Shown piece after piece: positions 1 to 64,000 of a DNA stretch of 64,000 nt. The translations under genes and the position numbers were made by a program. Under the pieces are notes generated by a model, which was given only the letters and a program-made list of their open reading frames with translations, did no database searches and was not told where the DNA came from. How positions within the stretch are numbered: the first letter of the stretch is position 1; each line of letters opens with the position of its first letter. The stretch covers positions 615 through 64,614 of the forward strand of contig NZ_JACYFG010000060.1 of assembly GCF_014803405.1 (NCBI RefSeq), in the 5' to 3' direction. The stretch is from Pelagicoccus enzymogenes (GTDB lineage Bacteria > Verrucomicrobiota > Verrucomicrobiia > Opitutales > Opitutaceae).

Positions 1-138
1 TATATCTGCAGCCAACCCTGCTGGGCTGTTTTTACCAAGCGAATCCGCTAGGTCCGTAAGGTGCTCAAGGGTAGAATCCCTGAGCATAATTGAATTGAGT
101 CGAACTTTAGCGGTTTTTCGTGCGGTTTCGGTAGTCAT
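1..138 (-). CDS. N-terminal part of an unknown protein, cut by the left edge
   Basis: An ATG at 138 opens a frame of 46 codons that stays open to the window edge, so only the first part of the protein is visible. It begins MTTETARKTAKVRLN and continues with a charged helical stretch (DSTLEHLTDLADSLGK). The basic start followed by an amphipathic helix loosely resembles small ribbon-helix-helix DNA-binding proteins or antitoxins, but this is only an impression. No clear ribosome binding site is visible upstream. It could also be a chance open frame. Confidence 0.35.
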   Translation of the reverse strand, partial: MTTETARKTAKVRLNSIMLRDSTLEHLTDLADSLGKNSPAGLAADI

Positions 139-638
139 TGGTGTTTAGGTACTGAGTTATCGACCAAATTTCACCAATTTTAGCGTAATTGCGTTGACGA
201 AGCAACGTAGATGACTACGTGTGCTGTGTAAGTTATTAAGGCATAATTGCCTTAGTAATCGCGCAAATCAGATTATCTATTGTGCGAAGGTTGTTTGATT
301 TGGGAATGGGGATGAGTAGTTTCCGCAATGTGGGCTGAAATGTAAAAAAACAGCTTCATGAAATAAGCTGTTTCAACCCTGCGGTTAACTCCATGAAGCT
401 AGTGGCTGCTGGCCGCCTGGAAAGTCAAATGACGCTTTCGTCGACGAATCCCTCAGCATTCCTCAAGCAATATCTGAGTACATCTGCGTCATCTGTGGTT
501 CAAAAAAAATTCCAGGCAGGTTGCCCAATCGACGAACACGACGGCTCGCTTACAAGCACGCTACTGCAAAAGCCCTTATTCTCCTCCGCGACCTCTGCGT
601 GCTCGAGCAGCGCGGGCGGTTAAAGGCACGTCTTCACT
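139..638. other. Intergenic stretch without a convincing gene
   Basis: About 500 bases between the edge gene and the DUF2007-like gene. Short open frames exist (for example 393-623 on the plus strand), but their products are low-complexity and Ser-rich and look like chance. The only structure recognised is the hairpin with A/T run at 341-373. Confidence 0.5.
341..373 (-). terminator. Rho-independent terminator reading leftward
   Basis: The 9-bp arms AAACAGCTT (348-356) and AAGCTGTTT (365-373) enclose an 8-base loop. On the minus strand the stem runs into seven T residues (344-350 read in reverse). It could end transcripts from the DUF2007-like gene, whose stop lies about 265 bases upstream. 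Confidence 0.6.
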
Positions 639-1079
639 TCACAGGATCGGTTTACGGAAGTTGGTCCGGTATACGTTGTCGCATTTTTCGCAGCGGTATT
701 TGGGGCCTCGCAGCATCTCGGCCAAAGCCCGATGCGAAACCACCAAGCAGAGTTCAAGGAATTGCGCGAGATAACCGCTCTGGTAGTTCTTCACCACGCC
801 GATCTCTTTCACTTCGCTGCTGCCGCATTTTGGGCAGTTGGCGATGTGGACGTGGTCAGCATCCGCTTCCAGCTGCACGATCTCACGCGCTTCCGAAGCT
901 TGATCCTTGGGCACAAACAAATGGAATTTCGGAACGACGCCCATGTAGACCTCCAAGAACCCCGTCGATTCCCGCACTACGAAGGCCGAAAGCCCATATG
1001 ACAAGAGTTCAGTCTGGCGTTCGTTCGCTTCCTCGTAGGATGGATATGTCGCCACCGACTCGTAGTCGGTGTGCATCTC
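639..1079 (-). CDS. DUF2007-like signal-transducing domain with C-terminal zinc ribbon
   Basis: The first ~65 residues (from MHTDYESVATYPSYEEAN to the VPKFHLFVPKDQ region) look like the DUF2007 fold: a short alpha/beta domain with 'AFVVRES' in the middle and a segment on reading position in the chain. The C-terminal half carries two CxxC pairs (CPKC and CEKC), a treble-clef or zinc-ribbon arrangement with a hydrophobic helix between them. The ATG at 1079 is preferred because the DUF2007 fold begins right there. An in-frame TTG at 1169 would add 30 residues. The stop is TGA at 639. Function is unknown; the family is thought to bind ligands or metal. It stands alone between intergenic stretches. 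Confidence 0.65.
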   Translation of the reverse strand, partial: EMHTDYESVATYPSYEEANERQTELLSYGLSAFVVRESTGFLEVYMGVVPKFHLFVPKDQASEAREIVQLEADADHVHIANCPKCGSSEVKEIGVVKNYQSGYLAQFLELCLVVSHRALAEMLRGPKYRCEKCDNVYRTNFRKPIL

Positions 1080-1422
1080 CTGGCGCTGCGCCTCAGCGTA
1101 TTTACCTTTCAGATACTGAATCACCCTACCCGATTCTTTAGCAATTTTAGTGAAAGCGACAACTATCAATGTGGGCTCAAGAACCCCGAATCATGCAAAT
1201 GCCGCCCAACGCTCGCGGCAATTGCTGATTGCCTTCCGCCAAAAACAAGCGGAAGACGTCGAACTATTGGTGAAGAGCCAAGGCCCGGTGCGATCGCTGG
1301 CGACCTCAAGCCGGGGCAATTTGTGGCGAATATCGAGGACGAAATTCAGAGAGGCACCTCTTGGGGGATTCTTAACAGCACGTTTGAGTCGATAGATCTC
1401 TGAGTTTTAGCTTCGCTTGGTG
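1080..1422. other. Intergenic stretch without a recognised gene
   Basis: About 340 bases upstream of the DUF2007-like gene and downstream of the reverse transcriptase. An 81-codon frame at 1150-1395 contains a helical stretch, but nothing supports it as a gene. It may be a remnant. No terminator is visible. Confidence 0.4.
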
Positions 1423-2979
1423 CTATTTCTTGTGCGTAATTTGTTTCGCGTAATTTATAGCGTAGGACACCAAGATGTCATCGCCTTCTGCCCTGCTGTA
1501 GATTGCGTTCCTTCTCGACTTTTCCATTTTTCTAATCGCGCAAATCAAAGTGGCTTTTGAAGCTTTGTGATCTGTTTTACCATATTCTGATTCCAGTGAA
1601 TCCAGATCAGAATAATCGCCATTTTCACCGATTATGGCCCAAACGTAGCTCTTTGAATGGCGACCTAACCTCTCAGAGCTTTGAATCGAACGGCAAAAAG
1701 AGAGGATCTTTTCAGAGCAGAGATTTTGCTGATATAACCACCTCAGGAATAAAAAGGAGGTGTAGTCCGTGGACTTCGTTCCTTCTTCAATTTTATCTAT
1801 GATTTTCTCTGCTATTTCAACGCACTGGTCAGACAGTTTAGAAAAATATGGTAGGATGTGAATGAATTCTTCGGGTCTCTCCGATAGGCATTCAACGCAA
1901 TAGTCGACCGCAAAATTGTTTTCTGCAGCCCCAAGTCGGTTGATACAATAGTGAAAGAGAGTCTTATCGAAATCATTTTGATCGATGAAGTACTCTACAA
2001 ACGCTCGCTTTACCGACTCTAGTTTCAAGTCTGCATCAATTGACTCAAAATATTTTTGTAGGGCAGAAGGGGTGACAGAGGTAATCGAGAGCCCAAGGAA
2101 CTCGGATAGCTCCTCCTGGACAGCAGTTTCAAGTTCTTTGATTCTTGGCGTGACGCTATCAATCTCACGACGCGCCTGGGATTGATCCGCTATAAAAGAC
2201 TTGGCCGTTTGTAGGTTTAGTTCCTTTTCTCTGAGCAGTGCGGTCAAGGTGTGCAGTTGATCGATTGCATCCTCTTTGGTTTTGCAAAAAATCCTCATAT
2301 CGTCGACATAGCGACAGAAGCGTATTTTGGCGTTATCAAGCCTCCTGTCGATGCTATTAAAATAAAACTCAGACAGAATAAACGAAGCGCGATAGCCTTG
2401 GGGAATGCCTTTGGATCTTGGTTCGGCCCAGCGGTTGAGGCAGGAGGAAAGCAAATTGACGCATTCTGGGGCGATGTCATGAGTCTTGAGATCTCCAACC
2501 AATCTGTTAATGGATATATTTTCAAAGAATGCTGAAACGTCGGCAAAAACCACCCAGCTGTATCCGTTGTTTAGGTACTCAATGGATTTCTCTCTAAAAT
2601 TAGTCCACCCTTTGTACTCGTTTTCAAACCATTTTCTTCCGTTCTGATCTTCTTTGAGGATATATGAAAACCTGCAGTGGCCAGCACTCCATTGCTGGAC
2701 ATCTCGAAGCTTGTCTATATCGTTGAGCAAGAGAGCGTTTAATACAGTAGCATCAGCTGGCTCTAAGATGGATCCTGGCCTCAAATGAAAACTTGGTTTC
2801 GGTATTTCTATGATCTCGGATCTCGATGGATGAAAATCCGGTAGTCGCTTCCCCAAAAGGCCTAACCAATTATCCAAGTTCTGATCGATTGCTGCCGTTT
2901 CGAAAGGATGGTCAGCGAATGCCATATCTGCTTGGTCGGCTTTATACCTGTCCCAAGCCAACCGGATGTCAAGATTCAT
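1423..2979 (-). CDS. Stand-alone reverse transcriptase of the Abi/UG (defence) kind
   Basis: 518 residues. Palm motifs are clear: motif A with Asp147 in FADVSAFFENI, motif B as GIPQGYRAS (191-199), and motif C as YVDD (224-227) in FCRYVDDMRIF. These are all three expected catalytic positions. After the thumb, about residue 290 onward, the chain is helical and repeat-like (for example HYCINRLGAAE and YCVECLSERPEE), with no maturase, endonuclease or integrase domain, so it is not a group II intron or retroelement. This plan, palm plus helical-repeat C-terminus, is that of the Abi and 'unknown group' RTs, many of which are anti-phage (DRT) proteins. The exact class cannot be set by eye. The gene is alone, flanked by non-coding DNA, and looks more AT-rich than its neighbours, which suggests transfer. 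No accessory gene is adjacent. Confidence 0.85.
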   Translation of the reverse strand: MNLDIRLAWDRYKADQADMAFADHPFETAAIDQNLDNWLGLLGKRLPDFHPSRSEIIEIPKPSFHLRPGSILEPADATVLNALLLNDIDKLRDVQQWSAGHCRFSYILKEDQNGRKWFENEYKGWTNFREKSIEYLNNGYSWVVFADVSAFFENISINRLVGDLKTHDIAPECVNLLSSCLNRWAEPRSKGIPQGYRASFILSEFYFNSIDRRLDNAKIRFCRYVDDMRIFCKTKEDAIDQLHTLTALLREKELNLQTAKSFIADQSQARREIDSVTPRIKELETAVQEELSEFLGLSITSVTPSALQKYFESIDADLKLESVKRAFVEYFIDQNDFDKTLFHYCINRLGAAENNFAVDYCVECLSERPEEFIHILPYFSKLSDQCVEIAEKIIDKIEEGTKSTDYTSFLFLRWLYQQNLCSEKILSFCRSIQSSERLGRHSKSYVWAIIGENGDYSDLDSLESEYGKTDHKASKATLICAIRKMEKSRRNAIYSRAEGDDILVSYAINYAKQITHKK

Positions 2980-3666
2980 AGTAGTATGTCGGATGTAAGA
3001 GTTGGAGGAAACTCCCTTGAATTATATCAAGGGATGTTGATGTGATAAGGAAAGTTGAGGCATTGGATAATTAGTGTCAATCGTCGCTGACTTCCGTCGT
3101 TTGCCGTCACTTTGCACCCGTTGACGGAAACGGAATCCCTACGAAATCTGGAATGTCTCGGACTTTGTCTCTCGAGTGTCGCTACACTCGGAAGCCGTTT
3201 CGAGCATGGCGATAGGTTCCAATGGAGATCCTCGGAGCAAGCTCTCGGCTTCGTCGACTGCTGGAGCGGGCTAGGTATTCAAAAAACAGGTGGCGCGGCT
3301 TCTCCGAAGACGCCATCGCGAAATAGTCTTCGGAGAAGCCGATCCACCTCAGAAGTCGAAGCAAGCTTCGAGGTGTTAAACCCCAAGGGAATGAAAGTAT
3401 CCGCCAAAACTAAGAAAGTTGTTTTCGCCCTCTTTCCGTGTGCTTTCTGAAGCATGTCCTTCGCAGGCTTTCGTGTTCTTGGCGGCCTTGAGCGAAGCGG
3501 GCGGTTTCGCATACAAGCGAATGCTTGTGTGGCGCCGCCTATTCGTTTTTTGGGGAACGGTCTTGTGCGGCGATGGTAACCGTAGCTATCGCGACGCACC
3601 CTCGGCGAGCTCAGGGTCTTCGACAAGGTCGCTTCCCACAGGAAACTGCTTGGCGCTTTGGGCGCT
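2980..3666. other. Intergenic stretch with repeat A copy 1
   Basis: About 690 bases between the reverse transcriptase promoter side and the DUF2726 gene. It contains repeat A copy 1 and, around 3400-3650, text that looks like worn-down repeat (a palindrome-like CGCGACGCACCC region). Several frames are open here because of the repeat, but none looks like a protein gene. Confidence 0.5.
3226..3390 (+). repeat. Repeat A, copy 1 (about 165 bp)
   Basis: Starts AGATCCTCGGAGCAAGCTCT and ends near GTGTTAAACCCCAA. It matches 44899-45060 and, with an insertion, 50984-51181. Inside is a perfect 15-bp inverted repeat (3297-3311 and 3326-3340, GGCTTCTCCGAAGAC and its complement) with a 14-base loop, enclosed by AGGTGG/CCACCT. 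The element therefore folds as one long hairpin. Confidence 0.85.
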
Positions 3667-4230
3667 TCAGTTGTCTCCGTAGAGGCTGGCTTGGATGTCG
3701 GCGGATTCGTAATGGCAACGGGCTGCGAAGCGATGGAGTTTGAGTCCAGAGGCGCGGGCCAGCTCGTCTTTGAAGCGGTCGTTGGCTTGCGCCTTTTGAT
3801 TTCGGTGGGATGCGTCGTCGAGCTCGATGAGCGATACGATTCGCGAGTCGGCCGCGTTCGTGACCACGAAGTCGAGGTGGCGCGACTTGATGCGGTTGCG
3901 CAAGCTGTGACGCTGGCGCTTGTCGGACAGCCCTCGTTTCACTTGGAACACGTCTTCGAGCCGCACCTTGCAGGATATCTCATGCCCCGGCCGCAACGCT
4001 GTCCTTAGCTCTTGATGGAAGCGTTGTTCGGCAGGACTGAGCAACACGGCCCTGGCCTCAAACTGCGCCGCGAGTTCGTGGGTTGGGCTCGCCACCCTAC
4101 CCGGCTCGCTCTCCTCCGCTGGGAGCGCGTCCGCCTGCGGAAAAGAGTCGTGGGTTTTTCTGGCGGCGAATCTATCGCAAATCAGAAAGAAGACAAAGAG
4201 GGAGACGGCAATGATTATGGATAACAGCAT
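3667..4230 (-). CDS. Membrane-anchored DUF2726 protein
   Basis: 187 residues. Residues 1-20 form one membrane segment (LLSIIIAVSLFVFFLICD). Residues ~65-180 match DUF2726: LLSPAEQRFHQEL at the start, a basic SDKRQRH patch, then HLDFVVTN and ELDDASH, and a late LHRF. DUF2726 is related to the PD-(D/E)xK nuclease fold. The D in HLDFVV and the E in LIELDD sit where its acidic pair would be. Often these proteins are annotated as nuclease-related or topoisomerase-associated, but the biochemical role is not known. The gene stands alone, with repeats on both sides. Confidence 0.8.
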   Translation of the reverse strand: MLLSIIIAVSLFVFFLICDRFAARKTHDSFPQADALPAEESEPGRVASPTHELAAQFEARAVLLSPAEQRFHQELRTALRPGHEISCKVRLEDVFQVKRGLSDKRQRHSLRNRIKSRHLDFVVTNAADSRIVSLIELDDASHRNQKAQANDRFKDELARASGLKLHRFAARCHYESADIQASLYGDN

Positions 4231-4844
4231 GTCTCTTGAAATCGGCCATAAACGAGCTGCGCTTTAGGGCCATGGCCGCTGCGACAGCGACCGTTGCCTG
4301 CAACAATTGCTTGAGCGGATTCTATAGGTAGTGCCGACGCTGGTGGGCGCGCTGTGGAGGCAGGATCAAGCCTACGCGGCGCGGCGGCAAGCGCCGACCC
4401 TACGGGTTGTAGCGCTCGGATGCTCACAGACTGTCCATTAAAAACATACTACGCTCCTCTGAGTGGGGTTGCAGCTTGCCGCAGACCGCAGTGTAAACCG
4501 TTTATCAGCACGACGCGGTCTGGACCAAGGTCCAACCCTACAAAAACGCGACATTAGTAGTGCCGGCGTTAGCGGCCGCGCTGTGGAGACAGGTTAATAT
4601 CGACGCGGTGCGGCGGCAAGCGCCGACCCTACGTTGTAGCGCTCGGATGCTCAGAGATTGTCCATTAAAAACATACTACGCTCCTCTGAGCAGGGTTGCA
4701 GCTTGCCGCAGACCGCAGTGTAGCCGTTTATCAGCACGACGCGGTCTGGACCAAGGTCCAACCCTACAAATACGCGACTTTTGATAACGTTTAATCGTGT
4801 ATTGGGGCTTCGCTTCCTTGGTCGCTACCCCCTACCCGACGTCT
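4231..4844. other. Intergenic stretch made largely of a tandem duplication
   Basis: About 610 bases between DUF2726 and the dioxygenase gene. From 4328 on it is two direct copies of a ~229-bp unit. No coding frame is conserved between the copies. Confidence 0.6.
4328..4782 (+). repeat. Tandem direct duplication of a ~229-bp unit containing repeat B
   Basis: Unit 1 (4328-4556) and unit 2 (4557-4782) begin GTAGTGCCG and share long identical blocks (GTAGCGCTCGGATGCTCA; TGTCCATTAAAAACATACT). Each carries a GGCGGCAAGCGCC hairpin near the start and a repeat B palindrome near the end (4466-4545 and 4691-4772). Differences are scattered point changes and short indels, so the duplication is not brand new. 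Confidence 0.85.
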
Positions 4845-5651
4845 TCAGCTGAAAATGAATCCGCGCATGGAGATGTTGCCGATCTCTATGTTGCTGCTGG
4901 TAAAGCTGAGCGTGTCCTTCTGGTCGCTGGCGCCGGCAACACTGAGGGCTGGCAGGTAGTGGTCCACTGTGGGATGAGCTTGGCGAAAGAGCGAGCCGAG
5001 TTCGCTGCGCGACGCTAGGGCCGCGAGGTTCCGCTCTTCTAGGAGTTGGGCGAACCTTGCGTCAAACTCGCTGGCCCAGTCGTAGATGCCGCCGTCGAAG
5101 CGCAAGGCTCCGAGGTTGTGCACGACGTTGCCGGAGCCGAGGATCAGTACGCCACGGTCTCGCAGCTGAGACAGGGTGCGCCCGATTTGCAGGTGCCAAT
5201 CAAGGTCCTTGCTCATGTCGATGGAGAGCTGGAACACTGGGATGTCGGCATCGGGATAGAGCCACTTCAAGACGGACCACGAACCGTGGTCCAGACCCCA
5301 GCTGTCGTCGCCTTCCGCGTGGTGGCTTTCGAGCAAGCTGATCACCTCGCGGGCGAGCTTCGGGTCTCCAGATGCTGGATACTGCTGCTGGTAGAGTTCC
5401 CGCGGAAAGCCGCCGAAGTCGTGGATGGTTCGCGGGGCTTGGGAAATGTCCACCAAGGTTGATCCTTGGGTCATCCAGTGGGCGGACACGACGAGGATCG
5501 CTTGCGGCCGCGGCAATGCGGATCCCAGCTCCCGCCACATTTTCGAGTACTGGTTGTCCTCGATGGCGTTCATGGGATTGCCGTGGCCGAGGAAGACTAC
5601 GGGCATCCGCTCGGAGGCCTGGAACCGATCTTTGAGATCCTGAAATCGCAT
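4845..5651 (-). CDS. ygiD: 4,5-DOPA dioxygenase extradiol-like protein (LigB superfamily)
   Basis: 268 residues. Matches the YgiD family of class III extradiol ring-cleaving dioxygenases: FLGHGNPMNAI at the N-terminus, VVSAHWMTQG, HDFGGFPRELYQ, DHGSWSVLKWLYP, VLILGSGNVVHNLG and HPTVDHYLPAL. The histidines in these motifs bind the metal (Zn or Fe in this family). It is a cytosolic enzyme; the native substrate in bacteria is not certain. The ATG at 5651 is chosen because it has GAGGAAG upstream and the family begins here. The frame stays open for 92 more codons upstream, but that stretch is repeat B3 and is not protein-like. Divergent from the dehydrogenase gene. Confidence 0.9.
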   Translation of the reverse strand: MRFQDLKDRFQASERMPVVFLGHGNPMNAIEDNQYSKMWRELGSALPRPQAILVVSAHWMTQGSTLVDISQAPRTIHDFGGFPRELYQQQYPASGDPKLAREVISLLESHHAEGDDSWGLDHGSWSVLKWLYPDADIPVFQLSIDMSKDLDWHLQIGRTLSQLRDRGVLILGSGNVVHNLGALRFDGGIYDWASEFDARFAQLLEERNLAALASRSELGSLFRQAHPTVDHYLPALSVAGASDQKDTLSFTSSNIEIGNISMRGFIFS

Positions 5652-5994
5652 GGCTTCCTCAACGGGTTTGCAGAAGAATCGACTGCTGGGCTTGCAGTGA
5701 ATGTAAGTCGCCGCGTGGGGCCACTGTCTACAACTCGAGTTTTTGTAGGGTTCCAGCTTGCTGAAGACCGCAGCGCAAAACGTATCGCACCGCGCGACGC
5801 GGTCTGGACCAAGGTTCAACCCAACACGCGACCTGGAAGGTCCCGCCACTTTATCGATGTAATTGAATCGTGTCAGGTCGGCTTTCGCTGTAGCGAGTGA
5901 AACGACACTTGAGCATGCTCCCCCCACGAGACGCTACCGGATTGAAGCAGTAAATAAGTTGAAGACTGTCTCTTCTTTTAAATAAGGTCTTCGC
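5652..5994. other. Divergent intergenic stretch with repeat B copy 3
   Basis: About 340 bases between ygiD (minus) and the dehydrogenase (plus). It should hold both promoters. The middle is repeat B copy 3. Confidence 0.5.
5744..5832 (+). repeat. Repeat B, copy 3 (REP-like palindrome)
   Basis: Starts TGTAGGGTTCCAGCTTG and contains AAGACCGCAGCGC and GCGGTCTGGACCAAGG. The ends (GGGTT and CAACCC) and the inner GACCGC/GCGGTC are inverted, so it forms an imperfect hairpin. Same family as the copies inside 4328-4782 and at 30634-30716 and 45088-45173. Confidence 0.8.
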
Positions 5995-6987
5995 ATGAAA
6001 GTCGCCTTTTTCAGCAGCAAGCGCTACGACGAAACCTTCTTCAAGCAGAACAACGAAGACGGGCATGAGTTGGCCTTCTTCGAAACGAAGCTCGCTCCGC
6101 GTTCGGTTGCCCTAGCGGAAGGCGCTCGCGCGGTCTGCGTATTCGTCAATGACAAGGTCGACCGCGAAACGCTGGAAGGCCTTAGGGAACGCGGGGTCGC
6201 GTTCCTCGCCTTGCGCTGCGCCGGCTTCAACAACGTCGATTTGGCGGCGGCTGCGGAGCTTGGCATTAAAGTGGTGCGCGTTCCTGCCTATTCGCCGCAC
6301 GCGGTGGCGGAGCACACCCTCGCCCTGCTGCTCACGCTCAATCGCCGGATCCATCGTTCCTACAACCGCGTACGCGAAGGCAATTTTTCTTTGGAGGGGC
6401 TGGTTGGCTTTGACCTGCATGGCCTGACGGTGGGGATCATTGGAACTGGCAAGATCGGCTCCATCACGGCCAAGCTTTTCCAGGGATTTGGCTGCAAGCT
6501 GCTCTGCCACGACAAGTACGAGAACGAGGAACTCAAGGAACGGGGAGCGACGTATGTGGATTTGGATACGCTTTTTTCTCAGTCCGACGTTATCAGCTTG
6601 CACTGTCCTTTGATGAAGGAGACGCATCACATCATCGACGCGGCAGCCATCGCGAAGATGAAGAAAGGTGTTACGATTGTGAATACAAGCCGCGGCGGCT
6701 TGATCGGTACGGCCGACGTTATCCAAGGGCTCAAGAGCGGTCACATTGGGAACCTCGCCATCGACGTCTACGAGGAAGAGGAATCGATGTTCTTCGAGGA
6801 CCAGTCCGCCACGGTGATGCAAGACGACGTCTTCGCCCGCTTGCTCACTTTCCCGAACGTGCTGGTCACCGGTCACCAAGCCTTTTTCACCGACACCGCC
6901 CTCACCCAGATCGCCCGCGTCACCCTCGACAACCTGAGCGAGTTGGAGAAGACGGGGGACTGCAAAAACGAGCTCCGCCCGAGCTAA
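5995..6987 (+). CDS. ldhA: D-2-hydroxyacid dehydrogenase, D-lactate dehydrogenase type
   Basis: 330 residues, the usual length for fermentative D-lactate dehydrogenase, which reduces pyruvate to D-lactate with NADH. The Rossmann motif GTGKIG is at 150-155. The catalytic Arg is in NTSRGGL (Arg233), the acid lies in the DVYEEEE region (~260-263) and the catalytic His in TGHQAFFT (His294). [18 protein letters not shown] is typical of the LdhA branch. TAAGG sits about seven bases before the ATG. It is divergent from ygiD and convergent with the DUF3857 gene. Other 2-hydroxyacid dehydrogenases share the fold, but the closest look is LdhA. Confidence 0.92.
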
Positions 6988-7232
6988 TGTCGCATCTTCC
7001 GCTTGCGAGCGATGGACGGGTCCTGAAGAGATGGATACACATTTGGCCCCTTCTCTCCCCTGGCCCCTTATTTAGGCGGCATAGGCTTTGGTACGGCAGC
7101 AAGGAAAATCCATGCGACCGAATGCGACCTAGCTCGGATCGACGCGTAGTTTGTTAGCGTACTCACTCACAGTGCAGCCTTGAAAACCATCCAGCCGGCT
7201 CTCTACTTCATTCAACTGACTTCGGAGTCAGC

Positions 7233-9221
7233 CTACTGTTCGATACGTGCCAGCAGGACTGGCGCTTTGCAGGCTCGGTAAACTTGCTCATAGAACGATA
7301 AAAACTCGTCGTAGCGTTCTGGAGGTAAGGTGGTCGCTGACTCTCTCAAGCTACGCTTGCAAACGACATCGCCATCGACGACCTGATAAGAGAGTTCGAA
7401 TCGCGCGAAGTCCGTCTCTACGAAGACCGGTTCAGCGTGGTCCTCAACGTAAAAGCCTTCAGGGATCGATACAATGACCTCTTCCTCTTTCATCTCCGAT
7501 CGAATTACATACGGCAGGGTGCGAGAATCCGCTTCATGAGACAAACGCTCCTGCCAGGTGAGGAAGAACGGCTTTAGCAAAAGAAACTTGTTTCTCATAG
7601 ATCGCCCGAATCCGGACAAATTGCATTCGATATCTAGCTCGAAGGTCGCCTCCTTTATCCGGTCGTCGACGAGGTATTGGATCTCCGAACTTTGAACCCC
7701 GCTATCGGTTAATCTCCTTTTGAGAAATTCCGAGTACTCCGGTTCTGATTTTTTGACATGTGTCGCCCGGGCGGCGAGCGCCCTGCCGCCCTTGTATTCA
7801 AATTCGAATGCCGCCACCGCGCTTCCATCCCCCATTAGCTCGATCCTCGCCGTTCGCTTCTCGCTATTCTGCTCTGGAACTGCCTGCGGTATGGGCGTCG
7901 GGCCGGTCACTCGTTCGCTCCCCACGAGGGCAAAACCGCCGTGATACCTTTGGGGCAGCATGCCAAATGGAGTGTTCTGGCTGGTAGGATCGAAGAGTAA
8001 CATCTTTCCCAATACTGCGTCCTCGACGAGGGCCTGCATCTTCGACTCAGGCTCCACTGCGATGGCAACGATGCAGTGATCGAACTGCCTAGGTGACGGC
8101 CAATTTAGGTCCAAATAGGCTGCATCTTCGGATGCAATAGAAACTGCATAGCTTTCAACATCTATACACCCTAACATAGACCGCAATAAAGCCGCCTTGT
8201 CCTTGCAGTCTCCGTAGTGTCGTTCGAATACTTCGGCAGCGGGAAATGGCTTGTACCCTCCGCCCATGCTTAGGTCTGTTTGGATTGATACGTAGTTAAC
8301 GGATTGTGCGTATTCAGCCAATGCCTCAACTTTCTCTAGAACCCCCGTTTTCCCGTTCACCAGTTCCGTCACTTTTCTTCGAATGCCGTCACTGGGTTCG
8401 GTCTGGGAATCGTTCGTGCGCACATCAAAACGCGCCACGTCGTTCCAACTGCTAAACAATTCCAAGCTTCCTTTGGATGCTCCATCCTCTGGATACAGGT
8501 CGAAACCAACGAAAGGCAGGTATGCTCTCGCTACTGGCGATCCCGCTTCCCCCTCAATTGCCTCAAGGTTTCTTGCCTCCCATGCGTAGGACCGACCACC
8601 ATGCTTTTCTTGTACCTGGGCCCCGTTGAGTGGGGTCGCCTTTACCGCCCATCCAGGAGGCGGTTCGATGGAGACTCTCGTCAGGAGCACGGGGATATTT
8701 CGATTAAGCCGCCAAATCATTTGCGAGAAAATCGACTTTTTCGTGACCGTGTATTCGTATGCAAAAACGCTGCCCTCGCGAATATCCCCCTGGGCGTCAA
8801 GCCGACGTTCCATGAGTTGGCTATGCAGGCTTCTGACATCCGAGGCGATATCCCAGGTGTCTTTTTTATTGTACTTGTACACCTTTCCTCCGGGATCCAG
8901 CACCCAAGCTTTAATTTCACTCACGCTCGAGTATCCCTCTTCGAACCCGACTTCGAGTCTTGCGTACCCGCGATCGCTCAGGTCGTTTATTTGGTAAGCC
9001 ATTCGGATTACCTCAGTACGCTTTCCGTTGCTTGCCACTGTGTAAACGGTCTCGTCCAAGAGGCAGACCGAGCTTGCAGCAACGTTTGAAGCCTGCGTTT
9101 TCGATTGGATTGCTGAAGATAGCCATGCTGGAACCCGCGAAGCGTCAGCGTATCCACATATAAAAGACAACGCTAGACAAGCTAAGTACGCTCGGCCGAA
9201 TTTTCTAACGAGCATTTGCAA
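7233..9221 (-). CDS. Exported DUF3857/transglutaminase-like protein with intact triad
   Basis: 662 residues. Residues 1-27 are a signal peptide (basic VRKFGR, hydrophobic core, GYADA). DUF3857 spans about 60-235 (YQINDLSDRGYARL, WVLDPGGKVY). A transglutaminase-like domain follows: Cys339 in RHYGDCKDKAALL, His382 in RQFDHCIVA and Asp411 in LLFDPTSQ, so the Cys-His-Asp triad is complete. The C-terminal ~200 residues are beta-rich. Such proteins are periplasmic or surface-facing; substrates are not known. It overlaps the 3' end of the upstream DUF3857 gene by 17 bases, so the two are co-translated. A second ATG lies two codons downstream. Confidence 0.88.
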   Translation of the reverse strand: MQMLVRKFGRAYLACLALSFICGYADASRVPAWLSSAIQSKTQASNVAASSVCLLDETVYTVASNGKRTEVIRMAYQINDLSDRGYARLEVGFEEGYSSVSEIKAWVLDPGGKVYKYNKKDTWDIASDVRSLHSQLMERRLDAQGDIREGSVFAYEYTVTKKSIFSQMIWRLNRNIPVLLTRVSIEPPPGWAVKATPLNGAQVQEKHGGRSYAWEARNLEAIEGEAGSPVARAYLPFVGFDLYPEDGASKGSLELFSSWNDVARFDVRTNDSQTEPSDGIRRKVTELVNGKTGVLEKVEALAEYAQSVNYVSIQTDLSMGGGYKPFPAAEVFERHYGDCKDKAALLRSMLGCIDVESYAVSIASEDAAYLDLNWPSPRQFDHCIVAIAVEPESKMQALVEDAVLGKMLLFDPTSQNTPFGMLPQRYHGGFALVGSERVTGPTPIPQAVPEQNSEKRTARIELMGDGSAVAAFEFEYKGGRALAARATHVKKSEPEYSEFLKRRLTDSGVQSSEIQYLVDDRIKEATFELDIECNLSGFGRSMRNKFLLLKPFFLTWQERLSHEADSRTLPYVIRSEMKEEEVIVSIPEGFYVEDHAEPVFVETDFARFELSYQVVDGDVVCKRSLRESATTLPPERYDEFLSFYEQVYRACKAPVLLARIEQ

Positions 9222-11211
9222 ACTCCTTTTTCGAAATGGTCATGACATGAGAGTCTTGCGTGTTCGCATCCTCGAGAATCTTTTTCAGCATGTCATAACT
9301 GTCTTTCTGGAAACCGCTGTTATCCATGCGAAACTCCCTTTTGCAGCGCAGTTTGCTTTGCGATTTGTTGAGGGCGTAAGCGCAGGCGAAGCGGAAATAC
9401 CCAAGGTCGATTGGCTTGCCTGGCGATGCCGCTTCCTCTGGATGGAATCCCTCGGGAAAGTTGAACCACACTGTGTCCTCTTCCTTCCAAGCATACTGAA
9501 AGGCTATATCCGTACGCCTTTGCTCCTCCATGAACATTGGCTCCTCGCCGAATTCGAAGAAGCTTGGCTGGAAGAAAACGCGATCACCTACAGATTCGCC
9601 GTATCCAGGAATCTCTATATCATAGGAAACCACCAAGGGCTTGTCGCGAGTGAAGATGCCGGACATTTTAAAATTCCGAATTTCGCATTGAGGAAAAAGC
9701 TCTTTCAGCCGAGCGCAAAAACGCTCTTCCCTTTCACCTTCGGACAGGGCGTCGTAAAATCGCTTCCGCCGCACCCCTGGGTAGCCGTTGTACTCAAGCT
9801 GCACCGAGCCGCTCAAATCACCATACTCGTTCAAGTCGAAGCGAGCGTCTCGAAACACCGGACTCAAATCTGCGGAAAGGAATTCTGTCGTGTCGAAACG
9901 GGCCTTCTTCGCATCAGGGAGTAAAACAACTTGTCCTGAATTTGCTGCGTCGAGCCAGCCAAAGGGCAAATAGACGTAGCTAAGGTCGAAATAGCGCCAA
10001 TCCGCTTTCGCGTTTTTCCTCAGAGCTACCACCCGTTCCGGGAAATTGAGCCTTCTGCTGAGAGCCAGCGAATTGAATTTCATAGACTCGGCGTCGGTGG
10101 TGTAGGCATAACATACCTCGAATCCAGCGGCCGCGACCAGCGAAGCGAAGAGCTGGTTGATGTCGCTGCCCGTACCGTAACCCCGCTTGATCGTTTCTGC
10201 CGGAGTGTCAACGTCCTTGAGCTTGCTGCGCTCTTCGTCGGTGAAGCCAGACTGGACCGCCCAAATGTTCGTTATCTCATTGCTGCAATACTTGAAAGCG
10301 ATCCAAAGCTTCTCCTCAGGGGCCATTCCAGCCTCGAACAAGGAGTCGGCTAGCTTTTTCACGGCCCGCTGCTTCGACTTGACCAGATCTCTGCTAAGTT
10401 CTGTCAGGTACTCCGACTCGCCATCCCAAAAGGCTTGGGCGTTCAGCATGCTAAACTCGCTGTTATATACCATAAAGAGCCAGCCTCGGTAGTCTCGCGC
10501 CGGAGGAGAATAGGGTTCAGACGCGATACCAGGGACATTCTCAGCCGACACGAGGTAGGTTTTGTCCTTCGTTTGTTCGAACTCGAGTTCGTAGTTGAAC
10601 GCTTGAAAGATGGACGAGTGACTGGCACTTGGAATAAATTCTATTTCCGTTTCTTCCGACGGCCATTCCTCCTCGAGGAATTCCGCTATGTACCACGTTT
10701 GTCCGTAATCGACGATCGATCTCCATGTGTATTCCACAACGCTCCCCACCTGCAGATTGGGCAACGCGAAGCTGAGGGCGTCTCCGCGAAAGTCGTCTAC
10801 CTTTAGCAATCTGCGTTCGTACAGGTCCGAACGGTCGAACTCGCTAAAGCTCCCGTCTGGTTGGGTTATTCTCGCTTTGAAGCCTGAAATTTTTTCCCAC
10901 CTCTTGATGTAAGGGAGGTGAATGACATCTAAATCCTTCACGCCATTCTCGGTGTACACCTTCAGCTTGATGTGTCGCTCCCGCACCCGAGCGTGACCAT
11001 ACCTTCTGTCGTTTACCTTCAGTCCGTAGAACAAGTATTCAATATCTGAATTCGGATCGACTTTGGGAATTTTCCGGCCGAGCACCTCCGCTGGAACCGC
11101 TTCAAAAGGAAGCAGGTCCGTCTCGTCTTTGTCGGCATAAATCGCCGAGGCCAAGCAAAGCGTCGAGGCGAGAGCCATCCATAGGGCAAGGGGTTTGGCT
11201 AGATGTTTCAC
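9205..11211 (-). CDS. Exported DUF3857/transglutaminase-like protein lacking the catalytic Cys
   Basis: 668 residues from the GTG at 11211, chosen because it gives a clean signal peptide (basic KHLAK, LALWMALASTLCLASAIYA). An upstream in-frame ATG at 11298 would put 29 non-signal residues in front. DUF3857 covers roughly 60-230 and the transglutaminase-like region ~320-430. Where its partner has YGDCKDK, this one reads YGTGSDI (around residue 348), so the nucleophile is replaced by Gly. DLSYVYLPFGWLD sits where the Asp segment would be. It probably binds rather than cleaves, perhaps as a partner of the downstream protein, with which it overlaps by 17 bases. Confidence 0.85.
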   Translation of the reverse strand: MKHLAKPLALWMALASTLCLASAIYADKDETDLLPFEAVPAEVLGRKIPKVDPNSDIEYLFYGLKVNDRRYGHARVRERHIKLKVYTENGVKDLDVIHLPYIKRWEKISGFKARITQPDGSFSEFDRSDLYERRLLKVDDFRGDALSFALPNLQVGSVVEYTWRSIVDYGQTWYIAEFLEEEWPSEETEIEFIPSASHSSIFQAFNYELEFEQTKDKTYLVSAENVPGIASEPYSPPARDYRGWLFMVYNSEFSMLNAQAFWDGESEYLTELSRDLVKSKQRAVKKLADSLFEAGMAPEEKLWIAFKYCSNEITNIWAVQSGFTDEERSKLKDVDTPAETIKRGYGTGSDINQLFASLVAAAGFEVCYAYTTDAESMKFNSLALSRRLNFPERVVALRKNAKADWRYFDLSYVYLPFGWLDAANSGQVVLLPDAKKARFDTTEFLSADLSPVFRDARFDLNEYGDLSGSVQLEYNGYPGVRRKRFYDALSEGEREERFCARLKELFPQCEIRNFKMSGIFTRDKPLVVSYDIEIPGYGESVGDRVFFQPSFFEFGEEPMFMEEQRRTDIAFQYAWKEEDTVWFNFPEGFHPEEAASPGKPIDLGYFRFACAYALNKSQSKLRCKREFRMDNSGFQKDSYDMLKKILEDANTQDSHVMTISKKEFANAR

Positions 11212-11650
11212 CGTAGTAAAACCTGCAAGCGGTGACGGGTTCTGCAAGTTGTTTATCGTAAAATCACGCAATGTCTTGTGCCGATGCTTGCAACCCAAAT
11301 TCCCGCCCCTTCAGCTCGAAGCATGCATCCGCGCACGCGGTGGCGACGCGTCGTGGGGCGTTTTCGGGGATCGGAGGAAGGAATCCCTCTCTGTTGCTCA
11401 AACAGGAGCAATTCGATAAATACCGGGGAACGTCGCCCCACTGGATTGGCTGGATGGCATTGCAGTACGGCGAGACTAGAGGGCTTCCCGATACGGTTAC
11501 CGAACGGTTTGGAAATACAAAAAAGCGCGGGCTATCGAGAGGGAGACTTGCCTAAGTCAGATTCGGATTTATGCCTCGCTACATGTCCAACTTTGCTCAA
11601 GGCCCGCATTACGTTAATCAGGCTACTGGGTATCATGTAAACGCGACTTA
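11212..11650. other. Divergent intergenic stretch, no gene seen
   Basis: About 440 bases between the DUF3857 operon (minus) and the protease gene (plus). It should contain both promoters. Several short frames are open but lack start signals and protein-like composition. No hairpin or repeat of the window's families was seen. Confidence 0.5.
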
Positions 11651-14600
11651 ATGATGAAATCCGTCGTCAAGCTTGCCCTGGCTCCCCTCGCGATCTTTTC
11701 AATCGCGGCAATCGTCCTCTGGTGCTCTCAATCGCGTCGATCCCCTTCGGCGGGTGCGGAGCGGGAAGCGGCTCAGCAGGAGTCGGATGTGCCGCGAGAA
11801 ACGCCTGGGCCAGCCGAGGTGGCGCGCGACGCCCAGGTGTTGGAAGAAGCTAGTTCAACAATCCCAACGCCGTCCCTTTTGCCTCCTGGAGATTGGAGTG
11901 GGGCGACTGTGCTATCTGAGAGGTTGGAGGCGGCCGGTCTTGGTTCGGAGCGTTATTCGCTGCGTCACAGGATTGTTGAGGACGAAGGGTTCCCGTTTCC
12001 CATCCGCATCACGGACAGGATCGCGGTCGAAGAATCCGGAGAGCCGCGCAAGCTGGCTGAACTATCTGCGTATGCCGCAAATCAGATAATCCTTCATTCG
12101 GGTTCCCCCATCAGCGAAGGGGACATTGAAGATATCGCGAACTCGCTGGGTTGGACTTACCTGAAAAGTGAGGGCACTCCTTACATGGCGGTTCTAGAAT
12201 CCTCTACCGCGGATTTGGATACCGTGACCGAAGCCCTTGCTGCCGTCTCATTGTCTGATTCTTCAATTGAAGCAGAGCCGAACCATATTTTCTACGCATC
12301 TCTCGTGCCCAATGATCCCAGGTTTGAGTCTGGGCTTCAATGGGGCCTCGACCATGTTGAAGACGTAGATATCGACGCTCCGGAGGGATGGGAAATTAGG
12401 CGTGAGTCACCCTCTATAACTGTGGCCATTCTCGACACGGGCATCCGCCTAGATCATGAGGACCTGAAGGCCAATCTCTGGACCAATAGCGGCGACTCGA
12501 CCCGTAACGGGATCGACGATGACAAGAACGGATATGTGGACGATACCCACGGCTTCAATGCGCTGGATCCTCTTTCGGTACCGGATGACGACCATGGACA
12601 CGGCACGCACATCGCCGGAATCGTCGGAGCGGCGGGGAACAATGCAAAAGGGATGTCGGGAGTCGCTTGGTCCATCAATCTCATGCCGATCAAGGCCCTG
12701 AACGCAAACGGCAAAGGTACTGCCCAAGCGCTTGCAGCAGGTATCGATTACGCTGTGGCAAATGGAGCTCAGATCATAAACATGAGCTGGGGCGCGAACA
12801 GTTTTAGCGGAGTTATCGAGAGCTCTATTGGGCGAGCCGAGGAAGCTGGGGTCATTGTTGTAGCGGCAGCCGGTAATGAATCTAGCGAGACTCCGGCTTA
12901 CCCGAGTCGTTCCGAGTTGCCCAACGTAGTATCTGTAGGAGCGGTGGGCAGCTCTGGGGAACTCTCGTGGTTTTCGAATTTTCACCCGAGTCTCGTAGAT
13001 GTCTTGGCGCCTGGACAGCATATCTTCTCGACTTGGTCCAGTGCCCCTGACGCGTACATTAGACAGGACGGCACATCGATGGCCACAGCATTCGCGTCCG
13101 GATCGATGGCCCTCTTTCTCGAAGAGTATCCGGACGATGACTACACCCTGCAGATCCAAAGACTTGTTTCGACCTGCCAGAAATGGGAAGGTCTCGCTCA
13201 ATATTGCGCATCGGGTGGCATCGTGAACCTGAGAGATGGCTTGCTTGCGGATGAGGTAACGTTTCCGCCTGTCGTCACTCAAACATCAGCTCGGTACGCT
13301 GAAGCGTACGAGGGAGAGTCGGTAAGCTTTTCCGTCTCCGCCCGGAGTGATTCCCCGATCACTTACAGGTGGTATGAAGGAGATGAATTGCTCTCCGAAA
13401 GCTCGTCGACACTCAGCTTGGAGTCAATCCTCCCTAGTCAGCGAGGCGAGTACCGCTTGGAAATCAGTAATGCGGAAGCGACAACGACCGTCCTCTATAA
13501 CTTGGAAGTCTTTCCTCGGATGGACGATATCGAACAAGCTCTGGGAAGCGGCATCAAGGTTTACGCCAGTCACGAAGACCATTGGAGACTTGTATCCGAG
13601 GAAGGCCTACAGCTGATCTCAAGCGGAAACCTATCCCAAGACAAACAACAGTTTCTTGAATTTAGGGTGCCGGTAGCGGGCCTGCTCTATCTGACGGCAC
13701 GCAAGAACCACATCGAAGAAGCAGCTACCAATACGACGTTAATTGGACCGAACGGATTTGATGTGTTCTTGGGAGCAGGCTGGGAAACGCTTAGATCTAT
13801 CACCGAACAAGGCGGCTTTACCGCTCGTATCACCCACCGTGCCGTTTATCCGGAGACAGCCCTGCCTCAAGATTCGCTACAGCTTCAGATCCCCGAGTTT
13901 TTCGAAAGCGACAAACTCCCTCCCCTGATTGTAGGAGACATGTACTCTCGATCAGTTGCGCTGGGGAAAGGCCTGGAGCTCACCGTTTGGTCGACGCAAG
14001 AGAACCTAACCTACCAATGGTTCAAGAACGGCCAAGCCATCGAGGGGGCGACCAGCCGCATATTGAAGATCGATGCGGTCACGGAAAGCGATGGCGGAGA
14101 CTATTACGTCGTAGCGACTAATCTCTACGACAGCACTCGCAGCAAAACTGCAACGATCGAAATCGATACCTCGCCTCAGAGGCCTTCGTCGCAAATCGAG
14201 GGAAGCTCTTACCTTCTTGTCAAAGCTGGTGATCCGATCAATCTGTCGATGAAAGTCTTCGGAGCGCTCCCCATCGAACACCAGTGGTATAAGAACGGTG
14301 TGTTGATTCCCAGAGCCGAAACCAATGTATTACGCCTAGGTGCGGCGAGCCTCGCTCACTCGGGGGAGTATGAACTTGTCCTCACCAACGAACTAGGATC
14401 AGCCACTGGATACCGGCCAAAGTACACCGTACAGGTTTACGAAGAAATATTCCCGCCAAGGTTCCCACCTGTACCGTTCGATGAGGAGCACTATTCCTTT
14501 CCAATTGGTTCGACGATGGGATTTGAAGTTCCTCAAGCCGAAGGCTCGCCTCAGTTGACCTACCAATGGTACAAGGACGGAGAGGCCATCGAAAATGAAG

Positions 14601-17473
14601 CCATTTCAAATGCTCATTTGTTTTCCAAAGCAGATGTAGGCTGGGAGGACGCTGGCACATATTACGCTGAGGCAAGCAACGGTCTCGGCAACAATCAAAG
14701 CCACAGGATCGTGGTGAGCGTGACTCCTGTCTTAATCGAGGCAATAGACGCTCCGAGCGAGACGATTGTCGGCGAAACCTTCACGGGCGCTGAAGACGCG
14801 TACGTGAATTTCCAGACGGCGGAAAGTTGGGATGGAGAAGACGCCCTTGAGTTGTATTCGAAGCGTAGCCGTGAGTCACTCACGCTCGGTAGCAAAGAGT
14901 ACGACCGAGTTCTGAAGTTCCGCTGGAAGTTGAACGCAGACTCGGATGCCGTATTTGAGGCGTATCTAGGAAATAGATACGGCTCCGATTTCCTATTCGA
15001 GTCGCATGAAAGCGGGCGCTGGGTGGAGCAACAATTCTTCATCCCTGCGGAACACACTCTACGGTTGCGGCTCGACCCTGGAGCGCTTCCAGCAAAGGCG
15101 TGGCTGGATAACTTAGAAGAGGTTCGCTCTCCCGTTGTGTTGAGAGATATTCACTTCACTCCCCCTGCGGTTGGGAAAAACGTGTCTCTCGAAGCGTCGT
15201 TTTTCCGGAACGGGGCCACCTACCAATGGTACAAGGACAATCAGCCCATCAGTGGCCAAACAGAATCCGTATTGACGATTGGATCATTCTCCCAGGCGAA
15301 CTCGGGGAACTACAAGCTCGTTGCCACAAACGCGCATGGTGAAGCGAGCACTTCAGCGGTTTATGTTGGTCTGGATTCATTAGCGAGCATCGCTCCCTCC
15401 CCGCTCAAGCTTAGCTACGACGGAAGTCCGAATCCCAAAGTGAGCTTGGAAAAAACAAGTCCGACAGAGGATGAACATCATTTGCGAATCGAGAATAGTA
15501 GCCCAGGTGATTTGGATACATCGCTGGGCTGGAGTTTAAGCTCACAAGTCACCGGACCGGCAGTTCTGGAAATGGACTACGATTTTTCGAGCACGAATGC
15601 CCATATAGAGGTGGGTGACGCCGAAATGTGGATACCGACGGGGTTTCGCTTCGAAAGGCAAGTTTTCATTCCTGCCGGCACCCACACGCTTTCAATATCC
15701 ACTTCGGACTCGTACCAGTCTAACGTAGGCAAGATCTACTCGCTCAAGCTACGCAGCGGTCCTCTGGCGAAGATGCGCTTGAACGAGGAACTCCACTACA
15801 ATGAGCAGTATGTTCCCTTCGCGACCTATGCAGGGGCTGAGCCGCTCACCGTATCATGGTATAAGGACGGGGCGCTCCTAAAGAAAGTATCGAACCTTAT
15901 TTCGGGTGAGTCTTATCCCTTCGAGCGGGATTCAGGTATCGCCGACAGGGGAGATTACTATATCGAAGTCGAAGATTCGCTTGGCAACAAGTCAACCTCC
16001 GATACGGTCCACTATGCCCTAGGCTCCTACATGCGGGAGGTTCTCGATTCGTCCAGTGGCGGACTTAACCTCAGCGACAGTGAACCCGCTACTTATCATT
16101 ACGATACCGACATCAAGACCAAAGGAAGCGCCTCCCTGAGGATCGACGGCCCGTTCGGCGATGGAAACCCATACTCATTACGGCTTACTACTAGCGCTTA
16201 TTATGCTCGACTGAAAATCCGAACGAGAGGGTTTTCAGAGGGCGGCTACATTCACTATAGTCTCGATGGTGAAACCATATCTATTCCCGCCAATGGCGAG
16301 TGGACGGATATTTTGGTCGGTCCCGGCGTTTCTGTAACGCTACCGGAATCGACAGAGCAAAGCAGCGTCTGGATAGACGACCTTCGAGACGAGAGAAAGG
16401 GAATGTTCATCACTCACCCGCAAAATACCGCTACCTACATCGGCGCCAGAATCGAACTCAAGGCTCATGCGAGGGAGGGCAATATTTACTTTCTGGGGTT
16501 GCGTTGGTTTAAGGACGGCAAGGAGATTCCCTCTCAGGGCGCCCATCTCCTGATCGACCCGGTGACTGAGCAGGACCTAGGCGTGTATCATGCCGAAGCC
16601 ACATCTCCAAACGGAGAGGTCATCGCCAGCGAAACTGCGACCGTGTCGCTGCTCGAGAGCGGACTCGCGGAAGCGATCGGTTTCCCCGGAGCCCGCATTA
16701 CGACAATCGGCCCCAAGCCTTGGCAGGTCGACTTCAGCCGCTCGCTCGAGGGGCCGAGTTCCATCGTATCCGGAAGCTTGGAGACAGGCGAAACATCGAC
16801 GATCGTCATCGATGTGGACCCACCTTCGATTTGGAGCATTTATTCCTACCTTTCGAGCCTTGAACGAGTAAACGATGAGCCTCAGGCAAACCGTTGGATG
16901 ACGCATCACTCGCGTCGTTTCGGCCCGACCAACACGCAGAGGATCGAATTATCGGTATCTGAATTTGAAGAAAATGGCGGACCACTGAATCGCAGCTTGC
17001 GCCTCGACCGAGCCCGCGTCATCCGCCTGCCGGAACTCAGCTACGAGAATTGGCTACGTTCGAAAGCGACTGAATCGACCTCACCACCGTCCGAATCTCG
17101 TTTTGAGCCCCTGGGCGACGTGGACGGGGATGGCATTTCGAATTGGATGGAGTTTGTGCTCGGGCTCGAACCAACGGAGGCAAGCACCCTTCCCGCCTGG
17201 AATGTATCCGAAGTTACAGCACAATCGCCCACGGCAAGCATTCGATTCCTATCTGCCCGTTCGCGCGAGTACTCCATTTCTTACGAAATCAGTTACGACT
17301 TGGCGGAGTGGTTCCCCGTTCGCCCAGAACTGCAGACGCAGAGCGTTGACGATCACTACGACGAAACGATCGCGACACTTCCTTTTCTTTCAGAAACCTA
17401 CCCCTACTTCATCCGCTGGAGAATTCATCGACTGGGCGAAGAGGATCGAGGAATCACGACGCTTTTCGAGTAA
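11651..17473 (+). CDS. Large exported subtilisin-like (S8) protease with Ig-like repeats
   Basis: 1,940 residues. Residues 6-24 form a hydrophobic export segment ending near LWCSQS. A pro-region follows to ~235. The S8 domain spans ~235-500 with Asp262 (AILDTG), His317 (HGHGTH), oxyanion Asn409 (AAAGNES) and Ser476 (GTSMATA), so it should be active. Then come many Ig-like units of ~90 residues, recognised by recurring Y-W-Y-K-D/N-G motifs (TYQWFKNGQ, HQWYKNGV, TYQWYKDGE, TYQWYKDNQ, SWYKDGA, RWFKDGK), interleaved with beta-sandwich carbohydrate-binding-like stretches. The end has DVDGDGISNWMEF, a Ca-binding-like turn, then a ISYDLAEWFPV ... YFIRWRI module shared with other secreted proteins here. 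Probably surface-bound or secreted, degrading protein. Confidence 0.9.
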   Translation: MMKSVVKLALAPLAIFSIAAIVLWCSQSRRSPSAGAEREAAQQESDVPRETPGPAEVARDAQVLEEASSTIPTPSLLPPGDWSGATVLSERLEAAGLGSERYSLRHRIVEDEGFPFPIRITDRIAVEESGEPRKLAELSAYAANQIILHSGSPISEGDIEDIANSLGWTYLKSEGTPYMAVLESSTADLDTVTEALAAVSLSDSSIEAEPNHIFYASLVPNDPRFESGLQWGLDHVEDVDIDAPEGWEIRRESPSITVAILDTGIRLDHEDLKANLWTNSGDSTRNGIDDDKNGYVDDTHGFNALDPLSVPDDDHGHGTHIAGIVGAAGNNAKGMSGVAWSINLMPIKALNANGKGTAQALAAGIDYAVANGAQIINMSWGANSFSGVIESSIGRAEEAGVIVVAAAGNESSETPAYPSRSELPNVVSVGAVGSSGELSWFSNFHPSLVDVLAPGQHIFSTWSSAPDAYIRQDGTSMATAFASGSMALFLEEYPDDDYTLQIQRLVSTCQKWEGLAQYCASGGIVNLRDGLLADEVTFPPVVTQTSARYAEAYEGESVSFSVSARSDSPITYRWYEGDELLSESSSTLSLESILPSQRGEYRLEISNAEATTTVLYNLEVFPRMDDIEQALGSGIKVYASHEDHWRLVSEEGLQLISSGNLSQDKQQFLEFRVPVAGLLYLTARKNHIEEAATNTTLIGPNGFDVFLGAGWETLRSITEQGGFTARITHRAVYPETALPQDSLQLQIPEFFESDKLPPLIVGDMYSRSVALGKGLELTVWSTQENLTYQWFKNGQAIEGATSRILKIDAVTESDGGDYYVVATNLYDSTRSKTATIEIDTSPQRPSSQIEGSSYLLVKAGDPINLSMKVFGALPIEHQWYKNGVLIPRAETNVLRLGAASLAHSGEYELVLTNELGSATGYRPKYTVQVYEEIFPPRFPPVPFDEEHYSFPIGSTMGFEVPQAEGSPQLTYQWYKDGEAIENEAISNAHLFSKADVGWEDAGTYYAEASNGLGNNQSHRIVVSVTPVLIEAIDAPSETIVGETFTGAEDAYVNFQTAESWDGEDALELYSKRSRESLTLGSKEYDRVLKFRWKLNADSDAVFEAYLGNRYGSDFLFESHESGRWVEQQFFIPAEHTLRLRLDPGALPAKAWLDNLEEVRSPVVLRDIHFTPPAVGKNVSLEASFFRNGATYQWYKDNQPISGQTESVLTIGSFSQANSGNYKLVATNAHGEASTSAVYVGLDSLASIAPSPLKLSYDGSPNPKVSLEKTSPTEDEHHLRIENSSPGDLDTSLGWSLSSQVTGPAVLEMDYDFSSTNAHIEVGDAEMWIPTGFRFERQVFIPAGTHTLSISTSDSYQSNVGKIYSLKLRSGPLAKMRLNEELHYNEQYVPFATYAGAEPLTVSWYKDGALLKKVSNLISGESYPFERDSGIADRGDYYIEVEDSLGNKSTSDTVHYALGSYMREVLDSSSGGLNLSDSEPATYHYDTDIKTKGSASLRIDGPFGDGNPYSLRLTTSAYYARLKIRTRGFSEGGYIHYSLDGETISIPANGEWTDILVGPGVSVTLPESTEQSSVWIDDLRDERKGMFITHPQNTATYIGARIELKAHAREGNIYFLGLRWFKDGKEIPSQGAHLLIDPVTEQDLGVYHAEATSPNGEVIASETATVSLLESGLAEAIGFPGARITTIGPKPWQVDFSRSLEGPSSIVSGSLETGETSTIVIDVDPPSIWSIYSYLSSLERVNDEPQANRWMTHHSRRFGPTNTQRIELSVSEFEENGGPLNRSLRLDRARVIRLPELSYENWLRSKATESTSPPSESRFEPLGDVDGDGISNWMEFVLGLEPTEASTLPAWNVSEVTAQSPTASIRFLSARSREYSISYEISYDLAEWFPVRPELQTQSVDDHYDETIATLPFLSETYPYFIRWRIHRLGEEDRGITTLFE

Positions 17474-17791
17474 CCTAAAGTCAACTTAGAAACAAACTGC
17501 CATCCGGCAGAGCGGAGCGCCCGTTTCGCTCACTCAAAGGCTTGGTGGAGATACTGCCCTACGCTCCCTCACGAAGCTAGCCTCTCGGACGCTAAGGTTG
17601 ATGCTTTGATTGGCAGCAACGCTTGGGCGGCTCCCGAAACGAACCGAGAGTCCTAGTCCCTTGATAAGCATCGTTCCTCGCTGCTCGCCGAGCCTCTTCG
17701 TCTACGTATTTCCTGTTAAAGATCTTGCTCTGGAAATCTTGGGTAAGTATTCATCGCTTCGTCCTTTTCCAGATCCTACCTCCCGCATTTC
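17474..17791. other. Intergenic stretch, no gene seen
   Basis: About 320 bases between the protease and the first gene of the retron neighbourhood. It should hold the promoter for that gene or for the whole block. No terminator hairpin was recognised. Confidence 0.4.
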
Positions 17792-18895
17792 ATGGTCCGC
17801 CTCTCCTCGCCTATTTCCTCCCGCCTTATTCTGGCAGGTTCGTACGCAGTGATTGGAGGGATTGGAGTCTACTGCGTATTTTGGCTTCTCTATGGCGAGG
17901 CACCGCGGGACGAGGTTTCGAGCTTCCTCTATCAGGCGCCAGACCACACCGCGTTCGACGACGTTTTAAAGTTCATGAATGCCCTCGGTCCGCCCTTCGG
18001 TATTCTAGCGTTTACCATTCCGTTCTTCCCTTTCACCTTCCTCTACGCTTCCTTCGTCTGTCCCAGTCGTATCACCGTGACCGATACGGAAATCCGCACC
18101 AAGTCTTTCGGGAGTGAGCGACGCTGGCACATGAGCGAATTGCAGTCCGTCACATTCAAGGAGGCCGGCAACAGCCAGTTTATCATCTTCAAGATCGGAG
18201 GCAAGACGCTGAAGGCGGAGATCGAGCACGGGCGTTGGGGAGCCATACGCGACCTATTGCCTGCCGGAATCACGAACCCTGTTGAACAGTCGACCTCTCG
18301 CCAGGTAAGACACGCGCTGCCTCGTCAGCCGGCCGTTTCCATCCCTGATTCCCTCAGCTACGTTTCGATCGACAAGTTCGAGGCCGACTACCGCAGCGAG
18401 ATCTACGAGCAAGCCGCCCAGATGGCAGGCGCTTTCGAATGGTGGAACGAGCCGCTTTGGCTGTTCGACCGTATCAGCGATCCCGACCGCCTGACCGGGC
18501 AATCCCGGCTCTTTCGCCCCGATCCCGTCGACCAGGACGAGATCCACATTATCGGCCGAGAGATTCCGCTCCAGGAAAACGCCCTCATGTGCTTCATCGA
18601 TGCGGAGCGTATTATCGGACTGCTGCAGGCTCTCTCTGAAGAGCACGAAATAACGTGGACGGTGAGCGAAAACGAAGGCCGCGACGAAATTGGCACCATT
18701 CACGAGGGAGCCGTTCCTCATGAGATTTACCAGTGGTTGAATCGTATCCGAGACTCCTGGACGCTCACTCAAGCAGAAATCGAAAACCATGCTCTCCATG
18801 AGCGTATCCGTCAGAAACATACGGATTCGCGACTGGCTCCCTTGAACCAAGAAGATTCCCAGCCGCTTCCCTCCGAAAAGGAAGCGGGGACCTGA
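17792..18895 (+). CDS. Membrane protein of unknown function with PH-like segment
   Basis: 367 residues, not recognised. Two membrane segments are seen: ~10-33 (LILAGSYAVIGGIGVYCVFWLLYG) and ~65-90 (PFGILAFTIPFFPFTFLYASF). Right after them comes a beta-rich stretch (ITVTDTEIRTKSFGSERRW then LQSVTF ... IIFKIGGKTLKAEI) that looks like the PH-like domain of bacterial membrane proteins. The C-terminal half (~180-367) is soluble, with WWNEPLWLFDR and RLFRPDPVDQDE; its role is unknown. It ends ten bases before the NYN gene start, so the two are likely one transcript. Confidence 0.75.
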   Translation: MVRLSSPISSRLILAGSYAVIGGIGVYCVFWLLYGEAPRDEVSSFLYQAPDHTAFDDVLKFMNALGPPFGILAFTIPFFPFTFLYASFVCPSRITVTDTEIRTKSFGSERRWHMSELQSVTFKEAGNSQFIIFKIGGKTLKAEIEHGRWGAIRDLLPAGITNPVEQSTSRQVRHALPRQPAVSIPDSLSYVSIDKFEADYRSEIYEQAAQMAGAFEWWNEPLWLFDRISDPDRLTGQSRLFRPDPVDQDEIHIIGREIPLQENALMCFIDAERIIGLLQALSEEHEITWTVSENEGRDEIGTIHEGAVPHEIYQWLNRIRDSWTLTQAEIENHALHERIRQKHTDSRLAPLNQEDSQPLPSEKEAGT

Positions 18896-18904
18896 AAATT
18901 GTCT

Positions 18905-19630
18905 ATGATAGAAAAAGCAAGCGATAACATAGCCCTGCTCATCGATGCCGACAATGCGCCGGCCGCTAAGATCAACTTCATCATCGCCGAACTGGCCAGC
19001 TACGGCAGCGTCAGCATCCGCCGGGCTTACGGAAACTGGAAGAAGCCCACGCTCGCCGGCTGGGAAAAGGTGCTGCACGAGTACGCGATCCAACCCATCC
19101 AGCACTTCGATATCGTGAAGGGCAAGAACGCATCCGACATGGCCCTGCTCATCGAAGCCATGGACATTCTCTACACCAAGAACGTCGAAACCTTCTGTCT
19201 CGTCTCCTCCGATTGCGATTTCACCCCGCTCGTCCTGCGCCTGAGAGCCGACGGCAAGCAAGTCATCGGCTTCGGCGACGCCAAGACTCCCGACCCCTTC
19301 GTGGCCAGCTGCACCCGCTTCCTCTACCTCGACGACGAAAAGAAGGCCAAGGTGAAGCAACGCGACAAGACCAGCTCCACCCAGAAGCTCAAGGGGGATA
19401 CCAAGCTCATGAACTTGCTGCGCAACGCCGTGAACGCCAGTTCGGATGACGACGGCTGGGCTCGTCTCGGCCCCGTGGGCAACCACATCCAAAACCAAGG
19501 CTCCTTCGACTCCCGCAACTACGGTTTCTCCAAGCTCAGCGAACTCTTCGCCGCCATCGACAGCTTCGAAACCAAGAAGCAGAAAAACGGCACCGGAACC
19601 ATCTTCTCGGTACGGCTGAAGGGGAAGTAA
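18905..19630 (+). CDS. NYN-domain protein with C-terminal LOTUS/OST-HTH domain
   Basis: 241 residues. The NYN (PIN-like RNase) domain covers ~5-145: IALLIDADNAP with the first Asp pair, GKNASDMALLIEAMD, and VSSDCDFTPLVLRLR, which together give the acidic cluster that binds Mg. Residues ~165-240 match the OST-HTH/LOTUS fold (LMNLLRNAV, GWARLGPVGNHI, NYGFSKLSELF), which binds RNA. This two-domain protein is widespread in bacteria and is thought to be an RNase or RNA-binding factor. The ATG at 18905 is preferred over the TTG two codons upstream. It lies 77 bases before the retron's first gene; whether it works with the retron is open. Confidence 0.88.
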   Translation: MIEKASDNIALLIDADNAPAAKINFIIAELASYGSVSIRRAYGNWKKPTLAGWEKVLHEYAIQPIQHFDIVKGKNASDMALLIEAMDILYTKNVETFCLVSSDCDFTPLVLRLRADGKQVIGFGDAKTPDPFVASCTRFLYLDDEKKAKVKQRDKTSSTQKLKGDTKLMNLLRNAVNASSDDDGWARLGPVGNHIQNQGSFDSRNYGFSKLSELFAAIDSFETKKQKNGTGTIFSVRLKGK

Positions 19631-19707
19631 GATGCCCGGTCTGGACACTTTCCTATGCATCGTTTTCCGAACAACATTCCTTTGATTTTCCAACTCCGAT
19701 CCAAACT

Positions 19708-22700
19708 GTGAAACTCCTGGAGCAAACGACCCTTTACCTCCGCATTTACTCGAAAATCGAGCTGTACCAAGTTGACCTTTGCGACTGCGGCGACGGCGAA
19801 TACGTCGTCAACTACCGTCAAGGTAGACTCGATACTGTCTACCGAGAAAATACCGCCACTGTGTTTCCAGTGGACCAAGCCCGAGCTCGCGAGATCTACG
19901 GCAACCTTGTAGCGCAGTACCGACGCAAGGGATATGTATCCGAAATTCCGAACATGAAAAATGAGGAGGCGCAGGCGACAGAACAATCTGTCGACGAGAG
20001 TGTCGACGAGCTCGATTCCCCTCGCGATACGAAGGCCGATTCGCTCCGGACTCAACGGGTGCTGGACTATTTGCGCAGCGCTGCGCAAGGCAAGCCGCTA
20101 CCCAGCACCTGGAAACTCTCACGTATCGTCTGGCGAGCTGGAGAGCTCCGGCTCGCTGAAGCGGTTTCCGATTTGCTCAAAATCGGAATTCGCGGAATTG
20201 ACTTGCAGGACTATTCGGTCGTCTGGGCATTGGCTCGGCTGCAGTCGCCAGATGCCGTTTCGCTTTTTGAAAGCTTGCGGTCTAAAGAGGCCTTTCCAGA
20301 GGCTCCAATATCTCGGCTAGCCACCATAGGTTTGCTGGAAGCGGCTTCCGTAGAAAAGAAAACAGCTCTTCGTTCCGAGCTCGAAGGGGCGTTCAACGCC
20401 GATCTCCGCAACGCCCTCGCTATGGATACTCCCGAAGAGATGGCTCTTGCTTTTGCTGGCGTGGGCGAGCGCGCCGAACCGCCCTACCTATTCCTTTTCC
20501 ACCTCTATCTCATTAGTTTCGAAAATTCGAAACTGAGAAAAGCCCTCCTCCTCCATCTGTCGCAATGCAAGCTGGAAGCAGGTTACTTCAAGCCGATCCG
20601 CTGGATCTTCAAGGCGGCCGAGCTACGCGACGACGCGGACTTCTACGCTTTGCTAGCCTATCGCTTCGAAACGGTTCCCCACTGCTTCAGCATGCCTGAA
20701 TGGGGCGACTACGTTTACCACAAGGGACAGTTCTACAAGTCGGGTAAAAGAGAGCTCACATCTCCGAACTCTAAACTCGCCTTCTCGAACAAGACGCGGA
20801 ACTACCTGCTTATTCGTGTGGCCCGCTACTTCCGCCGTCTAGGCGAAGCCGCACTGGCTGAAAGTTTCGTAAGCAGCGCCACGAGCTTCCTCAAGCGCTT
20901 CGATGACGCCTATGACTTTGGCGAAGCGAGTACGCATTCCCATGTCGACTACAGCGCCGGCTGGCGAAATCCAGTCACCGTCACCTTTCAATATGACGGC
21001 AATGCCCGCCTCTGCGCCTTCAACTACCTCCTCTACTCAAACAGTCGTAAGTACGAAGCTTTGCAGGGTGGCTTGAAATGGCGCGTCAAACCAGGCTTTA
21101 GCGATGGCGAGGAATTCGAAAAGGAGCGAGGAGAAGCGTATCCAGAACTTTGGAACAGAGCTCCGGCGCGAGTAATAGAGCTGCTTTGTGAAGCGAAGTC
21201 GGAGCGTGTGCATCGATTCGCTCGAAACGTTTTCCTCGCAAACGAGGATGCCTTCTGCCGAAAGGTCGAGACTCGGGATCTGCTCAACTGGTTGAAGAGC
21301 AGCTACGCCTCCACGCAGGAACTTTCCTTTCAGATCATCGAAAAGAAGTTTACAGCCGAATCGGTGGAGAGCGAACTTGCGCTGGCCCTCGTCAATAGCT
21401 CCTTTGGCCCCGCTCAGGAACTTGCTTTCAAGTGGGTGAACGAGCTTCCTGAAAAGTTCCTCAAGGACAGCCGCTTTGCCAGCGGCATCATTACCGCATC
21501 GAACGCGACAGTTCGCGATCAGGCCAAGGCCCTTTTAGAAAAGTATCCACTCTCTGGCGACGACTGGGACATCGTGATCACGCGCGTGCTCGCAGCGTTG
21601 CTGACCATTGACAGCCAAGGGCAAAGCGTGAACGAAATTGTCCGTAGCGTCGGTGACACCCTTTTAGCCGTTTGCCAGGAACGTCTCGCAACAGTGCACC
21701 TCAGCGTGATCGAGGACCTGCTTTCCCACTTATCCCCAGACTTGCATATCCTAGCGGGGCGCATCCTCTCGATCCATAGCATCGTTCCAGACGCCTATCC
21801 AGCGGGCCTTCTCGAAAAGGCATTGAACTCTCCACACCCAGAGGCACGACGTTTGGCAGTGGAGCTCTTCAACCGGTTCTCGGACGAAGAGCTGATGAAA
21901 CGCCAAGATATTGTGGCGAGTTTCTGCCTTTCCGAACATCCGGAAATCCGGGCTGCCGTTCGTTCGATCGTAGCCAAATTGGCGGAACAATCTCCAGCGT
22001 TTGGCGAAGCGCTAACCCAGAGCTACTACCCGCTGCTGCTACGCAAGGAGCGGCGGGAAGGCATGCACGAGGATTTGCTCAACATTTTGCGAGGCCCATT
22101 GGAGGGCTTTCTAAAAACAATCCCTATCGAGTACTCGTTGCGCATGCTGGAGTCCAAGCACAGGGCCGGCCAAGAGCTCGGCTGGGAGCTCCTCAGCCGC
22201 TTCGTCGACCTTGACAAGCTCAGCAACTCCCAGTTGGCCAAACTCGCCAATTGCGAGCTCTTAACAGTCAGAGAAGCGGCTCAGCGTTGGTTCGCTCAAA
22301 ACGTGGGTCGAGTAAAGGCAGATCTGGATACGATGCTGAGCATCGTCGATTCGGATTGGGACGACACCCGGGCTTTCGCTATCGAGTTTTTCAAAGAGAA
22401 CGTGACCGAGGACGAATGGACGCCGGAGTTGCTGGTCAGCCTTTGCGACAGCATCCGAGAACCCATTCAAGCCTACGGACGCGAGATGATTACTCGAAAC
22501 TTCAAAAAAGAAGACGGCCCGGAGTACTTGAAATGCCTCTGCGAACATCCATCAGCCGACATGCAGATCTTCGCCGTTAACTACATCGAAAAGCACGCCT
22601 CCGGAAACCCTGAGATGTTGCAAACCCTACAGCCCCTATTCACGAGTGTGCTTTCTTTGATCAACAAAGGTCGGGTAGCCAAAAGACGCATCTACCGATT

Positions 22701-22896
22701 CCTCGAAAATGAATCTTTAAAGTCGGAATCCGCCGCAAAACTCGCCCTTGGCCTTCTCGAACGTCAATCGCTAACCTCCACTCTGCGCGACAAGACAGAG
22801 TGCATTCAACTAATGGCCAAACTTTCCACTGTGTACCCGAACCTGCAAAGTGAACTGCAAGTCGAAGCCCTGTCAGCTGGAGGGACTCGCACGTAA
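19708..22896 (+). CDS. Retron type XIII ARM/HEAT protein with N-terminal WGR-like domain
   Basis: 1,062 residues from a GTG. Residues ~5-75 look like a WGR domain (LYQVDLCDCGDGEYVVNYRQ then GRLDTVY, ending VAQYRRKGY), but the Trp is replaced by Gln (RQGR). WGR domains bind nucleic acid ends, as in PARPs. From ~110 to the end the chain is alpha-helical with HEAT/ARM-like repeats (for example LLEAASVEKKTALRSEL, HPEARRLAVELFNRF, HPEIRAAVRSIVAKL). In type XIII retrons the set is RT, an ARM protein and a WHSWIM protein (from memory of published retron classification), so this is the likely ARM component. The stop codon and the next start share one base (TAATG), coupling translation. Confidence 0.85.
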   Translation: MKLLEQTTLYLRIYSKIELYQVDLCDCGDGEYVVNYRQGRLDTVYRENTATVFPVDQARAREIYGNLVAQYRRKGYVSEIPNMKNEEAQATEQSVDESVDELDSPRDTKADSLRTQRVLDYLRSAAQGKPLPSTWKLSRIVWRAGELRLAEAVSDLLKIGIRGIDLQDYSVVWALARLQSPDAVSLFESLRSKEAFPEAPISRLATIGLLEAASVEKKTALRSELEGAFNADLRNALAMDTPEEMALAFAGVGERAEPPYLFLFHLYLISFENSKLRKALLLHLSQCKLEAGYFKPIRWIFKAAELRDDADFYALLAYRFETVPHCFSMPEWGDYVYHKGQFYKSGKRELTSPNSKLAFSNKTRNYLLIRVARYFRRLGEAALAESFVSSATSFLKRFDDAYDFGEASTHSHVDYSAGWRNPVTVTFQYDGNARLCAFNYLLYSNSRKYEALQGGLKWRVKPGFSDGEEFEKERGEAYPELWNRAPARVIELLCEAKSERVHRFARNVFLANEDAFCRKVETRDLLNWLKSSYASTQELSFQIIEKKFTAESVESELALALVNSSFGPAQELAFKWVNELPEKFLKDSRFASGIITASNATVRDQAKALLEKYPLSGDDWDIVITRVLAALLTIDSQGQSVNEIVRSVGDTLLAVCQERLATVHLSVIEDLLSHLSPDLHILAGRILSIHSIVPDAYPAGLLEKALNSPHPEARRLAVELFNRFSDEELMKRQDIVASFCLSEHPEIRAAVRSIVAKLAEQSPAFGEALTQSYYPLLLRKERREGMHEDLLNILRGPLEGFLKTIPIEYSLRMLESKHRAGQELGWELLSRFVDLDKLSNSQLAKLANCELLTVREAAQRWFAQNVGRVKADLDTMLSIVDSDWDDTRAFAIEFFKENVTEDEWTPELLVSLCDSIREPIQAYGREMITRNFKKEDGPEYLKCLCEHPSADMQIFAVNYIEKHASGNPEMLQTLQPLFTSVLSLINKGRVAKRRIYRFLENESLKSESAAKLALGLLERQSLTSTLRDKTECIQLMAKLSTVYPNLQSELQVEALSAGGTRT

Positions 22897-24530
22897 TGAA
22901 CTTCGAATACAAGTACCACGGTAGCTCTAGCGTTAATAACTCAGGCTCCAAGACCGGGCTTTCCTTTGCTCCCGATACCCACCGCGAACCAACCTTCTTC
23001 GTCGGAACTCTTGATAAAAGTCTCCCTTTTCGCGAAGCGATATCAACGCTTCACGACGTGGTGGTCTCCGATCTAAATTGGAAACCGGAGGACAAGGAAG
23101 AGTACAAGCGTTGGGCCAAGAGCCAAGAGGACATTTGGATTGCCCAAGCCTTGGCAGAAGGCAAGGAGGCGGAGAAGAAGATCGATGCAATTCAGGCACG
23201 TATCAATGCGATGAATACTGAGCGGACTGCCATCCTAAGTCCGTTCTACAAAGCCCAACGCCGATATTTCAATTACCTCTACAAGGTGAACCGTGACTGG
23301 TGGTTCGTGCTCGACCCAGTGATCACCGTGCACCCTGACCAACTGTTTTTCGAGTGCTTTAGCCAAGACGAATCCAGCTACGGAAAGCTCTCGATTAGCT
23401 ATGATGTGTTCAAGAATATAGACAGTTTCGCTTGCGGCACGACTAACATAGATTACTCGGACGCCCTCTATCAGGAGTTTCAGAAGATTCGCAGCTACAA
23501 GGAAACCGACTTCAAGATCGATCCGAGCGGTTTCGAAATCAGCACCGAAAAGGAGGAAGACTTCAAGGAAATGAAAATCGACCTTCCTGACAGCTGGGTG
23601 CGCGGCTTTCTTCAGGTGAGTTCGGCCATGACCTTGCCGGCGACTCAGTTCGACTTGCATCCCATGGATATGCACAACATCTGCGCCCTGCTTATCCGCA
23701 ACAAAGAGAAGGTTGGGCCGCGGTCGCTCCGATTTATTCTAAAACCAGGAGAGCCGATCCGGGTCAGTGTCGACCCATGGAATTACGTGATCAAGTGCCC
23801 GCGTTCAATCTTCAAGGGCGAGCACGAAGACGAAATTCGCATCTGGGGCCGCCGTCGTCTGCTGATTCTTCAGCGCCTCCTCCCAATTACCAAACGTTTT
23901 CGTGTCACCCTGCTTGGCAAGGGCATGCCTTCATTCTACGAAGCGGATATGGGGAACATGACCTTCACGCTCGGCTTATCTGGCTGGACGGCAAACGATT
24001 GGTCGAAGCTTGGAAATTTCGACCTGATGGCCCCGCGAGCGGAAGTCGACCCAAGCACAGTACAGCTCGTTTACGATCGTCTACGGGAAACTTGGTTCGA
24101 AGAAGCCGATACACTCGCCCGCCGCGCGAATCTCGATCGCGAGACTGTCTTAGGCGCACTGTCGATTCTCACCCAAGCGGGCCGAGTGATTCTTGACCTA
24201 ACGACCGGAACCTACCGCGTTCGCGAGCTGGCAAAAGACCCACTGCCGCTTTCGACGCTGCGCTTCTCCAACGAGCGGGAAGAACGGGCATATCAACTCG
24301 TCGCTACTGGCAAAACCACCGTAACCGTTACGGAACGCGAAGGAAAACGGCACATGAGTGGGCAGACTGTATTCAATAACCGAAAGCACAAACCGCAGCT
24401 GGTTATCGATTCCGACGAACGCATTATTTCCGGTAGCTGCACCTGTAACTTCGCCCAACAGAACGGGCTAAGGAAAGGACCGTGTGAACACATGATCGCT
24501 ATCCGCATCGCCGACCAGCGAAAGCAGTAA
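22896..24530 (+). CDS. Retron type XIII winged-helix/SWIM protein
   Basis: 544 residues. N-terminal ~370 residues are of unknown fold, with coiled-coil-like charge at ~60-115 (KEEYKRWAKSQE, AEKKIDAIQARINA). A winged-helix-like segment lies near 385-450 (LVYDRLRETW, RRANLDRETVLGALSILTQAGRVIL, GTYRVREL). The end is a SWIM zinc finger with Cys515, Cys517, Cys530 and His532 (CxCxnCxH), which binds DNA or protein. This matches the WHSWIM component reported for type XIII retrons. It overlaps the ARM gene by one base and is followed by the structured RNA, which sits between it and the RT. As effector or sensor its exact job is not known. Confidence 0.87.
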   Translation: MNFEYKYHGSSSVNNSGSKTGLSFAPDTHREPTFFVGTLDKSLPFREAISTLHDVVVSDLNWKPEDKEEYKRWAKSQEDIWIAQALAEGKEAEKKIDAIQARINAMNTERTAILSPFYKAQRRYFNYLYKVNRDWWFVLDPVITVHPDQLFFECFSQDESSYGKLSISYDVFKNIDSFACGTTNIDYSDALYQEFQKIRSYKETDFKIDPSGFEISTEKEEDFKEMKIDLPDSWVRGFLQVSSAMTLPATQFDLHPMDMHNICALLIRNKEKVGPRSLRFILKPGEPIRVSVDPWNYVIKCPRSIFKGEHEDEIRIWGRRRLLILQRLLPITKRFRVTLLGKGMPSFYEADMGNMTFTLGLSGWTANDWSKLGNFDLMAPRAEVDPSTVQLVYDRLRETWFEEADTLARRANLDRETVLGALSILTQAGRVILDLTTGTYRVRELAKDPLPLSTLRFSNEREERAYQLVATGKTTVTVTEREGKRHMSGQTVFNNRKHKPQLVIDSDERIISGSCTCNFAQQNGLRKGPCEHMIAIRIADQRKQ

Positions 24531-24620
24531 TTAATTTTCTACTACGCCAAATTTTCCTAGCCAAACCTCTACAACCCATCTTTATTCCCATCACTGCTCT
24601 TTCCAAAAATCATTTTAAAA

Positions 24621-24851
24621 GAGGGACGACGAAGGCGATCCTGGCTTTGCAACCCGAGCGGCGTATCGCCGTTCATGCACACAGCCTAGCATCGCTTCAC
24701 TGGAACGGTCGTCACTGTGCGAACACGCATAGGTGTGTCGTTTACAGTGCCGACCCTGCGGGTCTAAACAGACACACCTATGCGTGTTCGCTTGAGTTGA
24801 CCGCACCAGTCATAAGAGTACGCGAAAGTCAGGCGCCTTCGTTCGTCCCGA
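24621..24851 (+). ncRNA. Predicted retron msr-msd RNA
   Basis: Lies between the SWIM gene and the RT, as msr-msd does. The flanking inverted repeats a1 (24623-24637, GGGACGACGAAGGCG) and a2 (24834-24849) pair over 15 bp with one bulged base. Next to a1 is a small hairpin (24659-24671, CGGCG loop CGCCG), a candidate msr stem. The msd candidate is a perfect 21-bp inverted repeat, 24719-24739 with 24771-24791, whose 31-base loop has further pairing (GTTTA/TAAAC and GACCC/GGGTC). The a2 end lies 48 bases before the RT start. The branching G is not identified. Alternative: the large hairpin could be a REP-like insertion. Confidence 0.72.
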
Positions 24852-24897
24852 TTTGGAAAGACATCCGTGATGATTCCGGAACAACAAGCCGATCCCA

Positions 24898-26463
24898 ATG
24901 AATCAATCACAACCCGCCACGCGCCAAGAGCTATACGAGCGCATCCGAGAAAGCTCGAAAAACGAGGTCATCCGTTCGGAGATGGAACGTCTCGGCTTCT
25001 GGAACCCGAACGCGCCGGAACCTAAAGTCGCTGACGATTGGCTCAAGGAATACGACCGGCTAACGAAGGAGCTGAGAGAGCTTCGCGGAAAGCAGGAGCG
25101 GATGAACAATCGCGATACCCTGTTGGCCGACATTCGAAAGAAGCGGATGGCTGAATCCCGAGAACGCCAAAAGGAAACCAAGCTACGCCGTGAGCGGGAA
25201 CGAATAGAGAAAGCCGAACGCTGGAAAAAACTCAAAGAGGAAGATATCCTCTATCTCGGCGAAGACGTATCCACTCAGCTCAACAAAAAGGAGCCACGTC
25301 CTGATCTGCTCGCCGAGCGCCAACTTCCAAACTTTGTGAATGCCAAGGCCCTCGCGGCCTCCATGGAGGTTCCCATAGGCGAGCTCAAGTTCCTCGCCTA
25401 CAACCGGAAGGTGTCCAAGGTTTCCCACTACAAGCGATTCTTCATGAAGAAGAAATCCGGCGGGCAGCGGTTGATTTCAGCGCCCATGCCTCGACTCAAG
25501 CGTCTTCAGTACTGGATTCTGCACAGCATCCTATACAAGATTCCCGTGCACGAGTGCGTTCACGGATTCGTGCCTGATCGATCGATCAAAACGAACGCCG
25601 CACCACACGTTGGACAAGACGTTGTCGTTAACATTGATCTCAAGGACTTCTTCCCCACGGTAAGCCAATCACGCGTACAAGGACTCTTCAACGCGCTCGG
25701 TTACTCCAATCAGATTTCTACGATTTTCTCGCTGCTCTGCACCGAACCTGAAGTGCAACAAGCTAAGCTCGACGGAGAAAGCTGGTTCATCCACCAGGGT
25801 GAACGCCACCTGCCGCAAGGAGCTCCTACTAGCCCAGCCATCACCAACCTGATCTGCTATCGGCTGGACTGCCGTATCAAAGGGGCAACCGATAAGCTCG
25901 GCTTTAACTACACTCGCTATGCTGACGACATCACCCTGTCTGCCTCAGGCGAAGCCGTATCCGATATTTGTAGACTGATCTGGCAGGTACGAAAGATCAT
26001 CGAGGAAGAAGGGTTCAACTTCCACCCCGACAAATTCCGCGTAATGCGCAAGGGCCGTCGCCAGGAAGTCACAGGATTGGTAGTAAACGAAACGCTCAGT
26101 ATCAATCGTAATACTCTGCGCAGGTTTAGAGCCTTGCTTCATCAAATAGAAAAGAGCGGAATCGAAGGTAAGTCCTGGCAAGGCAACAGCGTAAACTTGC
26201 TGAACTCAATCCAAGGCTATGCGGACTTTGTCGCCATGGTTAGGCCTGAAAAAGGCCAGCTGCTACAAGCTAGGGTAAAAGCGATTCGAATGGTTCAAAA
26301 ACACAAGCGCCGCGCAAAGCCTGAAGCTAAGCCAAAGATCCCTGCTCCGTTAGTTCCAATCAATAAAGCGAATGAGCTCTCTCATGCTGGTTCTGATCAG
26401 ACGCCGAAATCGTCTTCTGGGCCAAAGCCCTTCTGGAAAAAGCTGCTCTTCTGGCTGGATTGA
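24898..26463 (+). CDS. Retron reverse transcriptase (type XIII)
   Basis: 521 residues, longer than most retron RTs because of an N-terminal ~140-residue extension rich in charged helix (coiled coil ~50-115). Palm motifs: Asp247 in NIDLKDFF, LPQGAPTSP (305-313), and YADD (341-344). VTGLVVN (391-397) is the retron-type signature near the thumb. The RT copies the msd part of the RNA just upstream into msDNA and stays bound to it. Together with the ARM and WHSWIM genes this fits type XIII, an anti-phage system by family knowledge. The start ATG at 24898 follows the RNA by ~48 bases. Confidence 0.92.
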   Translation: MNQSQPATRQELYERIRESSKNEVIRSEMERLGFWNPNAPEPKVADDWLKEYDRLTKELRELRGKQERMNNRDTLLADIRKKRMAESRERQKETKLRRERERIEKAERWKKLKEEDILYLGEDVSTQLNKKEPRPDLLAERQLPNFVNAKALAASMEVPIGELKFLAYNRKVSKVSHYKRFFMKKKSGGQRLISAPMPRLKRLQYWILHSILYKIPVHECVHGFVPDRSIKTNAAPHVGQDVVVNIDLKDFFPTVSQSRVQGLFNALGYSNQISTIFSLLCTEPEVQQAKLDGESWFIHQGERHLPQGAPTSPAITNLICYRLDCRIKGATDKLGFNYTRYADDITLSASGEAVSDICRLIWQVRKIIEEEGFNFHPDKFRVMRKGRRQEVTGLVVNETLSINRNTLRRFRALLHQIEKSGIEGKSWQGNSVNLLNSIQGYADFVAMVRPEKGQLLQARVKAIRMVQKHKRRAKPEAKPKIPAPLVPINKANELSHAGSDQTPKSSSGPKPFWKKLLFWLD

Positions 26464-26491
26464 TCGCCAAAGATTAAATCGAACAACAATA

Positions 26492-27313
26492 TTGGGAAAC
26501 AGCCGTCTCCAAGACCTTTACCCAAAAAAGGGTGCCATCCTAGTTCGCATAATAGATGAAAAGAACGCTGCTTCGATTCCACATTCAGAGATCAGACTTG
26601 GAAAGCACAGTCGCTTCGTCTGCTTCATGCGAATCAGTTCCAACTTCAGGGTATCCTATCAACGGGGCCGCGAGCTGAAAAGACAGGGCGTGAAGAATTA
26701 CGCGGCCGTGCACTTTCGCTTACCCGATGATCAAATGGTATGGGCTGGCAAATACGCCTTAGAACACAGACATCTTCCCATCTCCGAAGCCATCGGCGAG
26801 TTCTTGAAACTGGAGGACCCCATGGGATACGAGTTCTACCTTGAGAGAAAAGTTTCCCCTAAGGAAGTCGTTCGCATTCGCAACCAGTCCCGCCCTATCG
26901 GCTGGCGCTACTCTCCTAACGCGAAAAGGACAACACCATGCTACTGCCCTGCGTGTGGGTCGATTGGGGAACCCAATAGCGCCAAAGCACGGAAAGAGTG
27001 GGAAGCTATCAATGAACCACAGCCGATGAGCATACCAAAAGCCAAGCAGATCATTGCTAGCTCTTGCGACACCAATGCTCTCCAGGATGCGATCTCGGCC
27101 TTTGGTGACAAAAGGAGAAAGTCCGATCCATCCTTCCTCCTTCGGCTCCTTGAAATGGAAGACGAACTCCTGGAATATACTACCCTCGAAGTCATCGGCA
27201 CCCACGCCCATCCCAAAACTCGAGAACTTTTGGAGAACTACGAAAGCGACGAAGAGGAAATCCAGGAGCTCATTCGCGAACTCCTGACCAAGCGTGGATG
27301 GAAATCAAACTAA
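26492..27313 (+). CDS. Unknown conserved zinc-site protein with HEAT-like C-terminus
   Basis: About 274 residues. The first half (ILVRIIDEKNAASI, SYQRGRELKRQGV, HFRLPDDQMVWAGKYALEH, IGWRYSP, CYCPACGS) fits a conserved family seen next to HEAT repeats in many bacteria; its function is not established. The CxC/CPAC cluster could bind zinc. Residues ~185-274 look like HEAT repeats (LQDAISAFG, LLEYTTLEVIGTHAHPKTRELL). The start is uncertain: the family begins near ILVRI, and the only nearby start codon is the TTG at 26492; the ATG at 26627 would cut the domain and the ATG at 26372 overlaps the RT. It sits 28 bases after the RT and may be an accessory factor. Confidence 0.7.
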   Translation: MGNSRLQDLYPKKGAILVRIIDEKNAASIPHSEIRLGKHSRFVCFMRISSNFRVSYQRGRELKRQGVKNYAAVHFRLPDDQMVWAGKYALEHRHLPISEAIGEFLKLEDPMGYEFYLERKVSPKEVVRIRNQSRPIGWRYSPNAKRTTPCYCPACGSIGEPNSAKARKEWEAINEPQPMSIPKAKQIIASSCDTNALQDAISAFGDKRRKSDPSFLLRLLEMEDELLEYTTLEVIGTHAHPKTRELLENYESDEEEIQELIRELLTKRGWKSN

Positions 27314-27327
27314 ACAACAATTAGCCA

Positions 27328-28356
27328 ATGAGCGAACCGAACCTTGAAGCGAACGAAACAACTCCCAAGGAGGATAAATCGAAAGTCTCTACGAAACTCC
27401 TTGTTGCACTGGTTATCGTCGGAACGTTGCGGCTAGCAGTGGCAATTGCTACAGCACCAAGTTCTAGACCTGACTACCAAATAGGATATGTAATAGGGGC
27501 CGTGGTCTTTTTCCCTGCGATAGTCATGGCCTTGATCGCGATCTCAAAGAGTATGAGGAATTCCAGGGCACAATCGATCGTTTTACTGACCGTTTGGGGT
27601 TTAACACTTTTCATCTCGCTCCCTAGAATTGGGGAAGCCATTGACCAGCGCTCGGACCAAGAAGCGCTTGAGAAAACCAGCACAGAAATTCAAAAGTTGA
27701 AACTGCAACTGCTGGATACTGACGAACCTCGTGAAATCGTACGCATCCAAGAAGAGCTCGCAGGTCTACTCGACAGTACAAGCGAGAGTCTTTCACCTTC
27801 TCAACGTCGTTCGTCTGAAGTTACGAACGAATTCATGAAACCCATCATTCTAAGAGCTCGTGACTACGCCCTGCAGATGGCCGAGTTCACCGAGTCACCA
27901 AAATCTGATTACACTACTGTAGAAAGCCAAGAAGACATTGAGGAACGGATCAAAATCTTAAACACTCTGACCAATAGCGTAATCAACATTATTGATGACT
28001 ACGACACAATCGAGACCGACTTCGAAGATCATCTCGCCAAATCCGGTTTAAGCGAGCGGGTAGCGGGATCGATCTACGAAGGTTTTGAAACAACGATCCA
28101 GAAACAAAAGCGATTAGTGTTGGGCATCAATGAATACGAACTCGAACTAATCGATGGATTGAAGAAGATCTTCCTGGTTATCAACGAAAACTGGGAGCAC
28201 CGGGCAGTCTTTGACGACGGCACTTACACCTACGGCGAGGAAGCATACGACGAAATCCAATCCCTTCTATTGAGCTTCGATGACATTGTAGGTGAGCAAG
28301 AGAAGTTAAGGACTCAACTTTTGAGCGGCAACAGTGCGAAGACCCGCGGCGAATGA
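27328..28356 (+). CDS. Membrane protein with coiled-coil domain, next to retron
   Basis: 342 residues, not recognised. Three membrane segments: ~24-42 (LLVALVIVGTLRLAVAIAT), ~52-73 (IGYVIGAVVFFPAIVMALIAI) and ~84-98 (IVLLTVWGLTLFISL). The remaining ~230 residues are helical and highly charged (coiled coil ~105-150 and later), probably cytoplasmic or periplasmic on one side. It follows the HEAT-like gene by 14 bases, so it is likely in the same transcript as the retron. Membrane proteins of this shape are common effectors in defence loci, but that is inference from position only. Confidence 0.7.
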   Translation: MSEPNLEANETTPKEDKSKVSTKLLVALVIVGTLRLAVAIATAPSSRPDYQIGYVIGAVVFFPAIVMALIAISKSMRNSRAQSIVLLTVWGLTLFISLPRIGEAIDQRSDQEALEKTSTEIQKLKLQLLDTDEPREIVRIQEELAGLLDSTSESLSPSQRRSSEVTNEFMKPIILRARDYALQMAEFTESPKSDYTTVESQEDIEERIKILNTLTNSVINIIDDYDTIETDFEDHLAKSGLSERVAGSIYEGFETTIQKQKRLVLGINEYELELIDGLKKIFLVINENWEHRAVFDDGTYTYGEEAYDEIQSLLLSFDDIVGEQEKLRTQLLSGNSAKTRGE

Positions 28357-28567
28357 AACGTCATTACGTAGTCAGACAACAACTACACCCACCTGTTTCT
28401 CACTGACTTGTTCTTAAGCCCCTCCCCTAGGGGTTGCCCCAGTACGGCAAGGGCCAGGTCCCTTAGAGCAACCGTATCCTTCTTTCATAAGTCCATCTAC
28501 GTACCATAATTAGCCCACATAATCTGCGAAGGCTTTACAGCCGAAGTTAAGGCCGCTAGCGTTACGT

Positions 28568-29143
28568 ATGATTTTAGCGACCCTGTTTCCCCTTCTTTCC
28601 AAACGTGGGCTATTGGCCACGTTCCTACTGGCAGTAGCCGCTTTCGTCCCTGCGAGCCATGCAGCGTTGACGGGTTACCTTAAGATACCGGACATCCCTG
28701 GAGAGTCTCAACGTGCGGAACACGAGGACGAGATCGACATTCATGGAATCTCCTGGGGCGTGGAGGCCCAAGCTGCGGACGATGGCAGTGGACGGACACG
28801 GGCCCGGGCGGAGGTCAGCGCCATCACCCTGAAAAAGTATTACGACGCTTCCTCGCCCTACCTTTTCCTCTCTGCTGCTCAGGGAAAGTCGTTTGATGAA
28901 ATCACCATAACCTTTATTCGTTCCAACCCCGACAGCGGGAGCTTCCCCTACCTTACGATCACCTTGAGCAATTGCGTCGTCACGAATTACCAAGTCACGG
29001 GCGGGACAAGCGTGGACGACAAGCAGTCCGAGGAAGTTAGCCTATCGTTCGAGACGATTAATATCAAATACGTGGTCCAAGCGGACGACCACTCTGCAGG
29101 GGACGAACATGAAATCGAATACGACATCGCTGCGGGAGTGTAG
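28568..29143 (+). CDS. Sec-exported Hcp-family protein 1
   Basis: 191 residues. Signal peptide ~1-32 (basic SKRG, hydrophobic core, ASHA). The mature part matches the Hcp (type VI secretion tube protein) family: GYLKIPDIPGESQ, HEDEIDIHGISWGVE, KKYYDASSPYLFLSAAQG, and the last strand NIKYVV. Real T6SS Hcp lacks a Sec signal, and no T6SS genes are nearby, so this is a stand-alone exported member, as is known in Verrucomicrobia and Planctomycetes. It may form rings outside the cell; its role is unknown. It lies 3 bases before a second Hcp-like gene, so the two are one operon. Confidence 0.87.
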   Translation: MILATLFPLLSKRGLLATFLLAVAAFVPASHAALTGYLKIPDIPGESQRAEHEDEIDIHGISWGVEAQAADDGSGRTRARAEVSAITLKKYYDASSPYLFLSAAQGKSFDEITITFIRSNPDSGSFPYLTITLSNCVVTNYQVTGGTSVDDKQSEEVSLSFETINIKYVVQADDHSAGDEHEIEYDIAAGV

Positions 29144-29146
29144 TCG

Positions 29147-30472
29147 ATGCCTACAAGTATGCTGATAAATCATTGCGGCCTGTCGATCCGCTGGTTGCGT
29201 TTGGCAGCGCTGAGCCTTTCGTATTCAATCTTTGGATTCGCTGGTCACGCTGGAATCTACCTCAAGATCGACGATATCGACGGCGAATCCCAAGATGCCG
29301 ATCACGTGGGATGGATAGAGCTTCAGTCCTTTTCCGCAGGCATCGGGTCTAAGGGATCCGATGCTTCAGGGTCGACTCGGACTAGCAGCGCTCCTTCCCC
29401 AGATTCAATGAAGGTCGGCAAGCTCCTCGACGCAGCCTCCCCCTACCTTTTCTTAGCGTCAGCCCAACAGAGTGTGTTTCCTTCGATTGTCCTGGAGTCC
29501 GAGCGCTCGATCGGAAAGGAAGGGGATGCCCTTCTTCGCTATGAGCTCACCAATGCCAGCGTGGTCGCTCTCGAAACCTCCACGGTCGACCCGAGTGAGG
29601 CGAGAAGCGACGCTTCCATCCAGGAGTCGGTGGAGTTCTCCTTCGAAGCGTGGGCCATGCACTACCAGCGTCCGGGTCTGGACCGGATTGCCGCGACTTG
29701 GAACTTCGTCGACGGAACAGGCGGATTGATTGGCGAAAGCAGCCCTGAAAGCCCTCAGATTGCTCCTTTCGAAACGCTTCTTTCGAAACCTGGGGAAGAA
29801 TACACGATAAAGGTAAGCATTTCCGATGGCGACACGCCGGTGGAGGAGCTGACTCTAAAAGCTGAGTCCCTGGACCCGCAAAAGGTGTCTGTCATCGGGC
29901 TGGAAGGGACCGGAGCGGAACGCAGCCTTAGGATATTGGTTTCCGAGTTCTTTTCCGGATCCGCCTCCCTGCACGTTTGGGTATCCGACGGTTTTCAAAG
30001 CAGGTCCCGACCCCTATTGCTCTCGATTGAAGGCGGAGAGACCCCTTACGAAAGCTTCCTCCTAGCGGCGTTTGGCGATGCCCTCGCGAAGGATGCCGCG
30101 TTGGGATCCCCCATCGGGGATCCAGACAAAGACGGATTGAAAACCATCGCGGAATTCTATCTGGGGACCGATCCCAACCAGTTTACGAACAGCGAAGACG
30201 CGATCGATGTACAACAGGTCCTGGAAAGCGGTGAAGTGAAAACGCAACTACGCTATTTTCGCCGCTCCGACATGCCTGGCTTGACTGGCCACTTCCTCTT
30301 GTCATCGAACCTGAAGCAATGGACTCAACTGGGACCGAATACCGATCCGGCTTTAAGCGAGTCAACGGCAGCAACCGATGGCCCCTACGAACAGGTAAGC
30401 GCCACCCTCGACCTCTCGTTGGAGAAATGGGGAAATTCGTTCCTGCGACTCCAGGTAGATGGGGCCTTTTAA
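29147..30472 (+). CDS. Sec-exported Hcp-family protein 2 with extra C-terminal domains
   Basis: 441 residues. Signal peptide ~1-33 (IRWLRLAALSLSYSIFGFAGHA). Residues ~35-180 match Hcp (YLKIDDIDGESQDADHV, KLLDAASPYLFLASAQ, LRYELTNASVV). Then ~185-300 are beta-rich and cadherin-like, followed by the Ca-binding-like turn DPDKDGLKTIAEFYLGTDP and a final small module (LSSNLKQWTQL ... SFLRLQVDGA). The tail is the same kind seen at the end of the large protease and of the protein at 43120-44199. This may anchor or sort the protein at the surface. Start ATG at 29147; another in-frame ATG lies four codons later. Confidence 0.85.
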   Translation: MPTSMLINHCGLSIRWLRLAALSLSYSIFGFAGHAGIYLKIDDIDGESQDADHVGWIELQSFSAGIGSKGSDASGSTRTSSAPSPDSMKVGKLLDAASPYLFLASAQQSVFPSIVLESERSIGKEGDALLRYELTNASVVALETSTVDPSEARSDASIQESVEFSFEAWAMHYQRPGLDRIAATWNFVDGTGGLIGESSPESPQIAPFETLLSKPGEEYTIKVSISDGDTPVEELTLKAESLDPQKVSVIGLEGTGAERSLRILVSEFFSGSASLHVWVSDGFQSRSRPLLLSIEGGETPYESFLLAAFGDALAKDAALGSPIGDPDKDGLKTIAEFYLGTDPNQFTNSEDAIDVQQVLESGEVKTQLRYFRRSDMPGLTGHFLLSSNLKQWTQLGPNTDPALSESTAATDGPYEQVSATLDLSLEKWGNSFLRLQVDGAF

Positions 30473-30633
30473 ACGAGCAGGGGTCGGTGGCTTTCGAGGC
30501 GGCAGGACGTGGCGCCGAGGCGCTATCCTATAGTGAGCGTCGCCTCAGCGCGGCTGATCTACCGGAATAGAGAGCACAAAAACGCAGCGCGTTTAGTCGG
30601 GGTGCTTTGAGTACTGTGCAATAGGTCGAGTTT

Positions 30634-30716
30634 TTGTAGGCTTGGACCTTGCTCCAAACTGCGTCGCGCTGTGAAACGGGTTCGCACTGCGGTCTGTAGC
30701 AAGCTGCTGCTCTACG
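30634..30716 (-). repeat. Repeat B, copy 4, reverse orientation
   Basis: Reads TGTAGGCTTGGACCTTG then CACTGCGGTCTGTAGCAAGC, the reverse complement of the other repeat B copies. About 83 bases. It supports the idea that repeat B inserts in either direction. Confidence 0.8.
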
Positions 30717-30781
30717 GAGAGGAGATGGGCGTGTTTTATTGGACTGACTCTTAGGGCTCCCCGAGGGTTTGATGTTAGCTA

Positions 30782-30903
30782 AGTTCCTTGCTTTTATTAC
30801 GTCTTGCGGGAAGCGATCTTGCGTCGCGATTGGAGACCGCTTGATCGCGATGCAAGGTCGCTTCCTACGGAAGGATTGCAGGATAGAAAACGTGCAAGGA
30901 ACT
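30782..30903 (+). mobile_element. Repeat C copy 1, MITE-like element
   Basis: 122 bp flanked by perfect 10-bp terminal inverted repeats, AGTTCCTTGC (30782-30791) and GCAAGGAACT (30894-30903). The middle is a long palindrome around GAAGCGATCTTGCGTCGCGA and TCGCGATGCAAGGTCGCTTC. A related copy lies at 61348-61485. No coding capacity, so any movement would need a transposase in trans. Confidence 0.7.
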
Positions 30904-31028
30904 GGTATGACGGTGCACTGGGACGAGTCTAGCGATGTGCCCGAATAATAGGGCTATCCTTTAGCCTCGCAATCATACGTAATGCTGATTGTTTGTGCTT
31001 CGAATGCAGAACCTATTGCCCGTGGAAG

Positions 31029-32720
31029 ATGGATAGAGGCGATTTCGAATCACTAAATGAGTTCTACTCGGTAGCCACCGAGGTTTCGCTGCTCTTGGCC
31101 AAAAACAAGCTGGGACAGCTTGGCGAGACCATCAACGAGGTCTTGGGCATACTGGGCCGCTACGCGCAGGTGGAGCGTGTTTATGTATTCACTTTCAATT
31201 ACGAAGAGGGTCTGAGCTACTACGATTTCGAATGGTGCGCCGAGGGAACGGAACCCCAAATCGATTTAGTGCCTAGCGTCAGCATTGAGGACTTGCGGGA
31301 ATGGGTGGATCATTTCGAGCGTGGAGACCGGGTGTACCTGCCGTCCATTCCGGACATGGAGGATTCTCCCTTGAAGGAGATACTCGACAGTCAGGCAATC
31401 AAGTCGCTGATCGTTTATCCCATGTTTCACGGCGAGGACCTGCTCGGGTTCGTGGGCTTCGACGCGGTTAAGGAGTTCCGTTCGTGGGGCGAAAGGGACT
31501 TCGCCCTGCTGAAAATTGCCTGCGAAACGATCGGAACGACCCTGAGCAGGGAAAAATACCACAATGAGCTGGTTCAAGCGAAGGAAGCGGCGGAAAAGGC
31601 GAACGCCTGCAAAAGCGAGTTCCTAGCCAATATGAGCCATGAGCTTCGCTCGCCCTTGAACAGCGTGATCGGGTTTAGCGAGCTGATCGACTTCGAGCTC
31701 GGCAAGGTGGATGAGGAGAAAATCCGCGAGTACGCCGGATTTATTCGCACCGGAGGCAAGCACTTGCTCGGATTGGTCAACGACATCCTTGACCTCGCGC
31801 GGATCGAGGCGGGAAAAATGCAGCTCGACAAGCAAATCCTGGACCTGCGCGAACTCGTGGAGCTGGCGGCGGGAACCTTTAAGTTAGCGATCGAGGAAAA
31901 GAAGCTGACGCTGGTCGCGGACTACGGGGACAAGCCTCTGTATGTGGAAGCGGACGGGAAGCGATTGCGCCAGGTCATCCACAACCTCATGAGCAACGCC
32001 ATCAAATTCACTGGCTCGGGAAAGCGGATTGGCATGGAGGTTAACGCGAAGGGAAAAGCGGTTTGCATGACGATTTGGGACGAAGGCCGTGGAATTCCTG
32101 ACGAATGGAAGGGCCGGATTTTCGAACCCTTCGAACAGGTCAGTCCTTTCGACGCGGAACTGGAGTCTGGATCGGGGCTCGGCTTGGCTATCGTGAATCG
32201 AATCGTGACCTTGCACGAAGGCGAGATCGAGCTGCGAAGCGAGGTCGGGAAAGGCACGAAATTTACAATCACGATGCCGATGGGGCAGATTGCCTCAGAG
32301 CTGCCGGACGAGGATGTTGTCAATTCTCGCTCGGTCTTGGCGAGCGACGGCGAGCGCAAACGGGTGCTTTACGTGGATGATATCGAACCGAACCGGCGGC
32401 TCCTGAGTTGCGGCCTGTCTATTTGCAACTATATTGTGGATACAGTAGAAACGGGCGAAAAGGCGTTGGAACGGATCGGCGCAGAAAAGTACGATATCGT
32501 CCTGCTCGACCTGAAACTACCCGGAATCAGCGGATTCGAGGTATTCCAGGCATTGAGGGAGAGAGGCTATACGCAACCAGTGATTGCAGTGACCGCCTCC
32601 TTGACCGACGAAATCAGGAAGGAAGCGAAGTCCCTCGGCTTCGACGACCTGCAAGGGAAGCCGGTCGATTTCAAGAAGCTCCTGGATTCGATGGGGAATT
32701 GCCTGTCGTCCGCTTGCTAG
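31029..32720 (+). CDS. Hybrid histidine kinase with GAF and receiver domains
   Basis: 563 residues, soluble (no membrane segments). A GAF-like sensor covers ~20-175 ([27 protein letters not shown]). A short coiled coil leads to HisKA with His204 in [13 protein letters not shown]. The HATPase_c domain follows with the N box ([10 protein letters not shown]), the G1 box DEGRGIP and G2 box SGLGLAIV. The receiver has Asp494 in LLDLKLPG with DD at the start (YVDDIEP) and Lys in GKPVDF. It should autophosphorylate on His204 and pass the phosphate to its own receiver. The ATG at 31029 is preferred; a TTG 12 codons upstream also fits. No separate output gene is adjacent. Confidence 0.92.
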
Positions 32721-32955
32721 CTCTCGCCAGCGTTGGCGAAGAAGACGGCTTTTGCTAAAAGCGCTGAAACAGCGAGCCGTACAGGCGTGGTTTTGGCGCT
32801 AGGACGCAGTTGCTGCAGCATTTGGAAAGGCTAGCCACCCTGCCCCAAATTCATCTTCCATTGGCAAATCGCGAGCGGGTGTTATTTGCAGCAATGCGGA
32901 CCGCGGCGAGACTGGGGTTCGCCCGGATGGCGCGGCATTAGCAGAAAGTCTAGCC

Positions 32956-33327
32956 ATGCAACATAAAGATAAAAAACTCACACTCTACGGCGCGATTGCT
33001 GCCTTCCTGCTCATCGCAATCTTCACCATAGATGGTGATCGCATGAAAGGCCGGGCTTCCTACTACTCGGACAAGTTCCATGGCAAGCCGACCGCTAGCG
33101 GCGAACCCTATGATAGAACGGAGCTTACCGCCGCCCACCCAGAGCTTGAGTTCGGCACGGAAGTCCGCGTGACGTACCTGGAAACGGGCGAATCCGTAGT
33201 CGTGGAAGTTAACGATCGCGGCCCTCATTCAGGGAATAGAATCATCGACCTGTCGCGAGCCGCGGCGCGTGAGATTGGACTCGTCGACGATGGTGTCGGG
33301 CTCGTCGAGCTCGAGGTCATCAATTGA
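32956..33327 (+). CDS. RlpA-like double-psi beta-barrel protein with membrane anchor
   Basis: 123 residues. Residues ~8-25 (LTLYGAIAAFLLIAIFTI) are an uncleaved anchor or signal. The rest is the RlpA DPBB domain: GRASYYSDKFHGKPTASG, FGTEVRVTY, VVEVNDRGPHSG and RIIDLSRAAAREIGL. RlpA-type proteins act on or bind denuded glycan strands of peptidoglycan at the septum. This one is short, lacks the SPOR domain and has no lipobox, so it is a minimal member. Between it and the minus-strand gene downstream is a strong hairpin. Confidence 0.88.
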   Translation: MQHKDKKLTLYGAIAAFLLIAIFTIDGDRMKGRASYYSDKFHGKPTASGEPYDRTELTAAHPELEFGTEVRVTYLETGESVVVEVNDRGPHSGNRIIDLSRAAAREIGLVDDGVGLVELEVIN

Positions 33328-33338
33328 GAATCCTCCAG

Positions 33339-33367
33339 CCTGCAAGGCGCGGCTTGCGCTTTGCAGG
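33339..33367. terminator. Hairpin between convergent genes, possible bidirectional terminator
   Basis: The 12-bp stem CCTGCAAGGCGC (33339-33350) pairs with GCGCTTTGCAGG (33356-33367, one G-U pair) around a 5-base loop. It lies just past the RlpA-like stop. No T run follows, so it may be a weak terminator or an unrelated REP-like hairpin. Confidence 0.45.
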
Positions 33368-33550
33368 ACGCTGAACGGGCTCGCGAGTTCGATGGAAGCG
33401 ATCGGCGTATCTTTTTGCCTTGGGGAACCGGGAGCCAGTTGGGGGAAGATCTACAAGAGGCGGACGGTCCTCCCAGACAAAGCGTAAATGGAGGAACGAC
33501 CTCTGCGTCGTCCGCGCTGCAGGAGCGGCGCTTCCCGCTGGATACGCGTT

Positions 33551-34390
33551 CTAGAAGCCGCGCATGTTGCGACCGTTGCCGCGCATCCGCTGCTGCTTCG
33601 GCATAGGGGGCGTTTCAAGGTGGAGGCTGTACCACTCGTCTCCCAGACCGGCATTGGAGAAGCTCTTTACGCGATCGTTGGAAAGGTGCTCCCAGTTCCG
33701 CTTGAAGGTTTCGACGCCGGTTACGTCCTTGGCTTTTAGCAAAAGGCGACGGGCTTCGTCTGGCTCGCCTGCCTTGACGTAGATCCACGACATCAAGCCG
33801 TAGAGCAAGGTGCCGCGCGAGCCGCGAAACCACTTGATCCGGCGCTTGAAGAGCTTTTTGGCGCCTTCCAGGTCGTCGTTCTTGTAGCAGCGGGCCATTC
33901 GCATGGCGACTGCCATGGGGTCCATCATCATGGGACCCCTCAAGAATCCGCAAGTGGCAAGGATCTCGTCAACCTGATCGTACTCCTTGAGCTGATAGTG
34001 AAACTGCGTGCGCATGGTCGCAATCTGGCGGCCCGTGAGCAATGACCAGTTCCGAAACGGTTCGAGCCCCTTGGTGAGCTCCAGTCCTTCTCGGAACATG
34101 GCCTTCTGGTCCATGTCGAGCTGCCGTTGTATCTGCTTTACGTTTCCGCCCGGCTTGCTCTGGAACTGCTGCACCTTCCGCTGCATGCGCCTCTGAGCGG
34201 CCTGCATGCTCTCTTGGAGGGCGTCCTGAGCCTTGGACATCTTCCTCCGAACCAGAAAGCCAACGAGGAAGAAGGTGGCGAAAAATCCGATTACGCTTAG
34301 GGTGACGATCGCCCCGGTGCTTGCCCGAGAGGCGATCAAGGCACCGCCTATTGCGGCAGAGACCAGCGCTGAAATGAGAAGTGAATACAT
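33551..34390 (-). CDS. Membrane-anchored TPR-like protein of unknown function
   Basis: 279 residues. Two membrane segments at ~2-20 (YSLLISALVSAAIGGALIA) and ~27-47 (AIVTLSVIGFFATFFLVGFLV). A basic coiled coil follows (~50-95, KAQDALQESMQAAQRRMQRKVQQ). Residues ~100-250 are helical and TPR-like (DQVDEILATCGF, KNDDLEGAKKLFKRRIKWF, AGEPDEARRLLLKAK). The end is Pro/Met/Arg-rich. It is probably a scaffold on the inner membrane. No closer family was recognised. Confidence 0.7.
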   Translation of the reverse strand: MYSLLISALVSAAIGGALIASRASTGAIVTLSVIGFFATFFLVGFLVRRKMSKAQDALQESMQAAQRRMQRKVQQFQSKPGGNVKQIQRQLDMDQKAMFREGLELTKGLEPFRNWSLLTGRQIATMRTQFHYQLKEYDQVDEILATCGFLRGPMMMDPMAVAMRMARCYKNDDLEGAKKLFKRRIKWFRGSRGTLLYGLMSWIYVKAGEPDEARRLLLKAKDVTGVETFKRNWEHLSNDRVKSFSNAGLGDEWYSLHLETPPMPKQQRMRGNGRNMRGF

Positions 34391-34675
34391 GTTCTGAGAC
34401 CTTTTTGCCTAAAAAATTTAATCCGTAGTGCGGCTTTCCAAAGAGGAGACAGACAAAGAGGTCAACTCGTAATGCTTGAGGTCGCTCCAGGCAGCGAGCG
34501 GTCCCTTTGAGCCACCCATAACACTGATCTAAACCGATGGCTTGGATAGAGGGGAATTCAGGCAGCTTAAATCTCAGTGCCTGTCGGCTCCCATCAGTGG
34601 TTTAAAACCATTCATCAGATAGCCTCTGATTGGGCAAAAGGGCTCGACCTCCTTCGACTCGGAGCCTAGGAGATC

Positions 34676-35215
34676 ATGCTCCCCTCCCTACCCATGAACA
34701 CCCCGCTCGAAGACATCCTGGTCAACGCCTATGCGAAGGAAATGGAAGTCTACCTGAAGGAGCATCCGGAAGATTTTCCCGAGGCCATCGACTTGGCAGT
34801 GGGAGATTGCGAACGCTACTCGTGGCGGGCGGCTTGGATGGTGGGGAATTGCATGGAGAAGAACGACGCCCGGGTGCGCGGTTCGCTCGATCGCCTTATC
34901 GCAGCCATGCCCGACAAACCGGACGGCCATTGGCGGGAGCTCATGAAGATCGTAGAAAAAATGAGCCTGAACGACGAGCAGGAAGGCCGCTTGTTCGACA
35001 TGGCCATGCGCCAATGGCTGGATACCGAGAAGCAAGCCTCCGTACGCTGGAAGGCCTTTCAGTTCATCGCCTCTACGGTGGAGAAGTATCCAGAAATTGC
35101 GGACGAAGTGAAGCTCTCCCTAAGCCCAGAGCTCATCGATCCCCTCTCCCCCGGCGTCCGCCGCTCGGTATCGCGCGCAGCCAATAAGATCCTGGCCATG
35201 ACGCCGCGTCGATAG
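34676..35215 (+). CDS. Helical-repeat protein of unknown function
   Basis: 179 residues, soluble and almost all helical. The pattern (DFPEAIDLAVGDCERYSWRAAWMVGN, ASVRWKAFQFIASTVEKYPE, RSVSRAANKIL) resembles HEAT-like repeats. AGGAG lies five bases before the ATG at 34676; a second ATG six codons on is less likely. It stands alone. HEAT proteins bind partners, so no activity can be named. Confidence 0.7.
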   Translation: MLPSLPMNTPLEDILVNAYAKEMEVYLKEHPEDFPEAIDLAVGDCERYSWRAAWMVGNCMEKNDARVRGSLDRLIAAMPDKPDGHWRELMKIVEKMSLNDEQEGRLFDMAMRQWLDTEKQASVRWKAFQFIASTVEKYPEIADEVKLSLSPELIDPLSPGVRRSVSRAANKILAMTPRR

Positions 35216-35499
35216 CGAGCTTTCCCAATTTTTGATTCTAAACCACTGATTACACAGATATGCACCGATGATCCTCGAACTCAGGATTCATTTTTATCGA
35301 TGAGCAGTTCGCCAGCATTGTAGCACTCTCGTTTGCGAACGACAGTATCTACGCGAGGGACTCGAATAGCGATAAACCCGATCGGAATCGAGCCGCTTCT
35401 TAGTTACCCTAATTCGTACTTGCACGCTTGTGCTATTTTAACCCTACATCCAACCTAAGTTCCTATCGTTCGCATAGGTATGCCATAGACAAAGATTTC

Positions 35500-36456
35500 A
35501 TGTTCAAAAAAACTTTGTTACGTCTAGTCAAATTACTGCTCGGACTAGTAGTCCTCTCTATCGCCTGGTATGGAGTCCATCGATTAGCCGCGAGTTCAAC
35601 CGCTCTTAATTCCTTCGAAATACCAACAATCTCCCAGGTTGAGCCGAAAGGTGACTCGTTGAGGGTCGGAGCCTACAACATCGCCCATGGTCGCGGGGGG
35701 AAACTTGGCGAAAGCAATTGGACCAGTAAAACCAGAAAGCTCGGAGAAGCTCACCTGTTAAAAATAGCGAAGCAAATACGAGCGGAAAATCTGGATGTGG
35801 TAGTACTCAACGAAGTAGATTTTGACGCGAGCTGGAGCGGAGGACACAATCAGGCTCGTTTTATCGCTGAAAATGCCGGATACCGATTTGTATCCACTCT
35901 GACAAACATCGACATAGATTTTCCCTTTTTCGATTTGAAGTTTGGCAACGCGATTCTGAGTCGAATTCCCTTGAAAGATATCTCTCTTATTGAGCTGCCT
36001 CCTGTGAAACCTTGGGAGCCCATCCTTGCTGGCAAGAAGAATGGAATGATAGCGACTGTTGGTTTCAGCGATAAAGCACTTCGCTTTGTAGCCATTCATA
36101 TCGAAACGAGGTCTTACGAAACACGCATGGGCAGCGCTGCAAAGATCCTCGAACATATCCAAAAAACAAACGTGCCATCTGTCTTGCTAGGTGACTTTAA
36201 TTCACAGAGGTCGGATGCTGGCAGCACTGTTGTTGATGCCCTATTGGACCAGCATGGATTCAAGACAGACGTTGATTTCAAGAGTTGGAAGACCTTTCCT
36301 TCGGAAGCGCCTGACCGAGGTATCGATTGGATTCTAGTTGATTCCGAATTAAGTATCCGAAACAGCCAAGCAGTGCCTTCCGCCCTTTCCGATCACCTTA
36401 TGGTTACCGCGGAGATTTTTCCTTTAAGCCGAGAGCCCACTCGATCCGCGAACTAA
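35500..36456 (+). CDS. Membrane-anchored endonuclease/exonuclease/phosphatase family protein
   Basis: 318 residues from the ATG at 35500. Residues ~8-26 are one membrane segment (RLVKLLLGLVVLSIAWYGV). The EEP fold follows: RVGAYNIAHG, VVVLNEVDFD with the metal-binding Glu, RFVAIHIETR, VLLGDFNSQ with Asp and Asn, RGIDWILVD and LSDHLMV with the catalytic Asp-His. The domain likely faces the periplasm and may cleave a phosphodiester (lipid head groups, nucleic acid or polyphosphate). The upstream start at 35428 would place an odd segment before the anchor. The next gene starts 44 bases on, so they may be an operon. Confidence 0.87.
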   Translation: MFKKTLLRLVKLLLGLVVLSIAWYGVHRLAASSTALNSFEIPTISQVEPKGDSLRVGAYNIAHGRGGKLGESNWTSKTRKLGEAHLLKIAKQIRAENLDVVVLNEVDFDASWSGGHNQARFIAENAGYRFVSTLTNIDIDFPFFDLKFGNAILSRIPLKDISLIELPPVKPWEPILAGKKNGMIATVGFSDKALRFVAIHIETRSYETRMGSAAKILEHIQKTNVPSVLLGDFNSQRSDAGSTVVDALLDQHGFKTDVDFKSWKTFPSEAPDRGIDWILVDSELSIRNSQAVPSALSDHLMVTAEIFPLSREPTRSAN

Positions 36457-36499
36457 GAAGTTTCGTACAACTAGACTAACTCTCAATAAACTGAAGCGA

Positions 36500-37372
36500 A
36501 TGCGATCCCCACTGCCCTTGCGCGACAAGCTTACATGGCCCATACCCGATTGGTCCGAGATTGAGAAAAGTGAACCAGCGGAAAACTCGAACGCATTTTG
36601 GACCGATGTGGGAAGCAGTTGGATGGACTTGCTGGTCGAGTTTTTCGAGGCTCCTTATAAGGTCACAGAATCTCCTCACTTCTGGCTCATTTCGCCCTAC
36701 TCGCCGAAACAAGCGATTGATCAGGTCAAGTGGCTGGAGGCTACGCTGCAGAAAATTCAAAAGCGGCTCGGACCTTTGGGCCATGCGGAGCTTGTTGGCA
36801 AAACACCCGTGTTGGTTTTCGGGAACGACGACGACTATTATGAGTACATCGCCAATTATTATGACGAAGGCGAATGGGCTACATCGGGCGGGATCTATCT
36901 AAACGATGGTTATGGGCACTTTGCTATCCCTGATTGTTCTAAACACAATTTGGGAGGAGCTCTCGCTCACGAACTGACTCACTCCTTGATGCGAAACACT
37001 GACATTCCACTGTGGCTCAACGAAGGCCTCACTCAAATTTGCGAGGAGTCAATCACGGGGTACATGTCCTTCGACATGGAAACCGTTCGAGAGAACATCG
37101 ATTCATTCTGGAACCAGACGAACATCCAACTATTTTGGAATGGCAGTGGATTTCACACTCCCGACGAAACTCAAGCGCTTAGCTACCACCTCGCACAGCT
37201 TTTAACTTTTCGACTAATCAGAAACAGGACACCTTTCGACGCATTTGTCCTCGGAGCTCAAAAGGCGGATGCCGGAGAAGCTAGCTTGGTCGAACATTTC
37301 GGAATTTCCTTGCAGGAGCTAGTCGCATCCTCGCTTGGAGTAGGCGACTGGAGATACCGCCCTGCCCGGTAG
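36500..37372 (+). CDS. Gluzincin-type zinc metalloprotease
   Basis: 290 residues. HELTH at 157-161 (ALAHELTHSL) supplies His157, Glu158 and His161, and WLNEGL (Glu175) is the third zinc ligand 13 residues later, as in peptidase-MA (gluzincin) proteins. No signal peptide is seen, so it is likely cytosolic or exported by another route. YEYIANYYDE and GGIYLNDGYGHFA precede the motif, as in related proteins. Close to the EEP gene upstream; a link is not known. Confidence 0.82.
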   Translation: MRSPLPLRDKLTWPIPDWSEIEKSEPAENSNAFWTDVGSSWMDLLVEFFEAPYKVTESPHFWLISPYSPKQAIDQVKWLEATLQKIQKRLGPLGHAELVGKTPVLVFGNDDDYYEYIANYYDEGEWATSGGIYLNDGYGHFAIPDCSKHNLGGALAHELTHSLMRNTDIPLWLNEGLTQICEESITGYMSFDMETVRENIDSFWNQTNIQLFWNGSGFHTPDETQALSYHLAQLLTFRLIRNRTPFDAFVLGAQKADAGEASLVEHFGISLQELVASSLGVGDWRYRPAR

Positions 37373-37450
37373 CATTGCAAAGATTCCAGATTCCGAACTT
37401 CTTAAGCAGGTCCCCTTATACTATTTGAAGCATACAGCACCAACTCTCCA

Positions 37451-38245
37451 TTGAATCCTAAGCTGCAAAGAATAGTCCTCAGGCTGATCGGCCTTGGTGG
37501 AATCGTCGTATTCGGTATCTTCTTCACCTTTACCTATGCCATCCCGGACTGGGTCGAAACGTTCGCCGCTGATTTCATTGAGCGCAAAGCGACCGAAAAG
37601 ATTGATGAATCCATTGATTCACTACAATTGCCACAAGGCGAAGGTCTGATCGGGGCCTTTGCCCGCTCGTTGCAGAGCAAAAACCAGGAACGCATCGAAG
37701 AACTGAGGGAAAAGATTCGATTGGAGGTGCATGAACGCATGGCGGACGCAATTGCTAAGATCAGAGATCTAGATTGCGAATGTCGCGACAAATGGGCCGA
37801 ATACTATAAAAGGGGATTCCAGTTCGAAATGAACCTCCTCCAGTCTGCCAACGACAAGTTGGTTGATTTCATTCACTACAAATACACGGAAATCGCCACC
37901 AATTTAAAAGCTGATATACGCATTTTTACAGGAAGCAACTTTGTTATATTTCTTCTCCTTTTGCTCGTATCCTTCGCCAAGCCGCAAGCCATGGCGCACC
38001 TCTTCCTGCCCGGCAGCCTGCTCACTTTCACCACTTTGGTTTGCTCTTACTTCTACTTGTTCGAGCAAAATTGGCTGCTCACCATCGTTTACAACGACTA
38101 CACCGGATTTGCCTACCTCGTCTATCTCGGTGTCCTGTTCCTGACACTCTGCGATATTGTCTTCAACAGAGCTCGAGTGACCACCGCTATCCTCAACGCT
38201 CTTGGCAGCATCGTTGGAAGCGCTGCATCCTTTTCACCTTGCTAG
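37451..38245 (+). CDS. Membrane protein with central coiled-coil region
   Basis: 264 residues from a TTG. One membrane segment at ~10-30 (LIGLGGIVVFGIFFTFTYAI), then ~110 residues of helical, charged chain (ERIEELREKIRLEVHERM), then three membrane segments at ~157-172 (FVIFLLLLLVSF), ~182-205 (FLPGSLLTFTTLVCSYFYLF) and ~215-235 (FAYLVYLGVLFLTLCDIVF). No family recognised. It starts a run of small membrane proteins. Confidence 0.68.
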   Translation: MNPKLQRIVLRLIGLGGIVVFGIFFTFTYAIPDWVETFAADFIERKATEKIDESIDSLQLPQGEGLIGAFARSLQSKNQERIEELREKIRLEVHERMADAIAKIRDLDCECRDKWAEYYKRGFQFEMNLLQSANDKLVDFIHYKYTEIATNLKADIRIFTGSNFVIFLLLLLVSFAKPQAMAHLFLPGSLLTFTTLVCSYFYLFEQNWLLTIVYNDYTGFAYLVYLGVLFLTLCDIVFNRARVTTAILNALGSIVGSAASFSPC

Positions 38246-38503
38246 GAATCGCCGGATCTTCCATCCCTTGCGGCACCAGTGCCGGATGGCTTTGGCGGAC
38301 GGGGTGACCCTCGCCTTGGGCTCGGATCGCTTCGCGACAGGACCCGTTTTCCTGCCAGCTTTAAGGTTATCCGCGAACACGCCCTGGCACTTCCCTCTGG
38401 CAATCTTTGGGGCATCGTGTTCTCTCTTCAACTGATCCATCTCTTGTGAAATTTAAATACACGAAACAACGGTTTCTACTCCCTGCCTTGTGGCACAATT
38501 CTT

Positions 38504-38884
38504 GTGAACCCCGATAAATACCAAGAGCTTATCGTCAAACGGGCGGTCAAGGCTGCCAACAAGAAGCGTGATCGCACGCGAAGGGACCTAGATCTCGGCA
38601 CGCTGCGAGATCTCAAGGTCGCGACCGCGAGCCCTTTCTCGCGAATCCTAGTCGGCTCGATTGGATCCGCCCTCTTGGGGACGATGATCTATCTGCAGCT
38701 TGCAGATGGGTTCTCGTGGCTGCTCAGCCTCCTTGCCGGTATCGGTCTTTACTTCCTCGTAGTTGCAATCCGGGGACGGAAGAAACGGATTTCCGAAATT
38801 GAGAATGCCATGGATTTCGTGGATGTCGGCGGCAGCCTCGTGGAGGCCGTTATCGAGAACATAGACTTCAGCATCGACCTCTGA
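38504..38884 (+). CDS. Small membrane protein of unknown function
   Basis: 126 residues from a GTG (GTGAACCCCGATAAA). The first ~40 residues are basic (KAANKKRDRTRRDLDL). Two membrane segments follow (ILVGSIGSALLGTMIYLQL and WLLSLLAGIGLYFLVVAI). The end is acidic. No family recognised. It lies 28 bases before the TPR lipoprotein gene. Confidence 0.6.
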   Translation: MNPDKYQELIVKRAVKAANKKRDRTRRDLDLGTLRDLKVATASPFSRILVGSIGSALLGTMIYLQLADGFSWLLSLLAGIGLYFLVVAIRGRKKRISEIENAMDFVDVGGSLVEAVIENIDFSIDL

Positions 38885-38912
38885 CGTTAGTTGGAAAAAT
38901 CCCCTTACATCG

Positions 38913-40259
38913 ATGAAGGCATTACCCATTATTCTGATATTCGCGTTGATCGCTAGCGGATGCGAAGGTCGAAGTCCGGAGAAAACACTCGAGCGCCAAA
39001 TCGCAAAGCTCCAGAGACAAGGGAGAAATGGCGAAGGCATTTCGCTGTTCGAGTCAATAGGCAAAGACATAGAGCCAACTCAGAGGACATTGCGGGAAGT
39101 GGCCCTGTGTTACTTTGGTGAAAACCGATACGCCGAAAGCCTCAAGTACGCGAAGCAAGCGATCGCGGCAGATCCCGACGACGCCACCGCAACCGACTTG
39201 TTTTTCTACAACAGCAAGGTTCTGCAGGAATTTGAGCAAGCGGAGCCGGTTGCCCGGCGTTGGGTAAACAACCCGAAGGCAAAAGGAACGCTGCGGCACA
39301 TAGCGATCTTTTACACCAAGTGGGGACGCTACGAGGAAGCGATCGAGGCTACGCGTCTCGGTATCTCTCGCCTGCCAAAGGACCCCCGCATGGCGGGGAC
39401 TCACTCTTTCTTGCTGGCGGTCGTGGAAGGGCCTGAATCGCAACACGAATTTGTGGAAGCTTGGTCGAGCAAAAACAAGCCGAACGCCTACTTCTGGGAG
39501 AACGTAGGCAAAGGGCTTGCTGAAGCGGATCATCATAACGAAGCCCTTCCCTATCTTCTGAAGGCTCTCAAGCTTGCTCCCTCTGGGGATGTCGCCAGCC
39601 AGTATGTCAGCTCGCTACGGGGAGCAGGCAGGTCGGAGGAGGCGGTCGAATGGGCTTCAGACTGGTCGCAAAAAGGTGAAATTGACGCCGCCTTCCTGAA
39701 GATGCAGGGGGCCGTCAATTTCGACGTAGAAAATTTCGATGAAGCAGCTCGCTGTTTCAAGGAGGCGCTAGGCTTGGCCCCAGCGGACGCTACCTTGCTC
39801 GTCAATTTCACAGTAACCCTAATAGAATTGAAACGCTACGAGGAAGCGGTGGATATCGCTAAAGGCTGGTTGCTGAAATACGAGCGACATGCGGACGATC
39901 GCACCTATTTCTACTTGGCTGATTCTCTGTCATGGGATCGTCAATACGAGGAGGCAATCGAACATTATGCAACTGCCATTCGCATGGCCCCGGAAAAAAG
40001 ACGCTACGTGGGAAACTTGTTTTTTGCTATGAATCAGCTTGGTCAGTTTCAAGAGGTCCTAGATTATCATAAACGATGGAAGCAAACTTCTGCCGATTAC
40101 TCGGACGCCCATCTGGAAAAGCAGCTGACGCGAGCTCGGTCCCATGTTGCCGCAGCGAGTGGCGGTAAGGCGGAGACGCACACAAGTCCAGCAGAGCGCA
40201 TTCTCCAAAAGGCTAATTCCGCCTCCAAGAAGCCGTATTCAAAAACGAACAACCTGTGA
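38913..40259 (+). CDS. TPR-repeat lipoprotein
   Basis: 448 residues. MKALPIILIFALIASGCEG is a lipoprotein signal with the lipobox ASGC. The remainder is TPR-like units: ERQIAKLQRQGRNGEGISL, YAESLKYAKQAIAADPDDA, RYEEAIEATRLGISRLPKD, HNEALPYLLKALKLAPSGD, NFDEAARCFKEALGLAPAD, YEEAIEHYATAIRMAPEKR. These suggest a protein-protein scaffold on the outer or inner membrane. It ends 28 bases before the RDD gene. Confidence 0.87.
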   Translation: MKALPIILIFALIASGCEGRSPEKTLERQIAKLQRQGRNGEGISLFESIGKDIEPTQRTLREVALCYFGENRYAESLKYAKQAIAADPDDATATDLFFYNSKVLQEFEQAEPVARRWVNNPKAKGTLRHIAIFYTKWGRYEEAIEATRLGISRLPKDPRMAGTHSFLLAVVEGPESQHEFVEAWSSKNKPNAYFWENVGKGLAEADHHNEALPYLLKALKLAPSGDVASQYVSSLRGAGRSEEAVEWASDWSQKGEIDAAFLKMQGAVNFDVENFDEAARCFKEALGLAPADATLLVNFTVTLIELKRYEEAVDIAKGWLLKYERHADDRTYFYLADSLSWDRQYEEAIEHYATAIRMAPEKRRYVGNLFFAMNQLGQFQEVLDYHKRWKQTSADYSDAHLEKQLTRARSHVAAASGGKAETHTSPAERILQKANSASKKPYSKTNNL

Positions 40260-40287
40260 TATAACCGCGGGCCAATATCCCCAATTC

Positions 40288-41349
40288 ATGAATACACCTA
40301 AAGACGAGGGCCTGACGGGGCCGAGAGACGTCGAACCGGAAACCCAAAGCTACCGCTACGCTGGCTTTTGGCGTCGCGTTTTGGCCTACGCTATTGACGC
40401 TATTTTGCTCGGAGTAGTGGGCTTAGCGATTGGTTACTCCTTCTACGAGTACTTTCTGTCCTTGGGACAGACGGGGAGACTGTATGGCCTCGCGATCTAT
40501 ATGGCCTACTTTGCTAGCTTTAATTCCAAGCTAGGCGGAGGACAGACGCTTGGGAAGCGAATGATGGGGATCAAGGTGCTTGATCAAGCGGGCGCGCCGC
40601 TCGCCTTCACGACGGCATTCATCCGCCAGGGTATCGTGGCCACTCCCATTTTCCTGAACGGGGTGAATATTGATTTGGGATTAAATCAACACACGGTGTC
40701 ATTGGTGTTGGGAATCGCCATCTTCGGAGTGGGCGGAGCCATAGGCTACTTTCTGATTTTCAACGTCCGGACACGTCGGAGCCTGCACGACTTTCTTTGC
40801 GGAAGCCATGTCGTAAGGGCGGAACCTGGAGCGAGCGAAGTGAAGGTGGCGCGGCTTTGGAAAGGCCATTTCGTAATTCTTTCCGTAATCTCGGGTTTGT
40901 CTATTGCGGTACTGGTTTGGGCATCCAACTTGGCCGAGGAGAATTTCAATCTGACCAAGGTTCTCGCCCTTTACGAAAAACTGGAGCAGCAGGATAACGT
41001 TCGCCAAGCAGGGGTACATTTGAATACAAGCTACAGCTTGGCAAACAACGAGTCTCGCTCCGTAACCTATCTTCAGATTGTCGCCTTTCCGCCCCACTCC
41101 ATTCCCTCCGAAAGCGAATATGCTCTGGAGCTCATTGGCCTTGCCGTCGAGGACGAGGCGATCCTGTCAGAGTCTGATATTATCGTATTCGTGGTGAGGA
41201 CCGGATTCGACTTGGGCATTGCGCGGCATCACACCAACAAGTCCGTATCCGACACGCTGGAGAACTGGAAAGCTGCAATCGCTCGCTACGAAAGCACAGG
41301 CGAGGTTCCGAACGCCCGATTTTCGAGCAATACGCAGATAAGGTTTTGA
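40288..41349 (+). CDS. RDD-family membrane protein
   Basis: 353 residues from the ATG at 40288; upstream in-frame codons overlap the TPR gene. The RDD signature is YAGFWRRVLAYAIDAILL at ~30-48 and GQTLGKRMMGIKVLDQAG at ~90-107, with membrane segments near 37-55, 65-80 and 130-155. RRSLHDFLCGSHVV closes the domain. After another membrane segment (~195-213), the C-terminal ~130 residues are soluble. RDD proteins are membrane proteins of uncertain transport role. Likely in the same operon as the TPR lipoprotein. Confidence 0.87.
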   Translation: MNTPKDEGLTGPRDVEPETQSYRYAGFWRRVLAYAIDAILLGVVGLAIGYSFYEYFLSLGQTGRLYGLAIYMAYFASFNSKLGGGQTLGKRMMGIKVLDQAGAPLAFTTAFIRQGIVATPIFLNGVNIDLGLNQHTVSLVLGIAIFGVGGAIGYFLIFNVRTRRSLHDFLCGSHVVRAEPGASEVKVARLWKGHFVILSVISGLSIAVLVWASNLAEENFNLTKVLALYEKLEQQDNVRQAGVHLNTSYSLANNESRSVTYLQIVAFPPHSIPSESEYALELIGLAVEDEAILSESDIIVFVVRTGFDLGIARHHTNKSVSDTLENWKAAIARYESTGEVPNARFSSNTQIRF

Positions 41350-41578
41350 AGGGCGGGGTAATGCCCTTGGCCCTGCAGCGCGCCAGACTTGGTCCCAAAC
41401 GGAGCGACACCTTCACACGTCCCTGCAAGCCGTACTAAATTTTCGCACTAAAAACCTGCCCTCTACCGTTTGGCTGCGTACAAGCTCAAGCCTTCGCTAG
41501 ACTGAGCATGAATCAGTTCGCTCGCATGGGGTGGCTTGCCGAGCAACCGCTCTCAATGGAAGACTACTACGCTGAAAC

Positions 41579-41824
41579 ATGAGTAATAAACCGAAAGAAA
41601 AATCACGGACTCTGGGCGATCTCTTTTACGGCGCGTTAAGCTCGATCGTTCCCAGCTGCGGCCCCGCGATGGAGATGGTGGAGCGCGGACAGGAGCGTCC
41701 TTTAAAACTCGGCGAAAAGATAGTGCTTCTCTACAACACCCCGCTCTGCCCGCACTGTAACTGCAACCGAGAGAAGTTCCGGGTCGAGCGCGAAAAGATG
41801 CGGCGAATCCGCTCCGGGAGCTAG
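41579..41824 (+). CDS. Small zf-HC2/anti-sigma-like protein
   Basis: 81 residues. The stretch SCGPAMEMVERGQERPLKLG followed by LYNTPLCPHCNCNRE resembles the short zinc-finger (zf-HC2) proteins that bind sigma factors, in which a Cys, a His and a CxxC bind zinc. Here the His position reads Tyr, so the site may be altered. CPHCNC gives extra Cys. No sigma gene is nearby. Confidence 0.6.
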   Translation: MSNKPKEKSRTLGDLFYGALSSIVPSCGPAMEMVERGQERPLKLGEKIVLLYNTPLCPHCNCNREKFRVEREKMRRIRSGS

Positions 41825-41999
41825 GAGGCTTTTTGTTAAATCAAGCATTTGCTGGCTTGGAGGTGTTTTGGGACAGACTCCAAGCGGGAGTCGTCTCCCT
41901 GCTCGAGGTAGCGCGCTCCGATGGTTTTTCGGCTCTGCGTGGCCCTCACTGGCGGCAGGTTCTAGCTGAGGCCACATTCCACCCTCTTGACAGGTGACG

Positions 42000-42380
42000 A
42001 TGCAAATAGGAGTTTGCTTGGCTCAGATGCGTTCCCTTCCTCAAAATTTGAAATTCGGACTAGCGATAGGCTCTGCCGCCTTGACCATGGGCTTGCTGCT
42101 CGTCTTCTACGGCGACGCGGAGAGTCCGAAGCGAGTCTCCCTTGATCGGCTCGATCGTATCGAAAAAGCGATCACGGCCTTCATTGAAACGAACGATCGG
42201 GTGCCGACCTCCCTCCAGGCGCTGGGGCTTCCCCAAGAAGACCTGCAGGACCACATCGGCGAACCGTTCAAGTATATCGTGACCGCGGATTCCGTAACGG
42301 TGATGAGCTACGGCTCGGACAAGGAACCGGGCGGCAGCTTCTTCAAGAAGGACTTTTCGGTAACGATCGATCTACGATAG
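42000..42380 (+). CDS. Small membrane-anchored protein, pseudopilin-like C-terminus
   Basis: 126 residues from the ATG at 42000, with CAGG just upstream; a GTG two codons earlier is possible, as is the ATG at 42030. One membrane segment (~19-37, KFGLAIGSAALTMGLLLVFY). The rest (AITAFIETNDRVPTSLQAL, GEPFKYIV, SYGSDKEPGG) has the look of the GspG-type pseudopilin soluble end, with its 'PTSLQ' and 'SYGSDKEPGG' turns. It lacks the prepilin peptidase motif, so it is not a pilin itself. Confidence 0.6.
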   Translation: MQIGVCLAQMRSLPQNLKFGLAIGSAALTMGLLLVFYGDAESPKRVSLDRLDRIEKAITAFIETNDRVPTSLQALGLPQEDLQDHIGEPFKYIVTADSVTVMSYGSDKEPGGSFFKKDFSVTIDLR

Positions 42381-42453
42381 GTCCGCCCGCTATCGCCCCA
42401 TTGGCTTGCAGACGCCACTGTTTCCACGCTGACTCGAGAGAACCAAGCCGCCC

Positions 42454-42924
42454 ATGACAGTCCTCGCTGAGTTTTACGTTTTTGGAAAAGAGGCTGACCC
42501 GAACTACCTTCCTTGGATCGTAGGCAGCGTGATCGCGGGCATCCTCGCTTTGAGGATTTTGGCTGGCAAATGGGATCGCAAGCGCATCGCCGTGGAACTG
42601 GAAGAAAGTGGTTGCAAGCTGGTTTCCGCGACTTGGTCACCGTTTGGAAAAGGATCCTTTGGCGAGGATAATTCCCGCACCTACGAGGTCACCTACCTGA
42701 ATCCTGAGGGTGAAACCATCTACGCAACGGTCAAGACGAGCCTTTTCACTGGTGTTTTTTGGTTTGGAGACGGATCGCCCTCTCGATTCGCCGCGAGAAC
42801 GCAAACGACGGTTCCAAGCCCGCCCATCGCCGCTGAAGACGAGGGCTGCGACTGCGGCAAATGCGGTTTCTTCGTGCAAGCGAGCTACAAGCACTGCCCG
42901 AATTGCGGAACGCGGAGGCCTTGA
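42454..42924 (+). CDS. Membrane protein with C-terminal zinc ribbon
   Basis: 156 residues. One membrane segment at ~20-38 (LPWIVGSVIAGILALRILA). A beta-rich middle follows (RTYEVTYLNPEGETIYATV). The C-terminus has CDCGKCGFF and CPNCG, a zinc ribbon with two CxxC pairs. No closer family recognised. Stands alone after the pseudopilin-like gene. Confidence 0.65.
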   Translation: MTVLAEFYVFGKEADPNYLPWIVGSVIAGILALRILAGKWDRKRIAVELEESGCKLVSATWSPFGKGSFGEDNSRTYEVTYLNPEGETIYATVKTSLFTGVFWFGDGSPSRFAARTQTTVPSPPIAAEDEGCDCGKCGFFVQASYKHCPNCGTRRP

Positions 42925-43119
42925 GCTAACGCGGCCGTAGTTGAAATTAATGACAGCGGACCGTTAAAACTCTCCCTCCCCTAGCCTCGAAGGGTCCCAA
43001 GCTGCCGACTGGCCGCCGTGTACATCCACCGGCTCGCTCCTTTTCCTCAGTGAAGCCTTGCCTGCGAGGCGCATTGCGGTTCTGTTGCGAGCGTCCAACC
43101 TCTTAGCACTGTCCCACAC

Positions 43120-44199
43120 TTGAAACGCATAGCAGCCGTTACTCTTGGGCTATTGGCCCCCCTTTTCTCAAGCTTCTCGGAAACGCTCAGATACACTGTT
43201 CCTTTCGAGATAAGCGAAAGCGATATAAGCTACAGCATCTCTTTTTCCACAGGAGGACAGGACACGGCTTCACCACGGTTTTCGGGCATCCTGAATGCCA
43301 AGGTGGCTTTTGACCGAGAAACGCTAGAGGTCACCGAATGCACCTTCCTGGACGGCTCCCGAATCTACTGGGAGAACTTCTCTCTGCAGACTCAATCGGA
43401 CGTGACTTACGAAGAGCTGGGAACCTTTCCTACTCGCTTCTCATTCCTGTTCGAAGGAATAAGTACCCGGCTTATGACGATTGGCGACAGAGGACGTGTC
43501 GATCCTGCGAACGGAAAGCTCTACGACGATGATATAGCGGCGATCAGCGATCAAGGTGTCGGAAGCATTACGATCGGTATTGGGGACGTCCAAGAGACGG
43601 AAACGATTGACTACGCCGTCGAACCATCGGAACAGGAAATTGTAAGCTCTCCCACCATCGCCGTCGAGCGGATTAAGGACGACCTATACGGGCAACACTT
43701 CAACTTTACCCTAACCTTCTCCTTCGACGAGGAGGAGAGCGAAACTATCGAAGGGTCAAATTCGAGCTTCACCTTGCGGGAGTCAGGACAGCTCACGGCG
43801 ACGTACTCCTATAGCGAGACGACTCCTTTCGGCAGCTGGTACAGCTTTAACAAATGGTCTTTCGATGGGAACGAACTCGACTCGGAAAACGAGGCAGGAG
43901 TCCCTCTTTACCTCGCCTACGCCCTCGGGTTCATGGCCTACCGCGACGACCAGCAGGCTCCCCTTTCCTTGCGCTACGAGCACGGGAATGCTGTGTTGCG
44001 CATCCCAAGCGATTACCGTAACGACGACGTTTACGTCGAATACTCTCGCACCTTGCAGCAAGACAGCTGGAGCATGGTCCCCGAAGCGTGGCTGGCGGGA
44101 GGGTATCCATCGCTAAAAAAGGAAAGCTCAGGCGAAATCATGCTCACTTTGCCCTTTGTCGATCCCCCTACCTTCATCCGCCTTCGAGCTGAACCATAA
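43120..44199 (+). CDS. Secreted beta-rich protein with the shared C-terminal module
   Basis: 359 residues from a TTG that gives a clean signal peptide (MKRIAAVTLGLLAPLFSSFS). The mature chain is beta-rich (ILNAKVAFDRETLEVTECTF, FNFTLTFSFDEEESETI). The end reads VEYSRTLQQDSWSMV ... PTFIRLRAEP, the same kind of module that closes the large protease and Hcp-like protein 2. Function unknown. It is probably exported and may be displayed at the surface. Confidence 0.68.
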   Translation: MKRIAAVTLGLLAPLFSSFSETLRYTVPFEISESDISYSISFSTGGQDTASPRFSGILNAKVAFDRETLEVTECTFLDGSRIYWENFSLQTQSDVTYEELGTFPTRFSFLFEGISTRLMTIGDRGRVDPANGKLYDDDIAAISDQGVGSITIGIGDVQETETIDYAVEPSEQEIVSSPTIAVERIKDDLYGQHFNFTLTFSFDEEESETIEGSNSSFTLRESGQLTATYSYSETTPFGSWYSFNKWSFDGNELDSENEAGVPLYLAYALGFMAYRDDQQAPLSLRYEHGNAVLRIPSDYRNDDVYVEYSRTLQQDSWSMVPEAWLAGGYPSLKKESSGEIMLTLPFVDPPTFIRLRAEP

Positions 44200-44313
44200 G
44201 CCCGCAGCAAAACCTTACTCCTGTCCCAAAGGGAGGACGCGAGCCTCGATGCCATCCTGGCTTTTCGTGTCATCCCATAGAATCCGAAAAATCCAAAATC
44301 TTGATACAAAGCC

Positions 44314-44838
44314 ATGAAATTCATGCTACTCGCCTTCACCCTTTTTGTAGTGATTTCTCACTTACAGGCGGAAAGCTTTCCCAGCTTCAAGCTCCCGGCC
44401 TCGCAGCAAGGCGAAGCCTCGGTCGTCCATCTCTTGTCCGTCGACCCAATCGGCAAGCAATGGTTGAACGAAAAGGGATTCCACTCTCGCTCGCACGGAC
44501 TGCGCCTTATTTTTCTCGTGGTGGCCAAGGACCCAGCAGCGACAGACTTTGCCATTAGTCCCAAGGCTTCGGTAAAGATCAACGGCACCGACTACCTCGG
44601 CATATCCAATCATCTGCTCAAGGAGGACGTGGCTCCCTACTTGCTCGTCGCGGAGCTGGGTCCTGACTACCTCGCCTACGCAGAAGGCTTGGAAGTGGCC
44701 GGCCAGGTAACGAAAATCGTCGACGCCTATTTCCCGGGTGTGGAGCACCCGTCTGTGGAAACTCTGGAAGCCCGCATTTTCGCCGGTTGGTTTCGCAAGG
44801 GCGAATCCTTCGAATTCAAGCGACAAGCGGGCGAGTAA
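44314..44838 (+). CDS. Exported protein of unknown function
   Basis: 174 residues. MKFMLLAFTLFVVISHLQA is a signal peptide. The mature part has a mixed alpha/beta pattern (LRLIFLVVAKDP, SVKINGTDYLGISNHLL) without a recognised family. It is followed by repeat A and repeat B. Confidence 0.62.
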   Translation: MKFMLLAFTLFVVISHLQAESFPSFKLPASQQGEASVVHLLSVDPIGKQWLNEKGFHSRSHGLRLIFLVVAKDPAATDFAISPKASVKINGTDYLGISNHLLKEDVAPYLLVAELGPDYLAYAEGLEVAGQVTKIVDAYFPGVEHPSVETLEARIFAGWFRKGESFEFKRQAGE

Positions 44839-44898
44839 GGGGTCTGTTTCGACACCGGCGACTCCCTTGGTAGACTCCTCTATGAGACTGTGTCATAA

Positions 44899-45060
44899 AG
44901 ATCCTCGGAGCAAGCTCTCGACTTCATCGACTGCCGGAGCGGCAGCGAGGTATTTAAAAAACAGGTGGCGCGGCTTCTCCGAAGACGCTATCGCGAAATC
45001 GTCTTCGGAGAAGCCGATCCACCTCAAAAATCGAAGCAAGCTTCGAGGTGTTAAACCCAA
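44899..45060 (+). repeat. Repeat A, copy 2
   Basis: About 162 bp, close to copy 1 along its whole length (AGATCCTCGGAGCAAGCTCT to GTGTTAAACCCAA). The 15-bp inverted repeat GGCTTCTCCGAAGAC/GTCTTCGGAGAAGCC is kept, which supports a conserved hairpin. Confidence 0.87.
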
Positions 45061-45087
45061 AGCGAAAAAACACACCGACTCTTCTTC

Positions 45088-45173
45088 CTAGGGTTGCAGC
45101 TTGCTGCAGACCGCAGCGCAAACCCGTTCCATAGCGCGACGCGGTCTGGACCAAGGACTAACCCTACAGAAAA
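45088..45173 (+). repeat. Repeat B, copy 5
   Basis: From CCTAGGGTTGCAGCTTGC to CTAACCCTACAG, with GCAGACCGCAGCGC and GCGACGCGGTCTGGACC inside. About 86 bp. Confidence 0.82.
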
Positions 45174-45223
45174 CCTATCTACTGGACAGTCGCTAAATAC
45201 CGTAGCCGTTTATTCAATACATC

Positions 45224-46093
45224 GTGAAACCGCATTCATTAATCACAACCCTTGTAGCTATGAGCTTTTTCGGATTTTTCAGCGAAGCGAGAGGCAAAAA
45301 AGCCCCACAGATCGAACCTGTTCGCAATCACCTCGCCTTCGTCCTGCTCGAAGAGCCAAGCCTCCCTTCCGCCGAAGCATTGGCTAGGGCTTTCGCGAAG
45401 TACCACTGCGGGCAAGGCGAGCTCGTAGTTGAAGCTTCAGGTGAGGGTAATCAAAAGATAATTACTGTTTCCTTGCCGAAACTCGGAACCGCCTTCATCG
45501 CCCTCGTCGACGCCAAGGTTCCCAACAACGAAGCAGAGAACCACTGCGACTATTCGCTCGAGTCCCTCAGTTCCCCGCAGGCCTCTATCGAGCACAGGGC
45601 TCATTTGATGGTCACCAGCTTGGGGACGCTCGAAGGAACGACCCCACTGGAGGGGATCGATGCATTCACGTCCCTGCTTGCAGGAATCGTGGAGAGCTCT
45701 TCCGCTACCGGCGTTTATTGGGGGAATTCGCGGGCGACGCACTCCCGAGAGTTTTTCCTGTCCCTAGCCGGCGACTGTTCCGTGATGCCCCGCGTCATCC
45801 TCTGGAACGGGTTTAGCCGCGGGCGAGAAAACAAGCATTCCATGAGCTTCTTGAGCATGGGAATGAACCAGCTAGGTCTCCCCGAGCTCTACCTGGTATT
45901 TCCGCAGGACGAAACCAGCGTTGCGGTCGAACGATTCTTCGACCTGCTCAGCTACGTGGCTCAGCGCGGCGAAGCAATTCCAGCCGGAGACACCATCGGA
46001 GCGAGCGAGTCCCAGCGAATTCCGGTTCGTTACGTCAAGTCTCCCGCAGGAGACAAGACCACTGTTTGGAAAATCGACCTCAGAAAAGGCTGA
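45224..46093 (+). CDS. DUF4261 protein with an N-terminal signal-like segment
   Basis: 289 residues from a GTG. The first ~22 residues (SLITTLVAMSFFGFFSEARG) look like a signal peptide. The rest matches DUF4261: HLAFVLLEEPSLPSAEALARAF, IEHRAHLMVTSLG, ATGVYWGNSRATHS, VILWNGFSRG, MGMNQLGLPELYLV and GDTIGASESQ. The family often appears as a stand-alone cytosolic protein of unknown function, so an export signal here is unusual. Confidence 0.78.
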   Translation: MKPHSLITTLVAMSFFGFFSEARGKKAPQIEPVRNHLAFVLLEEPSLPSAEALARAFAKYHCGQGELVVEASGEGNQKIITVSLPKLGTAFIALVDAKVPNNEAENHCDYSLESLSSPQASIEHRAHLMVTSLGTLEGTTPLEGIDAFTSLLAGIVESSSATGVYWGNSRATHSREFFLSLAGDCSVMPRVILWNGFSRGRENKHSMSFLSMGMNQLGLPELYLVFPQDETSVAVERFFDLLSYVAQRGEAIPAGDTIGASESQRIPVRYVKSPAGDKTTVWKIDLRKG

Positions 46094-46276
46094 TAGGCAT
46101 CGGACGAGGGCGATTGCCCTTCCTGCAGAACCGACGTGAAACGCCTATCTCAGTCGTCCCAAATCCCACTCCCCGCAGGGCAGCGCGCTTTTAAAATCCC
46201 TTTAACGACTCGGCTTCTACAGGGACTTTGCTCGCTGCCGTTTTTAGGGTGAACCACCACCGCATTTTTCAATCCT

Positions 46277-47125
46277 ATGGCCTACAGCATTTCCCAACTG
46301 GAACTAAAAGCCGCAGCCCAGAAGCTGCCTCCCTCCCCTCAGATATTTGCCAAGCTCACTCGACTGCTAAAGGACCGCAATACGGTCAGCAAGGATATCG
46401 TCGAGCTGGTCAAAACGGACGCTTCGCTTACCGCCAAGGTCCTCAAGATCTCCAACAGCATGGCCTTCAGCTTGGGCCAGCCGGTGGACACCTTGGAGCA
46501 AGCGGTGGGCCGTGTCGGATTCGCCGAGCTTTTCAAGGTGGTGGGCATGGCTGCCGCGTCCAACGTATTTGCTCGCCGCAACGAAACCTACGGTATCGAT
46601 GGATGGCTCTTCTGGGAAAACGCCGTGGCCACTGGTCTGGCGATGGAGGCCTTGGCTAAGGCTCGAGGTCTCGACGAGAAGGAGGCCTACACGCTGGGTC
46701 TCCTCAAGACCATGGGCAAGACCATCATCGATGCTTGCTCGCAGAAGTTCATGGTGCCGCCTCGATTCTCCGCAAAAGAAGAAACGCCGCTGCTCCTCTG
46801 GGAAGAGGAAAACCTTGGCGTCACCAATCCAGAAGCCGCCGCCATCGTTTTGGATGCCTGGAATTTTCCGGAGGGAGCCATTGAGGCCCTTCGCTACCAG
46901 TACACGCCAGACGAAGCTCCCGAGAAAAACGTGCACGCGTACTTGCTGGCTCTTTCTGGAGCCATCGCCGAGCATCTCGGCAGAGGGACTCCAGGGGAGA
47001 AGTCCTACTGGACCATTACGCAGGGCCGCTTAAAGGAATCCGGACTCGATATCAAGGACGTGCGCGCTGCCCTCCAGGAGGTCAAGCAACGCCTCGAGAA
47101 GCTTTCCGAAGAGTTGGCCGCTTGA
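46277..47125 (+). CDS. HDOD-domain protein
   Basis: 282 residues, soluble. HDOD region ~10-215: LPPSPQIFAKLTRLLKD, LVKTDASLTAKVLKISNS, VGRVGFAELFKVV, GLLKTMGKTIIDA. HDOD is a catalytically dead HD-like domain used in signalling (chemotaxis, cyclic-di-GMP and stress circuits). The normal HD pair position reads KTMGK, as expected for HDOD. The C-terminal ~65 residues are helical. Convergent with the radical SAM gene, with only 45 bases between. Confidence 0.88.
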   Translation: MAYSISQLELKAAAQKLPPSPQIFAKLTRLLKDRNTVSKDIVELVKTDASLTAKVLKISNSMAFSLGQPVDTLEQAVGRVGFAELFKVVGMAAASNVFARRNETYGIDGWLFWENAVATGLAMEALAKARGLDEKEAYTLGLLKTMGKTIIDACSQKFMVPPRFSAKEETPLLLWEEENLGVTNPEAAAIVLDAWNFPEGAIEALRYQYTPDEAPEKNVHAYLLALSGAIAEHLGRGTPGEKSYWTITQGRLKESGLDIKDVRAALQEVKQRLEKLSEELAA

Positions 47126-47170
47126 CGTGGGAAGCGGCCTTGTGCCGCGAATCGATAGCGGGAATCTCCC

Positions 47171-48478
47171 TCACACCACATCCGCAAGCATCTTGGAACG
47201 GATGAAGTTCCTGCGGCGGCGATCGACCTCCGCGTCATCGTAGACTTTGCGCGCTAAGTCGATGAAACCGTCTCGCAGTTCCGCGGCGCTCATCTGCTTA
47301 GGCTCGAAACAAATGTCGAAGAGCGTACGACGTCGCCAGTCATTGGCATGCAGCAAGCGATTCTCTTTTGCCAAGCGATCGTAGAGCGGCGTGCCAGGAA
47401 AGGGAGTCAAGAAGGTGAGTTGCACTTCGAAGAGATTGCTCTCGCGGATGAACTCCCAGTAGCGATCGAAAACGTCCGGCTTGTGCGAGTCAAAGCCAAG
47501 CACGAAGCATCCGTTTACCGTGATTCCGTGGTCCTGTATCCGCTTTATGGATTCCAGGTAGCTTGCTCGCTGTTTCGCCTTCCAGTCGGCTTTCAGCTCG
47601 ACGCCACTCACGTCTGAGGGATCCTCAAGGCCGATCAGCACTTGGGCGCAGCCAGCTTTTTTCATCTTTGCCAGCAGAGCTGAGTCGTGGGCGATAGAGA
47701 TGTCCGTCTCCGTAAACCAGCGAAAGTCGCAGCCCTGCAGGGCATCCATCAAGCGATGGCCGTATCGTTTGCTGGCGAAAGTGTTGTCGTCGGCGAACTC
47801 GACGAATGGGTGCGGCCAATGGGAACGGATGGCGTCCAGCTCAGCCAAGACCTTGTCGACTGGCTTGCAGCGGTATCCCCCACCGAGTCTGATCGAGGCG
47901 GCGCAGAACTCGCATTCCCACGGGCAACCTCTCGTCGTTTGCACCGTGAGCCGATTGTAGCGTTCGACTTCGAGCAGGTCGAAGCGGGGAATCGGCGCCT
48001 GGGAGAGATCGTAGGCGCGATTCGCCTTATAATGGGACCGCGGCCTACCGTATTCAAAATCTGACAACAGGTCGTTCCAAACCGGTTCGCCCTCCCCCTC
48101 AATCACGCAATCGAAGTGTTCTGCGCATTCGCTTGGGCAGAGGGACGCGTGCAATCCTCCGATCACCGTGTAAATGCCGCGTTTCCTGAGCGATCCGGAC
48201 AAGGCGTAGGCGTCGAAAGCCCGAGCCGTGAAGGTGCTGAAGGCGACGATATCTGCAAGGCCTAGGGTTTCGACGTCCCCTTCTTTCATCTCATCAATCT
48301 CGCGGTATTCTATTTCCCAATGCGAAGGAGTGAGAGCCGCTAAAGTGAGGAGCCCTAGGCTTGGCAACGATGCGATGGTCTTGCTTCGCTCGACGAATCC
48401 CGGGACCGTAAGACCGATTTCGAGCAGCTCTTGGTCAAAGACACGAATGCCGCTCATGGCTAAAAAGACGATTTTCAT
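47171..48478 (-). CDS. B12-binding radical SAM enzyme
   Basis: 435 residues. The N-terminal ~140 residues have the cobalamin-binding pattern (IASLPSLGLLTLAALTP, FSTFTARAFDAYALS, VIGGLHASLCP). The radical SAM domain has the [4Fe-4S] motif Cys185, Cys189, Cys192 in TTRGCPWECEFC. VEFADDNTF, LIGLEDPSD, GFVLGFD-like and TPFPGTPLYDRL are typical of COG1032. Such enzymes methylate or rearrange lipids or natural products. The ATG at 48478 overlaps the stop of the upstream membrane-protein gene by four bases (ATGA), so translation is coupled. In-frame codons further upstream overlap that gene and are not used. Confidence 0.9.
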   Translation of the reverse strand: MKIVFLAMSGIRVFDQELLEIGLTVPGFVERSKTIASLPSLGLLTLAALTPSHWEIEYREIDEMKEGDVETLGLADIVAFSTFTARAFDAYALSGSLRKRGIYTVIGGLHASLCPSECAEHFDCVIEGEGEPVWNDLLSDFEYGRPRSHYKANRAYDLSQAPIPRFDLLEVERYNRLTVQTTRGCPWECEFCAASIRLGGGYRCKPVDKVLAELDAIRSHWPHPFVEFADDNTFASKRYGHRLMDALQGCDFRWFTETDISIAHDSALLAKMKKAGCAQVLIGLEDPSDVSGVELKADWKAKQRASYLESIKRIQDHGITVNGCFVLGFDSHKPDVFDRYWEFIRESNLFEVQLTFLTPFPGTPLYDRLAKENRLLHANDWRRRTLFDICFEPKQMSAAELRDGFIDLARKVYDDAEVDRRRRNFIRSKMLADVV

Positions 48479-48855
48479 AAAGTATTCAAAATATGGATAA
48501 TTGCAGTAGCGACACCCCATGAGGCTCCTAAAACAGGAATGCAGAAGAGGTGCCGAAAAGCTTTCTTCCATGCGGAAAGGAAGCAGTTCAGCGGCATGAG
48601 AAGATTGGTCGCCGCTAAGGCCCAACTCCCAGCCAAAGCCCAGTGGCCCAATTGAGCCTCGCCGAGCGTCAGTGCGAAAAGGATATTTAAAAATCCGATT
48701 CCGAAAAAGGCGATGTGTCCTAGACGCAGCATTCGCCGTTCGAAGGAGCTGTATCCGCCTAGCCATTTGTCTCGATGGAAGAAAAGTCCGATCGCAGCTC
48801 CCGAGAGCACGCCAGCGGCCATCCCTATCCATCCTGCCAGTAAATTGTACATCAT
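48475..48855 (-). CDS. Small membrane protein coupled to the radical SAM gene
   Basis: 126 residues, four membrane segments: ~4-25 (LLAGWIGMAAGVLSGAAIGLFF), ~44-60 (LGHIAFFGIGFLNILFAL), ~70-88 (WALAGSWALAATNLLMPL) and ~100-120 (LFCIPVLGASWGVATAIIHI). No family recognised. It shares the ATGA stop/start with the radical SAM gene, so both probably serve one pathway. A second ATG lies one codon on. Confidence 0.72.
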   Translation of the reverse strand: MMYNLLAGWIGMAAGVLSGAAIGLFFHRDKWLGGYSSFERRMLRLGHIAFFGIGFLNILFALTLGEAQLGHWALAGSWALAATNLLMPLNCFLSAWKKAFRHLFCIPVLGASWGVATAIIHILNTL

Positions 48856-49122
48856 TGTTTCGTTTTTTTTAGAGGGCAGCATGAGGCTGCTCCTCAGGAT
48901 AAACTTGAACTGCGCCAAGCGAGGAGCTGCAGAGGGGAGACTGCTGGAAAATGGGCATCCGCGGGGGATCGTCGTACATGCAGCGCTCAAATCAGTGTAC
49001 AAATTATCCTCAACGCCGGGATTGAATAGCGAGGCGACCTTCGCCACCGCCTTACCCCTTTTCGCCTGTGACGATTTTAAGCAGCTCCATCTCCGGCGCA
49101 GATGTTGCTCGCTCGGGGGCGT

Positions 49123-50685
49123 ATGCACCCCCTCGATTGGCTAATCGTAATTGTCTACCTCGCTGGCGTGGTTGCGCTCAGCGTCTGGATCGGACTGCGA
49201 CAAAAACAGCAGAGCGACTACTACCTTGCTGGGAATCGCTTGGGAGCTTGGTCGATCGCGGGTTCGATGATCGCGACCCAATGCAGCGCCATCAGCCTGA
49301 TCGGCGCGCCTGCTTTCATCGCCATAAAGGAGGGAGGCGGGCTGAAGTGGCTGCAGTATGAGTTGGCGGTACCCTTGGCGACTATAGGAATTCTGTATCT
49401 TGTTTCTGGTTACAAAAAAGCTGGGACCACCACGATCTTCTCCGCGGTAGAAAGCCAAATGGGTGCAGCGACGCGCAAGACCTTGAGTCTGCTTTTCATC
49501 GCAGGACGCGGCTTGGCAACTGGCGTGGCTCTCTACGCCATGTCGGTGGTGGTCGCGGTTTGCTTAGACCTGTCCGTCTCCAACAGCATCCTCGTGGTTG
49601 GCGGGCTTTCGATGGTCTACACGACCATCGGGGGAATCGAGGCGGATATTTACTCCGACATCATGCAGTTGATCGTCCTCTGGCTCAGCGCCCTTGCCTG
49701 CGCCGTAGTGCTGCTTTTCCTTCTCGAATCACCGGGTGACGCTCTCAACTCATTCGATTCAAGCCGTCTCGCGATCTACCAACTTTCGGGCAACGGCTTG
49801 AACGACGGAGCGGCCTATAGCCTATGGCCGATGTTGATCGGAGGCTTTTTCCTCTACCTCGCTTACTACGGCTGCGATCAAAGCCAAGCCCAACGCTTGC
49901 TCGCCGCCAAGGACCTTCCCACAGCCCGCAAAGCGATTTTGCTGAACGGTACGCTGCGCCTCCCCTTGGTACTGACCTATTGTAGCTTTGGTGTGCTTCT
50001 GGGGTTGTTTTACCAGCAATCCGAGTGGTTGCAACAGATGATGCAAGGGCAGAACCCTGATTTCATCGCCCCGTATTTTATCATCGAATACATGCCGACG
50101 GGACTGAAAGGGATCATTGTATCAGGGATTTTGGCAGCCGCTATGTCGAGCTTGGACTCGAATATCAACTCGCTCAGCGCCGCCTTGGAAAAGGACTTCC
50201 TAGGCGGCAAGGAAGTCGCATTTCCGGGACTACGGCATCCCTTGGTGCGGGCCCGCAGCCTGACGGTAGTCTTTGGGTTGGCAGCTTGCGGCTTGGCTTT
50301 CCTTTTCAGCGGGTCTCAGGCGACGGTTCTTGTTTTGGTTAACGCGATCAGCTCGGCATTCAACGGACCGATCCTCGCGTGCTTCGTATTCATTCTGCTA
50401 GGACGCGAGCTCAAGAGCCCTTATTGGGGAGTCGCGTGCCTGTCGGCTGGAATCGCGACCAATGCGACGCTTTGGCTGGCAGCGCCGCAGATGAGCTGGC
50501 TTTGGTGGAATCTCTTCGGCTTCGTGGTCGCCATGGTCGGACTGACGTTGGGCTCGAGGCGTTTTGCAAAGGCTCCAAGAGAGCAATGCGTGGAGGGTCC
50601 CAAGCCACGCCACCTCTACCTTCTGGGGTGTGCCGCTGTCGCGACCTTTGCTGTTCTGCTCGGACTGCACTTGATTCTGAGCTAG
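49123..50685 (+). CDS. Sodium:solute symporter (SSS family)
   Basis: 520 residues. About 13 membrane segments. Family motifs: SDYYLAGNRLGAWSIAGSMIATQCS near the start, GGIEADIYSDIMQ, and GIIVSGILAAAMSSLDSNINSLSA. The substrate (sugar, nucleoside or acid) cannot be told; the Na+ coupling is inferred from the family. The ATG at 49123 follows GGGGGCG. The divergent neighbour is the membrane protein/radical SAM pair. Confidence 0.9.
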   Translation: MHPLDWLIVIVYLAGVVALSVWIGLRQKQQSDYYLAGNRLGAWSIAGSMIATQCSAISLIGAPAFIAIKEGGGLKWLQYELAVPLATIGILYLVSGYKKAGTTTIFSAVESQMGAATRKTLSLLFIAGRGLATGVALYAMSVVVAVCLDLSVSNSILVVGGLSMVYTTIGGIEADIYSDIMQLIVLWLSALACAVVLLFLLESPGDALNSFDSSRLAIYQLSGNGLNDGAAYSLWPMLIGGFFLYLAYYGCDQSQAQRLLAAKDLPTARKAILLNGTLRLPLVLTYCSFGVLLGLFYQQSEWLQQMMQGQNPDFIAPYFIIEYMPTGLKGIIVSGILAAAMSSLDSNINSLSAALEKDFLGGKEVAFPGLRHPLVRARSLTVVFGLAACGLAFLFSGSQATVLVLVNAISSAFNGPILACFVFILLGRELKSPYWGVACLSAGIATNATLWLAAPQMSWLWWNLFGFVVAMVGLTLGSRRFAKAPREQCVEGPKPRHLYLLGCAAVATFAVLLGLHLILS

Positions 50686-50785
50686 TTCCGCAGAGAACAT
50701 GCCGTGCAAAAAGCGGTTTGATATGGGAGGACGTTTGTGTGATATCCCTTTCGCATCGAATCGACCTGAACCAAGTTATCATCCC

Positions 50786-50983
50786 ATGAAAAAGCCGCTC
50801 TCCCTTTCGCTCGTTGTCATCGGAATCATCCTTCTTGCCTATGGATTCAGCGCTGCGGATTCGATCAGCTCCAGCTTTTCCCGCCTGTTCACCGGATCCC
50901 CTTCCGAGAAGGCTATCTGGCTGCAGCTCGGCGGAGCGGTTTGCTTGATCCTCGGGATCACTCGTCTCTTCCGAGGTAAATAA
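50786..50983 (+). CDS. DUF3185 small membrane protein
   Basis: 65 residues from the ATG at 50786. Two membrane segments (LSLVVIGIILLAYGFSAAD and WLQLGGAVCLILGITRLF) with the family's ADS turn between. DUF3185 proteins are short membrane proteins of unknown function. Repeat A copy 3 begins immediately after the stop codon. Confidence 0.82.
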   Translation: MKKPLSLSLVVIGIILLAYGFSAADSISSSFSRLFTGSPSEKAIWLQLGGAVCLILGITRLFRGK

Positions 50984-51181
50984 AGACCCTCGGAGCAAGC
51001 TCTCGATTTCGTCGACTGCCGGAGCGCGGCAGCGAGGTATTCAAAAAACAGGTGGCGCGGCTTCTTCGAAGGCGCCATTGCGAAATCGTATTCGGTACCG
51101 AGGCTTGCCGACAAAGCGAAGCGCCCAAAGCCGATCCACCTCAAGAGTCGAAGCAAGCTTCGAGATATTAGACCCAAAGGG
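50984..51181 (+). repeat. Repeat A, copy 3, with an insertion
   Basis: Starts AGACCCTCGGAGCAAGCTCT directly after the DUF3185 stop. It matches copies 1 and 2, but the second arm of the long hairpin is replaced around 51090-51125 by extra bases including GGTACCGAGGCTTGCC. The ends (CAAGCTTCGAG) are kept. Confidence 0.82.
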
Positions 51182-51262
51182 AATAAATTGCCGTCTTCCG
51201 CCGATTGCGTAGGGAATTACCAAATACGAGTGCGTCGTCATATCGGCGCTCCCTTTCTGGAG

Positions 51263-52687
51263 CTAGATGGTGCGAAGCTGCAGTGTGTCGATGACCTTTC
51301 CTTCGGCCAGCGCATTGGTGATCACGGCTACGGTGGTCCCCTTCTCCACCCACTCCTTCTTGCGCAAGATCTTTAGCGAGAGACTGATGGTCTCTTCCGG
51401 GTCATCGAAGAACTCGATGAGGAAGGGCTCGACGCCCCAAGGCAGCAGTAGTTGTCGGAAAATCGATTCGACATCCGTGAAAGCGAAAATGGGAGCGCCG
51501 CGAGCTCGCAGGGCTCCCAAGGTATAGGCGAGGTAGCCGCTGCGGGTGAAAACCACAATCGCGGACTGCTCCATGTCTTGAGCCAGCTTTGCGGCGGATC
51601 GTAGCAGCTTGGCCTTAGGGCTGGGCAGCGTAAGGTCTCGATTCAAGTCGTAGCTTACGGATGGCTCTATGCTCTCGATGATGTTTTTCATGACCTGCAC
51701 CGACTCCAGCGGATATTTGCCCACGGTGGTCTCTCCGGAGAGCATGATGGCGTCGGCTTGCTCGCGAACTGCATTCGAAATATCGGAAATCTCGGCTCTG
51801 GTAGGCATGGGAGAATTGATCATCGTTTCGAGCAAATGGGTCGCAATGATCACGGGTTTGCCCGCCGCCCTACAGGCGGCAACCAGATCGCGTTGCACCA
51901 ACGGCAAACGATGGTAGTCGATTTCGATACCGAGATCGCCGCGGGCAACCATAATGCAGTCGGCTTCCTCTACGATCTCCTGCATGTTGCGTACGCCCGC
52001 TTGATCTTCGATCTTGGCGATTATCTTAGCGGGTGAACCAAGAGCATCGAGGAAGGCCCGCAAGGTTCTGATGTCAGAGGCTTGCCGCACGAAAGATAGA
52101 GCCACGAAGTCGATGCCCGCCTTCACGCCGGCTTTCAGGTCTTCTTCGTCCTTGGGTGTCAGGCATGGCAAGTTGACGAAAACGCCGGGCAGGTTGATGT
52201 GGCGTTTGGAACCGATTTCTCCAGGGGTTAGAACCTCGAGGCGTACCCGTTGCTCGTCCTTGGCAAGAACTCGCATGCGAATGAGTCCGCTGTCAATCAG
52301 CACGATGGCTCCCGTCTCCAGGTCCATCGGCAGGCCGGGATAGTTAGTGGACACAGCTGGCACGTCGCCGGTTGGCATCGCCGCCTCCAAATGGATTTCG
52401 AAGACCTCGCCCGCGGATACCTTGATCGGGGCTTCGACCCTGCCGGTTCTTATCTCGGGGCCTTTGACGTCCATCATGACACCGACATGGCGGCCAATTT
52501 CGGAAGATGCCTCTCGAATGTGCCACATGGCATCGTCGACCCACTGGTGGCTGGCGTGCGCCATGTTGAGCCGCAGGATGTCCACTCCTGCGGTGATCAG
52601 CTTGGCGAGCATTTCCTTCGAGTCCGTGGCGGGGCCGAGGGTCGCGATAATCTTGGTGTGGCGAAAAAAGGATCGGGTCGGTGGCAT
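51263..52687 (-). CDS. pyk: Pyruvate kinase
   Basis: 474 residues. Converts phosphoenolpyruvate and ADP to pyruvate and ATP in glycolysis. Matches pyruvate kinase along its length: KIIATLGPATDS, RLNMAHASH (where many enzymes have NFSHG), MMDVKGPEIRTG, KIIAKIEDQAGVRN, IMVARGDLGIEI, KPVIIATHLLETM and IMLSGETTVGKYPLE. The C-terminal domain with IVVFTRSGYLA is present. The start ATG at 52687 has GGAG upstream; nine codons further upstream a second ATG is less likely. Divergent from the TonB-dependent receptor. Confidence 0.95.
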   Translation of the reverse strand: MPPTRSFFRHTKIIATLGPATDSKEMLAKLITAGVDILRLNMAHASHQWVDDAMWHIREASSEIGRHVGVMMDVKGPEIRTGRVEAPIKVSAGEVFEIHLEAAMPTGDVPAVSTNYPGLPMDLETGAIVLIDSGLIRMRVLAKDEQRVRLEVLTPGEIGSKRHINLPGVFVNLPCLTPKDEEDLKAGVKAGIDFVALSFVRQASDIRTLRAFLDALGSPAKIIAKIEDQAGVRNMQEIVEEADCIMVARGDLGIEIDYHRLPLVQRDLVAACRAAGKPVIIATHLLETMINSPMPTRAEISDISNAVREQADAIMLSGETTVGKYPLESVQVMKNIIESIEPSVSYDLNRDLTLPSPKAKLLRSAAKLAQDMEQSAIVVFTRSGYLAYTLGALRARGAPIFAFTDVESIFRQLLLPWGVEPFLIEFFDDPEETISLSLKILRKKEWVEKGTTVAVITNALAEGKVIDTLQLRTI

Positions 52688-53300
52688 ACGTCTCCACAGC
52701 AAGAAAGACGCCATTTGCAGTGACTATCTTTACGGGGAGAATCAGGGGCTAAGAATCGCAGACACGAGCCCCTACAATTAGCGCTGGATGCTGCTCGTCT
52801 GGAAGCGCCGCTTCGGATTCAAAAGCACAAATATATCCGCAGAATTCCTCTGTACGGTTCGCTCCTGTAGCGCGATTTTTAATACACCCCATTAAGGTGC
52901 GGCGCGACTCTCGATTTACCTTCGGGTGCCCCTCATCTGCAGCCTTAAGCACGAAAAAACAGACTCCCACCGAAATGGCATCGAGTAGGATGCACCGTTT
53001 CCGTTTCAAACAGGTCGATGCGACCCACCCCCCCCTACCGCATGTCCCTCTACCGTTTACCCTTTTTGCCCAGTGGATAGGTGAATCCTGAGGCGGACTG
53101 GAAATCCGCCCGTTCTCCAATGGCAAGCGACTTGGCCCAGTATCTCCCCGGGCTTCGTTGGCTCCGCCCACCCCCCTTGCTCTCCCCGTTTTTTCGGGGC
53201 CTGTTTCGTCGCAAGCGAATGCCGGGACGAATGGCTCGATGTGAAAAGCTTTGGGGAGCTGCGTAACTACAAAACTGCAAATACTACAAAAAACCGAGAT
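52688..53300. other. Long divergent intergenic stretch with hairpins
   Basis: About 610 bases between pyruvate kinase and the receptor. Small hairpins are seen: GGCGGA/TCCGCC (53092-53097 and 53105-53110) and CCCCG/CGGGG around a run of six T (near 53185-53200). They could be part of a structured leader of the receptor mRNA, but no known riboswitch is recognised. Open frames here are not protein-like. Confidence 0.45.
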
Positions 53301-56300
53301 ATGAAAAAATACTACAAAACGAAGCCATGGCTCGCTGCCTCGCTGGTCGTCGCAGCCCCCTGCTTCAGCTTGTACGGCCAAGCTGGCGGCGAGCAGGACG
53401 AGGACGAAAATGTATTTACCTTGTCCCCCTTCCAAGTGGATGGCTCGAGGGACGAAGGCTATCGCGCTGAATCCGCCACTGCGGGAAGCCGCTTGAATAC
53501 GGAGCTGAAAGATGTGGCCGCTTCGGTATCCGTGCTAACGGAGGCCTTCATGGACGACTTGGGGGCTACGGATCTCGTGACCGCTTTGGAGCAGGTTGCT
53601 GGAGCCGAAACCAACGCCCTTACCGATCGTACCTCCGACCGTATCGTGGGTGGCGACGGATATTCCGGAAACGACTTCGGCGATCCGCGTTCCTCGGAAG
53701 GATCGATTCGCGTGCGCGGCCTCGGCGACGCTTCGAAAACCCAAGGCTTCTTGCCTGTCATCATCGGCGGAGACCGTTACAATATCGAGCGGGCTGAGTT
53801 CCTGCGCGGACCGAATTCAATTCTCTTCGGATTGGGACAGCCAGGCGGACTCATTAACTACGCAGCCAAAACGGCTCACACAGGGCAAGACATCAACAAT
53901 GTCAGCTTTGTGACGGATAACTTCGGCACCTTGCGCGGGACCTTCGATGCGAGCCGCGTGCTAATGGAAGACAAGCTCGCGGTGCGTCTTGCGGGCAAAT
54001 GGGGGAATCAGCAATACAACGTCGAACATGCCCGCGAGTTGGATCGTCGAGCTTTTGCCACGTTTACCTACCGGCCTACGCAAAACACGACGATTACTGG
54101 ATTCTACGAGAATATCGATCGCTACAGCCGCCAGCCAGGCTATCGCCCAGTACACGACAACGTTAGCGGGTGGCTCTCCGTCTACAACGACTTCTATGCG
54201 CAACAGGTTTCTAATGGATTGAGTGGAGCCGCTCTCGAGCAGTCTTTGTTCGACGCTGGCTTCTGGTGGGATCCAACCGATCCGGGCGTACGCAATAGCA
54301 ATGGTACACAAAACATGGATACGGTGCGGCGGGCGACCGGGGTTATCGGGGCCACCTCTGACATTGACGGCGTTGGAACCGGCGTATCCGCAGGTGAAGT
54401 ACGTCTGGGTGACGATTGGGACGGGCAGGACAACGCCCTGCTCATCTACTACGACGGAAATGCGCCGGACACGCCCCTCTTCGGTGGGATGAACCTGGCT
54501 GGCACTCGCCTGCCGGACGGTGGTCGCGGGCCAAATGCCGAACGCCGCACTCTGATCCGCACCGCGCATCCCCTGGAAAACCGCAGCGGCTTCCTCGACC
54601 CGCAGGTTACCGACTCAGGAATCTTCCCTTACCACAAGTTCGACTTGAATGCCTTGCCCGGCAACTATCGCGACGAAGAAGACGAGAAGATAGGCTTCAC
54701 GCTTGAGCACAAGGTGAACGACAACTTCTACGTCGGCGTTTCCGGCATGAAAGAAGATTACGCAGCCGAGCTGAACTTCCCCATCATCGCCCAGACGCAG
54801 GCCATCCAGCTGGACAACAACCGCTACATGCTTTTCCTCGACGCGAATGGCGAGAAGGTGGAGAATCCCAACTTCCTGCGGCCCTTCATCTACGGACGTC
54901 CGCTGGGACTTTACCGTGAGAGGGCGACCGAAGGGTACCAGGCCCAAGCCAATTACGACTTGGATTTCAGCGATATCAACGAGCGACTTTCCTGGCTCGG
55001 GAAGCATCGCCTCACCGGGGTCTACACTTACGGCTGGCAGGAGAACTTCGAATACCGCTGGGAAACCAGGGCCAACAATACGGTAGACGGCGTTCTGACC
55101 TCCGGCCTTCGAACGGGACGCGAAGACAACTTCAACGATGCCGGACGACGCGTCTACAACCTCTGGTACATCGGCGATCCCGTACAACCCGGCGATACCT
55201 CGCTCAACATCAATTCGCTTCCCTCCAACGTACTCGCGCAGGAGCAAGACATCGGCTACAACTACTGGACGGGAGCGAACACCATCAGCACCTCCCCCAC
55301 TGCTATCGAGTTGCGTCGCGGTTCGATCGACCGCGGAAACTACAGCGAGCAAATCAATAAGGGAATTAGCGGCTCCATCCAAAGCTTCTGGTGGAACGAC
55401 CGCATCGTTACCTTGCTGGGCGCCCGCAGCGACTCGGTTTATCCTTACGTCCGCTCCACCATCGATTCCGAGGCTTTCGACAATTCGATCGGACGCATCG
55501 ATCCCAACGACCCCGAACGCGAGCTCTTCCCCTTGGACATTTCCAAGGCGTACTACAGTCCTCGTGGCGACGCCAACAATCCTTTGGAGGACGTTTCGAC
55601 GACGACGCAAAGCGTGATCTTCCATATCCTGCCGGACAAGCTGCGTGTGTTTGCTAACCGGTCCGAGAACTTCGACGTATCCGCTCCACGCACCGACAAC
55701 TTCGGCCGTATTATCGCTCCGCAAGGCGGCGAAACGGAGGAGGTCGGCATCGGCGCGACCATCATGGAGAACAAGCTCGACCTTCGCCTCTCCTTCTACG
55801 ACACGGCGCAAGTCAACACCAGCGACGGCGGTCTCAACTTCCTCGCATCCATCAGCCTTCCCGGGTTCGAGGAAAACCTCTATTCCGCCCTCGAGGAGGC
55901 GGGACGCCTCAACGAATGGGAAACTTACGACACCAACGCCCAGCTCTCGAGCGCCCCTTATCAACGTCCTGAAAATGTGGATGCAACCCTCGACTCCCGC
56001 TCCAAGGGCTTCGAGTTTTCGGGCACCTACAACCCCAGTCCAAATTGGCGCTTCAAATTCGACTTCAGCCGCCTGGAGAACGAAGGCTCCAACGCAGGCG
56101 CTCAAATCGACTCATGGTTGGCTGCCCGAGCGCCTTACTATCTCCCGTTCTTTCAGGAAGGGCTCAAGACGGACGGCACGCTTGCCGAAAATATCCTAAA
56201 CTCGGATGGGACCGCTGCGGACGGCACCTTGCTGCGCCAATTCTTCAACAGCGTGATGCCCCGTTACGTTACCTCCAAGTTGAATGACGGTCGTCCGAAT

Positions 56301-56765
56301 CTCGGTATCTCTGAATACACCGCCAAGCTTTTGACGAACTACAGCTTTACCGATGGTCGATTCAAAGGGTTTTCCGTGGGCGGCAACTTGATTTGGGAGG
56401 ACGGAAAGGCTCTGGGGTCCAACACGAAGGACGTACCCGTCGCCGACTTCGTGCCCGCTCTCGGGAACCTGCCCGGAGAAGACTTCTTCGCTACGGTGGG
56501 CGATCCCGACGCCACAATCTTCGGCGACTCAATCCTAACCGGTGGATTGAAAATTGGATACAGAACAAAGATCAACGATGGACGCATCAACTGGAACATC
56601 CAGCTGAACGCGACTCGTCTCATCGACTCTTCCAACAAGGACGGTTTGCGCGTTCGAGCTTTAAATCCAGAATCCGTGACATCCGATGGCACCGTGATAG
56701 ACAACAACATCTACTCGCTCGCCGTACCCACCACTTACATGCTCACCAACACTTTCAGCTGGTAA
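53301..56765 (+). CDS. TonB-dependent outer-membrane receptor
   Basis: 1,154 residues from the ATG at 53301, chosen since it begins the signal peptide (KKYYKTKPWLAASLVVAA). A TonB-box-like ENVFTLSPFQVD comes next, then the plug domain ~55-190 (VAASVSVLTEAFMDDLGA, GSIRVRGLGDA, EFLRGPNSILFG, GQPGGLINY). The long barrel follows and ends in a terminal Trp (TYMLTNTFSW), as outer-membrane proteins do. It should take up a large substrate (siderophore, vitamin or sugar polymer) with TonB energy. The substrate cannot be told from sequence, and no partner genes are adjacent. A terminator follows. Confidence 0.93.
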   Translation: MKKYYKTKPWLAASLVVAAPCFSLYGQAGGEQDEDENVFTLSPFQVDGSRDEGYRAESATAGSRLNTELKDVAASVSVLTEAFMDDLGATDLVTALEQVAGAETNALTDRTSDRIVGGDGYSGNDFGDPRSSEGSIRVRGLGDASKTQGFLPVIIGGDRYNIERAEFLRGPNSILFGLGQPGGLINYAAKTAHTGQDINNVSFVTDNFGTLRGTFDASRVLMEDKLAVRLAGKWGNQQYNVEHARELDRRAFATFTYRPTQNTTITGFYENIDRYSRQPGYRPVHDNVSGWLSVYNDFYAQQVSNGLSGAALEQSLFDAGFWWDPTDPGVRNSNGTQNMDTVRRATGVIGATSDIDGVGTGVSAGEVRLGDDWDGQDNALLIYYDGNAPDTPLFGGMNLAGTRLPDGGRGPNAERRTLIRTAHPLENRSGFLDPQVTDSGIFPYHKFDLNALPGNYRDEEDEKIGFTLEHKVNDNFYVGVSGMKEDYAAELNFPIIAQTQAIQLDNNRYMLFLDANGEKVENPNFLRPFIYGRPLGLYRERATEGYQAQANYDLDFSDINERLSWLGKHRLTGVYTYGWQENFEYRWETRANNTVDGVLTSGLRTGREDNFNDAGRRVYNLWYIGDPVQPGDTSLNINSLPSNVLAQEQDIGYNYWTGANTISTSPTAIELRRGSIDRGNYSEQINKGISGSIQSFWWNDRIVTLLGARSDSVYPYVRSTIDSEAFDNSIGRIDPNDPERELFPLDISKAYYSPRGDANNPLEDVSTTTQSVIFHILPDKLRVFANRSENFDVSAPRTDNFGRIIAPQGGETEEVGIGATIMENKLDLRLSFYDTAQVNTSDGGLNFLASISLPGFEENLYSALEEAGRLNEWETYDTNAQLSSAPYQRPENVDATLDSRSKGFEFSGTYNPSPNWRFKFDFSRLENEGSNAGAQIDSWLAARAPYYLPFFQEGLKTDGTLAENILNSDGTAADGTLLRQFFNSVMPRYVTSKLNDGRPNLGISEYTAKLLTNYSFTDGRFKGFSVGGNLIWEDGKALGSNTKDVPVADFVPALGNLPGEDFFATVGDPDATIFGDSILTGGLKIGYRTKINDGRINWNIQLNATRLIDSSNKDGLRVRALNPESVTSDGTVIDNNIYSLAVPTTYMLTNTFSW

Positions 56766-56802
56766 AGAAGCGCCGCGTTTGAATCGCGACTTTTTGTCGA
56801 TG

Positions 56803-56838
56803 GCCTGTCATCCGTTTTGAGGTGGCAGGCTATTTTGT
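56803..56838 (+). terminator. Terminator of the TonB-dependent receptor gene
   Basis: The stem GCCTGTCATC (56803-56812) pairs with GGTGGCAGGC (56821-56830), with two G-U pairs, and is followed by TATTTTGT. It lies 38 bases past the receptor stop. Confidence 0.65.
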
Positions 56839-56983
56839 CGCTAGCCTTCGACCTACATGCCATTGAAAATGCCCTAGCTTGAGAGCCCTTCGGAGGCCGC
56901 CGCCAATTGGCGATGAAAGGTTGCAGTTGTGCGGGGAATGCTGCATCGCTCTGATTCCCTAAACGATCGAATCCCTCTCCGCC

Positions 56984-57772
56984 ATGAGCAATGAAGCCTC
57001 CTCCTCTCCGATTCCAGACGTAGAGCCACCGTCCGCTAAACTTTTCACAGCCAAAGCAATAGGGATCGGCGCATTCATTGGTGGTCCGCTCGCGGCAACG
57101 ACGCTACTCGGGCTCAACTTTTCTCAACTCGGACGCAAGAAGCAGCGTAACCAGACTTACCTGCTCGGCCTCGGACTGACCCTCTCCTACTTCTGGCTCG
57201 TATCCGAGATTCCGCAGAGCGTGCTCGACAAGATTCCAACTGCCGCTTGGGGAGGGCTCACCGGCTTGATCGCCTACCTGCTAACCGAAAACCTGCAAGG
57301 CGAGCTGCTGCGGACGCACTTCGCAAAGCTTGGCCAGAAGGCTTCAGGCTGGGCTGTCGCTGGGTGGTCCACTCTTTCGCTCGTAGTCACCTTAGCTCTG
57401 ATATTGTTCTTGTACGTGCCCATGCTCACGCCATTCGAGTTCGAGAAGCCCGTCTACAGCGATGGCTTGCTCGGCAACGAAATCTATCATGGCGAAAACG
57501 TGGAAACGGAAACGGTCAAAGCCTTGGGGCAATACCTCGTGGACATCGAGTATTTCGATTCTGAATACTCGGTTCCCGTACAGATTAGGCTAGAGGAGGA
57601 AAAATACGAGCTGTACCTTTCCTGTTTGCGAGATCGCTGGGAGGATCCGGCAACCCTTTCCATTTTTAGGAATTTCGCCGCTGACATCGAAGCGGATGTT
57701 TTGAACAAGCCCGTTACAATCGTACTTGTGGACGAAGACTTCAATGGAGTCTACCGGAAGCGTCTCAATTAA
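56984..57772 (+). CDS. Membrane protein of unknown function
   Basis: 262 residues. Four possible membrane segments (~25-47, ~60-75, ~85-100 and ~120-145), then ~110 soluble residues (FEKPVYSDGLLGNEIYH, FDSEYSVPVQIRL, NKPVTIVLVDEDFNG). No family recognised. Its end lies 35 bases before the cupin gene. Confidence 0.68.
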   Translation: MSNEASSSPIPDVEPPSAKLFTAKAIGIGAFIGGPLAATTLLGLNFSQLGRKKQRNQTYLLGLGLTLSYFWLVSEIPQSVLDKIPTAAWGGLTGLIAYLLTENLQGELLRTHFAKLGQKASGWAVAGWSTLSLVVTLALILFLYVPMLTPFEFEKPVYSDGLLGNEIYHGENVETETVKALGQYLVDIEYFDSEYSVPVQIRLEEEKYELYLSCLRDRWEDPATLSIFRNFAADIEADVLNKPVTIVLVDEDFNGVYRKRLN

Positions 57773-57806
57773 GGTACAGTTCCTCAAACCTCTAACGATT
57801 TCTGCA

Positions 57807-58229
57807 ATGAAAACTCGACCTTCGACAATCGTCTCATGCCTCGCTGCTCTTTTTTGTCTATCCTTGGCGAGCGGGCATCCGGAGCACTCTATTCCCGTCT
57901 CAAGCGAACTGGCCATGGAGAGCCTGCTGCACAGTCCTCTCGCGGGAGCGGATCACTTGGAAGTTTTTATGAGCAAAGTTTCGATCCCTCCCCATTCCCA
58001 GCTTCCCAAGCACTGGCACCCAGGAGAGGAATTTGTCTATATCGTCTCGGGCGCCGTCACGCTTGTGCAGGACGGCAAGGATGAGGTCGCGTTCGCTGCG
58101 GGCGATGCTGGCATGGTGCCCTTAAAGCAAATACACACAGCCCGGACTGGAGCGGAAGGCGTAGAGCTGATCGTTTTTCGTGTTCACGAAAAAGGTCAAC
58201 CCCAACGCGTTTTGGTCGAGAACCAATGA
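57807..58229 (+). CDS. Exported cupin protein
   Basis: 140 residues from the ATG at 57807, with a signal peptide (KTRPSTIVSCLAALFCLSLASG). The cupin barrel has HWHPGEEFVYIVSG with the metal His-His-Glu pattern, VTLVQDGKDE, and PLKQIHTART with the late His. Likely a metal-binding, exported small enzyme or binding protein. The frame stays open upstream across the previous gene's end, but the signal peptide starts at 57807. Confidence 0.85.
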   Translation: MKTRPSTIVSCLAALFCLSLASGHPEHSIPVSSELAMESLLHSPLAGADHLEVFMSKVSIPPHSQLPKHWHPGEEFVYIVSGAVTLVQDGKDEVAFAAGDAGMVPLKQIHTARTGAEGVELIVFRVHEKGQPQRVLVENQ

Positions 58230-58302
58230 AGCGAAGCGGCTGCTGTATCCAGAATCTAGCATCCAATAAAAATACCCATTTGGGAAACAGTGACAGTCTT
58301 CA

Positions 58303-59901
58303 GTGAACGATCGGCGACTTTACGAATTAACGCGAACTGCTAGTTTCCTGTGGAAGAGCGCTGCTCTTTTGCTGGCCTTTTTCCTAGGACTCGGAGCTTT
58401 GTTGTGGCTCGTAAAACCTTCGGGTGAGGCTGCTCCGCAACGAACCGAGCTTTACATCGTATCAGCGGACGGAATGACCCAAATCGCTGTCAACACGGCG
58501 AGGCATGAGGCGGCTTTGAAGGCTGAGCTTCTGAGCGACTCTTCGTTTCCCGAAAAATTATATGCCTTGCAGTATCTGCTTTCAATCCAATCGAGAGGAC
58601 GCGCGCTGCAACTCCCTCCCGCCGACGCGCTGCCGAACGTCGACCCAAGCCAATATCGCGTGCTCCAGGCATATGCAGAAGCTATGATAGCAGGAGCTTC
58701 CAAGCAGGATGCCGCGCTCACCTTGCTCCAATTGAGCGAGCTCGCCCCTCCGCCGGCATTCGCCAACTTCGCTTTGTCTCTTTATTACATGGCGTATCCA
58801 AAAGATGGATCGGCGCTCAAAGCGGCAATGGCAGAAGTTGCAGCTCACCCTAGCCAAGACTCGAGAGCTCTGCTGGTTGAGCTTTTGGGGCGCTACAAGC
58901 GCTATTCGGAGCTACGACCTCTGCTTGACGATCCGAACTACGATGGACTGATCCCCAGCTTGCTCAAACGAGATGTCGCTCTGAATCCCATGGATTGGCC
59001 CTTGCTGATCAAGACCCTGTTGCCCGTAGCTTACGAAGACATGCAGCTCAGCGTTCTCGCGCTCGCCCTCTTGGCAGGAGCCTCTTGGGCAAGCCTGCTC
59101 CTGCGGTTTAACGGGCCGCTGTCTTGCAAGGAGTCGGCGGTTCAGCTTGCCCTCCCCGCCTTGCTCCTAGGCGCTGCTTCTGCTCACCTGACAATCCTGG
59201 CGATTTACTGGCAGGAAGAGCAGCTCGGACTTGCTCGAGGCGACGACCTGATTGGCCAAGCGATCTACTGTTTCGCTGGCATTGGTTTACGGGAGGAATT
59301 GCTCAAGTTGCTGTGCTTCGTGCCCTTGATTCCCTTTCTGGCCAAAAGGAAAGACGAACTCGAAATTTTCGTGCTCGCCAGTCTTGTTGGGCTTGGTTTC
59401 GCAATCGAAGAAAACATTGGTTACTTCGAAAGCAGCCAGGGGTTGGATGCGGTAGGACGTTTCGTAACGGCCAACTTTCTCCATCTATCCTTGACTGGTA
59501 TTTGCGGGCTTACGTTGACGCAAGCGATTCTCTATCGAGGCTCCTATATCAATACGGCAGTATCTACCTTCGGCTTGGCCGTTTTGGCGCACGGCGCCTA
59601 CGACGCCTTTATCATTGTGCCGGAACTCGCTGAATATAACTTGGCCACCATGGTGGTATTCATTTTGATCACCTATCAATACTTCACTTGGATTCGCCAC
59701 TTGAGGAGCGAATGGCGTTCGAAAGTAAGCCTTACCGCACATTTCACCTTAGGGCTAACTCTTGTTTTTGGAGCGTCCTACCTGCTCGTTGCTTGGGAGT
59801 CAGGACCTGTCGAGTCCTTTCTCTCGCTAACTGAAGAAGCTCTTGGACTAGGGATCCTTCTCGTCCTCTTCTATCGCGAAATACCAGAAGACATTTACTG
59901 A
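58303..59901 (+). CDS. PrsW-type glutamic intramembrane protease
   Basis: 532 residues from a GTG. One membrane segment near 17-38, then ~200 residues of helical, TPR-like chain outside the membrane (~55-225), then seven or so membrane segments. PrsW motifs: EELLK (Glu331-Glu332), FAIEENIGYF (Glu369-Glu370), FLHLSLTG (His394) and LAHGAYDAF (His430). These are the catalytic residues of the family, which cleaves anti-sigma factors (as B. subtilis RsiW). The large soluble N-terminal part is unusual for PrsW. No sigma or anti-sigma gene is adjacent. Confidence 0.88.
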   Translation: MNDRRLYELTRTASFLWKSAALLLAFFLGLGALLWLVKPSGEAAPQRTELYIVSADGMTQIAVNTARHEAALKAELLSDSSFPEKLYALQYLLSIQSRGRALQLPPADALPNVDPSQYRVLQAYAEAMIAGASKQDAALTLLQLSELAPPPAFANFALSLYYMAYPKDGSALKAAMAEVAAHPSQDSRALLVELLGRYKRYSELRPLLDDPNYDGLIPSLLKRDVALNPMDWPLLIKTLLPVAYEDMQLSVLALALLAGASWASLLLRFNGPLSCKESAVQLALPALLLGAASAHLTILAIYWQEEQLGLARGDDLIGQAIYCFAGIGLREELLKLLCFVPLIPFLAKRKDELEIFVLASLVGLGFAIEENIGYFESSQGLDAVGRFVTANFLHLSLTGICGLTLTQAILYRGSYINTAVSTFGLAVLAHGAYDAFIIVPELAEYNLATMVVFILITYQYFTWIRHLRSEWRSKVSLTAHFTLGLTLVFGASYLLVAWESGPVESFLSLTEEALGLGILLVLFYREIPEDIY

Positions 59902-59977
59902 CCCCCCGGTAACAAAGGACGAGCGAAACTCCCTCAGCGACCGCCCAATCGTTCATACAAAGCGCAATTCACTCGAC

Positions 59978-60037
59978 GTAGGAGCGTGCTCACAGCCTTG
60001 ATCCGGCAACGCAATCGCGTGACAAGCACGCTCCTAC
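59978..60037. repeat. REP-like palindrome, GTAGGAGCGTGCT type
   Basis: Perfect 13-bp inverted repeats GTAGGAGCGTGCT (59978-59990) and AGCACGCTCCTAC (60025-60037) with a 34-base loop. It resembles repeat C in its GTAGGA...TCCTAC ends but differs in the core. Confidence 0.7.
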
Positions 60038-60063
60038 ATTTTAGGGACGGTCTCTGGAAATGG

Positions 60064-60100
60064 AAGCGAGCCAAGCGACTCAGATACGCTTGGCTCGCTT
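60064..60100. terminator. Bidirectional terminator between convergent genes
   Basis: Perfect 14-bp stem AAGCGAGCCAAGCG (60064-60077) and CGCTTGGCTCGCTT (60087-60100) around a 9-base loop. It lies between the PrsW gene (plus) and the gene ending at 60126 (minus), as terminators for convergent genes do. The T runs are short. Confidence 0.6.
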
Positions 60101-60125
60101 GTTGATAACTACGCAATAGAGAGTT

Positions 60126-60545
60126 TTATCCCTTGGGCTTACGCAGGACCGGGCAAACGAAGTCCGCCTCCGGTACACGCATTATCGAAAGGTCGCCCGC
60201 ATCAAGCGAGGCCTCCACTTCAGCTGCTGACTTGAATAGCGGCACAGGCGTTTCGTCCTCCCAAGTCACAACATAGACTTTCCACTTTCCGCCATGGTAA
60301 TTGGCATCTCCCGGGGCAACGGTGGTAACGCCCAGCTGGCCTTCTTGGCCGTTGCTGAGCACATAGATGACATCTACCCCGCGACCAGGCATGGAGGTAG
60401 GCGTTGCTACGGTGCCGACGGTTTCTCCGTCGTAAAATAGAGCGCCAAACGCGGCGCCTTTATCGTTTTTCTTCCCTGCCCAAGCAACGTTCACCATCAA
60501 ACCAGCAAGCGTCAGGCTTACAATCAGACGTATCCATTTTTTCAT
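60126..60545 (-). CDS. Small exported protein of unknown function
   Basis: 139 residues. Signal peptide ~1-23 (KKWIRLIVSLTLAGLMVNVAWA). The mature chain is beta-rich (GAAFGALFYDGETVGTVATP, VDVIYVLSNGQEGQLG, WKVYVVTWEDETPVP). No family recognised. Its end faces the hairpin shared with the PrsW gene. Confidence 0.7.
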   Translation of the reverse strand: MKKWIRLIVSLTLAGLMVNVAWAGKKNDKGAAFGALFYDGETVGTVATPTSMPGRGVDVIYVLSNGQEGQLGVTTVAPGDANYHGGKWKVYVVTWEDETPVPLFKSAAEVEASLDAGDLSIMRVPEADFVCPVLRKPKG

Positions 60546-60726
60546 AATCTTTTTTATTAAGGTTTTTGAGACTAATATGAGGTGTCGGATCTGACTTGAA
60601 ACGCGCGTCGTTAATGATGAGAGGGGTTATCGACAGAATGTATTCCATTTATTTGATTAAAAATTGATGCGTCGAGGCGATGCCGCTGCTCGCCAGTCCG
60701 CGAATTCCCAAGCATAGGCTTTCGTA

Positions 60727-60765
60727 CAAAAGGAAGAAGCCCCCGACGGACTGGCCGGGAGCTTC
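60727..60765 (-). terminator. Rho-independent terminator of the YbhB-like gene
   Basis: On the minus strand GAAGCTCCCG and CGGGGGCTTC form a 10-bp stem (one G-U) around a 10-base loop, followed by TTCCTTTTGT. It lies 29 bases past the YbhB-like stop. Confidence 0.8.
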
Positions 60766-60793
60766 TCGAGAAACGGTTGTGGAACGAGTGCGC

Positions 60794-61294
60794 TTAGCTC
60801 TTCTTCGGTTTGTAGTATGACACGATGGAGGCCCTCGCGAGCTCATGTTGCATCACCATCATGAAGCTCGCTTGAGCGAGCGGCGTTTGCGGGGTGATTC
60901 CTAAGGACTCAACGTCGAGCGCGTATACGGTAAACAAATACGTATGCGTGAAATCTCCCAAGGGAGGGCAAGGTCCGCAGTAGGCGGCCATACCTGTATC
61001 GACTTCCGACATGAAGCTTTTTTCCGGCAACAGGTTCTTTTCAGGATTACCCGCTCCGCTTGGCAACTCACTCACTGAAGCAGGAATATCGAAAACAGCC
61101 CAATGCCAAAATCCGCTCGGGGTGGGCGCATCAGGGTCGTGGCAAATTACCGCAAAGCTCTTGGTGCCTTCGGGCGCGTTCTCCCAAGCGAGATGCGGCG
61201 AGACGTTTCCGCCGTTGTATCCAAAAATGTTTGCGAGTTGCTCGTCGGTGAAATTGCCGCCGAGGTCGTTGCTTCGTAACGTGAAGGTGCTCAT
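60794..61294 (-). CDS. YbhB/YbcL family (PEBP-like) protein
   Basis: 166 residues. Matches bacterial Raf-kinase-inhibitor-like proteins: SPHLAWENAPEGTKSFAVICHDPDAP with the ligand-pocket Asp-Pro-Asp, GFWHWAVFDIP, and YCGPCPPLGDFTHTYLFTVYALD. These proteins bind anions such as phosphate groups; in bacteria the role is not fixed. Cytosolic (no signal). Its terminator is clear downstream. Confidence 0.92.
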   Translation of the reverse strand: MSTFTLRSNDLGGNFTDEQLANIFGYNGGNVSPHLAWENAPEGTKSFAVICHDPDAPTPSGFWHWAVFDIPASVSELPSGAGNPEKNLLPEKSFMSEVDTGMAAYCGPCPPLGDFTHTYLFTVYALDVESLGITPQTPLAQASFMMVMQHELARASIVSYYKPKKS

Positions 61295-61347
61295 GGATGG
61301 GTCTTTCTTTTGCTTTTCAATTTATAGGGCTGTCGCAGCGCGGTGTA

Positions 61348-61485
61348 AGTTATGTTCCCTACTTTTATTACATCTTGTAGGAAGCGACCTTGCGTCGCGA
61401 TGGGTGACCGGTTGATCGCGACGCAAGATCGCTTCCTACGGAAAAATTGCAGGCTAAAATTATGCTAGGAACTACAATGACAATA
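61348..61485 (+). mobile_element. Repeat C copy 2, MITE-like element
   Basis: About 138 bp resembling copy 1 at 30782-30903: TTTTATTACATCTTGTAGGA, then the arms GTAGGAAGCGACCTTGCGTC and GACGCAAGATCGCTTCCTAC, ending AGGAAC. The terminal repeats are less perfect than in copy 1. Confidence 0.72.
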
Positions 61486-61562
61486 CACCAGATTATACGT
61501 TATTCCTTTGGGATCAAGAGTCGGATGGCTTCATTCAGCGCGCTAATGGGCTCCTCCAGTTG

Positions 61563-62684
61563 CTAGATGCGGACGAGCGTTATGTCCACGGTGTACTGTT
61601 GCCCGTCGCGGTAGAAAACGATATTTACCGTTTGCCCTTCTCTTTTCTGGTCGAAGGAATGGTAGAGGTCGTCTACCGTTTCAATCGCCTGTCCATCGAT
61701 CGATTGTATCAAGTCTCCCAATACAATACGTCCGCTGCGATTGAGCTCCAGGCCGCGCAGGCCTGCAGCTTCAGCGGGAGACCCTTCCTGTACCGATTGA
61801 AGCATAACTCCTTTTAAGCCCAGTCGTTGCACGAAGGAGCCATCGCTGACAACGGTTACGCCGATGCCCGACCGGACTGGCTCCCCAAACTTGATGATCT
61901 GGTTGACGATGCGGGTAATGGTGTTGGAAGGGACGGCAAAGCCTATCCCAGTAGAGTCACGCAAGATGAGCGTATTCATTCCGATAAGACGACCATGGCT
62001 GTCGAGCAGCGGTCCCCCCGAATTGCCGGGATTGATCGCGGCGTCAGTCTGGATCATGTCGCGAATCGTTACGTTTTGCACGATCGAGGCCATGCTACGT
62101 CCCAACGCCGAAATCGTTCCGACCGTGAGCGTGTGGTCCAGCCCGAAGGGGTTGCCGATAGCGATGCTCTTTTGGCCGACCATTACCTTGGACGAATCAG
62201 CGACTGTTTCGCCCAGCGGAGTGATATTGGTTCCGCGCAAGTCGATCTTGAGCACAGCCAAGTCCTTCTTGGGCTCTTCTCCTATTTTCTGGGCCTCGTA
62301 GGTCTTCCCGTCGATCAGCGTTACGGCGATACGGTTCGCCCCGGCGACGACGTGGTAATTCGTAACAATGTGCCCGGACCTGTCCCAGAGGAAGCCAGAG
62401 CCGGACCCCTGCGGAACCTCGGACACGCTCCAGGTGCGGCGGTCGAATTGGTTTTGCAGGTTGTAAACAAAAACGACCGAGGGAGACGCCTTTTGGAAAA
62501 TCGCGATGGTGTTGCGTTCCCCTGGCAGCAAATCGCCAGCAGCGGGGATGGATGGAACCTCGACGTGCAGGGTGCCCCCTTTGCGCTCGAACATCTGTCT
62601 CGCAACGAAGGTTATGAGAAAAACCGTGATTGCGAATATGAGCAACGGTAGGACGATGCGGTAAGGACTGCGACCTTCTGACAT
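61563..62684 (-). CDS. HtrA/DegP-type S1C serine protease with PDZ domain
   Basis: 373 residues. Residues ~9-28 are one membrane anchor (IVLPLLIFAITVFLITFV). The trypsin-like domain ~60-265 has His111 (VTNYHVVAG), Asp141 (PKKDLAVLKI) and Ser222 (NPGNSGGPLLD), so it should be active. One PDZ domain follows (~275-370, GVMLQSVQEGSPAEAAGL, GDLIQSIDGQAI). It probably degrades or folds damaged proteins in the periplasm, held to the inner membrane like DegS. Divergent from the Fur-family gene with 171 bases between them. Confidence 0.93.
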   Translation of the reverse strand: MSEGRSPYRIVLPLLIFAITVFLITFVARQMFERKGGTLHVEVPSIPAAGDLLPGERNTIAIFQKASPSVVFVYNLQNQFDRRTWSVSEVPQGSGSGFLWDRSGHIVTNYHVVAGANRIAVTLIDGKTYEAQKIGEEPKKDLAVLKIDLRGTNITPLGETVADSSKVMVGQKSIAIGNPFGLDHTLTVGTISALGRSMASIVQNVTIRDMIQTDAAINPGNSGGPLLDSHGRLIGMNTLILRDSTGIGFAVPSNTITRIVNQIIKFGEPVRSGIGVTVVSDGSFVQRLGLKGVMLQSVQEGSPAEAAGLRGLELNRSGRIVLGDLIQSIDGQAIETVDDLYHSFDQKREGQTVNIVFYRDGQQYTVDITLVRI

Positions 62685-62855
62685 TTTGGATGGAATCGTT
62701 TCAGAATGCCTCGGCCTTCGGATAGCTGGCGCGAGGCAATACGAAAGTCGTTGAGCAACAGCGTCGAATCAAGTCCCAAGAGGCAAGATGAGCCTGCTCG
62801 CCTTCTTTTTGGTTGTGGAGAGCTTTGACGGCACTAGCGTTCGCATTATTCGCAG

Positions 62856-63287
62856 ATGGATAAGCCAGAGCAAAAGTACGAGGGCGCGATAAACTCACTG
62901 AAGAAGGACCGGTATCGAATCACCGAACCGCGCAAAGCCCTGCTTCGGCTGCTGGTGGAGAGCCAGAAACCGCTCTCCGCTGAAGAAGCCCACTTGGCCT
63001 TGGGGGTGGAAAACCATGATTTGGTCACGGTGTACCGCAATTTGGAGATTTTCGAAAGCGCAGGCATCGCTACGCGTATCCCCACCGAATCAGGGAAGTC
63101 GCTCTACGAACTGAATGCGGAGGAGCATCACCATCACCACATCATTTGCCGCAAGTGCCACAAGGCTGAGAAGCTGGACCACTGCGAAGTGGAGAAGCTC
63201 GAGACCCTGGCCACTAAGCTTGGCTTCACGGAAGTGACCCACGTGCTTGAACTCTACGGCGTGTGCGGCGATTGCCGCGCGGACTAG
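62856..63287 (+). CDS. Fur-family metal-responsive regulator
   Basis: 143 residues. Winged helix ~10-85 (RYRITEPRKALLRLLVES, SAEEAHLALG, LVTVYRNLEIFESAGIATR). The metal domain has His91-His95, Cys98, Cys101, and Cys137, Cys140 (the structural zinc site CxxC...CxxC). His at 91-95 and Asp108-His109 may form the regulatory site. Which metal (Fe, Zn or peroxide sensing) cannot be told, though the His run resembles Zur and Fur alike. Its stop overlaps the convergent HDOD stop by four bases. Confidence 0.92.
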   Translation: MDKPEQKYEGAINSLKKDRYRITEPRKALLRLLVESQKPLSAEEAHLALGVENHDLVTVYRNLEIFESAGIATRIPTESGKSLYELNAEEHHHHHIICRKCHKAEKLDHCEVEKLETLATKLGFTEVTHVLELYGVCGDCRAD

Positions 63288-64000
63288 CAGCTCAGGATTG
63301 CTTCGGTCGAGGCAACAACTTCGTCGAGGCGATCGGAAAAACTGTCTATCATATCGAGACTTAGCCCGGATCGTCGCCATACCTCTTCGTACATTTTGGG
63401 CTTAAAGGCGGAGACGGGCTGTCGGGAACTGGCGCAGCAAATGTAGTCCGCGATGTAGACGAGGTCGACCAAGGGATAGAAGAGGCGCCGGCGCAATTCG
63501 ATCGGGTTGTGGTGGTAACCTGCGACGCATTGCAGCTCCTCCGGCAGGTTCCATTTCTTGAAGAGGATACGCCCCACATCCTGGTGGGTAAAACCGAACT
63601 CCCGATACTCCACCTCTTGAATGGGGAGCCCTTCCGCGATTGCGGTCTCCACGGTCCTAACCATTTCCGGAGCGAAGCCCTGCACAAGCGCCAAAAGGCC
63701 GATGTCGTGCAGAAGGCCTGCCGTGTAGAGCAGCTTGGGATCGACGATCGTCTTCAAGTGGCGAGGCGTGGCGAGGTAAACGTCTTCGGAAAGGGTGGCC
63801 ACAGCGAGGCTGCGTTTCCAAAAGCAGCAGAGGTCGAGGCAGCTGCTATCTATATCGATCTTCTTGATTACGCCCAGAGCGAGCGAGCTTTCCACGACCT
63901 TCCGCAGTCCGAGGAGCTGCGCCGCTCCCTCGATGGTGGATATTTCGTCTCCCGCGCTGTTGTACAACGAAGAGTTCGAAAGCTTGAGCAAGCTGGCCGC
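63284..64000 (-). CDS. HDOD-domain protein, cut by the right edge
   Basis: At least 239 residues visible; the frame is open to the window edge, so the N-terminus is missing. It matches HDOD: LLGLRKVVESSLALGVIKK, KLLYTAGLLHDIGLLALVQ, VGRILFKKWNLPEELQCVAGYHH and DLVYIADYICCAS. The visible start LLKLSNSSLYN is the end of the first HDOD helix set. LLHDIG keeps the HD pair that the other HDOD protein (46277-47125) lacks. The stop shares CTAG with the Fur stop. Confidence 0.9.
   Translation of the reverse strand, partial: AASLLKLSNSSLYNSAGDEISTIEGAAQLLGLRKVVESSLALGVIKKIDIDSSCLDLCCFWKRSLAVATLSEDVYLATPRHLKTIVDPKLLYTAGLLHDIGLLALVQGFAPEMVRTVETAIAEGLPIQEVEYREFGFTHQDVGRILFKKWNLPEELQCVAGYHHNPIELRRRLFYPLVDLVYIADYICCASSRQPVSAFKPKMYEEVWRRSGLSLDMIDSFSDRLDEVVASTEAILSC

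Follow-up and report, generated by a model that had tools for sequence, protein, structure and literature searches.

A type XIII retron of Pelagicoccus enzymogenes, with a predicted clamp-like partner, an aromatic RT tip and a variable msd stem

Retrons of type XIII are defined by a reverse transcriptase (RT) accompanied by an ARM protein and a WHSWIM protein. The window, that is the whole stretch of 64,000 nucleotides of Pelagicoccus enzymogenes DNA that was analysed, holds a group of genes at 19708-26463 that an initial annotation had read as a complete retron of this type. The locus raises the question of whether it truly belongs to type XIII and, if so, how its parts might work together. 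The features on which the argument rests are as follows.

19708..22896, + strand: WGR-ARM protein (gene 1), 1062 aa; PADLOC WGR_XIII; HEAT-type solenoid in a model of pLDDT 87.3
19708..19932, + strand: WGR-like N-terminal domain, residues ~1-75, with a degenerate signature; strands and helix 2-73 of the model, alignment
22896..24530, + strand: SWIM protein (gene 2), 544 aa; PADLOC SWIM_XIII
22995..23978, + strand: predicted clamp-like core of the SWIM protein, residues ~34-361; predicted structure and Foldseek, without sequence support
about 23094-23288, + strand: coiled-coil insert inside the clamp-like core; predicted structure
24051..24221, + strand: winged-helix-like segment, residues ~386-442; predicted structure, weak HTH matches in few relatives
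24420..24500, + strand: SWIM zinc finger, residues 509-535; Pfam SWIM
24613..24859, + strand: msr-msd ncRNA, with a1 at 24613-24637 and a2 at 24834-24859; inverted repeats, fold, covariation
24719..24791, + strand: msd hairpin, a 21-bp hypervariable stem and an apical part; inverted repeats, comparison of copies
24898..26463, + strand: retron RT (gene 3), 521 aa; PADLOC RT_XIII, Pfam RVT_1 1e-23
26419..26460, + strand: aromatic tip at the C-terminus of the RT (residues 508-521), preceded by a low-complexity linker; comparison of RTs, composition

Type XIII identity of the locus

The four parts that had been claimed, namely a GTG-started ARM protein of 1,062 residues, a 544-residue protein with a SWIM finger, a structured RNA and an RT with YADD and VTGLVVN, are all present in this order and on one strand. 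Gene 1 starts with GTG and has the announced length; the ATG of gene 2 overlaps its stop codon by one base, and the finger of the gene 2 protein carries C515-x-C517 ... C530-x-H532. Both RT motifs lie in the 521-aa ORF, which additionally has NAAPH, presumably an instance of the retron RT motif NAxxH.

The type assignment agrees with PADLOC, where the best models of all three proteins are of type XIII. Among the 25 of 62 families listed, the RT matched RT_XIII best (616 bits, 8.5e-186), followed by RT_other (333 bits). The best model of gene 1 was WGR_XIII (961 bits, 2.1e-289), its three other matches all being HEAT-ARM_XIII models, and SWIM_XIII (766 bits, 3.4e-231) was the sole match of gene 2. 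In NCBIfam, the three best matches of the RT were retron RT models, all below their curated cut-offs. The winged helix ascribed to the SWIM protein is seen in its predicted structure (helices 386-399, 404-411 and 415-427; strands 431-434 and 439-442) and in weak Pfam HTH matches of a few relatives; Pfam SWIM matched the window protein at 0.0053, below the cut-off, and 50 of 52 relatives at E up to 0.1. The naming of gene 1 as WGR-ARM held for the protein as a whole, since WGR_XIII aligns residues 1-1054, but less well for the WGR domain itself: the signature is weak (NYRQGRL in the window, NFRYGRRG or near in most relatives) and none is called by Pfam in the gene 1 protein. This protein is modelled confidently as a solenoid similar to HEAT scaffolds, and Pfam finds no catalytic domain in it. 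The locus thus combines a type XIII RT, a WGR/HEAT-ARM partner, a SWIM partner and an msr-msd ncRNA adjoining the RT. We are nearly certain that 19708-26463 is a complete retron of type XIII, and its place in the type is firm.

Relatives were gathered with an alignment of five SWIM proteins as query. The best 80 of 474 confirmed relatives gave the locus set (80 loci), and these together with the window and L007-L010 gave a survey set of 85 loci, i.e. 84 relatives. In a profile survey of these 85 stretches (best 80 of 474 plus 5), the SWIM protein was found in 85, the ARM protein in 74 and the RT in 61. No relative was obtained from genome contigs using the RT alone as query, from viral contigs using the SWIM protein, the RT or A2, or from phage records for the SWIM protein; plasmid records gave one, in Methylobacterium bullatum.

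The ncRNA and its variable stem

The structured RNA announced between genes 2 and 3 is real. The 367-base gap (24531-24897) contains a hairpin with perfect 21-bp arms (24719-24739 and 24771-24791) besides the outer a1/a2 arms, and the fold energy of 24605-24860 is -127.9 kcal/mol vs -76.9 +/- 5.4 in 200 shuffles (z -9.4). In an alignment of 47 ncRNAs, 32 of the 39 predicted pairs change on both sides, as do 27/30 in a set of 36 sequences. The covariation score of these 36 is 0.601, against 0.196 when shuffled and 0.077-0.174 when slid, a margin that is large even though the structure was derived from the tested sequences themselves, a favourable bias. The window copy scores 94.9 bits with model R1, built from 36 sequences with that copy included. 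A G at 24649 is invariant (47/47 sequences), and we infer it to be the branching G. Rfam gave no relative when run on the window, and model R1 no further copy in the window genome among the 150 of 941 candidates scored. Across 83 of 86 sources (all except L011, L022 and L056), the ncRNA was present in 76, with 92 copies in all.

At least two copies occur in 13 loci, with four in L074 and three in L013. We compared such tandem copies in 11 of these loci (18 within-locus pairs; copies L032:9724 and L054:3926 left out), all metagenome-assembled by title, so that assembly error is possible: the flanks were identical at 2292/2736 positions (84%) and the stem arms at 437/866 (50%), set against 41% between arms of unrelated loci and 36% for shuffled arms. 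The arms nevertheless remain 84-100% self-complementary, and they are less alike than the flanks in 17/18 pairs, the exception being L042 (88% in both). The a1/a2 arms also match better within a copy (median 22, n=25, range 10-34) than with the arms of neighbouring copies (13, n=36, range 8-23), in overlapping distributions. In 18 whole genomes, with 150 candidates scored per genome, no copies were found outside the loci.

Certain words are enriched in the clustered arms: GGTA/TACC in 30/59 (6.4 expected) and CTACC/GGTAG in 18/59 (1.9 expected), the expectations coming from mononucleotide shuffles. As far as the letters go, the natural reading of these words would be a protein recognition site. 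A fixed motif common to the stems was rejected, as 72 segments held little information per position (six copies without anchor, copies of more than 130 bases, two weak copies and repeated segments being left out), and a word preference alone remains. Avoidance of host-common words was also rejected: judged by own-locus 4-mers, 3/59 arms were rarer than 95% of shuffles, which is about chance.

The RT tip and the core of the SWIM protein

Outside cyanobacteria, 46/46 RTs of ordinary type XIII form end in a long linker and a tryptophan-bearing tip, compared with 0/13 in cyanobacteria; the tip is also absent from the variant RT of L010 (60 RTs compared, the cut RT of L076 left out, with groups assigned by hand from record titles). 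In 45 of these RTs (L007 left out), tryptophan makes up 101/360 of the last residues vs 13/2070 linker residues, standing at -4 in 36 and at -5 in 33, and lysine stands at -7 in 30. Typical ends are KKPWWKFW, SDWWSIW and KKWWKLF. Those of the window (KPFWKKLLFWLD), L012 (KSFWEKLMFWKG), L036 (KSFLQKLLFWRKG) and L009 (GLLGKIRRWFGGK) are longer and amphipathic-looking, and the L007 RT bears in place of the tip a strongly hydrophobic end (19-residue mean 2.7).

The tip has two main readings, as it could dock on the clamp-like partner or bind to the membrane. Docking on the SWIM core is plausible. C-terminal amphipathic helices target MinD and FtsA to the membrane, and the tip could in the same way be a targeting peptide, holding the retron at the inner membrane as its place of sensing or action. 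The four longer ends, the hydrophobic end of L007, which suits membrane binding, and the lysines that precede many tips speak for such a role, but other tips stand in an acidic context (DSDWWSIW, DDKAWWEVV, DDWWNIFS) and an aromatic peptide at the C-terminus could also be explained by the clamp-like partner; we hold membrane targeting to be possible but doubtful.

That partner is well conserved, with 56-65% identity to the window SWIM protein (52-sequence alignment) vs 26-34% for the WGR-ARM protein (40 sequences). The single structure model made of it (pLDDT 66.4, pTM 0.61) has two sets of sheet and helix one after the other, with a coiled coil inserted, and continues with the winged helix and the finger. 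Searched against the PDB with Foldseek, this model gave 473 matches at E <=0.001 (best 9.6e-10, target TM up to 0.67), and the 50 listed of the 473 were all PCNA entries by title. In a viral library, 79 matches passed 0.001, with PCNAs and phage clamps heading the list. At the level of sequence, no Pfam clamp family was found in 52 SWIM proteins and no clamp in a PDB profile search with the SWIM protein, and hhalign of the core with 14 DnaN proteins gave 4.7%, so that no homology to DnaN was found. Because sequence methods show no homology to clamps, we name the core clamp-like and not a clamp. By its model, the core probably has a two-domain, PCNA-like fold. A competing explanation is that a moderate model and the commonness of beta-sheet repeats create the likeness to PCNA, the core being another DNA-binding fold. 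The pLDDT and the lack of sequence support point that way, against which stand E-values near 1e-9, a single fold family throughout the 50 listed of 473 matches, and clamps again at the head of the viral matches, all with the one model; we regard this explanation as rather unlikely.

Conservation within the SWIM protein is highest in the connector 228-249 (0.939), followed by segment 362-384 (0.881); the elements of PCNA that match these two parts form its partner-peptide pocket. None of the seven cyanobacteria-diagnostic columns of the protein falls within either part (0/7). Cyanobacterial SWIM proteins thus keep both segments while their RTs have no tip, which counts against a pocket specific for the tip. 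The tip might instead bind the host sliding clamp DnaN and so link the retron with replication of the host or of a phage. Clamp-binding peptides end in two hydrophobic residues, as do some tips (WKLF, WKIF), and DnaN was present in 19/19 relatives searched, but the glutamine of the usual clamp motif, QLSLF, is absent from the tips, and binding to DnaN appears improbable.

Distribution, proposed working and known systems

The retron is patchily distributed in the window's group. RT_XIII (E up to 1e-60) was found in 3/57 genomes searched, the window genome included, one of the three (G053, L011) having a weak match and no SWIM match; it was found in 0/7 other genomes of the genus, and SWIM_XIII in 3/387 genomes of the phylum, again with the window genome included. 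A relative of the same genus (G007) has ~4.7 kb of other genes between the upstream NYN gene and an ORF related to the downstream one, and the retron therefore sits in a variable region. The downstream ORF itself (26555-27313) was rejected as a part of the retron: its relatives occur only in loci fetched for this ORF or its place, and G007 has it close to the same upstream gene with no retron there. PADLOC gave no match in the 12 neighbouring ORFs scanned. Among the 85 loci (best 80 of 474 plus 5), 24 have no RT in the stretch; 15 of them are cyanobacterial, and 15/15 have an RT_XIII gene elsewhere in the genome, apparently >1 megabase away in three loci on very long contigs. Such dispersed and apparently kept parts would suit a resident cellular device that is not (or not only) a defence, at least in cyanobacteria, a reading that has little chance given the patchy distribution, the other genes at the same place in the genus relative and the hypervariable msd stems.

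Other large proteins carry the WGR domain as well. L010 comes from a genome in the family of the window, and there the domain lies on a helicase-REase protein (Pfam WGR 2.2e-16, PADLOC PDC-S37 1.3e-207) whose gene adjoins those of a 624-aa protein without match, SWIM_XIII and RT_XIII, with no ncRNA by model R1; L068 has a second WGR protein with a beta-propeller-like part. WGR may thus recruit variable partners to a core of RT, SWIM protein and msDNA. The WGR-ARM protein is a probable effector; its toxicity is a guess, because Pfam shows no catalytic domain.

As a tentative working model, we propose that WGR-ARM is restrained by a sensor made up of RT, msDNA and the clamp-like protein. The RT would copy the msd into branched msDNA, whose duplex stem would bear a degenerate recognition element. 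The C-terminal aromatic peptide of the RT would dock on the SWIM protein at its PCNA-like core, as polymerases do on clamps, while this core and the winged helix would grip the msDNA and WGR-ARM would be kept inactive via its WGR domain. Binding or alteration of the msDNA stem by a phage protein would then open the complex and free WGR-ARM, which may arrest the cell. The scheme is built on observed genes, a covarying RNA, a conserved RT tip and a variable stem, together with a fold predicted by a model; from these we infer the contacts, the trigger and the identity of the toxic protein. WGR on other large proteins in L010 and L068 counts in its favour; the degenerate WGR signature of the window, the moderate SWIM model and the absent sequence link to clamps count against it. 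More speculatively, type XIII could be a self-contained polymerase-clamp-template device, in which a PCNA-like protein keeps hold of the msDNA, with the RT tethered to it by a C-terminal aromatic peptide, and in which the stem serves as an exchangeable recognition cassette. Some genomes would then hold arrays of ncRNAs with private a1/a2 arms, giving several sensors to one RT and effector set.

The working of type XIII retrons was not described in the literature found, the original classification papers lying outside the search. In a search that falls short of all print, retron was not found joined to WHSWIM, to WGR or to type XIII with SWIM; tandem retron ncRNAs were not found, the matches being on other subjects by title, and retron and sliding clamp co-occurred only in papers on other subjects, again by title. 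Terms for type XIII or tandem ncRNAs were not found in PMC12548924, where 'winged' occurs once, and PMC11953036 mentions a type XIII match in Variovorax. The present locus and its relatives offer three testable leads, namely a clamp-like partner, an RT end that would dock or anchor, and diversified msDNA stems, some in ncRNA arrays. Should the clamp reading be true, a defence RT would have a PCNA-like factor as its working partner; should the arrays prove to be sensor sets, they would show a route by which a retron could broaden its triggers.

How, then, does the locus compare with known systems? In retron type IX Kva2 (PMC13405049), the stem loop of the msDNA is the sensor and is bound by a winged-helix protein, and a phage HTH protein is the trigger; by analogy, a similar logic would be the best guess for type XIII. 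Both pair the RT with two proteins, one of which has a winged helix, but Kva2 has a HEPN RNase, and no HEPN domain was found at the present locus, whereas type XIII has WGR-ARM and a SWIM protein with a clamp-like core. With PCNA and sliding clamps, the SWIM protein core shares its predicted two-domain fold; unlike them, the protein has a coiled coil, a winged helix and a SWIM finger, and no detected sequence similarity. To retron type XIII, the locus is alike in all three proteins, in their order and in the ncRNA before the RT. The clamp-like core, the RT tip and the variable stem are features of the type and not of the window copy alone, which differs in its degenerate WGR signature and is otherwise an ordinary member.

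Tandem ncRNA copies and RTs encoded elsewhere

The ncRNA is repeated in tandem, with two to four copies per single retron locus, in 11 of the stretches around relatives of the window retron (L074, L013, L014, L019, L026, L036, L042, L045, L051, L057 and L059), and the copies share similar flanks and differ in their msd stems. Two such arrays are:

L074:9791-10678, tandem ncRNA array
L013:9780-10728, tandem ncRNA array

At all cyanobacterial loci without an RT in the stretch (15/15: L023, L028, L032, L033, L038, L043, L049, L050, L054, L065, L079, L081, L083, L084 and L087), a type XIII RT is encoded elsewhere in the genome; ncRNA copies are contained in 11 of these 15 RT-less stretches.

Variant and enlarged operons

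Composition, order and RT ends also vary among relatives:

L010:26-9768, variant set in which a helicase-REase-WGR protein and a 624-aa protein accompany SWIM_XIII and RT_XIII
L068:2548-12468, enlarged operon (Cytophagales-type genome)
L007:7977-9785, Methylobacterium type XIII RT

In the variant set, the RT lacks the tryptophan-bearing C-terminal tip, and no match to the 624-aa protein was found. The enlarged operon encodes an additional, second WGR protein (beta-propeller-like in part) and a DUF4034/TPR protein. Operon lengths are similar in two other Cytophagales-type genomes (L052, L088), and a further enlarged operon from such a genome (L053) encodes a transglutaminase-like protein. The RT lies upstream of ARM rather than downstream of SWIM in L034, L040 and L071. 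The Methylobacterium RT has a strongly hydrophobic C-terminus, which is probably membrane-spanning.

Genes around the window retron

The window retron is flanked by:

18899-19630, protein combining NYN and OST-HTH/LOTUS domains, immediately upstream
26372-27313, ORF after the retron

Further along, at 28568-29143, a protein matches the T6SS Hcp family (8.1e-34). The upstream protein was found in 6/8 genomes of the genus. For the downstream ORF, neither Pfam nor PADLOC matches were found; three relatives cluster in a genome of the genus (G007, L129:6769-10337), and the start of the window copy looks altered.
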